Notes: generated by a model not told the origin, from the letters alone. A DNA stretch of 32,206 nucleotides from a virus (IMGVR_UViG_3300030328_003209:5701-37906); one strand, 5' to 3'. Numbered from the stretch's first letter, positions 1-32,206 are shown. Program-made: numbers and translations.

Positions 1-1
1 A

Positions 2-232
2 GCTCGTCAAAACGATTACAAGGACGAGGTCGTTTTATTAATTCTCACGTTGCCCATTTTGGTGCTCGCATATGGGGTATGGTCGGACGATCCGGCAGCT
101 ATGGATAAGATAAAGATGTTCTTTGATCATTTCCAGGCGTTACCGTCATGGTTCACTAATTTATGGATACTTGTATGTGCCAGTATATTTGGTATAAAGG
201 GAACACAAATATTTAGGAATGGTAAAAAATAA
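2..232 (+). CDS. Holin, 3-TM GTA-type (5' partial)
   Basis: The frame is open from base 2, so the gene starts before the window; the TTG at 50 is internal rather than the start. The visible 76 residues hold two hydrophobic stretches, one around the LLILTLPILVLAYGVW segment and one around LWILVCASIFGI. They are separated by an amphipathic piece containing LPSWF, and a short Arg/Lys tail follows. This pattern matches the 3-TM holin family known from gene-transfer agents and many marine phages; the first membrane segment may lie upstream. Such holins permeabilise the inner membrane so that the endolysin can reach the peptidoglycan. It ends with a TAATG overlap onto the next gene. The family call rests on pattern memory; a general small membrane protein is the alternative. 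Confidence 0.7.
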   Translation, partial: ARQNDYKDEVVLLILTLPILVLAYGVWSDDPAAMDKIKMFFDHFQALPSWFTNLWILVCASIFGIKGTQIFRNGKK

Positions 233-657
233 TGTCAAAAAAATCGAGAAGAAGAAATAGAAAAATTTTAGGTGCTCTAGCCGCTGGTTTAGGAGCCGCA
301 GCTCTTATGAGAGGAAAAGGAGTGAATGCAGCAAATGTTGATAGCGGAAGAGGAAGCGGTTTAAGAAAAACGGTTGACGACGTTACAAGCGTAATTAAAC
401 CAGTAATGAAACCAGTAAATACTGGATCTAATTTTCAATCTAGATTTAAAGGAAAAATTGCAAACAACAGATGGGCAGGTCCTGGAGAAATATCAGGAGT
501 TGCAAATAAAGTTACAGATGTTATAAATCCAAATGCTATGACATACACACCAAATCCAGGAGCAGGTAGAGTTTGGAGAGCAAAAGGTGGTAGAGTTACG
601 GGAGCTGCAAAACGTGGTTTTGGTAGAGCTCTAATGAACAAAGGGAGAAAAAAATGA
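232..657 (+). CDS. Basic hypothetical protein with C-terminal KGGRVTG motif
   Basis: This 141-residue, strongly basic protein has a KKSRRRNRK start, a short Ala/Gly-rich hydrophobic stretch (about 13-25) and a Lys/Arg/Gly-rich C-terminus. The end contains KGGRVTGAAKRGFGRAL (about 118-134), a segment I associate with small proteins of uncultured marine phages. It overlaps the preceding gene (TAATG) and the following gene (ATGA), so it is probably co-translated with them. The charge suggests binding to nucleic acid or to an acidic virion surface, but no enzymatic motif is visible. Function unknown. The GGR-type motif recurs elsewhere in the window (see findings). Confidence 0.85.
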   Translation: MSKKSRRRNRKILGALAAGLGAAALMRGKGVNAANVDSGRGSGLRKTVDDVTSVIKPVMKPVNTGSNFQSRFKGKIANNRWAGPGEISGVANKVTDVINPNAMTYTPNPGAGRVWRAKGGRVTGAAKRGFGRALMNKGRKK

Positions 658-872
658 GACAAAACGGTGTAAGAAGCGATGTCAGATTTCCTTATGCTAA
701 AGGAATGAAAAAAGGTGGCAAAGCTAAAAAACAAGGTTACAAAGATAGAGAAGATGAGTCTTTAGGAATGAGAAGAGGTAAAGAATCTTCTAAGAAGCAA
801 TCTATGAAGGATAGAAGAGACGAGTCTTATGGAAAATGGGGCAAACGTCCTAACCAAAAAATAAATAAATAA
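654..872 (+). CDS. Small basic hypothetical protein
   Basis: This 72-residue protein is rich in Lys, Arg, Asp and Glu. It contains an imperfect internal repeat: YKDREDESLGMRRGKESSKK (about 29-48) and MKDRRDESYGKWGKR (about 51-65) share a KDRxDES core. The repeat suggests duplication of a roughly 22-residue unit. The start overlaps the previous stop as ATGA, with a GGGAG ribosome-binding site about 8 bases upstream. I recognise no functional domain. Similar short KDRxDES proteins seem common in marine phage genomes, from memory only. A nucleic-acid-associated or packaged basic protein is a guess. Confidence 0.8.
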   Translation: MRQNGVRSDVRFPYAKGMKKGGKAKKQGYKDREDESLGMRRGKESSKKQSMKDRRDESYGKWGKRPNQKINK

Positions 873-873
873 T

Positions 874-1038
874 ATGGGTGATATTTCTAGAAAAGGACAC
901 GGTAAAGAAAGACGTAATACTAGACGAGCAAATCGTTTAGAAGAACTTGGTCGTGTAGACGCTGAAAGAGGTTATTCAAGAAAAGGCAAAAGAAATTTAA
1001 GAGAAGAGAAAAAAAGAATAGTTAAAGAGTTAAAGTAA
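874..1038 (+). CDS. Tiny basic helical protein
   Basis: A 54-residue reading frame begins with MGDISRKGHGKERRNTRR and ends with KRIVKELK. It is almost entirely charged and likely one long basic helix. It starts one base after the previous stop and its stop overlaps the next start (TAATG), the same coupling seen along the operon, which is the main support for its being a real gene. No homologous domain is recognised. It belongs to a run of four consecutive Lys/Arg-rich mini-proteins (232-1193). Confidence 0.7.
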   Translation: MGDISRKGHGKERRNTRRANRLEELGRVDAERGYSRKGKRNLREEKKRIVKELK

Positions 1039-1193
1039 TGGCTAAAAATTGGATTCAAGGCGTAAATAAATCGATTAAAAAACGTGGAACTAAAGGTAAG
1101 TGTACCCCGATTACAAAACCGGGATGTACTGGAAGAGCTAAAGCATTAGCTAAAACATTTAAAAAAATGGCGAGAGAAAGAAAAGCATCTTAA
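1038..1193 (+). CDS. Tiny conserved protein starting MAKNWIQG
   Basis: This 51-residue frame starts MAKNWIQGVNKSIKKRGTKG, has two cysteines (KCTP and GCTG) and ends in a basic segment, LAKTFKKMARERK. The MAKNWI start and AKTFKKMA end recur in small proteins of marine phages, from memory. The two Cys are about ten residues apart; two ligands alone do not make a classical zinc finger. Both ends overlap neighbours as TAATG, supporting translation as part of the operon. Function unknown. Confidence 0.72.
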   Translation: MAKNWIQGVNKSIKKRGTKGKCTPITKPGCTGRAKALAKTFKKMARERKAS

Positions 1194-1402
1194 TGAGTAT
1201 CAAAGGCAAAATAAAATGGTTTAATAGCACCAAAGGTTTTGGGTTTATTGCTAGAGATGATAAAGAAAAAGATGTTTTTATACATATCTCTGCTTTAAGA
1301 AAATCAGGAATAACTCGTCTTGACGAAGGTCAAGCAGTAACCTTTGAAGTTGCGGAAGGACCTAAAGGTTTAAATGCAACTAATTTAGAGAAAGTGTCTT
1401 AA
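1193..1402 (+). CDS. Cold-shock domain protein (CspA-like)
   Basis: At 69 residues this is a full-length single cold-shock domain. The KWFNSTKGFGFI stretch carries the RNP1 motif (KGFGFI, 14-19) and DVFIH (27-31) is RNP2; both give the aromatic surface that binds single-stranded RNA or DNA. Family members melt mRNA secondary structure or act as RNA chaperones. It lies between tiny basic genes and the co-chaperonin gene, with start/stop overlaps on both sides. A role in translation of phage mRNA in a cold ocean host is an inference. The domain assignment is very secure. Confidence 0.95.
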   Translation: MSIKGKIKWFNSTKGFGFIARDDKEKDVFIHISALRKSGITRLDEGQAVTFEVAEGPKGLNATNLEKVS

Positions 1403-1617
1403 TGAGAAATGCATTATTAGATGCCTTAGAAGACAGATATCAAGCAGTAATATCAGAAGCAGACGCAACTCTTAAAATTTATTTAGATCATTCTGTAGGT
1501 ATAGGAGAGCATCCACAACATATAGATGAACTTGATAAGTTGTTTCAAAAAATTGCTGATGCCCAAGAGAAATTAGAAGCGATCAAAGATTATAGAGGCG
1601 ACAGAAGTGCCCTTTAA
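1402..1617 (+). CDS. Small coiled-coil hypothetical protein
   Basis: This 71-residue acidic protein has two predicted helices separated by HSVGIGEHPQHIDE (30-43). The second helix shows a heptad-like pattern (LDKLFQKIADAQEKLEAIK). The start overlaps the previous stop as TAATG. The central VGIGEHPQH segment looks familiar from small proteins near the head genes of marine phages, but no function is attached to it. A structural or regulatory coiled-coil peptide is the most one can say. Confidence 0.8.
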   Translation: MRNALLDALEDRYQAVISEADATLKIYLDHSVGIGEHPQHIDELDKLFQKIADAQEKLEAIKDYRGDRSAL

Positions 1618-1738
1618 ATCAGAAAAACAAAGACGTTATCTTTGGAAGAATGAGCCCAAGATTGCGCGTGAGTGGACGGAAGCTTATGGAAGTAAACCAG
1701 TTAAAAAGAAGAAAAAAACAAAAAGGAGAAAAAAATAA
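1607..1738 (+). CDS. Tiny conserved protein, PFKSEKQRRYLW family, GTG start
   Basis: A 43-residue frame starts at GTG 1607, inside the end of the preceding gene, and reads VPFKSEKQRRYLWKNEPKIA followed by a WTEAYG element and a Lys/Arg-rich tail. The PFKSEKQRRYLW start and the WTEAYG element are a recognisable tiny conserved phage protein, usually annotated only as hypothetical. The stop overlaps the next ATG (TAATG). Its basic tail suggests nucleic-acid contact, but the role is unknown. Confidence 0.8.
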   Translation: MPFKSEKQRRYLWKNEPKIAREWTEAYGSKPVKKKKKTKRRKK

Positions 1739-1980
1739 TGGAAGATTTTGTCTTTGTAGATAAAATTAGACGTATTATCAAGATGCGTCATGATGATGTT
1801 GTCGCTGCTATGGTTTCAGGTAGTGTTGACAATATGGAGAAATATCAATATATGTTAGGACAGATACGAACGTATCAATATTTAAGTCAGGAGATATCCA
1901 GCCTGCTAGAAAAAAAGGAGCAAAAAAACAATGACGGAACAGTTATCAGTATCAAAACCAAAGGTGATTCTACCAAATAA
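1738..1980 (+). CDS. Small hypothetical protein, helical
   Basis: This 80-residue protein begins MEDFVFVDKIRRIIKMRHDD, with a central GSVDNMEKYQYMLGQIRTY segment and a YLSQEISSLLEKKEQ helix. The last 17 residues are read in a second frame that overlaps the GroES-like gene by 50 bases. A strong AAAAGGAG ribosome-binding site precedes the ATG. Small helical proteins of this size sit near head genes in marine phages; virion or assembly roles are possible but unproven. Confidence 0.8.
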   Translation: MEDFVFVDKIRRIIKMRHDDVVAAMVSGSVDNMEKYQYMLGQIRTYQYLSQEISSLLEKKEQKNNDGTVISIKTKGDSTK

Positions 1981-2368
1981 AGAATTGGTCGGAGTCGAAA
2001 AAGAAAAGAAGAAAAAAGATCTAACAGCTGAATCAGCGAAATTACCAAAACCAACTGGATGGAGACTTTTAGTTTTACCTTTTAAAATGAAAGAAAAAAC
2101 TAAAGGTGGGATCATCATAACTGATGATGTCGTAGAACGTGCACAAGTGGCATCTACTTGTGGACTTGTTTTATCAGTTGGACCGGATGCATATAAAGAT
2201 ACAAAAAGATATCCTGACGGACCTTGGTGTAAAAAGGGAAGTTGGATTATTTTTGCTAGATACGCCGGATCTAGAATTAAAATAGATGGGGGTGAAGTTA
2301 GACTTTTGAATGATGATGAAGTTCTAGCGACCGTGGAAAACCCTGAAGATATATTCCACGAAATATAA
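1931..2368 (+). CDS. GroES-like co-chaperonin (Cpn10)
   Basis: This 145-residue protein has about 40 lysine-rich N-terminal residues followed by a Cpn10 domain (about 41-135). The segment EKTKGGIIITDDVVER (55-70) sits where GroES has its mobile loop, which contacts GroEL; it is followed by CGLVLSVGPDA (77-87) and a C-terminal EVRLLNDDEVLATV strand. Phage co-chaperonins such as T4 gp31 let host GroEL fold large capsid proteins, and here the gene lies just upstream of the scaffold and capsid genes. AAGGAG lies 10 bases before the ATG. The start is inside the previous gene. A longer N-terminus than usual GroES is the only oddity. Confidence 0.93.
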   Translation: MTEQLSVSKPKVILPNKELVGVEKEKKKKDLTAESAKLPKPTGWRLLVLPFKMKEKTKGGIIITDDVVERAQVASTCGLVLSVGPDAYKDTKRYPDGPWCKKGSWIIFARYAGSRIKIDGGEVRLLNDDEVLATVENPEDIFHEI

Positions 2369-2383
2369 TCATAGGGAGGTACT

Positions 2384-3400
2384 ATGCCAGAAGAAGAAAA
2401 GAAACAAGAAGATCTAATTGATGTTGGTGAAGCTAACGAAAAAGATACTGAAATTGATTTAGATAAAAAAGCTGACGGAGGAGAAGTAAAAAATGAAGAA
2501 ACTACTCAAGACAGTGACAAGTCCGCTGATACACCTGCGGAATCTGATAAGCAGCCTGATGTTCAAGCTAGCGAACCAGAGAAAAAAGAAGAAGTAAGAA
2601 AAGAAGAATCTCAGCCAAAAGAACAGCAAAAAGAAATGGAAGAGTATAGTGAAGGCGTTAAAAAACGTATTTCTAAACTTACCAGAAAAATGCGTGAAGC
2701 TGAGAGACAAAAAGACGAAGCTGTTTCTTATGCTAAACGTATTATGCATGAGAGAGACAGTTTAGCTAAAAAAAGTGTGTCTATGGATAGAGACTACACA
2801 GCAGAAATGGAAGGAAGAATAAAATCTTCTCTTTTAGCTGCTCAAGCTAAATTAGCTGCTTCTAGAGAAGCTGATGATAAAAAAGCTGAAGTTGAAGCTT
2901 TAACAGCTATTTCCCAATTAGGTTATGAGCAAGGGAAGTTAGCTGAAATCAAAAGCAGACAAAAAATGGAGGAAACTGTTAAAGAAAACACAAGAAAACA
3001 GGGACCCGCAGCTGAATATCCAACTCAACCAACCCCGTCACCAGATCCAAAAGCAGAGGATTGGGCGGAACAAAATGAATGGTTTGGCAAAGATAATGCC
3101 ATGACCTACACAGCTTTTGATCTACATAGAAAGCTTACTGAAGAAGAAGGGTATGATCCAAAATCAGATTCTTATTATGAAGAAATTGATAAAAGAATAA
3201 GACTTGAATTCCCTCATAAATTTGGTAAGGTAGAACAACAGACCAGTAAACCTACACAAAACGTTGCATCTGCAACGCGTAGTCCAAAGACCGGTCGCAA
3301 AACTGTGAAACTCACACAATCACAGGTAGCAATCGCTAAAAAATTGCGTGTGCCACTTGAAGAGTATGCAAGACAATTAAGACTCACGGAGGGAGAATAG
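2384..3400 (+). CDS. Scaffold-like acidic coiled-coil protein
   Basis: This 338-residue protein has a very acidic, low-complexity N-terminus (about 1-90, Glu/Asp/Lys/Gln), a long predicted coiled coil (about 90-200, including RKMREAERQKDEAVSYAKRI), a Pro/Gln linker and a basic C-terminus. A C-terminal basic helix that binds the coat protein is typical of phage scaffolding proteins, and the gene sits directly upstream of capsid genes. No protease domain is visible. The start follows an AGGGAGG site. The assignment is from position and composition, not from recognised family motifs. Confidence 0.75.
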   Translation: MPEEEKKQEDLIDVGEANEKDTEIDLDKKADGGEVKNEETTQDSDKSADTPAESDKQPDVQASEPEKKEEVRKEESQPKEQQKEMEEYSEGVKKRISKLTRKMREAERQKDEAVSYAKRIMHERDSLAKKSVSMDRDYTAEMEGRIKSSLLAAQAKLAASREADDKKAEVEALTAISQLGYEQGKLAEIKSRQKMEETVKENTRKQGPAAEYPTQPTPSPDPKAEDWAEQNEWFGKDNAMTYTAFDLHRKLTEEEGYDPKSDSYYEEIDKRIRLEFPHKFGKVEQQTSKPTQNVASATRSPKTGRKTVKLTQSQVAIAKKLRVPLEEYARQLRLTEGE

Positions 3401-3403
3401 CAT

Positions 3404-3862
3404 ATGAAAACAGAAACAAATAAAGCTTCCCGTGCGAGCCAGACTAGGGAAAAACAAAAGCGTAAACAAGTTTGGACTCCACCATCGTATTTAGATACAC
3501 CCAACGCGCCAAATGGATTCAGACACAGATGGGTCAGGGTAGAGATTCTAGGATACGTCGACACGAAAAACATACAAGGACGCTTAAGATCCGGGTATGA
3601 GTTAGTAAGAGCCGATGAATATCCAGAAGATGACTATCCAGCAATACCAGACGGCAAGTATTCAGGGGTGATCGGACACGGAGGCCTAGTGCTTACTAGG
3701 GTGCCAGAAGAGATCGCGCAAGCGCGAGCTGATTATTTCAAAGGTTTAGCGAAAGATCAGATCGAAGCAGTAGACAACGATCTTATGAAGGCTGAGCATA
3801 AGAGCATGCCGATCGATATCGATCGTCAGTCTCGAACAACCTTCGGTGGTAGAAAACGTTAA
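3404..3862 (+). CDS. Conserved hypothetical protein of the head module
   Basis: This 152-residue protein has a basic N-terminus, then RKQVWTPPSYLDTPNAPNGF (about 20-39) and a segment RHRWVRVEILGYVDTKN. The middle contains ELVRADEYPEDDYPAIPDGK and the C-terminus is basic (TTFGGRKR). The composition and its position between a scaffold-like gene and the decoration-like gene suggest a head assembly or minor virion role. I recall related proteins at the same place in marine phages, always of unknown function. GGAGGGAG lies upstream of the ATG. Confidence 0.8.
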   Translation: MKTETNKASRASQTREKQKRKQVWTPPSYLDTPNAPNGFRHRWVRVEILGYVDTKNIQGRLRSGYELVRADEYPEDDYPAIPDGKYSGVIGHGGLVLTRVPEEIAQARADYFKGLAKDQIEAVDNDLMKAEHKSMPIDIDRQSRTTFGGRKR

Positions 3863-3899
3863 TTTTTTAACTAATCAACCAACGAATTAACATTAACCC

Positions 3900-3921
3900 G
3901 TAAATTACGAAAGTAATTTGC
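3900..3921 (+). promoter_or_regulatory. GNRA-loop hairpin in leader of decoration-like gene
   Basis: A nine-pair stem (with one G-T pair) has AAATTAC and GTAATTT arms and a GAAA loop of the GNRA type. It ends two bases before the AAGGAG ribosome-binding site of the gene at 3937. It lacks a following T-run, so it is not a terminator. A 5' stabilising hairpin for a highly expressed virion mRNA, or a processing site, is an inference. Confidence 0.45.
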
Positions 3922-3936
3922 ATAAGGAGAACTAAC

Positions 3937-4566
3937 ATGGCAAACCAAGACGCTCCATTCGGCTTTAAAGCTGTTGGCGGTATGGGATCTAGCTATGAAA
4001 CACAAGGTACTTCAAAGTACCAAATCGCAGACAATTCAACGTCAGCGATTTACCAAGGTGACCTTTGCATGATGGGGAACCACAACAGTTCCGCAACAGA
4101 TGCAAACGGTAACGCAGTTGCAGTGGGATACATTTCTGTTTCCCCTCCAGCTGAGGATACTTTGAACTTTGGTGTTTTCAATGGCTGTGATTACATTGAC
4201 CCAACGACTGCTAAGCCTACATGGAAAGCTTACTACCCAGGAGCGGTAAATATCACTACTGGGAAAATAAACGCGTATTGTTTTGATAATCCTCAACAAT
4301 TATATGAGGTACAAACCGCTGGAACTCTAACTCAAGCAGCTGCAGGATGTCTAATCGACACTCACACGTATGCTGCGGGGTCTACTTTGTCTGGTCAGTC
4401 AAATGAAGAAATTTCGACTGCAGTGACAAGTACAGGAGCAACTGGTCAATGGAGAATTGTCCGTTTATCAGAAGATCCAGATAACAGCGATACAGGTTCT
4501 GCTAATAGCAACTGGGTAGTTAGATTGAATGAATCAATTTACTACAACGGTGCTGTTTTAACATAA
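3937..4566 (+). CDS. Capsid decoration-like virion protein
   Basis: This 209-residue protein begins MANQDAPFGFKAVGGMGSSY. It is rich in Ser, Thr, Asn and Gly, predicted to be mostly beta-strand, with no signal peptide or membrane segment. The start, the APFGFKAVG phrase and its position one gene before the major capsid protein are typical of a widespread marine phage virion protein thought to decorate or stabilise heads. An AAGGAG site and a hairpin leader precede it, suggesting strong expression. The decoration role is by analogy; a minor capsid protein is the alternative. Confidence 0.72.
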   Translation: MANQDAPFGFKAVGGMGSSYETQGTSKYQIADNSTSAIYQGDLCMMGNHNSSATDANGNAVAVGYISVSPPAEDTLNFGVFNGCDYIDPTTAKPTWKAYYPGAVNITTGKINAYCFDNPQQLYEVQTAGTLTQAAAGCLIDTHTYAAGSTLSGQSNEEISTAVTSTGATGQWRIVRLSEDPDNSDTGSANSNWVVRLNESIYYNGAVLT

Positions 4567-4580
4567 TAGGAGCATAAAAA

Positions 4581-5492
4581 ATGGCTATATCACGTAATCA
4601 GCTAGTCAAAGAACTAGAGCCAGGTTTGAATGCACTATTCGGCCTGGAATACAAACAATACGAAAATCAGTCTGCTGAAATATACACGACTGAATCATCT
4701 GACAGAGCTTTTGAAGAAGAAGTTATGTTGTCAGGTTTCGCAAACGCACAAGTTAAGCCTGAAGGACAAGGCGTTTCTTATGACGATGCGCAAGAAACTT
4801 TCACAGCAAGATATACGAACGAGACAATTGCTCTCGCTTTCGCAATCACTGAGGAAGCTATTGAAGACAACCTGTACGACAAACTTGCTTCTAGATACAC
4901 AAAAGCACTAGCAAGATCGATGGCAAACACTAAACAAGTGAAAGCGGCATTTCCGTTGAATCAAGGTCTACCAACTGTAGATAACTTTGATTCTGGAGAT
5001 AACGTTTCATTGTTTAACGCTTCACACCCAACGATGGCAGGGTCTTTTAAAAACACCCTGACTACTCAAGCGGATTTAAACGAAACATCATTAGAGCAAG
5101 CATTAATTGATATTGCTGCGCTAACTGATGAAAGAGGTTTAAAAATTGCTGCTAGAGGCGTGAAGATGATTGTTCCATCTGCTGGACAGTTCACTGCTGA
5201 GAGATTGATGAAATCTCAAGGTAGAGTAGGAACTGCTGACAATGATATCAATGCAGTTAAATCTATGGGTATGATTCCTCAAGGTTATAGAGTGAACAAC
5301 TACCTAACAGATTCTGACTCTTGGTACATTATTACAGATGTTCCAAATGGTATGAAACACTTCGATAGATCCCCATTGACTACTAAAATGGAAGGAGATT
5401 TCGATACTGGCAACGTTAGATACAAAGCTAGAGCTAGATACGTTTTTGGCGTATCAGACCCTAGAGGTATCTTCGGTGTTGAAGGTGCGTAA
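4581..5492 (+). CDS. Major capsid protein, Mu gpT-like (HK97 fold)
   Basis: The 303 residues match the Mu gpT-type major head subunit pattern. An acidic N-terminal region is followed by FNASHPTMAG (145-154), ALTDERGLKIAARGVKMIVP (180-199), a central alpha/beta domain, KHFDRSP (259-265) and an ending with DTGNVRYKARARYVFG then SDPRGIFG. These subunits form the icosahedral shell by the HK97 fold. It has an AGGAG site and follows the decoration-like gene by 14 bases; a strong terminator lies just downstream. No N-terminal protease or delta domain is evident; the upstream acidic gene may supply scaffolding. Confident on role, less so on the exact subfamily. Confidence 0.88.
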   Translation: MAISRNQLVKELEPGLNALFGLEYKQYENQSAEIYTTESSDRAFEEEVMLSGFANAQVKPEGQGVSYDDAQETFTARYTNETIALAFAITEEAIEDNLYDKLASRYTKALARSMANTKQVKAAFPLNQGLPTVDNFDSGDNVSLFNASHPTMAGSFKNTLTTQADLNETSLEQALIDIAALTDERGLKIAARGVKMIVPSAGQFTAERLMKSQGRVGTADNDINAVKSMGMIPQGYRVNNYLTDSDSWYIITDVPNGMKHFDRSPLTTKMEGDFDTGNVRYKARARYVFGVSDPRGIFGVEGA

Positions 5493-5507
5493 TATCTAGT
5501 ACAAAAT

Positions 5508-5541
5508 AAAAAGTGAGGCGGCCTAAAAACCGCCTCATTTT
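5508..5541 (+). terminator. Rho-independent terminator after the capsid gene
   Basis: TGAGGCGG (5514-5521) pairs perfectly with CCGCCTCA (5530-5537) around an eight-base loop. A-rich flanking on the left and TTTT on the right extend the stem, so it may work in both directions. It lies 21 bases after the capsid stop codon and probably ends the head-gene transcript. Confidence 0.88.
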
Positions 5542-5562
5542 AACAATAAAGACATAATACTT

Positions 5563-5802
5563 ATGAAACAATTTCTCGTAAACATTTGGGCCTATGATCA
5601 TCATGCTAGATTTGAAGTTTTAGCAGACGATAATGCTGATTCTATTGAAAAAGCAGTCCTTGACAAAATTGGAAAAAAGGATATAAAATGGGACCCAACG
5701 GGAATGTATGGACCCGTAAAGAGAATAACCTATGAGGAGGTTGTGGATGTTACAAGACCTGTACAAACAAAAACGATCCTTGGAGTTGAGGTGGCAGTCT
5801 GA
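5563..5802 (+). CDS. Small hypothetical protein
   Basis: This 79-residue protein begins MKQFLVNIWAYDHHARFEVL and contains WDPTGMYGPVKRITYEEV. It has an alternating polar/hydrophobic pattern, suggesting a small alpha/beta fold. It starts just after the terminator with no clear ribosome-binding site, so the start is moderately uncertain. No functional motif is recognised. It overlaps the next small gene. Confidence 0.72.
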   Translation: MKQFLVNIWAYDHHARFEVLADDNADSIEKAVLDKIGKKDIKWDPTGMYGPVKRITYEEVVDVTRPVQTKTILGVEVAV

Positions 5803-5956
5803 GTATGAACAAAGTGGTAAATATACTCTGGATATGGTCGAAATTGATAATGCTATTAAAACCATTATTACTGAGATCAAACTCGAGGAATCTAAGATTG
5901 CTGATAGAGAAAATAAAATCAGGAATTCTGCCCCCCAAGTTTCTGTGGCTACTTAA
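5747..5956 (+). CDS. Small coiled-coil hypothetical protein
   Basis: The start is chosen at ATG 5747 because GAGGAGG (5734-5740) lies six bases upstream; the ATG at 5732 would place that site inside the gene. The resulting 69-residue protein is a likely helical hairpin: LQDLYKQKRSLELRWQSEYE, a GKYT turn, then MVEIDNAIKTIITEIKLEES. It resembles small two-helix virion or accessory proteins, but no function is recognised. It overlaps the previous gene by 56 bases. Confidence 0.7.
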   Translation: MLQDLYKQKRSLELRWQSEYEQSGKYTLDMVEIDNAIKTIITEIKLEESKIADRENKIRNSAPQVSVAT

Positions 5957-6000
5957 ATAAACGCCACATCGCTGAAATCGTACTTTTCCTTAAGGATCTC

Positions 6001-6029
6001 TTGCACTCTACTAAAAACTATCATATAAA
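6001..6029 (+). promoter_or_regulatory. Possible sigma-70-like promoter
   Basis: TTGCAC (6001-6006) and TATAAA (6024-6029) are 17 bases apart. The -10 box is a good match and the -35 box is weak. It lies in the 153-base gap before the virion gene at 6110, downstream of the head terminator, so a new transcript would make sense. AT-rich sequence produces such matches by chance. Confidence 0.35.
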
Positions 6030-6063
6030 TAACTAACTAAGATTAATTAAACATAAATTGGTT

Positions 6064-6103
6064 ATTCTTTTCTTAGGAAGAATGACTGGCGCTAGGAGGC
6101 GCT
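6064..6103 (+). promoter_or_regulatory. Two leader hairpins, one with the ribosome-binding site in its loop
   Basis: The first hairpin pairs ATTCTTTT with GGAAGAAT (6064-6083, two G-T pairs). The second pairs GCGC (6089-6092) with GCGC (6099-6102), leaving TAGGAG, the ribosome-binding core, in the loop. The hexamer GGCGCT is a direct repeat. This arrangement precedes the ATG at 6110 and could influence translation. Short stems like these can occur by chance. Confidence 0.35.
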
Positions 6104-6109
6104 GATATT

Positions 6110-6910
6110 ATGACAACACACTTTTCAAGCGGCGTAACAAACGTCCGAGGTAAAGCTAACGGTACTTCTTTATTTAGTGGTATCAAGCAACCTTTAATAA
6201 CTGGTGGAACATCACCTCAAGAATGGGCTTTCCAAGATGACTTTGTGCAATTTTCACAAACATCTTTAGCACCATGGACTATCGTAGATCCAGGTGGAAG
6301 TTCATATATGTTAGCTCAATATCCGCAAGGATGGTTAAGAATGGGTGATGGTAGCCCGTCTGCATCAGACATTGCGATAGCTGCATCAGAAGATGTTTTC
6401 CAGATTCATACTGGTAAAAAATGGTACTTCGAAACTTCAATCGCGGTTACTGATGTTACTGAACTAAACACTTTTGTTGGTTTTGCGGCTAACGGTTATG
6501 CTAACCCAAATGCAGTACCAGATGATGGTATTGGATTTACTCATTTAGAAGATACAACTTCAATTCAGTTTGTATCTAGAAAAAATGGAGCCGGCGTATC
6601 TTTCACTATGTTAGAAGCAGGAAGTACATTTGTACAACAAGATTCAAGTGTAACTGCACAGTCAGCAACTGCATACAACATGCCTGACAATAGTGTTAGA
6701 TTGGGATTCTTATATCAACCAGCAGGTTCAGAACCTACTATTACTGCGAATCAGTTTACCCTTTATATAAATGGTACTGTTTCTGGAGTACAAGCAGCAA
6801 CAACTGTTCCTGATGATCTTCTTATGGAATTGAAGATGATGACTGAGAGTAAAGGAACTGTAGCTAACGATCTTTATGTTGACTACGTTCAAACGGTACA
6901 ACAAAGATAA
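6110..6910 (+). CDS. Virion protein, beta-rich
   Basis: This 266-residue protein begins MTTHFSSGVTNVRGKANGTS. From about 40 on it is strongly beta-rich, with WYFETSIAVTDVTELNTFVG (104-123) and later FTLYINGTVSG and NDLYVDYVQTVQ. The alternating aromatic/polar strands suggest a jelly-roll or lectin-like sandwich, as in many phage capsid or fibre-like proteins. No catalytic motif is visible. It is probably a structural protein attached to the head. It is preceded by the double-hairpin leader and followed by a terminator. Confidence 0.72.
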   Translation: MTTHFSSGVTNVRGKANGTSLFSGIKQPLITGGTSPQEWAFQDDFVQFSQTSLAPWTIVDPGGSSYMLAQYPQGWLRMGDGSPSASDIAIAASEDVFQIHTGKKWYFETSIAVTDVTELNTFVGFAANGYANPNAVPDDGIGFTHLEDTTSIQFVSRKNGAGVSFTMLEAGSTFVQQDSSVTAQSATAYNMPDNSVRLGFLYQPAGSEPTITANQFTLYINGTVSGVQAATTVPDDLLMELKMMTESKGTVANDLYVDYVQTVQQR

Positions 6911-6919
6911 TAAAATTAT

Positions 6920-6949
6920 TCTAAGCTCCTTCGGGAGCTTAGAAATTTT
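6920..6949 (+). terminator. Terminator with UUCG loop
   Basis: TCTAAGCTCC (6920-6929) pairs perfectly with GGAGCTTAGA (6934-6943) around a TTCG loop closed by C-G, the very stable UUCG tetraloop. AAATTTTA follows. The T-run is short, so partial readthrough or mRNA stabilisation is possible; the next gene's AGGAG begins one base after the tract. Confidence 0.75.
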
Positions 6950-6963
6950 AGGAGAATAGAATT

Positions 6964-7593
6964 ATGCCAAATGTATCAAGTATAAAGAGTAAATATTTTG
7001 CAGCAGCATCCGCTACTGATAGAAATGGAATTTGTGCAGCTCAAACTACGAGTGGGGCAGCTTCTCTAACTTTAAATGGAGCAGGTGTTTCTAACGGAAC
7101 AGCTACTTTTGGTTCTAACAATGCAGCGATCGTAACGGTTTATGCAGGTAGTGCTAATACTGGAGTTAATTTTACTATCACAGGAACGGGAGCTAACAAT
7201 GCTTCTCAAAGTGAAACTATTGCAGGTCCAGGAGCTGGAGCAACTGTCAGTACTACTAATTTATTTACAACAGTAACGGCAGTGTCAGTAGATGCAGCAA
7301 TTACAAATAATGCTGAAATAGGATGGACAGCGCAAGATCCACAAGTAGGTTGTGTATTTGCAGGAAGAACTCGTATTAGAGGACTACAGGGTAGAAGTGG
7401 AACAACAGCAGGAATAATCGAATTTAAAAATTCTTCTGTGACTGGAACTACACTTTTAACTATTCCGACAACTACTACAGCTGAATTAATAGAACCTTAC
7501 ATTCCAGATAATGGAGTTCTGTTTGAAGATGGAGCTTATTTTTCTTCAGCAGATGGAGTAGCTAACGGAGTTACTGTATTTTACGACGGGTAG
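6964..7593 (+). CDS. Beta-rich virion protein
   Basis: This 209-residue protein begins MPNVSSIKSKYFAAASATDR and is rich in Thr, Ala, Gly and Asn. The first half is a repeat-like stretch (SLTLNGAGVSNGTATFGSNN, TITGTGANNASQSETIAGPG). The C-terminal half contains RTRIRGLQGRSGTTAGIIEF and ends GVTVFYDG. The pattern suggests beta-sandwich folding, but no domain is named with confidence. AGGAG lies upstream. Its place between the virion gene and the adaptor genes suggests a minor head or neck protein. Confidence 0.7.
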   Translation: MPNVSSIKSKYFAAASATDRNGICAAQTTSGAASLTLNGAGVSNGTATFGSNNAAIVTVYAGSANTGVNFTITGTGANNASQSETIAGPGAGATVSTTNLFTTVTAVSVDAAITNNAEIGWTAQDPQVGCVFAGRTRIRGLQGRSGTTAGIIEFKNSSVTGTTLLTIPTTTTAELIEPYIPDNGVLFEDGAYFSSADGVANGVTVFYDG

Positions 7594-7601
7594 GAAGCTA
7601 A

Positions 7602-8564
7602 ATGGCTAACACTACTTCGCACTCATACACTTTTGATAAGAGTCTTCCAATTGATGAGATTGTAGAAGAATCTTACGAACGTATTGGACTTCAAAACGTT
7701 TCTGGTTATCAATTAAAAACAGCTAAACGATCTTTAAATTTATTGCTTTCTGAATGGAGTAATAGAGGACTTCATTATTGGGAAGTAGCTAACCAAGGTT
7801 TTACTTTAGTAGATGGACAAAATGTTTATACTACTTATCGATCTCCTCAGGATGGAGCTTCTAATGGATTAACAACAACTCTATCTGGAAGCATTAATGC
7901 TGCAGTAACAGATATTCCCTTGACCCAGGTCAAAGATATGCCTGGCGCGAATCAAGGTGGAGGAACTATTACTATAGGAACTGAAACAATTAGATACACT
8001 GGAAAATCAGCGGCTACAGGAGCAGCGAATCTTACTGGAGCTATACGTGGTTCTAATGGAACGACGGCTGCTACTCATACCAGTGGAGATACCGTAACTC
8101 AACATGCTACGGGAATGGACAATATATTAGAATGTAATTACAGAATTACTTCTAGCGACATTGACTCACCTATGACTGAAGTTAGTAGATCTCAGTATCA
8201 AGGCTATTCTAATAAAGCTGCAAAAGGAACTCCTACTTCTTTTTTTATTCAGAGATTTGTTGATAGAACAACTTTAACTTTATATTTAACTCCTGGTGCA
8301 GCAGAAGATGGAAATAAATTAAATATTTATTATAACAGAAGAATTCAGGACGGAGGTGCTTATACTAATGCAGTTAATGTACCTTATCGTTTTGCACCTT
8401 GCATGACTGCAGGATTAGCATTTTATTTATCACAAAAAAATGCTCCACAAAGAACACAAGAAATGAAACTTTTTTATGAGGATGAATTGGCTAGAGCCGT
8501 AAAAGAGGATGCTGATATTACAAGTACATATATTGCTCCTAAGGTCTACTATCCTAATGCTTAA
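7602..8564 (+). CDS. Head-to-tail adaptor-like virion protein (P22 gp4-like by position)
   Basis: This 320-residue protein has a helical N-terminus, SLPIDEIVEESYERIGLQNV (about 14-33) followed by QLKTAKRSLNLLLSEWSNRG, which resembles adaptor proteins that seat under the portal. The C-terminus has PYRFAPCMTAGLAFYLSQKN and KLFYEDELARAVKEDAD. A separate beta domain (about 91-168: TITIGTETIRYTGK, GAIRGSNGTT, THTSGDTV) is inserted between them and recurs in two other virion proteins here. The adaptor role is inferred from the helices and gene order with the tail hub, not proved by motif. Confidence 0.7.
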   Translation: MANTTSHSYTFDKSLPIDEIVEESYERIGLQNVSGYQLKTAKRSLNLLLSEWSNRGLHYWEVANQGFTLVDGQNVYTTYRSPQDGASNGLTTTLSGSINAAVTDIPLTQVKDMPGANQGGGTITIGTETIRYTGKSAATGAANLTGAIRGSNGTTAATHTSGDTVTQHATGMDNILECNYRITSSDIDSPMTEVSRSQYQGYSNKAAKGTPTSFFIQRFVDRTTLTLYLTPGAAEDGNKLNIYYNRRIQDGGAYTNAVNVPYRFAPCMTAGLAFYLSQKNAPQRTQEMKLFYEDELARAVKEDADITSTYIAPKVYYPNA

Positions 8565-8566
8565 TT

Positions 8567-9385
8567 ATGACTACTTTTGCTTCAGGTAAACATGCACTCG
8601 CTATATCAGATAGATCGGGACTAGCTTTTCCTTATCTTGAAATGGTAAGGGAATGGAATGGAGCATGGGTACATATATCTGAATTTGAACCTAAGCAACC
8701 TCAATTACAACCTAAACCTACAAGTGCTGATCCACAAGCTTTACAAAGAGCAAGACCAGCTAGAACTGAATTTGCAACTGAAGATTTTTTACCTAACAAT
8801 CCTTTTTCTACAGCAAGTAATACAACTTTAACTTTTAGTTTTCCTGATGGTGGGCTTTTAGTTGATGACCAAGTAAGATTTACTTCAGTTAAAGAAGCAG
8901 TAGGAGGAGTTTCAGTTCAAGCTTTAGAATTAAATACAACTTTAAACGGAGATATTACATCTACAGCTACAACAATTACTTTAACAGATGCGTCAAATTT
9001 TCCCACAAGTGGATACATTGTTATTAGAAAAGTTTTAACAGGTGATAGCGATCCTTTATTGGCAGGAAAATTTTTAAATGAAACTGTTCAATACACAGGA
9101 AAATCAAGTAATGATTTAACAGGATGTACACGAGGAACAGCTGCTCCTTATAGAGGATATACTCCTACTTCTACTACAGCTAGTGCCCATAGCAGCGGAG
9201 CTGAGGTTTTTGGAGCTCATAAAATTGTTTCACGAGTTTCTACAACAATTAAACAAGCTGGAGAACCATCTACAGTAACTGAATATAACAGCTTTACATT
9301 GACTTTACCTTCTGCTGCTTCTACAACAGAGGTAGGCGGGGGAATTAACTGTGTAATAGGACCCGTTAATCAAAGGAGGGGATAA
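8567..9385 (+). CDS. Virion protein with ASGKHALAISDRSG start and shared beta domain
   Basis: This 272-residue protein starts FASGKHALAISDRSGLAFPY and has KQPQLQPKPTSADPQALQRA (about 43-62), a combination I recall from a common marine phage structural protein. The middle (about 123-218) holds the same beta module as the neighbouring adaptor-like protein: TTITLTDASNFPTSGYIVI, NETVQYTGK, GCTRG, AHSSGAEV. A C-terminal strand region follows, TITLTLP-like and ending VGGGINCVIGPV. No enzyme motif is seen. It starts two bases after the previous stop, and the next gene overlaps its stop by TAATG. Confidence 0.72.
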   Translation: MTTFASGKHALAISDRSGLAFPYLEMVREWNGAWVHISEFEPKQPQLQPKPTSADPQALQRARPARTEFATEDFLPNNPFSTASNTTLTFSFPDGGLLVDDQVRFTSVKEAVGGVSVQALELNTTLNGDITSTATTITLTDASNFPTSGYIVIRKVLTGDSDPLLAGKFLNETVQYTGKSSNDLTGCTRGTAAPYRGYTPTSTTASAHSSGAEVFGAHKIVSRVSTTIKQAGEPSTVTEYNSFTLTLPSAASTTEVGGGINCVIGPVNQRRG

Positions 9386-10134
9386 TGGCTGGATTTACAT
9401 ACACAACTTTAAAACAAGCTATTTTAGATTATACTGAAGTAGATAGTAATGTTTTAACTACAACTATTGTAGATCAGTTTATTGAAAATGCAGAATTTAG
9501 AATTTTTTATGATGTCCCTAGTGATAATAATAGATTTGTTAGCGAAGGAAATTTAGCTATTGATGATAATACAATTAATGTTCCTGGACTAGGAACTAAA
9601 GGAAATACTGGAACAGTATTTGTGCGTGGGGTAGAAGTTTTTAATAGCACTTCAGCTAGTACTGGACCAGGTGAATGGTTAATTAAAAAAGACCAAACTT
9701 ATTTAAGTGAATATGTTAATAGATCCACAGGTTCATCAGGGGGCCAAACAGCCCAGGATGTTACAGGTTTTCCTAAATATTATGCGATGTTTGGGGGTGC
9801 TACTGGCACTTCATCAACTACTTCAGGAGGCCTATATGTAGCGCCTACGCCAGATGCTAATTATATGTTCAGAATATATTATGATATGGTACCTAAAAGT
9901 CTAACTACTACAGCTTCAACTTATATAAGTCAGTACTTCCCACAGGGGCTATTATATGCTACTTTAGTGGAGGCTTATGGATTTTTAAAAGGCCCTATGG
10001 ATATGTTGACATTATATGAAAATAAATATAAACAAGAGTTACAGAAGTTTGCAGGAGTGCAAATTGGAAGACGAAGACGAGATGATTATACTGACGGCAC
10101 CGTTAGAATACCAATCAACTCTCCGTCACCATAA
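9385..10134 (+). CDS. Neck/tail adaptor-like structural protein
   Basis: This 249-residue protein begins MAGFTYTTLKQAILDYTEVD. It contains FIENAEFRIFYDVPSDNNRF (about 33-52), a beta middle with GFPKYYAMFGG, a YVAPTPDANYMFRIYYDMVP strand pair, and a C-terminal helix QGLLYATLVEAYGFLKGP. The helical ends around a beta core, with an N-terminal D/E-rich helix, are typical of small tail-tube or adaptor proteins of short-tailed phages; T7 gp11 is a functional analogue to test, not a claimed homologue. GGAGGGG lies just before the ATG. Confidence 0.68.
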   Translation: MAGFTYTTLKQAILDYTEVDSNVLTTTIVDQFIENAEFRIFYDVPSDNNRFVSEGNLAIDDNTINVPGLGTKGNTGTVFVRGVEVFNSTSASTGPGEWLIKKDQTYLSEYVNRSTGSSGGQTAQDVTGFPKYYAMFGGATGTSSTTSGGLYVAPTPDANYMFRIYYDMVPKSLTTTASTYISQYFPQGLLYATLVEAYGFLKGPMDMLTLYENKYKQELQKFAGVQIGRRRRDDYTDGTVRIPINSPSP

Positions 10135-10153
10135 AAACTATTAGGAGAAAATT

Positions 10154-10612
10154 ATGGCGATAGCATCGGTACTAACAGATACTTTTAAAGAAGAGTTATT
10201 GGGCGGTTATCATAGCTTTAACGCTTCAGGAGATACACCAGCAGGAAGCACTTTTAAAATTGCTTTGTACAGCGATAGTGCGAGTTTAGGAACTACAACT
10301 ACAGCTTACGCGGCAGGTAATGAAGTTTCTGGATCGGGTTATTCTGCAGGAGGAAATACTTTAACAAACACAGGAGTGGCTAAAAGTACAGTTACTTCTT
10401 ACACAGATTTTTCAGACACTTCTTGGACTTCTGCGTCTTTCACAGCGAGAGGATGTTTAATTTATAACTCATCTTCAATTTCAGGATTAACTTCGAACGC
10501 TGCGGTTTGTTCAATTGATTTCGGTGGAAATAAAACTGTTTCTTCTGGAACTTTCACAATTCAATTTCCAGCCAACAACTCTAGCTCGGCGATCATAAGA
10601 ATTACGTCGTAA
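10154..10612 (+). CDS. Beta-sandwich virion protein, tail/receptor-type
   Basis: This 152-residue protein starts MAIASVLTDTFKEELLGGYH. It has TFKIALYSDSASLGTTTTAY, GNEVSGSGYSAGGNTLTNTG (about 55-74), a WTSASFTARGCLIYN strand and VSSGTFTIQFP near the end. This recurrent phage protein type occurs among tail genes of many phages and is probably a compact beta-sandwich attached to the tail. Whether it binds a receptor is unknown. Its AGGAGAAAATTATGGC initiation region is identical to that of the gene at 11723. Confidence 0.75.
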   Translation: MAIASVLTDTFKEELLGGYHSFNASGDTPAGSTFKIALYSDSASLGTTTTAYAAGNEVSGSGYSAGGNTLTNTGVAKSTVTSYTDFSDTSWTSASFTARGCLIYNSSSISGLTSNAAVCSIDFGGNKTVSSGTFTIQFPANNSSSAIIRITS

Positions 10613-10626
10613 GGAGGTAAGTCCTT

Positions 10627-11712
10627 ATGGCTAATACTTGGGGCGAGTCCGGAACAACCTGGGGTCAAGGTGACTGGGGCCAGCAAAACGTAACCACCGT
10701 ATCCATCAGTGGACTTTCAATTACAGGATCATTAGGAGAAACCGAAGAATTTAATGAAGCCGGTTGGGGTAGAGATCCTTATGGCGACGGGTCATGGGGT
10801 GTTGAAGGAACTAACGTAACTGTTATACCTACTGGTTTATCTATAACTGGTACAGTTAATGCTGATGGTTTAGAATCTTTTCCAAATACAGGTTGGGGTC
10901 GAGATCAATATGGTGAAGAACCATGGGGTGATAGTTATGATCCTGTAATAAATGTTTCAGGTTTTGGAATTACTGCTTCTTTAGGCGAATTACCTTATGC
11001 TCAATCAGAATCTGGTTGGGGTAGAGATGAATGGGGTATTGGTAACTGGGGAGAAAATACTACAACAGTTGTAGTAGTCGATTCATTTGAAATAACTGCT
11101 TCTCAAGGTCCAGAAGGATGGGGTTTATCTAAATGGGGTGAAGAAGTAGCATGGGGTGGCGAATTAAGATGTGAGACAACTCAGTTATCTGTAATCACTT
11201 TTGATGGTATAGAAGCAACAGCATCTCTAGGTACTCCTACACTTAATTACGACATGATCTTTGACATCACTGGTCCAGCAGCAATGGGAGCAGGATTAGG
11301 GACTCCAAATATTAATAATGGAGCAGATCATACTCAAGGACTAGCAAGTTTATTAATTAATGGTTCTGTTGGTACACCTACTATTGAACTTACTCATATA
11401 TTAACTGGCTTAGAAGCTACTATGAGTTTGACTGCACCTGAAGTCACTAATGAAGAAATAGTATATGTTACAGGAATAAGTGGTACACTTTCTCTTGGTA
11501 CTTTACCTACTATTGACGATATGTCAGTCGGAGTATCCGGTTTATCTATAACTGGTTCAGTAGGAACTCCTATTGTTACTGATATGCAAGTAGGACTAAC
11601 TGGCATTGAAATGACGGGAGATTTAGGTTCTGGGGGAGTCGCACCATTACACTATAAAGATGTTGACATCACCGGAAATACTGCCTATACATACGTAGAA
11701 CACTCAGCTTAA
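10627..11712 (+). CDS. Trp-Gly repeat fibre-like protein
   Basis: This 361-residue protein is built from repeats. Four copies of a Trp-Gly box (GWGRDPYGDGSWG at 46-58 and variants at 89, 130 and 164) are spaced about 41-43 residues apart. Around eleven copies of a GLSITGSLGTP-like strand unit run from 29 to about 336. Such regular beta units suggest an elongated fibre or appendage. A strong AAGGAGGT site precedes it. It has no enzymatic motif. Its place at the head of the fibre genes suggests a tail fibre or tail-surface protein. Confidence 0.78.
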   Translation: MANTWGESGTTWGQGDWGQQNVTTVSISGLSITGSLGETEEFNEAGWGRDPYGDGSWGVEGTNVTVIPTGLSITGTVNADGLESFPNTGWGRDQYGEEPWGDSYDPVINVSGFGITASLGELPYAQSESGWGRDEWGIGNWGENTTTVVVVDSFEITASQGPEGWGLSKWGEEVAWGGELRCETTQLSVITFDGIEATASLGTPTLNYDMIFDITGPAAMGAGLGTPNINNGADHTQGLASLLINGSVGTPTIELTHILTGLEATMSLTAPEVTNEEIVYVTGISGTLSLGTLPTIDDMSVGVSGLSITGSVGTPIVTDMQVGLTGIEMTGDLGSGGVAPLHYKDVDITGNTAYTYVEHSA

Positions 11713-11722
11713 GGAGAAAATT

Positions 11723-12994
11723 ATGGCATCAAATTATACGGTACTCGGAATTCAGCTTATGACAACTGGCGAAAAAGCCGGTCTATGGGGTGGATTAACA
11801 AATACAAACTGGGACATCATGGAACAGATTTCTGGTGGGTACACAACACAAGCAGTAACTGATGGAGCTAACACAGATTTATCGGTTTCTGACGGATCAA
11901 CAGGCGCGACACTTGCGCACAGAATTATAAAATTAACAGGATCACTTTCAGCAGGTAGAACAGTTACTGTTCCTCTTGACGTTCAAACTTTTTACATAAT
12001 GCACAATGCAACATCAGGAGCTCAAACTGTAACATTTAAATATGTTTCAGGTTCTGGAAGTGAAGTAGTAATTCCTAACGGAGCTACAAAAATAATTTAC
12101 GCATCAGCGGATGATGGAACTAATCCAAATATGGTTGATACTGGATTTATACAAGCCGTTGTTGATGACACTTCACCACAACTAGGTGGCGATTTAGATG
12201 TTAATGGAAACGATATAGTTTCAGCAGGAAACGCTGACGTTAGCATTATTCCAGGTGGAACAGGTGATGTTAATCTTGGAGCAGATACAGTTCAAGTTGG
12301 TGACAATAATGCCGACGCGACAATTACTACTCAAGGTACTGGTGATTTAATTTTAAACACAAACAATGGCTCATCTTCAGGAAGTATTACAATTGCTGAT
12401 GGTGCTAGTGGAAATATTAATATTGCGCCTAATGGAACAGGAGCAGTACAAGCTGGTGGTAATTTAGTTAAAAACGTAGGAACAGAAACTATTTTTATTC
12501 CATCAGTAGCAATTTACAGCACTGAAACAGCTGGTGCTGACGCACAGACTGTTGAAACAACAGCTACTAGACCTGATCTTAAAGTTTTAGATTATGATGC
12601 AAGTACAATTGAATATGGACAGTTTGCTATTGCAATGCCTAAATCATGGAACTTAGGAACTATGACTTATCAAGTTTTTTGGAGTCCAGGTAATACTAAC
12701 ACAGGAAACGTTCTTTGGAACTTACAAGCAGTTGGTGTTGCCGATGACGCAACAGCTGACATAGCTTTCGGAACAGCAATACAAGTTACTGATGCCGGAG
12801 GAGGCGCTGTTGAGGATGTATTAGTTAGTTCAGTGAGTGGTGCAATGACAGTTGCAGGAACTCCAGCTGACGATGAATATACATTCTTTCAAATTTACAG
12901 AAATGCTTCAGACGGTGCTGATACGTTTACTGGTGATGCAAGATTACTAGGAATTAAACTATTCTACACATCTGATGCCGCAAACGACGGATAG
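11723..12994 (+). CDS. Tail fibre protein
   Basis: This 423-residue protein has an N-terminal domain (about 1-145, starting MASNYTVLGIQLMTTGEKAG, with GLWGGLTNTNWDIMEQISGG) that resembles the attachment part of phage tail fibres. A repeated stalk-like stretch follows: DTSPQLGGDLDVNGNDI (149-165), then GGTGDVNLGADTVQVG and GTGDLILNTNNG. These short strands are typical of beta-helical fibre shafts. The C-terminal part (about 255-423) is a beta-rich domain with YDASTIEYGQFAIAMP and ARLLGIKLFYTS. It is likely trimeric, with the C-terminus available for receptor binding or for holding the following Gly-rich protein. Confidence 0.8.
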   Translation: MASNYTVLGIQLMTTGEKAGLWGGLTNTNWDIMEQISGGYTTQAVTDGANTDLSVSDGSTGATLAHRIIKLTGSLSAGRTVTVPLDVQTFYIMHNATSGAQTVTFKYVSGSGSEVVIPNGATKIIYASADDGTNPNMVDTGFIQAVVDDTSPQLGGDLDVNGNDIVSAGNADVSIIPGGTGDVNLGADTVQVGDNNADATITTQGTGDLILNTNNGSSSGSITIADGASGNINIAPNGTGAVQAGGNLVKNVGTETIFIPSVAIYSTETAGADAQTVETTATRPDLKVLDYDASTIEYGQFAIAMPKSWNLGTMTYQVFWSPGNTNTGNVLWNLQAVGVADDATADIAFGTAIQVTDAGGGAVEDVLVSSVSGAMTVAGTPADDEYTFFQIYRNASDGADTFTGDARLLGIKLFYTSDAANDG

Positions 12995-13006
12995 GAGGGT
13001 TAGAGT

Positions 13007-13840
13007 ATGTCTTTTGGTTATAAAATATTAGGATTCGGAACTAATGCTAATGCCGGTTGGGATTACTTGGTTGATTATTTAGTAATTGCTGGCGGCGGCG
13101 GAGGCGGAAAAGGCCGAGGCGGTGGCGGCGGCGGAGGAGCCGGCGGATACCGAACTTCTTTCCCTGGCGGAACAATGCTTCAACTCGCAGCAGGAACATA
13201 CCCAGTTAGTATTGGGGGTGGCGGAGGATCAAACTCTGGTGAAGGTGGAACTACTACTTTCAATCCTGGTGGATCTGAAGGCGTAAACATGATTACATCT
13301 ACATATGGTGGCGGCGGTGAAACTGCTGCAGAACAAACAGCATCCCCTGGAGGATCAGGAGGTGGCGGAGTTCAAAGAGCAGCTGGAACTGGAAACGCTG
13401 GAGGTTATTCACCACCAGAAGGTAATAACGGAATAAGCACAAACAACCCGGGCGCTAACAATGGCGGCGGTGGAGGTGGTGCTGGAGCCGTTGGTGGACC
13501 ATCTACAACTGGAGGCCAATCAGCTAATAGTAATATTTCAGGATCACCGGTTGATAAAGCTGGTGGAGGCGGAGGCGCTCCCGGAGGAAGTGGCGGAGGA
13601 GCCGGCGCTGGAAACGGAAATGGTGGAAGTGCACCAGGAAACTCAGGATCAGGCGGCGGAGGCGGAAACAATGGTTTCGCAGCTGGCGGATCAGGTGGAT
13701 CTGGAATTGCATATATAAGAGCACCCGCAGCAGCAGCAGGTTTATTATCAGCATCCCCTGGATCAAACAGTGTAAGTACACTACCTACCGGAGAGACAGT
13801 GGTAACATTTAACACCGGTGGAACTTTAACGGTAGCATAA
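13007..13840 (+). CDS. Glycine-rich adhesin-like receptor-binding protein
   Basis: This 277-residue protein begins MSFGYKILGFGTNANAGWDY and is extremely rich in glycine: runs of five to eight Gly occur at about 29-46, 70-74, 156-161 and 219-224. It closes with a non-glycine tail, GSGIAYIRAPA and GETVVTFNTGGTLTVA. Gly-rich arrays with a short framing segment are known in phage adhesins (T4-type gp38), where the loops between the arrays set host range. The gene uses more GGC/GGA codons and is locally GC-richer than its neighbours. GGAGGG precedes the ATG. Role is inferred from composition and position after the fibre gene. Confidence 0.78.
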   Translation: MSFGYKILGFGTNANAGWDYLVDYLVIAGGGGGGKGRGGGGGGGAGGYRTSFPGGTMLQLAAGTYPVSIGGGGGSNSGEGGTTTFNPGGSEGVNMITSTYGGGGETAAEQTASPGGSGGGGVQRAAGTGNAGGYSPPEGNNGISTNNPGANNGGGGGGAGAVGGPSTTGGQSANSNISGSPVDKAGGGGGAPGGSGGGAGAGNGNGGSAPGNSGSGGGGGNNGFAAGGSGGSGIAYIRAPAAAAGLLSASPGSNSVSTLPTGETVVTFNTGGTLTVA

Positions 13841-14286
13841 TGGCAATATTTTGTAGTTTAGATTCTAGCAACATCGTCGTAACCACATTTATGATAGACG
13901 ATGCTGATGTTATTGCTCATGGCGGAAATCAATCAGCTGAAGCAGCAACGTGGGTTCAAAATAATATTAGACCTTTACAACCTGGTGAAGTTAGCTATGT
14001 ACAAACTTCTCCCGATGGTTCTTACAGAGCTCATAGAGCAAGTCCACATTGGGTTTATGATCCATCAAACGATGTCTTTTATGAAGCACAACCTTATCCA
14101 AGTTGGAGCTTAGATGCTTCTTGGGTATGGCAAGCCCCAGTAACTTTTCCTGCAGGCGCAGGAACAACAGAACAGCAAGCAGATATTGCTGTATGGGATG
14201 AAGCAGGTTCTCAATGGTATTACTTAGATCCATCAGAAAATCGCTTTAATTGGGACGCAGTAGGTCTTGTTTGGGTAGCTGCCTAA
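13840..14286 (+). CDS. Trp-rich fibre-associated protein
   Basis: This 148-residue protein has a conserved-looking middle: SPHWVYDPSNDVFYEAQPYP (about 68-87) then SWSLDASWVWQAPVTFP, followed by a DIAVWDEAGSQWYYLDPSEN stretch and a closing WDAVGLVWVA. I recall the QPYPSW/LW-QAP pattern from small proteins following fibre genes in cyanophages and pelagiphages. Repeated W-x-x units suggest a compact beta domain, perhaps a fibre tip or chaperone. It begins with a TAATG overlap onto the glycine-rich gene, so co-expression is likely. Confidence 0.75.
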   Translation: MAIFCSLDSSNIVVTTFMIDDADVIAHGGNQSAEAATWVQNNIRPLQPGEVSYVQTSPDGSYRAHRASPHWVYDPSNDVFYEAQPYPSWSLDASWVWQAPVTFPAGAGTTEQQADIAVWDEAGSQWYYLDPSENRFNWDAVGLVWVAA

Positions 14287-14291
14287 TTTTA

Positions 14292-14320
14292 TTGATTTCA
14301 AATACATTTCAGGTTATAAG
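14292..14320 (+). promoter_or_regulatory. Sigma-70-like promoter before the oxygenase island
   Basis: TTGATT (14292-14297) and TATAAG (14315-14320) are separated by exactly 17 bases. Four of six and five of six positions match the consensus. A transcript starting about seven bases later would leave only about eight bases before the first oxygenase ATG at 14335. The sequence is AT-rich, so chance remains possible. Confidence 0.45.
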
Positions 14321-14336
14321 ATGTCTAGACAGACAT
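14321..14336 (+). promoter_or_regulatory. Start-codon hairpin and five-codon leader frame
   Basis: ATGTCT (14321-14326) pairs with AGACAT (14331-14336) around AGAC, so part of the start codon at 14335 lies in the 3' arm. A reading frame ATG-TCT-AGA-CAG-ACA-TGA starts at 14321 and its stop overlaps the true ATG as ATGA. No clear ribosome-binding site precedes 14335. This may be coupling or chance. Confidence 0.35.
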
Positions 14337-14982
14337 GAACTTAGATTATTATTATTGGTACTTTAAAAAAGAATTAACCCCTCATTTTTGTAATAAAATT
14401 ATTGCTGCAGCTTTCAAGAGAAAAAAGTTATTAGGCATCACTCATCAAGAGACAAAGATAGCTGCTAAAAAGAAAAACTTTAAAAAACTTTCTAAAAAAA
14501 ATTTAAAGGACTTAAGAAAAATAAGAGATTCCAGTATAATATGGATGGATGATCCGTGGATTTATGAAGTAATTACACCTTATGTAAATAAAGCTAATGA
14601 AAACGCAGGTTGGAATTATGATATAGATTGGACAGAAAGTTGTCAGTTTACAATATACGGTAAAGACCAACATTATGGTTGGCATAATGATAGTTATAAA
14701 CGTCCCTATAACATGCCGCATGAAAAAAACTTTCATGGTAAAATTAGAAAACTATCTGTATCAATTAGTTTATCTGATCCAAAAGATTATAAAGGTGGAG
14801 ACTTAGAGTTTGATTTTAGAAATAATAATAATGGAAAACCTAATATATGTAAGTGTAAGGAATTAAAGCCGCAAGGTTCAATAGTTGTTTTTCCTAGTTA
14901 TATTTGGCATAGAGTAAAACCAGTTACATCAGGCACTAGATATAGTTTAGTACTTTGGAATATAGGAACCCCTTTTAAATGA
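14335..14982 (+). CDS. 2OG-Fe(II) oxygenase (island gene 1)
   Basis: This 215-residue protein has the dioxygenase signature: H117-N-D119 in YGWHNDSYK, distal H192 in FPSYIWHRVKP, and R202 in GTRYSLVLWN, which would bind 2-oxoglutarate. The strands KLSVSISLSD (139-148) and YKGGDLEFDF are typical of the jelly-roll core of prolyl-hydroxylase-like enzymes. These enzymes use O2 and 2-oxoglutarate to hydroxylate proteins, nucleic acids or small molecules. It opens the island with a leader hairpin and ends in an ATGA overlap. The 2OG assignment is strong; the substrate is unknown. The long Lys-rich N-terminus (about 28-64) is unusual. Confidence 0.9.
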   Translation: MNLDYYYWYFKKELTPHFCNKIIAAAFKRKKLLGITHQETKIAAKKKNFKKLSKKNLKDLRKIRDSSIIWMDDPWIYEVITPYVNKANENAGWNYDIDWTESCQFTIYGKDQHYGWHNDSYKRPYNMPHEKNFHGKIRKLSVSISLSDPKDYKGGDLEFDFRNNNNGKPNICKCKELKPQGSIVVFPSYIWHRVKPVTSGTRYSLVLWNIGTPFK

Positions 14983-15554
14983 GTCAATTAACTATTAATA
15001 CTTGGTTCCCTATTGCCATTGGACAAACTCATTGTCCTTTTATTGAGGAAGTTCAATCTGATTATTTAAAAATAATTAGTAAATTTAAATATAATGAAAA
15101 TGGTTTTTGTTATGAAGACATACATAAAAATAAAAAGTTTTCTAAATTAAATAAATGGATCACACAGAGTGTCAATGAATATGCACAAGCACATTTATAT
15201 AAATATAAGTATGAAGCCAAAGATTCTTGGCTATTAGATTATCCAATTGGTAAAGGGCAACCTTTTCATGCTCATCATGGTTATACTATTTCTTGTGTTT
15301 TTTATTTAAAAGCTAGTCCTAACGATCAACCTACAATATTTTCTAATCCTTTTATTGATATGAAGAATCCTGTTGGATTAACTCTCACAAATTTTCAAGC
15401 TATCAAATTAAATGATTTAACTTACTCTCAATGTGAATACCCTTGTGAAACCGGTAAGCTGGTGATATTTAGAAGTCATATATTACATGCAGTAGATCCT
15501 AAAATAACCCCAGAGAAAAGAATTGTTTTCTCTTATAACTTTGATCCTAAATGA
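14979..15554 (+). CDS. 2OG-Fe(II) oxygenase-like (island gene 2), HxH type
   Basis: This 191-residue protein has FHAHHGYTISCVFYL (96-110), the pattern of the 2OG-FeII_Oxy_5/TIGR02466-like family. Iron ligands would be H97 and H99, or H100, in place of the canonical HxD. A distal FRSHILHAVDP gives H170, and RIVFSYNF (181-188) gives the likely co-substrate arginine R181. The ATGA overlap couples it to both neighbours. The fold is likely; the missing Asp makes catalytic activity less certain than in the first gene. Substrate unknown. Confidence 0.82.
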   Translation: MSQLTINTWFPIAIGQTHCPFIEEVQSDYLKIISKFKYNENGFCYEDIHKNKKFSKLNKWITQSVNEYAQAHLYKYKYEAKDSWLLDYPIGKGQPFHAHHGYTISCVFYLKASPNDQPTIFSNPFIDMKNPVGLTLTNFQAIKLNDLTYSQCEYPCETGKLVIFRSHILHAVDPKITPEKRIVFSYNFDPK

Positions 15555-16144
15555 TAAAAGAATATAAAATTAAAAGTTTAATATTAAGACAAAAATTTAA
15601 AGACCATAAAAAGTTTAAGAAACAAATTCTTAACTATTGGAAAGAAGGTAGCGACGAACCTTTTAAAATCAAAGATGATTATTATAATGATAGGTTAGAA
15701 AAAAGTGATTGGCCACTAGCAAATAATTGGGACCGACCATGGATTAAATATGCAGCTCCTAGTATTCATCAACACTTAAAATTATTTGCTCAACATCTAG
15801 GTTATAGAGATATTAAGCTACACAAGTTATGGTACCAACAGTATGGTAAACAAGATTTACACAACTGGCATATTCACGATGGAAGTTATAGCGGAGTTTA
15901 TTATGTTGAGTTAGATAAAAAGAGTCCAACAACAGAATTTTTATATGCAGATAATCCAAAGAAAAGTTTTACCATAGAAGTTGAGGAAGGAGATATGGTT
16001 TTCTTTCCTTGTTATATAATGCATAGATCAGCTACCAATCAAAATAAAAAAAGAAAATCAATTATTTCTTGGAACACGGATTTTGAGAATATTCAAAAAC
16101 AGTACTTGGATAATCGTCCTAAAATTGATAGGTTAAAAAAGTGA
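15551..16144 (+). CDS. 2OG-Fe(II) oxygenase-like (island gene 3)
   Basis: The 197 residues include NWHIHDGSYSGVYYVEL (105-121). H107, H109 and D110 form an HxHD cluster in which either H107/H109 or H109/D110 could serve the metal. The distal FFPCYIMHRS gives H158, and R168 in KKRKSIISWN is a plausible 2-oxoglutarate ligand. The SGVYY phrase is shared with the HxH enzymes. The start overlaps the previous stop as ATGA, and the next gene starts at a GTGA overlap. Oxygenase fold very likely; substrate unknown. Confidence 0.84.
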   Translation: MIKEYKIKSLILRQKFKDHKKFKKQILNYWKEGSDEPFKIKDDYYNDRLEKSDWPLANNWDRPWIKYAAPSIHQHLKLFAQHLGYRDIKLHKLWYQQYGKQDLHNWHIHDGSYSGVYYVELDKKSPTTEFLYADNPKKSFTIEVEEGDMVFFPCYIMHRSATNQNKKRKSIISWNTDFENIQKQYLDNRPKIDRLKK

Positions 16145-16743
16145 AGAAATTTAAAAAGGATAGTTTTGTAGTTATAAAGAAAGCATTACCGTTAGATATA
16201 GCGGAATTTCTTTTTCATTATTTTATGTTGAAAAGAGAAGTTGCAAAAAAATTAAAAACTGCAAATTTAATGAATGAGGGTGATGGTTTATGGGGCACTT
16301 GGAAAGACGCTCAAGTTCCAAATACTTATTCTCATTATTCAGATGTAGCTATGGAAACTTTATTAGTTGATATGATGCCTACCATGGAAAAAAATACGGG
16401 TTTAAAATTATATCCAAACTATTCTTATGGTAGAATTTATAAGTATGGAGATATTTTAGCTAAACATACAGATAGACCTAGTTGTGAAATCTCAACTACT
16501 TTACATTTAGGCGGGGATAAATGGCCTATTTTTTTAAAGAGTAAAACAAAAACACATAAAGTTAATTTAGCTCAAGGAGACATGCTGGTATATAAAGGTG
16601 TTCTTCTAGAGCATTGGCGAGATCCTTTTGAAGGCAAACACCATGCACAAGTTTTTTTACATTATAATAATGCAAAAAAGAAAAAAGCAATTAAATTTGA
16701 TGGGAGGGAAATGGTAGGATTACCAGTTTCATTTAGAGTATGA
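16141..16743 (+). CDS. 2OG-Fe(II) oxygenase (island gene 4), GTG start
   Basis: This 200-residue enzyme starts at GTG 16141, fused as GTGA to the previous stop. The signature is H109-T-D111 in AKHTDRPSCEISTTLHL (107-123), distal H158 in LEHWRDPF and a strand HAQVFLHY (168-175). No arginine sits in the usual place after the distal His; Q170 occupies that strand, so the 2-oxoglutarate ligand is not obvious. The combination HxDRPSCEIS and EHWRDP is a distinctive marine-phage and bacterial hydroxylase type. Oxygenase call strong; substrate unknown. Confidence 0.88.
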   Translation: MKKFKKDSFVVIKKALPLDIAEFLFHYFMLKREVAKKLKTANLMNEGDGLWGTWKDAQVPNTYSHYSDVAMETLLVDMMPTMEKNTGLKLYPNYSYGRIYKYGDILAKHTDRPSCEISTTLHLGGDKWPIFLKSKTKTHKVNLAQGDMLVYKGVLLEHWRDPFEGKHHAQVFLHYNNAKKKKAIKFDGREMVGLPVSFRV

Positions 16744-16973
16744 TAGATAGAGAAATATTAGAGAGAGAATACCAACAAAAAATTAAAGAACTTGAAGACA
16801 AACTTTCTATGGCAGAATCTGTCAAGAAAAGTGAAGTTATATTAAACCAAGGACTTAGGGATCAACTTGAAATAAAGGATATACAGTTAGAGGCAATGGC
16901 AAGATTAAATAGAGAACTAGCCGAGAAAGCAGGTAGGTTAAGAGAGCAGATAAATAAATGGAAACGTTCATAA
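16740..16973 (+). CDS. Coiled-coil protein inside the oxygenase island
   Basis: The 77 residues are one long heptad pattern: REILEREYQQKIKELEDKLS (about 4-23) followed by LNRELAEKAGRLREQINKWK. It starts with an ATGA overlap on the previous gene and overlaps the next start by 16 bases. It has no recognised domain. A helical partner, an oligomerisation piece for an oxygenase, or an unrelated passenger are the options. It is one of two non-enzyme genes in the island. Confidence 0.75.
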   Translation: MIDREILEREYQQKIKELEDKLSMAESVKKSEVILNQGLRDQLEIKDIQLEAMARLNRELAEKAGRLREQINKWKRS

Positions 16974-17527
16974 GAAAATTTAATATTGATACATCAATTT
17001 GTGACGGTTTAATTGATTATCATAATAACAATTTTGAATATAGAGAAGCCGGTAAGTTGGCGGACTATGCACATGGTGGTCCTGTTCTAGATAAGTCTAC
17101 TAAAGATTCTCTTGATGTTTATTTTTTTGGTTCTTCTAAAGATGGAAGAATTATTAAGTACTTTCAAGCCCTTACTGATTGTTTAATTGATTATCGAAAG
17201 CATTATAATTTAAATGACTATGAATCAGCACTTGCTAATAACATACAATACTACCCGCCAGGCGGTGGTTTTAAAAAATGGCATTGTGAAAGACCAACAT
17301 ACGGCAGCTCTAATAGCATAGTTGTTCAAAGAGCTTTAGTTTATATGACCTATCTTAATGATGTCCAAGATGGTGGTGAAACAGAATTTAAATATCAACA
17401 AGTAAAAGTTAAACCTAAAAAAGGTCTAACTTTAATTTGGCCAAGTGATTTTACGCATACACACAGAGGTGTTCCATCTCCTACTGAAGAAAAATGGATT
17501 GCTACTGGATGGTTTAATATACTATGA
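16958..17527 (+). CDS. 2OG-Fe(II) oxygenase (island gene 6), HxE motif
   Basis: This 189-residue protein has the hydroxylase arrangement PPGGGFKKWHCERPTYG (100-116): H109 and E111 stand where most enzymes have H and D. The distal region is DFTHTHRGVPSPTEEKWIAT, with H167 and H169 (most likely H169) as ligand and K179 in the co-substrate position. RALVYMTYLNDVQDGGETEF (125-144) is the strand pair typical of prolyl-hydroxylase-like enzymes. A Glu metal ligand is rare but occurs in this subtype. Substrate unknown. The stop overlaps the next start as ATGA. Confidence 0.88.
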   Translation: METFIRKFNIDTSICDGLIDYHNNNFEYREAGKLADYAHGGPVLDKSTKDSLDVYFFGSSKDGRIIKYFQALTDCLIDYRKHYNLNDYESALANNIQYYPPGGGFKKWHCERPTYGSSNSIVVQRALVYMTYLNDVQDGGETEFKYQQVKVKPKKGLTLIWPSDFTHTHRGVPSPTEEKWIATGWFNIL

Positions 17528-18060
17528 AACTATGGTTTAAAGAGAATACTAATTTCTTATCTGAAAATAATAAAAAATTTATTGACGGTACTATCTTAAA
17601 TAAAGATTTCCCTTATTATTTTCAAGCTGGAGCAGTAAGCTCAAAACAAAAAGATTTTTATTTCTCTCATAAAGTTTTAAATAGATTAGAAGATAGTGAG
17701 GATCATTCCAAAGCAATCAATACAGATATAACAACGTACCATTCTACATTAGATATTCTAAAAAATTTTACTAACAGTATTGGAGAGAAGCCTTATTTCT
17801 TTACAAGGATTGGATATAACCTTACTTTTAATCCTGGCTTTAATAAATGTGAATCTCATCAAGACCATGACTATGATCATAAACAAATTATTATTTATTT
17901 AAATGACTCTGATGCCAAGACTTGTATTCTTAATAAAGGCAAGATCGTAAAAGAGATTACTCCAAAGACAGGTAAAGGAATTTGTTTTAATAATTTACCC
18001 CACTATGCGGAGTTCCCAAAGTCAGGAGCTAGATTGGTCTTAGTAGCAACGTTTATATAG
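17524..18060 (+). CDS. 2OG-Fe(II) oxygenase (island gene 7)
   Basis: The 178 residues contain ESHQDHDYDHKQIIIYLND (110-128), where H112-Q-D114 is the HxD motif, followed by LPHYAEFPKSGARLVLVATF (158-177) with distal H160 and R170. The small size and truncated ends suggest a minimal jelly-roll. The cluster of His and Asp (H112, D114, H115, D116, D118, H119) is unusual in density. The gene is coupled upstream by ATGA, while the methyltransferase starts two bases after its stop. Oxygenase call likely; substrate unknown. Confidence 0.85.
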   Translation: MKLWFKENTNFLSENNKKFIDGTILNKDFPYYFQAGAVSSKQKDFYFSHKVLNRLEDSEDHSKAINTDITTYHSTLDILKNFTNSIGEKPYFFTRIGYNLTFNPGFNKCESHQDHDYDHKQIIIYLNDSDAKTCILNKGKIVKEITPKTGKGICFNNLPHYAEFPKSGARLVLVATFI

Positions 18061-18062
18061 TT

Positions 18063-19229
18063 ATGAATAAAGTTAAAAATCAATACGAGAAATATCCTTA
18101 TCCATATATACTGGATGACCTTGATGGCTTTTTAAAAAGAGTTATTCCTTTAGGAAGTCCCAGTCTTTTCTGGGAAAGACTTTGGCCTGAAAAATCTAAA
18201 CAAGATAAGTTAAATATATTAATTGCTGGATGTGGAACATTTGAAGGAGCTATGCAAGCTAAACTAAATCCACAATCAAAAGTAACTGCGGTCGATCTAT
18301 CTTCTACATCTATTGCAGAAAATGAAAAATTAAAAGAAAAACATAAACTAAAAAACTTACAATTAATATGTGGAGATTTTCTTAAGATTAAATTTAAAGA
18401 CAAATTTGATTTGATTCATTCTAATGGAGTCATTCACCACTTAGAGAATCCAGCGAATGCTTTAAAATGTTTTTACAAGTATTTAAAAGATGATGGAGTC
18501 ATTAACCTAATGGTCTATGGTACCAAACAACTATGGTCTTTAAACGAAATAAAAAAAGTTTTTAGAAAATTAAAACTAAAACAAGATGAGAAAGGTTTAG
18601 AAATAGCTGATCGTTTAATTAAGGAACTTCCTTATAATCATCCTGCAAAGAAATACTATACTCTCTGTAATGAGATGTCTGTAGCTGAAAAAATAGATCT
18701 ATTGCTTCATGCTCAAGAATGTTTTTTTAATATTAAAGATATTATCACTCTCTTAAAGGACAATAAATTATATATAAAAAATTTTATAACCCCAAATATT
18801 AATAGATACCCTGATATCTTAACTAAGTTAGATGAGTTTAATAATCTTTCTATAGAAGATAAGTTAACTATGGGTCAAATTCTAAATTTTGATGATGATC
18901 AAATAGAGATGGTTATCTGTAAAAATAAAAAAGATAGTTTAATTTATAACAAAATAAACTTTGATGACTGGGGCCTACACGCTAAAGGTTCGGAAATAGA
19001 TATTGATGACGAGTTAGAAGTGGTGTCTTTTCTAAACCCTAATATAAAATTTAAAAAATTAAGTATAGCTTTTAAGGTTAAGGACCGAGAAAAGTTTCTG
19101 TCATATGTGACTGGTAAGTCATCTGGTAAAAAGTTCTTTAAGGACTACAATAAGAAACAGGTAAAAATTATGAAAGAGTTTATATTAAAACTGTTCCAAC
19201 ATGGATATGTAGATTTTAAAATCAAATGA
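18063..19229 (+). CDS. SAM-dependent methyltransferase
   Basis: This 388-residue protein starts MNKVKNQYEKYPYPYILDDL and has an SPSLFWERLWPE segment (32-43). The class I fold follows: motif I LNILIAGCGTFEGA (50-63), D78 at the end of the next strand in VTAVDLS, and KFDLIHSNGVIHHLENP (114-130). About 200 residues after the Rossmann core have no recognised domain. The N-terminal NQYEKYPYP plus FWxRLWP resembles a bacterial methyltransferase family of unclear substrate. A protein, lipid or sugar methyl acceptor is possible. Its position inside the oxygenase island suggests joint modification of one target. Confidence 0.9.
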   Translation: MNKVKNQYEKYPYPYILDDLDGFLKRVIPLGSPSLFWERLWPEKSKQDKLNILIAGCGTFEGAMQAKLNPQSKVTAVDLSSTSIAENEKLKEKHKLKNLQLICGDFLKIKFKDKFDLIHSNGVIHHLENPANALKCFYKYLKDDGVINLMVYGTKQLWSLNEIKKVFRKLKLKQDEKGLEIADRLIKELPYNHPAKKYYTLCNEMSVAEKIDLLLHAQECFFNIKDIITLLKDNKLYIKNFITPNINRYPDILTKLDEFNNLSIEDKLTMGQILNFDDDQIEMVICKNKKDSLIYNKINFDDWGLHAKGSEIDIDDELEVVSFLNPNIKFKKLSIAFKVKDREKFLSYVTGKSSGKKFFKDYNKKQVKIMKEFILKLFQHGYVDFKIK

Positions 19230-19564
19230 TAATAGATAGATTCGCCAACTGTTTAACAGCCATAGAGTACCCCAAGAAAAAAACATCTTGGAATATTGCA
19301 GGTATTCTAAAAGATAAAAATGCTTTTTATAAATTTGATGTAAGAGAAACATTTAAGCTTCCTGATGGAACGTCTGCTCAGACAGGAAAGACAGATACTC
19401 AAGCTGATAAAATGGTATTTGAGAATGAAAATACATGGACCATTATTGATATAGAAGAATTACATAAACACATTAAAAAAACTAAACTAAAAAAGTTCTA
19501 TTTAAAGGATCTTATAGCTGAATTGGACTGGACAATATGCATAAACAAAACTCGATTACATTAG
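19226..19564 (+). CDS. Hypothetical protein inside the oxygenase island
   Basis: This 112-residue protein begins MIIDRFANCLTAIEYPKKKT and continues with YKFDVRETFKLPDG, a polar Thr/Gln/Asp-rich linker (QTGKTDTQADK), then TWTIIDIEELHKHIKKTKLK and FYLKDLIAELDWTI. The pattern suggests a small alpha/beta fold with a basic helix. It is coupled to the methyltransferase by ATGA and overlaps the final oxygenase by 28 bases. No family is recognised. It could be a partner or adaptor of the modifying enzymes. Confidence 0.8.
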   Translation: MIIDRFANCLTAIEYPKKKTSWNIAGILKDKNAFYKFDVRETFKLPDGTSAQTGKTDTQADKMVFENENTWTIIDIEELHKHIKKTKLKKFYLKDLIAELDWTICINKTRLH

Positions 19565-20130
19565 ATATATTTAAGTTTCAAGTCTATCAAACCATATTAA
19601 AGGTTGATGTAGATAAGATAAAGAAATTCTGTTCTTCTTTAAAGAAGAAAGATAAAGGAAGAAATCTTAGTAATTTAACTGGTTGGCAATCACAAGACCT
19701 TGATCTGTTTAATCTTCCCGACTACATGAAAAAATTAAAAGAACTAATTGAATCTCACGCCAATGACTATGGAAAAGATATGCACATTAGTAAGCCTTTA
19801 ACATTAGCTAATATGTGGATAAATATAAATGAGTATAAAGATTCTAATAGTCCACACATACATCCCTACAGTGTTTTTTCTGGGTCTTTTTATATAGATG
19901 TTACCGAAGATTCTGGAGGAATTAAGTTTTGGAACCCGTCTCATGAGACAATGGGATATGCTTTCAATGACAATATATCAAAGTACGAACAAACAAATTG
20001 TTCAACATGGACTGTTGTACCAATGACTTCAATGTTGATATTATTCCCAGGCTATATAAAGCATTCAGTAGAACCAAATATGAATAAAAAGCTTAAAAGG
20101 ATATCTATTTCCTTTAACTTGGTTACTTAA
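19537..20130 (+). CDS. 2OG-Fe(II) oxygenase-like (island gene 10), HxH type
   Basis: This 197-residue protein carries SPHIHPYSVFSGSFYIDV (105-122), the HxHP...SG.FY signature of the TIGR02466/2OG-FeII_Oxy_5 type, with H107 and H109 as first ligands. The distal LFPGYIKHSVEP gives H176 and RISISFNLV gives R188. Overall order and spacing resemble island gene 2 but sequence similarity looks low. It starts inside the previous gene and ends the island, 66 bases before the tail hub gene. The fold is likely; activity without a canonical Asp needs checking. Confidence 0.85.
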   Translation: MHKQNSITLDIFKFQVYQTILKVDVDKIKKFCSSLKKKDKGRNLSNLTGWQSQDLDLFNLPDYMKKLKELIESHANDYGKDMHISKPLTLANMWININEYKDSNSPHIHPYSVFSGSFYIDVTEDSGGIKFWNPSHETMGYAFNDNISKYEQTNCSTWTVVPMTSMLILFPGYIKHSVEPNMNKKLKRISISFNLVT

Positions 20131-20147
20131 TAGGCATTCCTAAGTAG

Positions 20148-20183
20148 TTGATTATCATTAAAATCTAGTATATTTGTACTAGA
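20148..20183 (+). promoter_or_regulatory. Promoter-like element and hairpin before the tail hub gene
   Basis: TTGATT (20148-20153), the same hexamer as before the island, is followed after 15 bases by TATATT (20169-20174). The spacing is short of ideal. The -10-like box overlaps a perfect hairpin: TCTAGTA (20164-20170) with TACTAGA (20177-20183) around TATTTG. The hairpin lacks a T-run, so I do not call it a terminator. Confidence 0.32.
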
Positions 20184-20196
20184 AACGGAATTTTCT

Positions 20197-22395
20197 ATGC
20201 TACAAAAGGTTAATTTTTTACCAGGATTTAATAAACAAGTAACACCTACCGGGGCAGAAGGCCAGTGGACAGGAGGTGATTATGTTCGTTTTAGATATGG
20301 TACCCCTGAAAAACTAGGGGGTTGGGATCAATTAGGTGGTGATAATCTAACTGGAGCTGGTAGAGCGCTTCACCATTTTGATGATAACGCAGGGGTTAAA
20401 TACGCTGCGATTGGTACTAACAGAATTTTATATGTTTATTCAGGGGGTCAGTATTATGACATTCACCCTATCGACCGTACAATTACGGGTTGTGATTTTT
20501 CTACTACTTCAGGTCAACCTACTGTTACAATAACTTTTCCAACTCCTCATGGAATGTCGGAAGATGATATTGTTCTTTTAGATACAGTCACCGCGCCTCC
20601 GGGCTCAGGGTTCAATGATGCAGCTTTTGAAGATAAAAAATTTATGTCAACATCCATTCCTACAGCAACAAGTATTACCATTACGATGGATTCTAATGCA
20701 TCAGGAACCACAAACAATGTAGGAAGTTGTAGAGCTCAAACTTATTACACTGTGGGTCCCGCTCAAGAACTTGGTGGATTTGGTTATGGTACCGGTCAAT
20801 GGTCAGGAACTGCTTCGGGTCCATCTACTACTACCTTAGCCGCTAATATTACTAATACCAGCACAACTACTATTACTCTTGCCAGTTCGGCAGCTTTTCC
20901 TGCTTCAGGAGAAATTAGAGTAGGATCAGAAGATATTAGTTACACCTCTAATGATGTAGCTACAGGAGTTCTTAGTGGAGGAGCGAGAGGAGTAAACGGA
21001 ACCACACCAGCAGATAGTTCAAGTTCCCCTTCTACTCACAGTTCTGGTGATACAGTAACCAATATTTCAGACTATGTTGCTTGGGGTGAATCTTCTACAG
21101 AAGAAGTAACTCTTGAACCAGGTATGTGGGTTCTTGATAATTATGGTACTACTCTCCTGGCACTTATTTATAATAGTAAATGTTTTTCATGGGATCCAAC
21201 TGTTGCTAATCCAACTGGAGTTAGAGCCACAGTTTTATCGGGTGCACCTACAGCTTCAAGACACATGTTGGTATCACCAACAGATCGTCATTTAATTTTC
21301 TTTGGAACTGAAACTACAATTGGAACTGCTTCTACGCAGGATGATATGTTTATCCGATTCTCAGATCAAGAAAGCACAAGTGATTATACTCCTACTGCAA
21401 CCAATACAGCAGGTACTCAACGACTATCTAATGGTTCTAAAATTATGGGAGCTATACGAGGTAGGGATGCAATCTATGTTTGGACAGATACAGCCATCTT
21501 TTTAATGCGTTTCGTAGGTCAACCTTTTACCTTTTCTTTTGAACAAGTGGGAACCAACTGTGGTTTGCTTGGAAAAAATGCATGCATAGAAGTTGATGGT
21601 ACCGCTTTCTGGATGTCAGAGAATGGATTCTTTAGTTATTCTGGTCAGCTTCAATCAATGCCATGCCTTGTTGAAGATTATGTTTTTGATGATTTAAATA
21701 GTACTTCTAGAAATTTAATTACTGCTGGTCTTAATAACTTGTTTGGAGAAGTGAACTGGTTTTATTGCAGCTCTAGCTCACAAGTAGTAAATAGAGTAGT
21801 AACTTATAATTATCTAGAATCAGGAATGCTTAAAAAACCTATATGGTATACAGGTTCCTTAGCTAGAACAGCTTGGGCTGACTCTTCTATTTATGCTAAG
21901 CCCCATGCTTGTTATTACAATAGTTCTAATAATAGTTCTTTTGATGTCGTAGGTAATACGGACGGAACTACTATATACTATGAGCACGAAACAGGGACTG
22001 ATCAAGTTAATGCTGGAGGAGCAGTAACTCCTATTTTAGCTACTATAACTTCTGGTGATTTTGATATTACCCAGAAGAGAGCGGCACAAGGACAAATGCT
22101 GGGAACACCAGATCTAAGAGGAGATGGAGAATATCTAATGAAAATACGTAGATTTATTCCTGATTTTATTAATCAAACAGGAGACACCAGAATTACTTTA
22201 ATGCTTAGAGATTACCCTAATGATACCTCTGCTAGCTCTTCATTAGGTCCCTTTACAGTTACCACATCTACTGATAAAGTAGATACTAGAGCAAGAGCGA
22301 GAGCTATTGCATTAAAAGTAGAAAACACAGCAGTTTCTCAAGACTGGAAACTGGGAACATTTAGACTGGATATACAACCAGATGGGAGAAGGTAA
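20197..22395 (+). CDS. Tail hub/knob protein (P22 gp10-like), beta-rich
   Basis: This 732-residue protein starts LPGFNKQVTPTGAEGQWTGG and continues DYVRFRYGTPEKLGGWDQLG (about 28-47), an opening I associate with the P22 gp10-like tail hub of short-tailed phages. Later strands include GTNRILYVYSGGQYYDI, GLLGKNACIEVDGTAFWMSE and GEYLMKIRRFIPDF, consistent with a large propeller-like assembly. A beta module at about 211-290 is shared with two upstream virion proteins. The gene follows the oxygenase island and has its own promoter-like element. Nozzle or hub role is inferred; no catalytic motif. Confidence 0.78.
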   Translation: MLQKVNFLPGFNKQVTPTGAEGQWTGGDYVRFRYGTPEKLGGWDQLGGDNLTGAGRALHHFDDNAGVKYAAIGTNRILYVYSGGQYYDIHPIDRTITGCDFSTTSGQPTVTITFPTPHGMSEDDIVLLDTVTAPPGSGFNDAAFEDKKFMSTSIPTATSITITMDSNASGTTNNVGSCRAQTYYTVGPAQELGGFGYGTGQWSGTASGPSTTTLAANITNTSTTTITLASSAAFPASGEIRVGSEDISYTSNDVATGVLSGGARGVNGTTPADSSSSPSTHSSGDTVTNISDYVAWGESSTEEVTLEPGMWVLDNYGTTLLALIYNSKCFSWDPTVANPTGVRATVLSGAPTASRHMLVSPTDRHLIFFGTETTIGTASTQDDMFIRFSDQESTSDYTPTATNTAGTQRLSNGSKIMGAIRGRDAIYVWTDTAIFLMRFVGQPFTFSFEQVGTNCGLLGKNACIEVDGTAFWMSENGFFSYSGQLQSMPCLVEDYVFDDLNSTSRNLITAGLNNLFGEVNWFYCSSSSQVVNRVVTYNYLESGMLKKPIWYTGSLARTAWADSSIYAKPHACYYNSSNNSSFDVVGNTDGTTIYYEHETGTDQVNAGGAVTPILATITSGDFDITQKRAAQGQMLGTPDLRGDGEYLMKIRRFIPDFINQTGDTRITLMLRDYPNDTSASSSLGPFTVTTSTDKVDTRARARAIALKVENTAVSQDWKLGTFRLDIQPDGRR

Positions 22396-23423
22396 TGGCT
22401 AAAAAATCAAATGGAATAATGGATATAGCTACAGAAGGAAATAGATATCATACATTTGAAAATTATAAAAAAGGTAAAAAAGTAACTGTTCCTAAATCCT
22501 TTCAAGCAAGATCTCATTCAACACCTGTTAAGTTAGCTTACATTACAGATGCTGAAGCTAAGTTATTAAAAAAACATAAACCCGGTGTGCCTCACGAAGG
22601 ACCAATGGGTATCCCTAATTATAATGATTATGATCCTTCTGGAGGCGGATACGGAACTGCAACAGCTGGATCACAAATGAGTGGATTTGAAACTGGTAAT
22701 CCAAATGAATCGTCTAGAGCAGATGCAAGATCTTTAGGTTATAGTCCTAAAGATGTAGCCGATATTAGAGGCGGAGCATTGAGAGCTGGTGCTGGACAAA
22801 CAGTTAATCCAGGTTTATTTGGATCAAGAAATAGACCGGGTGTTAATGTTAATAGAGGTTTTAACCTAGGCACTTTAGGTCGAGGGATTATGAGTATATT
22901 TGGAGGAATACCTGGAATGATAGGTTCTGCACTATCTGCTGGCTGGGGAAAATTCTCAGGAAAAGATTTAGCTAATGCAACGGATAAATCTATTACAGAA
23001 GATCCAGATTATGCAAAAGATATAGATACAGGTTATGCAAGAACACATTTAGCTGACCTAGCTAGTAAAATGGCACCTGTTGAAACAGTTGCACCTGTAG
23101 GATATGACCAGTCTATGGATCGCGATTTTACTGAGGCACATGCTAAAGATGGTGGAAGAATTGGGTATAGAAATGCAGGACCCGTTCTTGATGAAGCCGT
23201 ACAAGAAGATTTAGGTGTTCAAGATTTTATGATAGACCAAGGAATTCCTTCTGATCAAATGGCAGAAGGGGAAATGGATGGAGCTATTTTTAATATGAGA
23301 GTAAAAGAATTAATGAAGATGGGTCTAGATTATGACGACGCCTATGATATTGCTGCACAAGAATTTCAAGATCTATTTGCTGAACAATCTGATCAAGACC
23401 AAGGAATAGCGAGTATAATATAA
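22395..23423 (+). CDS. Putative internal virion protein with GGRIGY motif
   Basis: This 342-residue protein has a basic N-terminus (MAKKSNGIMDIATEGNRYHT), a Gly/Ser/Asn-rich middle and a hydrophobic Gly-rich stretch (about 158-186, FNLGTLGRGIMSIFGGIPGM) that may be membrane-active. The C-terminal part carries KDGGRIGYRNAG (251-262), a GGRIGY signature common in marine phage virion proteins, then an acidic helical end. It starts one base inside the previous stop with GGGAGAAGG upstream. The DNA-ejection role is an inference from membrane-like segment and position. Confidence 0.72.
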   Translation: MAKKSNGIMDIATEGNRYHTFENYKKGKKVTVPKSFQARSHSTPVKLAYITDAEAKLLKKHKPGVPHEGPMGIPNYNDYDPSGGGYGTATAGSQMSGFETGNPNESSRADARSLGYSPKDVADIRGGALRAGAGQTVNPGLFGSRNRPGVNVNRGFNLGTLGRGIMSIFGGIPGMIGSALSAGWGKFSGKDLANATDKSITEDPDYAKDIDTGYARTHLADLASKMAPVETVAPVGYDQSMDRDFTEAHAKDGGRIGYRNAGPVLDEAVQEDLGVQDFMIDQGIPSDQMAEGEMDGAIFNMRVKELMKMGLDYDDAYDIAAQEFQDLFAEQSDQDQGIASII

Positions 23424-23587
23424 TGGCAAAAATTACCCAGGCGTTAACCCGTGCAAGTAAAGAGTACGATCAAAAAAATGCACAAGCTCTAATCAGAGAT
23501 TTAGATGCTATTGTCAATAAACTTAACACCTCTTTTCAAGAAGAAGTAAAACAGGAGATAGAAGCTAAAGCCTTCTTTATGGAATAA
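23423..23587 (+). CDS. Tiny helical protein
   Basis: A 54-residue frame starts with MAKITQALTRASKEYDQKNA and continues ALIRDLDAIVNKLNTSFQEE as helix. Both ends overlap neighbours (TAATG at 23421 and 23585), supporting a genuine gene. I recall similar ALTRAS...DLDxIxNKLN proteins in this position in pelagic phages, with no known function. Probably a small helical virion or assembly protein. Confidence 0.75.
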   Translation: MAKITQALTRASKEYDQKNAQALIRDLDAIVNKLNTSFQEEVKQEIEAKAFFME

Positions 23588-23922
23588 TGGCAGTAGTTAA
23601 TGAATATAAATTTGCAGGATTAAATGCCAATACAGATAACACAGAAAAGGATCCTTTTGGAACAGGTAATCCTTTAGTAAGTGAGACATATGTTATTAAA
23701 TCTATTATAGTTAAATCTGCAGGAACTCCTACACCTACAGTAACAAATAATGGTATTGTTGTTATACAAGCAGCAACATTAACAGCTAACGAAAGTAAAG
23801 AATTATTAACTCAACCGTTAATAGTACAAGGGGGAACTACCCTTACAATAAAAGCAGGTAGCGCAGACGCTTTTACATTTGGCGTCAGCTATTTAAACAT
23901 TAAAAAAGAGGTAACTACATAA
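23587..23922 (+). CDS. Small beta-sandwich hypothetical protein
   Basis: The 111 residues start MAVVNEYKFAGLNANTDNTE and alternate strands: TYVIKSIIVKSAG, NGIVVIQAATL, LIVQGGTTLTIKAG and FTFGVSYLNIKKE. This is a compact all-beta pattern, like small virion or cement proteins. It lies between tiny genes with TAATG overlaps. No catalytic residues, signal or membrane segment are visible. Function unknown. Confidence 0.78.
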   Translation: MAVVNEYKFAGLNANTDNTEKDPFGTGNPLVSETYVIKSIIVKSAGTPTPTVTNNGIVVIQAATLTANESKELLTQPLIVQGGTTLTIKAGSADAFTFGVSYLNIKKEVTT

Positions 23923-24089
23923 TGGAACTTAAACCAGCTAAAGTCACTACGACTATAACTAATAAGAACACAGGGGAAATTTATAAGACAGAAGAGGAGT
24001 GGAAATCCAAGGGAATTGACGAAAAAGACATCCGAAGAGACGTCCACGTCTTAATGCCAAAGCTTGATTTATTTGGAAAAACAAAGTAG
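23922..24089 (+). CDS. Tiny conserved protein ending MPKLDLFGKTK
   Basis: A 55-residue frame contains TGEIYKTEEEWKSKGIDE and ends DVHVLMPKLDLFGKTK. The TEEEW and MPKLDLFGKTK phrases look like a conserved tiny protein of cyanophages and pelagiphages, known to me without function. It overlaps the previous gene as TAATG and stops 21 bases before the next start. It is likely an accessory virion or assembly protein. Confidence 0.78.
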   Translation: MELKPAKVTTTITNKNTGEIYKTEEEWKSKGIDEKDIRRDVHVLMPKLDLFGKTK

Positions 24090-24110
24090 GTTGAAAATTT
24101 AGGCTAAATT

Positions 24111-25463
24111 ATGACAATATCAAGAATGCAAGAACCCAGACAACTATACGGACTAGGTAGTTTTGTTAAGAAGATAACAAAACCCATTAAGAAAGCCGTT
24201 AAAAGTCCATTAGGAAAAGCAGCTTTACTCGCAGCTGGTGCTTATTTTGCGCCTACAATGTGGGGTGGAGCAAAAGGTCTTGGAGGCTGGAAAACAGGTA
24301 TAGGGGCTTTACGTAATAAAGCATTCGGACAAACAGCTAAAAATTTTGTAATGAATAGAGACGGACCTGCTAAGGGTATGTTAGGTAATGTATTCGATTG
24401 GATGAAAGCAAACAAAGGCAAAACAGCAATGTTAGGTTTAGGTGCAGCCGGAATGGCAGCGCCTTTTTTCGCAGGTAATGTAGACGAAGAAGAAGAAGGA
24501 GATTCTTGGGAGGTTACACCTTCAAGTATTGCTAACATTAGAAACATGGCAAGGAATCAAGATCCAAGTTTAGCTTTTATGCCTAATCGAAACTATGTTC
24601 AATCTGGATATTATTTAAAAGATGGTGGAATCGCGGGCTTAGCAAACGGCGGTAATCCAGCACAAGCTCAAGCAGAACAAATGCTACGAGCTGAATATCA
24701 AAAGTATCGTAACCAAGGTGGTACGATGTCTTATCAACAATTTAAAATGGCAGTCGTACAACAGGCTCAAGGTCAAGGCCCCATGGCTCAGGGACAATCA
24801 CAAAGACCCGGGTATCAAGGTGGGGAACTCGTAATGGATGAATCTATGATGGCGGAAACTCCAACAGGAATGATGGAAGAAAATATTGAAGAAGTTCAAG
24901 GTGAACCTACTAGAGAAGAATTAGAAGTTCTTGCTAGAGAGATTTTTCAATTACGATTAGAAGAATTAGATGAAGAACAATTAATGGTTGTTTATCAAGC
25001 GGCAATGGAACAACAACCTAGAGAAGAAATGATGCAAGAACAAGATGTTCAATTTGCAGCTGGTGGCGGACTTATGGGTTCTCATGTTCCTGGATATACA
25101 ACACCTCCGGGCTACAATAGATTTGATTATCCAAGCGGAGGAGTCAGAGTAAGAAGAGCTGAAGGTGGAATCATGGATCTTGGTGGTCAAGAAAAAGATT
25201 ATAGAAACGAAGGTGGTTTTGTAGCTATCGGCGGAGAAGAAAGAGCTGACGATGTACCAGCTCGATTAAGTAAAAATGAATTTGTATTTACAGCAGATGC
25301 TGTAAGAGCTGCAGGTGATGGAAACATTGATCAAGGCGCAGAAGTAATGCAAAACATGATGGAAAATTTAGAACAAGGCGGACAGATTTCTGAAGAGTCT
25401 CAAGGACTCGGGGCTCAGGGAATGTATGATCAACAACAAATGTTACAATCAAGGATGGCATAA
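24111..25463 (+). CDS. Putative internal virion protein with GGxxxDDVPARLSxxEFV motif
   Basis: This 450-residue protein has a basic N-terminus with Ala/Gly hydrophobic stretches (about 36-47 and 104-121), a Gln/Met/Glu-rich middle and a C-terminal signature: EGGFVAIGGEERADDVPARL (367-386) then SKNEFVFTADAVRAAG. The latter resembles a widespread phage module, usually G.GTSDSIPARLS.GEFV, found near tape-measure-like or internal proteins. Two further GG phrases occur, DGGIAGLANGG (171-181) and AEGGIMDLGG (350-359). The ribosome-binding site is poor. Role is proposed as a virion/ejection protein; the repeat motif is an independent curiosity. Confidence 0.74.
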   Translation: MTISRMQEPRQLYGLGSFVKKITKPIKKAVKSPLGKAALLAAGAYFAPTMWGGAKGLGGWKTGIGALRNKAFGQTAKNFVMNRDGPAKGMLGNVFDWMKANKGKTAMLGLGAAGMAAPFFAGNVDEEEEGDSWEVTPSSIANIRNMARNQDPSLAFMPNRNYVQSGYYLKDGGIAGLANGGNPAQAQAEQMLRAEYQKYRNQGGTMSYQQFKMAVVQQAQGQGPMAQGQSQRPGYQGGELVMDESMMAETPTGMMEENIEEVQGEPTREELEVLAREIFQLRLEELDEEQLMVVYQAAMEQQPREEMMQEQDVQFAAGGGLMGSHVPGYTTPPGYNRFDYPSGGVRVRRAEGGIMDLGGQEKDYRNEGGFVAIGGEERADDVPARLSKNEFVFTADAVRAAGDGNIDQGAEVMQNMMENLEQGGQISEESQGLGAQGMYDQQQMLQSRMA

Positions 25464-26353
25464 TGGCAAACGGATTACCAGATTATTTACAAGACACAGC
25501 AAAAGATTACGCTAAACAGGCAACAGCAACTTATTCAGCACCGATAGATACAAGTAAATTTACCGGTTCACAATTTGTTGCGGGCGAAGATCCTTTACAA
25601 ACATCTGCTATTAACTTAGCAACACAAGGTGTTGGATCTTATCAACCTTATTTAACAGCCGCTCAAGCTAATCTTGGAGCAGCTGGAACAGCTGCAGCAG
25701 GACTAGGAGCATTGACAGGACCAACAGCTTATCAACCTTTCATGTCTCCATATCAACAAGATGTAATTGATGCATCAATGACAGAATTTGATAAACAATC
25801 TGACATGCGAGGACAACAATTAAGAGATGCAGCAGTAGGTGTCCCGGGTGCTTTTGGTGGTGGACGTGAAGGCGTTCAGCAAGCTGAATACCAAGCACAA
25901 TCAGATAGAGACAGAGCATTACTTCAAGCAGGATTATTACAGCAAGGCTACGGCAATGCACAACAAGCAGCTCAACAAGCTTTCGCTAACCAACAAGCAA
26001 TTGCTCAAGGTCAATTAGGATTAGGCACAGCCCAGATGGGACTATCTAATTTTCAAAGATCAGGACTCGGCGCAGACATCGGAGCACTAGGACAGATGGG
26101 TGCAATGAGACAAGGTTTAAATCAAGCTCAATTAACAGCACAACAACAAGCAGCACAAACTGCAGCTTATGAACCTTACCAAAGATTATCTCAGTATGGT
26201 CAAGGTATTACAGGATTAACTGGTGGAGTAGCCTCAGCACAGTACCAAGAACCTCAACAACAAAGTCCTTGGGCGTCAGCTTTAAGTACAGCTTTAGGAG
26301 TTGGAGGATTGTATCAAAAGATATTCCATCCTCAACCAATGTTTGGTAAGTAA
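25463..26353 (+). CDS. Gln/Ala-rich putative internal virion protein
   Basis: This 296-residue protein starts MANGLPDYLQDTAKDYAKQA. It is dominated by Ala, Gln and Gly, with repeats such as QQAAQQAFANQQAIAQGQLG (about 167-186), and probably long helices. Such composition and length are common in phage internal ejection proteins and in membrane-channel-forming proteins. The C-terminus ends LYQKIFHPQPMFGK. It is coupled to the preceding gene by TAATG. No enzyme motif is visible. Confidence 0.74.
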   Translation: MANGLPDYLQDTAKDYAKQATATYSAPIDTSKFTGSQFVAGEDPLQTSAINLATQGVGSYQPYLTAAQANLGAAGTAAAGLGALTGPTAYQPFMSPYQQDVIDASMTEFDKQSDMRGQQLRDAAVGVPGAFGGGREGVQQAEYQAQSDRDRALLQAGLLQQGYGNAQQAAQQAFANQQAIAQGQLGLGTAQMGLSNFQRSGLGADIGALGQMGAMRQGLNQAQLTAQQQAAQTAAYEPYQRLSQYGQGITGLTGGVASAQYQEPQQQSPWASALSTALGVGGLYQKIFHPQPMFGK

Positions 26354-26355
26354 TT

Positions 26356-27642
26356 ATGAGAACTTTAAAAAGACCAATGTTTAACATGGGTGGCCCTATC
26401 AAAGAGGGGATCATGCATGGAATTAGAGAACCAAAAAAACATGGTGGTCCTACTGGAACAGGATTAGTAGGTGACCAAAGATATCCTAAAACAGGCGGCA
26501 GAGAACATCATGCTTTCTTTTTACCCGCACTACCTTGGTTAGCCACTGCCCTAAGAGCCGCACCTACGGTTTATAGAGGAATGAAAGCAGCTAGAACTTT
26601 TGCTCCAGGAAAATTAGGTGCATGGGGAAGAGTAAAAGATGTTCTTGGATTTGGTGCTCCGAGATATAGAGCTACTTCTGCTACAATAAAAAGAGGTGGA
26701 CCAAGAGTGCCTGATGCACAAGGAAGTTATTCTCCTGTAACTCTTACTCCAGGTAAAGATATGGGTATACTACAGGCTTTAAAAGATCCTAAAAGATTTG
26801 GTATGTTTCTTAGAGAACGTCCTTTTACATCTTTAACAGCTCTTACACTTCCTGCGACGGCTATTGATATGGGAAGAGAACATGGACCAGGTGTAGCAAA
26901 AGGAGCATGGAATTTAACAAAAAGATATGCAGCTGGACTAATACCAGGTGATCAAAGTCATTGGTATACAGATCCACCGCCACCTACAGATGTCCCATTA
27001 AACCCTAATCTTGAAATGAATATTAAGAAGAAGAAGAAAACACAAGGGGCTGGTATAGAATTGACAGATCAACAAAGAAAAGATTTTGCTGCTAAACAAA
27101 GAGACGAAAGAGTTCAAAAATATATGGACATGATGGGTTATGACAGATCTAAAAAGACAGCGGTTGCTGATGCTCTAATTGATGCAAGTAAAATTGTAAG
27201 TGATAGAGGAACATTAGATAGAAAAAATATTACAGCTGAATTAATTAATCCAATTATTCAAGCAACAAGTAAACGTTTTGATAAACCAGAACAAATTAGA
27301 GAAGCAGTAGGTTTAATGGCAGCCAAAGCTGAAATTCAAAAAGATTTAGAAAAAGAAACCAAAGCACAAGATAGAAAACTTAAAGGATTACAAATAGAGG
27401 TTGCACAACAAAAATTAGGGACAAACTTTGAAGATGATCTAAGAGTATTAATTGCTGGTAGCAAAGACAAAGTAAATAAAAAACAACTTGAAAGATTTGC
27501 TCGTCTTACTGCAGATAAATATGGTGACAGCTTTACAGTGGTGGAAGACGCAAGTGTAATTGCGGATAAACCTGGTGTGTATATGCTAGAAGATAAAATA
27601 TTCAGAGTCGATGAAGAAGGTAATTCTAAACAAATCGTATAG
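26356..27642 (+). CDS. Putative virion protein with MFNMGGPIKEGIMHG start
   Basis: This 428-residue protein has an N-terminus MRTLKRPMFNMGGPIKEGIM, a Gly/Pro/Lys phrase I recall from marine phage virion proteins. A hydrophobic stretch (about 55-70, FFLPALPWLATALRAA) and a further region around FTSLTALTLPATAIDM are possible membrane-active helices. The C-terminal half (about 230-360) is charged and helical. No catalytic motif. Position just upstream of the 1351-residue protein suggests a shared ejection complex. The start follows the previous stop by two bases. Confidence 0.74.
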   Translation: MRTLKRPMFNMGGPIKEGIMHGIREPKKHGGPTGTGLVGDQRYPKTGGREHHAFFLPALPWLATALRAAPTVYRGMKAARTFAPGKLGAWGRVKDVLGFGAPRYRATSATIKRGGPRVPDAQGSYSPVTLTPGKDMGILQALKDPKRFGMFLRERPFTSLTALTLPATAIDMGREHGPGVAKGAWNLTKRYAAGLIPGDQSHWYTDPPPPTDVPLNPNLEMNIKKKKKTQGAGIELTDQQRKDFAAKQRDERVQKYMDMMGYDRSKKTAVADALIDASKIVSDRGTLDRKNITAELINPIIQATSKRFDKPEQIREAVGLMAAKAEIQKDLEKETKAQDRKLKGLQIEVAQQKLGTNFEDDLRVLIAGSKDKVNKKQLERFARLTADKYGDSFTVVEDASVIADKPGVYMLEDKIFRVDEEGNSKQIV

Positions 27643-27650
27643 GAGGATGA

Positions 27651-30600
27651 ATGTCAACTCTCCAAGAACAGATAGCTCAAACATACGGAAGTGGCACTGA
27701 AAACACTAATAAAGTAGGAACATTTGAATCAGTTTTATCTGGAATAGGTTCCGGTCTTATTGGTATTCCTAAAGGTTTATTTTCTTTGGGCGCAACGCTC
27801 ATGGATCTAGGGGTTAACTCAGGCAAAGCAGCTAAAGTAGAGCAATGGTTTGATGATCTCACAGATTGGGATGAAAAAGCTGAAGCAACAACAGCTGGAA
27901 AACTTACAGAAGTTTTAGTTAACATTGGTGTTCCTGGTGGTTTAGCTTTTAGACATGGAACTAAGATGGCAAATCTAGCCATGCAAGCTTCTAAAAATGG
28001 AAAATATTTAGACCTTAATAATCCTATTTTAAAGAAAGGATTAAAAGATACCTACAAGCTTACTAAAAAAGGTAAAACAAAAGAGTTTATGACAGGTGCT
28101 TTACTTGGTGGTGCAGCCGAAGGAGTATTTGTAGGGGACGTTCAAGATGTTGGAAGTTTAGGAGATCTTTTAGGAGGTCCTACCGAAATAGATAGAACTG
28201 AAGGCACCGATGCTGTTAGAGATTTATTAAACAGAATTAAGTTCGGAACTGAAGGAGCCATGTTCACAGGCTTGATCGGAGGAACGGGAGCAACAATTAG
28301 AAAATTAAGAAACAGGAACAATGAATTAGATATTGCCAACAGTAAATTAGATCGATGGATTGATAAAGTAGGATCATGGTTCAGGTCTAGAAGTGGCTGG
28401 ACACCTGAAGCATTTGCTGAGTTTAGAAAATCAAAAGGACTGGCAGGAGGTGATGCACGATTCGCTAAAACAATGTCTAGAGATATTGATAAATCTATTG
28501 ATGCCATGTATCCAAAAATGAAATCTATTATGGATAACTCGCCGACAAGTAAAGCCCGAAATGAATTTATGTCGGATGTGCAGGATGCACTTATGTCTGG
28601 AGAAGCAAGAATAAGTGACGAATTAATTGATGCTAGAGGATTAAAAGCTGGACAACCTGGGTTTGATAAAGCCACGGCAAGAACAGGTAGAGTAGACTGG
28701 GGTCCAATGGAAAAAGATAAACTTGAAAAAGTTGTTAGAAAAATGGACGAACTTTTACCTAAAGACAAAGCCGCCAAAGCTATTGCAGATCTGACTGGAA
28801 ATTTGAGCGCTATTAGAACTAAATGGGGTGGTCTCTTTGATGAATTGGGAAAATCTTTAACCCCTGATGAAATTAAAGAATTTAAACTATTGTTTGGTCA
28901 AAAATTTAAAGATTATTTAGGAAATACTTATGAGTTTATGTACAGAGATTCTTTAATCCCTTGGTTTAGATATAAACCTACTCAGGAACTTATTGATAGA
29001 GCAAAAGAAGTATTTATGGACAGTGCTAGAGAAGCCAAAAGAAAAGTACTTCCTGAAGAAGCAGAAGCCATGGTCTCTAACGTTATTAGAAGTGCGCGTA
29101 TGCCTAAAGGATTTAGAATGGATAGACCTTCGGATGCTATATTTAATATTCCTGATTTCTTTGTAAATAGAGCAATATTAAGTGAGACAACAGAGAAGGC
29201 AGGTAAGGAGGTAGGTAAAACTCTAAGAGGAAGTCAAATGATAAATATAGCACAGTTAGAACCAAAAACTAGGAAAGTATTTGAAGACCTATTAGGTAAA
29301 CAAAAAAATCCTATGCAGACTATTTTAGCAGGCACTGCTAAACTTTCTATGATTGTCAGAAGAAATGTATTCTTTAAAGATTTAATGAAAAAGAATGATG
29401 AACTTATAAGAGCTGGAAAGACTCCTATGTTTGTTCGAAGTGAAGATGAAGCATTACGTTTATATGGAGATAACTATAAACGAATAGCTCCATTAGATCC
29501 TACTGAAAGCTTACATGTAGGAACTAAAGCAAGACAATCGTATGTTAAAAAACTAAAAGATAAAGGTCAGCAACCTAAAATAACTGCTGAAGGAATGACC
29601 AATCCTTTTTCAGATCCTAATGCCCCTTTTTTTTCTACGCCCGGTATGGCTGATGCATTAGAACAAGTAGGAACAAAGATAGCTGATAGACAAATGATTG
29701 GCCAACTTTATCATAGCTTACTTCTTTATCCAAAAGCCACTTCACAAATTGCTAAAACAATTTTATCGCCTGTGACTCACATGAGAAATTTTATAAGTGC
29801 TGCAGCGTTTGCATCAGCAAATGGAATTGTTCCCTTTTCAGATAAGGAAGCTATCAAGATGGCTTACTCCGCTTTACAAACTCCTTTGAAAGGAACCGGT
29901 TTAAACAATAAACTTTACGATAGACTCTTAGAACTTGGAGTGGTGAATACTAACGTACGATTAGGAGATGTAAGTAAACTATTGGAGGACGTTAAATTTG
30001 GTGAGACCATGACCGCTAACATGGGAGGATCTCTCTTAATGAAACAACTCTCTAAAATAAAATCCGTAGGTCAAGATTTATACACAGCTGAAGATGATTT
30101 CTGGAAAATATATTCTTGGGCGGTAGAAAAAAAGAGAATGGAATCAGCTTTTAGAAGCATAGGACTTACTAAAAATCAAAATCAGACTTTTAAAAATGCT
30201 GCTGGTGAAACAATTAATTTAACTGAGGACTGGTTGGAAAGAGAAGCAGCCGACATTGTTAAAAATAATATCCCTAACTATGATTTCGTTTCAGACTTTG
30301 TTAAAGGCACACGTAAATTACCTTTAGGAAATTTCGTATCGTTCCCTGCAGAGATTGCAAGAACAGGAACGAACATTGTGGAACGAGCTTTAAGAGATAT
30401 TAATTTTGAAGTAATAGTAAATGGAAAAAAGGTTAAACCTTTTGAAGCGCTTGGTTATCAAAGATTGTTAGGTTTTGGTGCAACGGTTGCCGCAATTCCT
30501 TACGCAACAACTGAAATGTTCAAGGTACTTTATGATGTAACCGATGAAGAACAAGCAGCTATTAGAAGATACGTAGCGGATTGGTCTAAGAATTCAACTA

Positions 30601-31706
30601 TTCTCCCTATTAAAGATGAAAAAGGAGAGTTTAAATATGTCGATTTTTCTCATGCTAATGCTTATGACACTCTATTAAGACCGGTTCAAACTGTTATTAA
30701 TTCAGTAGCTGATGGAAGAAAAGATAACGATGGTATTATGGATGATTTTATGTTGGGAACTTTTACATCTATGAAAGAATTTGCTTCACCATTTATTTCA
30801 GAATCTATTTGGACGGAAGCAGCATCTGATATTATTATGAGAGGAGGAAGAACTCGAGACGGTTTTGAAGTTTATAATGAAAAGGATAACTGGGGAAATA
30901 AAACAAAAGCTATCTTTAAACATTTAGTAGAAGCTCAAATGCCTTTTTCTTATCCTCAACTTAAAAGATTAGATAGATCTCTTAAGCCAGTAGATGTTCT
31001 GACTAAAGGAAAATATGATGATTATGGACAAGACTATGAGTTTGGTGACGAGTTTGCAGGACTCTTTGGATTCAGAGCTGTTCAAGTAAATCCAGGTCGA
31101 ACAATGAAATATAAAGTAGCTAACTACAAAAACGGAGTTAGAAAATCTGGATCTTTATTTACAAGAGTAACTTTAAAAGGTGGACCTATTGAACCAAGAG
31201 AAATTGTTGATGCTTATATCAATGCCAATAGATCTTTGTTTAAAGTAAAGAAAGATCTTAAACTTGATATGGATGCCGCAAGAATATTAGGTATATCCGA
31301 TGAAAAATATGATCAGGCTCTCGGCGGAGTATCTAATGTGGAACAGAGTGCAATTGATGATGGTGAATTCAGACCTTATAGTATCTCTCCTAATATAGAA
31401 GAAGCTTTCCAAACTCATGCAGATGAAATGGGAGTCGCTAATCCTTTAGACGCAGCTTATGATATTATAAGTAATCTTGAAGATGAGTTCTCTGACCTTA
31501 CTTTAGATGGTTTATTTCCTAGTATAGAAAATCCTCTTACTCCAAGTATTATGGATATGGGACCTATTCCAGGCTTAAATACAGGTACTCCATTACCGTT
31601 TTCTCCTGGCGTTAGCCCTCAAGCAGTGACAAATCAAGGTGGAAATATGAACTATAATCAACTGACAACCCAACAAAAAATTGATATACTATTTGGTAGA
31701 AACTAA
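27651..31706 (+). CDS. Large internal virion / DNA-ejection-like protein
   Basis: The 1351-residue protein is the largest in the window. Its N-terminus contains a Gly-rich hydrophobic segment (ESVLSGIGSGLIGIPKGLFS, about 26-45), and further hydrophobic stretches occur at about 89-96, 147-160, 712-724 and around 944-957. Long Lys/Glu-rich helices link them. I recognise no lysozyme or transglycosylase active-site motif. It resembles the large internal proteins of short-tailed phages (T7 gp16 in role, not in demonstrated sequence). The C-terminus ends NYNQLTTQQKIDILFGRN. AGGAGG precedes the ATG. Alternatives are a polymorphic virion toxin or a large structural protein. Confidence 0.72.
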   Translation: MSTLQEQIAQTYGSGTENTNKVGTFESVLSGIGSGLIGIPKGLFSLGATLMDLGVNSGKAAKVEQWFDDLTDWDEKAEATTAGKLTEVLVNIGVPGGLAFRHGTKMANLAMQASKNGKYLDLNNPILKKGLKDTYKLTKKGKTKEFMTGALLGGAAEGVFVGDVQDVGSLGDLLGGPTEIDRTEGTDAVRDLLNRIKFGTEGAMFTGLIGGTGATIRKLRNRNNELDIANSKLDRWIDKVGSWFRSRSGWTPEAFAEFRKSKGLAGGDARFAKTMSRDIDKSIDAMYPKMKSIMDNSPTSKARNEFMSDVQDALMSGEARISDELIDARGLKAGQPGFDKATARTGRVDWGPMEKDKLEKVVRKMDELLPKDKAAKAIADLTGNLSAIRTKWGGLFDELGKSLTPDEIKEFKLLFGQKFKDYLGNTYEFMYRDSLIPWFRYKPTQELIDRAKEVFMDSAREAKRKVLPEEAEAMVSNVIRSARMPKGFRMDRPSDAIFNIPDFFVNRAILSETTEKAGKEVGKTLRGSQMINIAQLEPKTRKVFEDLLGKQKNPMQTILAGTAKLSMIVRRNVFFKDLMKKNDELIRAGKTPMFVRSEDEALRLYGDNYKRIAPLDPTESLHVGTKARQSYVKKLKDKGQQPKITAEGMTNPFSDPNAPFFSTPGMADALEQVGTKIADRQMIGQLYHSLLLYPKATSQIAKTILSPVTHMRNFISAAAFASANGIVPFSDKEAIKMAYSALQTPLKGTGLNNKLYDRLLELGVVNTNVRLGDVSKLLEDVKFGETMTANMGGSLLMKQLSKIKSVGQDLYTAEDDFWKIYSWAVEKKRMESAFRSIGLTKNQNQTFKNAAGETINLTEDWLEREAADIVKNNIPNYDFVSDFVKGTRKLPLGNFVSFPAEIARTGTNIVERALRDINFEVIVNGKKVKPFEALGYQRLLGFGATVAAIPYATTEMFKVLYDVTDEEQAAIRRYVADWSKNSTILPIKDEKGEFKYVDFSHANAYDTLLRPVQTVINSVADGRKDNDGIMDDFMLGTFTSMKEFASPFISESIWTEAASDIIMRGGRTRDGFEVYNEKDNWGNKTKAIFKHLVEAQMPFSYPQLKRLDRSLKPVDVLTKGKYDDYGQDYEFGDEFAGLFGFRAVQVNPGRTMKYKVANYKNGVRKSGSLFTRVTLKGGPIEPREIVDAYINANRSLFKVKKDLKLDMDAARILGISDEKYDQALGGVSNVEQSAIDDGEFRPYSISPNIEEAFQTHADEMGVANPLDAAYDIISNLEDEFSDLTLDGLFPSIENPLTPSIMDMGPIPGLNTGTPLPFSPGVSPQAVTNQGGNMNYNQLTTQQKIDILFGRN

Positions 31707-31719
31707 TCCAAAATAATAT

Positions 31720-31929
31720 ATGGCAAAATCAGAATATCAAGATATTATAAATGAATATAAGGAGCAGGTTCGAATCCTTAAAGAGCAGGTTAATGAACTG
31801 ACCGATGCTTGCAAAGCGAAAGACTCTGCGTTAAAACGATCACTACAGAAACTAGAATATACAACCGACGATTTAGATAAACTACAGACTGAAACCAAAG
31901 AGAAGGATAATAAAGATGAAACTAAGTAA
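31720..31929 (+). CDS. Small coiled-coil protein before the endolysin
   Basis: The 69 residues form a heptad-patterned helix: MAKSEYQDIINEYKEQVRIL then KEQVNELTDACKAKDSALKR, with a hydrophilic end (ETKEKDNKDETK). It overlaps the following peptidase gene by 14 bases, so the two may be coupled. No spanin-type lipobox or membrane segment is visible. It may be an accessory lysis or assembly protein. Function unknown. Confidence 0.75.
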   Translation: MAKSEYQDIINEYKEQVRILKEQVNELTDACKAKDSALKRSLQKLEYTTDDLDKLQTETKEKDNKDETK

Positions 31930-32206
31930 TAATTTTAGCTTATCAGAGCTTACCAAGTCACAGACAGCCGAGAGAAAAGGCATTGATAATACTCCTAGTG
32001 CTGAGCACCAGGAAAACCTAAAATTGCTCTGTGAGAGCGTCCTACAGCCCGTTCGAGACCATTTTGGCAAGGTAGTAACCATTTCTAGCGGATATCGCTC
32101 CCCAGAATTGTGTACTGCCATAGGCTCAAAAATCACATCGCAACATGCGCGTGGCCAGGCGGCCGATTTCGAAATCTTTGGAGTATCTAATAAAACTCTC
32201 GCTGAT
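31916..32206 (+). CDS. M15-type peptidase, probable endolysin (3' partial)
   Basis: The 97 visible residues start MKLSNNFSLSELTKSQTAER with AGAAGGA before the ATG. The domain shows GKVVTISSGYRSPELCTAIG (51-70) and SQHARGQAADFEI (75-87), the SxHxxGxAxD zinc motif of peptidase M15A (H77 and D84 visible; the third ligand lies beyond the window). These enzymes cut peptidoglycan peptides to release the phage. The gene runs off the right edge, so the C-terminus and any binding domain cannot be judged. The call is secure for the family. Confidence 0.9.
   Translation, partial: MKLSNNFSLSELTKSQTAERKGIDNTPSAEHQENLKLLCESVLQPVRDHFGKVVTISSGYRSPELCTAIGSKITSQHARGQAADFEIFGVSNKTLAD

Follow-up and report, generated by a model that had tools for sequence, protein, structure and literature searches.

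A fibre-linked array of seven divergent 2OG-Fe(II) oxygenase genes in a pelagiphage relative and its possible role in decorating tail proteins

Introduction

Runs of 2-oxoglutarate/iron (2OG-Fe(II)) oxygenase genes have been described in several marine phages. T4-like cyanophages carry several 2OG genes per genome (PMC3037559), and ten were reported in S-CREM1, while 24 are cited for S-SCSM1 (PMC9964418). Phages of the HTVC023P type are reported to harbour eight non-orthologous 2OG genes, which frequently lie nearby and often beside ferrochelatases (PMC9599517). Phage 'ferrochelatases' have in turn served as an argument for seasonal adaptation and for a connection to iron or heme metabolism (PMC9599517, PMC11561400). 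For the cyanophage clusters of halogenases, 2OG enzymes and carbamoyltransferases, Iyer et al. proposed a role in polysaccharide decoration or in making a secondary metabolite (PMC7824862).

Here we analysed a stretch of 32,206 nucleotides (the window), which is part of a 37.9-kb viral record and holds seven oxygenase genes between fibre and hub genes. The closest described systems are the phages of Wittmers et al. 2022 (PMC9599517), which belong to the same phage group and also have many non-orthologous 2OG genes near a 'ferrochelatase' (type P4 in Table 1). However, the seven oxygenases of the window are contiguous except for two small genes and a methyltransferase, whereas the 2OG genes in that study were nearby but not adjacent. 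Moreover, the ferrochelatase was there regarded as a separate function, whereas here it scores as a further 2OG enzyme. In the cyanomyoviruses S-CREM1 and Syn9, divergent 2OG genes, among them some of the P4 and P7 types, likewise follow one another with short overlaps close to fibre genes, but these phages are T4-like, infect cyanobacteria and contain tryptophan halogenases, and a methyltransferase of the window's type was not seen in them. HTVC008M and Mosig are alike in having 2OG clusters beside glycine-rich or tail genes, with a 'ferrochelatase' in both and an 'endonuclease V' in Mosig; they differ in being myoviruses with other gene sets. The HTVC008M oxygenases lie on the strand opposite to the fibre genes and therefore the linkage in this phage is not simply due to one common transcript. 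In our reading, to which we give a probability of about 0.45, the fibre-linked array of the window most likely hydroxylates and methylates tail-tip or fibre proteins of the phage itself.

Results and discussion

The gene block is maintained in a relative of HTVC023P-type pelagiphages

The capsid protein of the window is 79% identical to that of HTVC027P, 76% to that of 023Pt_psg01 and 73% to that of HTVC023P, while its hub protein shares 45% identity with 023Pt_psg01 and 47% with both HTVC027P and HTVC023P. On the basis of these identities we assign the source to a relative of the HTVC023P-type pelagiphages. The order fibre, array, hub is common to the window and phages of this type.

Ten ORFs, all on the + strand, occupy positions 14335-20130 with the coordinates first given for them, and seven of them are 2OG-Fe(II) oxygenase genes (Table 1; genes are named by their start position). 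The initial annotation had described ten consecutive genes, tightly coupled by ATGA or GTGA overlaps, by overlaps of 16-28 bases and by one two-base gap, and both ORFs and junctions agree with this. As computed from the coordinates, 4-base overlaps occur six times (at 14979, 15551, 16141 with a GTG start, 16740, 17524 and 19226), longer ones at 16958 (16 bases) and 19537 (28 bases), and the sole gap inside the block is the 2 bases at 18063. The block is set off by gaps of 48 bases before 14335 and 66 bases after 20130. Gene families and flanking genes also confirm that the seven oxygenases and the methyltransferase lie between fibre and hub genes.

Table 1. Features of the oxygenase array and its flanks in the window
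Feature	Coordinates	Strand	Evidence
Glycine-rich fibre/adhesin-like protein, probable tail-tip partner of the array	13007..13840	+	PF21722 Gly_rich_2, Pfam 3e-12
Small fibre-region protein, recurrent just before arrays	13840..14286	+	phrog_7759, 1.4e-16
2OG-Fe(II) oxygenase 1 (P1), H-x-D...H, R at +10	14335..14982	+	PF13640 7e-15
2OG-Fe(II) oxygenase 2 (P2), H-x-H variant	14979..15554	+	PF13759 1.2e-10
2OG-Fe(II) oxygenase 3 (P3), H-x-H variant	15551..16144	+	PF13759 4e-10
2OG-Fe(II) oxygenase 4 (P4), H-x-D...H	16141..16743	+	phrog_2954 ('ferrochelatase') 1e-48; AF2 + Foldseek fold
Small predicted protein, 77 aa, E/K/L/Q-rich	16740..16973	+	kept in L004, dN/dS 0.16
2OG-Fe(II) oxygenase 5 (P6), H-x-E...H, K at +10	16958..17527	+	PF13640 5e-12
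2OG-Fe(II) oxygenase 6 (P7), H-x-D...H, R at +10	17524..18060	+	phrog_274 ('DNA endonuclease V') 2e-24; AF2 + Foldseek fold
Class I SAM methyltransferase, protein-lysine-methyltransferase-like	18063..19229	+	PF13847 4e-17; PDB 8hkr 4e-33
Small protein, 112 aa	19226..19564	+	phmmer matches in several relatives
2OG-Fe(II) oxygenase 7 (P10), TIGR02466 type, H-x-H variant	19537..20130	+	PF13759 9e-22; TIGR02466 over cut-off; PDB 3bvc 1.5e-12
Tail hub/stabilization protein, bounds the array	20197..22395	+	phrog_3287 4.5e-104

In a contig from another dataset (L004) the ten genes follow one another in unchanged order and with identical lengths, and dN/dS values between the two are 0.07-0.29 for each gene of the block. 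This synteny and these values indicate that purifying selection keeps the block intact in this lineage. A second contig (L084) has the same sequence as the window up to part of the methyltransferase. Conservation of the whole block in related phages, which had been put forward as a check, was thereby found for L004 and in part for L084, whereas gene content and order were shuffled in the other relatives.

Seven divergent oxygenases with three types of metal motif

When searched against Pfam, five of the seven oxygenases passed the cut-offs, 14335 and 16958 for PF13640 and 14979, 15551 and 19537 for PF13759. The claim of seven 2OG oxygenases held in profile search and structure check, with these five recognised by Pfam and 16141 and 17524 by their predicted fold. 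The metal motif is H-x-D in 14335, 16141 and 17524 and H-x-E in 16958, so that these four carry the H-x-D/E...H triad of the superfamily; in 14979, 15551 and 19537 the putative motif is H-x-H. This variant is conserved in most homologues of the three genes and shared by 3bvc, a relative of solved structure. In the P1 family the triad was present in all 130 homologues, with D at the +2 position in 128 and E in two, and H-x-H and the distal H of P2 were found in 157 of 158. The P6 family retains the first H in 29/29 homologues, while its +2 position is E in 19, D in eight and H in two. About half of the members of the P3 cluster lack the distal His in the alignment. The basic residue expected for 2OG binding, about 10 positions after the distal His, is R or K in most of the oxygenases; 16141 has H at this place and its homologues mostly C.

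Comparison of the seven proteins by blastp gave weak matches alone (24-40% over 30-162 residues). Because of this divergence the oxygenases are not fresh duplicates, and recent tandem duplication was ruled out; together with the three motif types this agrees with what had been noticed initially. By sequence and model, the seven genes encode real, divergent 2OG-Fe(II) oxygenases with predicted enzymatic activity.

The 'ferrochelatase' and 'endonuclease V' families resemble prolyl hydroxylases

The nearest PHROG families of 16141 and 17524 are 2954 ('ferrochelatase') and 274 ('DNA endonuclease V'), respectively. Neither protein had a significant family in Pfam, and for 16141 nothing was found at E<=1. 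The sequence profile of 16141 had no significant match among PDB sequences, while the 17524-family profile weakly reached the HIF prolyl hydroxylase 6ey1 (E 0.012). AlphaFold2 models, for which alignments of viral-contig homologues were used as input, had mean pLDDT values of 93.6 (16141) and 92.0 (17524). In a Foldseek search of the PDB, the best match of the 16141 model was prolyl-4-hydroxylase 4iw3 (E 3e-9), followed by related 2OG enzymes, and the top matches of the 17524 model were PHD2 and prolyl-4-hydroxylase (E about 1e-6). TM-scores of these top matches were ~0.6, and therefore the fold is clear for both proteins, but not the subfamily or the substrate. The closest folds are thus those of protein hydroxylases, namely the Pseudomonas P4H, which was solved with EF-Tu, and PHD2; several small-molecule enzymes, among them natural-product tailoring 2OG enzymes, are also structural neighbours. 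Prolyl-hydroxylase-like folds are known to act on small molecules as well, a point against a protein substrate.

The triad of 16141 (H109, D111, H158) was invariant in 134/134 homologues, and that of 17524 was kept with the distal His in 60/60, the first His in 59/60 and the Asp in 57/60. From the models, 16141 and 17524 are best read as 2OG oxygenases with a prolyl-hydroxylase fold, which belongs to the double-stranded beta-helix type of the superfamily. Given this predicted fold, and since the triad is kept in nearly all homologues, both PHROG labels look wrong: ferrochelatase was rejected for 16141 given the empty Pfam search and the 2OG oxygenases among its best folds, and DNA endonuclease V for 17524, for which no such Pfam match was obtained and whose best folds are prolyl hydroxylases. 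In a literature search of incomplete coverage we found no paper that describes the ferrochelatase label of these phage genes as mistaken. As the evidence here makes the 'ferrochelatase' family another 2OG oxygenase, counts and conclusions in the literature that are based on the label need revision.

This bears on the proposal that the oxygenases are auxiliary metabolic genes that shift the 2-oxoglutarate, nitrogen or iron status of the host. Sullivan et al. put forward such a role for cyanophages (PMC3037559), and the transcriptome study of HTVC027P ties a 2OG gene to upregulation of host iron transport (PMC12753301). We consider it improbable for the window, as the 'ferrochelatase' invoked for a link to iron appears to be an oxygenase, and a large set of divergent enzymes, each conserving its own metal site and encoded beside fibre genes, fits poorly with simple consumption of 2-oxoglutarate. 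Modification or repair of DNA or RNA, suggested for Syn9 genes beside uvsX/uvsY (PMC2984593) and in line with the PHROG label of the 17524 family, appears highly improbable here: the fold of 17524 argues against that label, profile searches gave no AlkB or TET/JBP family match, and the array is located in the structural module.

Similarity of the array methyltransferase to the protein lysine methyltransferase Rv2067c

Pfam confirmed 18063 as a methyltransferase (PF13847). Residues 4-238 of its product align with the catalytic domain of PDB 8hkr (118 bits, 4e-33), which is Rv2067c, a protein lysine methyltransferase of M. tuberculosis (PMC10739865). The catalytic domains are homologous, whereas the C-terminal part of the 18063 methyltransferase is unaligned. 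By sequence, the product thus resembles Rv2067c and is a candidate protein lysine methyltransferase of this type. Its close relatives among viral contigs were L004 and L084 only, and none was found in the phage collection.

Arrays of variable content occupy the same slot in related phages

Profiles built for this analysis were run on two sets of 80 relatives each, one for the hub and one for the 16141 gene. Relatives hold 2-10 oxygenase genes in the same fibre-hub slot; array size was 2-8 among the 47 loci with near-complete arrays, and one locus (L030) reached 10. The counts for L083 (eight oxygenases) and L008 (seven) do not include any P3-cluster member, and therefore the finding that the array is not exceptional is independent of this doubtful cluster. 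Arrays were also present in HTVC023P, 023Pt_psg01, HTVC033P, HTVC008M, Mosig, Syn9, S-CREM1 and Sf-FP1. The suggestion that a seven-gene array would be unusual does not stand, as relatives, cyanophages and pelagimyophages have comparable ones (PMC9599517, PMC9964418), and uniqueness was ruled out. The window array is an intact, selected member of an already known type of marine-phage array.

The 16141 and 14335 types were the most recurrent members across arrays, and the remaining members were shuffled. As gene content and order differ between phages, the idea of a stepwise pathway was not supported, and the variation is more in keeping with interchangeable enzymes than with steps in a set order.

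Tryptophan halogenases, a carbamoyltransferase, sulfotransferases and a methyltransferase are inserted in the arrays of relatives. The halogenase domains, as well as the natural-product tailoring enzymes among the structural neighbours of 16141 and 17524, would suit the tailoring of a small molecule, in which halogenases and 2OG enzymes act on a secondary metabolite. We regard this as quite improbable, because no backbone-making enzyme was seen in the window's array and array content differs from phage to phage. The main rival to decoration of tail proteins is that the array decorates surface glycans made by the host or the phage, perhaps blocking superinfection or altering recognition of the host surface. 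In this view the sugars would be modified by the 2OG enzymes together with sulfotransferases and carbamoyltransferases, the latter two of which lie inside arrays of relatives; moreover, a P4-family gene of S-SCSM2R sits among glycosyltransferases and sugar enzymes, and the polysaccharide proposal of Iyer et al. (PMC7824862) points the same way. Against this, profile searches detected no glycosyltransferase or sugar-pathway gene in the window's array, and the 18063 methyltransferase is likened to an enzyme acting on protein lysines. Overall, glycan decoration seems rather unlikely to us. Sugar-modifying enzymes and glycosyltransferases near 2OG genes of other phages, and those downstream of the hub in HTVC027P and HTVC023P, nevertheless speak against a protein substrate.

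Oxygenase arrays are linked to glycine-rich adhesin genes

The association with adhesin genes was counted in 51 loci that had an array of at least three oxygenases and enough upstream sequence. Of these, 43 had a glycine-rich ORF that was either part of the array or no more than six genes upstream of it, and in one of 51 such an ORF was at most six genes downstream. The surroundings of 2OG genes were enriched in glycine-rich ORFs (Fisher p 3e-8, in a test that ignores the kinship of these related loci). Arrays flank glycine-rich or fibre genes in HTVC033P, HTVC008M, Mosig, S-CREM1, Sf-FP1 and Syn9.

In two separately collected sets of loci, similarity of array content correlated with similarity of the upstream glycine-rich and 13840-type genes; for the adjacent downstream hub no correlation was observed after correction in either set. 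When loci with similar adhesins were thinned, the covariation was gone or weak in most tests; one subset gave p 0.0007 on eight informative pairs only, and another an undefined value. Covariation was therefore rejected as proof of function, since it may reflect mere co-transfer of neighbours. What can safely be concluded is that the adhesin gene and the array are at times passed on together, as a single cassette.

For decoration of tail proteins by the array, we propose the following scheme. Seven hydroxylase-type enzymes and a lysine-methyltransferase-like enzyme, encoded in one dense gene run and probably co-expressed with the fibre genes and the hub, would hydroxylate and methylate tail-tip or fibre proteins before assembly. 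The first candidate substrate would be the glycine-rich adhesin encoded just upstream, and its decoration would tune stability or receptor recognition. The protein substrate, whether this adhesin or another tail protein, as well as timing and benefit, are what we infer. The 2OG folds, metal sites, synteny, selection, fibre context, lysine-methyltransferase likeness and protein-hydroxylase folds favour decoration, while location alone supports it weakly, because fibre regions are insertion hot spots. The early hint at virion proteins as targets is thus plausible, given the glycine-rich fibre neighbours in several phage groups and the likeness of the methyltransferase, but the substrate named in it is presumptive.

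The array is best read as a modification cassette that can be exchanged and is linked to the glycine-rich adhesin gene. It is doubtful, though conceivable, that several groups of marine phages share such a cassette, in which a glycine-rich tail adhesin is followed by changeable enzymes (oxygenases, halogenases and sulfo-, carbamoyl- and methyltransferases) that modify it post-translationally. If this is true, receptor binding would be diversified chemically as well as genetically. Arrays that modify tail adhesins would add chemistry to the control of host range, an idea open to testing in cultured phages.

For the 77-aa protein (16740) no significant family was found in Pfam, PHROG and further profile searches. 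Homologues of the 112-aa protein (19226) recur upstream of the hub in relatives, and the phrog_7759-type gene (13840) also adjoins the arrays of relatives, HTVC033P and HTVC008M.

P3-like proteins without the metal residues

In the alignment of proteins clustering with P3, the H-x-H variant oxygenase at 15551, the distal histidine was replaced by tyrosine in 34 of the 73 aligned members. Genes of the cluster (for example L086:17049, L056:5600 and L065:2710) are frequently located between the gene for the small fibre-region protein of the 13840 type and the P1 oxygenase gene, and metal residues are missing from part of the cluster. The members lacking them are possibly non-catalytic proteins with a 2OG fold, or else a product of profile drift.

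Other genes in the arrays and in the window

The oxygenase arrays of relatives also contain flavin-dependent halogenase genes, and they enclose one carbamoyltransferase and sulfotransferases (L019:7857-9374, L030:6463-7290 and L080:4876-5685).

Tryptophan-halogenase-family genes (flavin-dependent) in relatives' oxygenase arrays
Contig	Position	Location	Family
L030	4410-5948	inside array	PF04820
L154	5510-6718	inside array	PF04820

Remoter relatives of the 16141 oxygenase family (29-46%) were found in contigs L190 and L194-L205, which derive from MAGs including Legionella, Rhizobium and others, and the majority of these contigs carry no further array members within the available stretch. If the MAG contigs are chromosomal, the family is not exclusively phage-borne.

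By eye, the fibre-region protein encoded at 10627-11712 contains imperfectly repeated 'GWGRDxxGxxxWG' segments and a second repeat type of 'GxxxTxSLG'-like segments. The window phage also encodes a GroES-like co-chaperonin (1931-2368; match to phrog_3188) and a small protein (1193-1402) that, on visual inspection, reads like a cold-shock domain.
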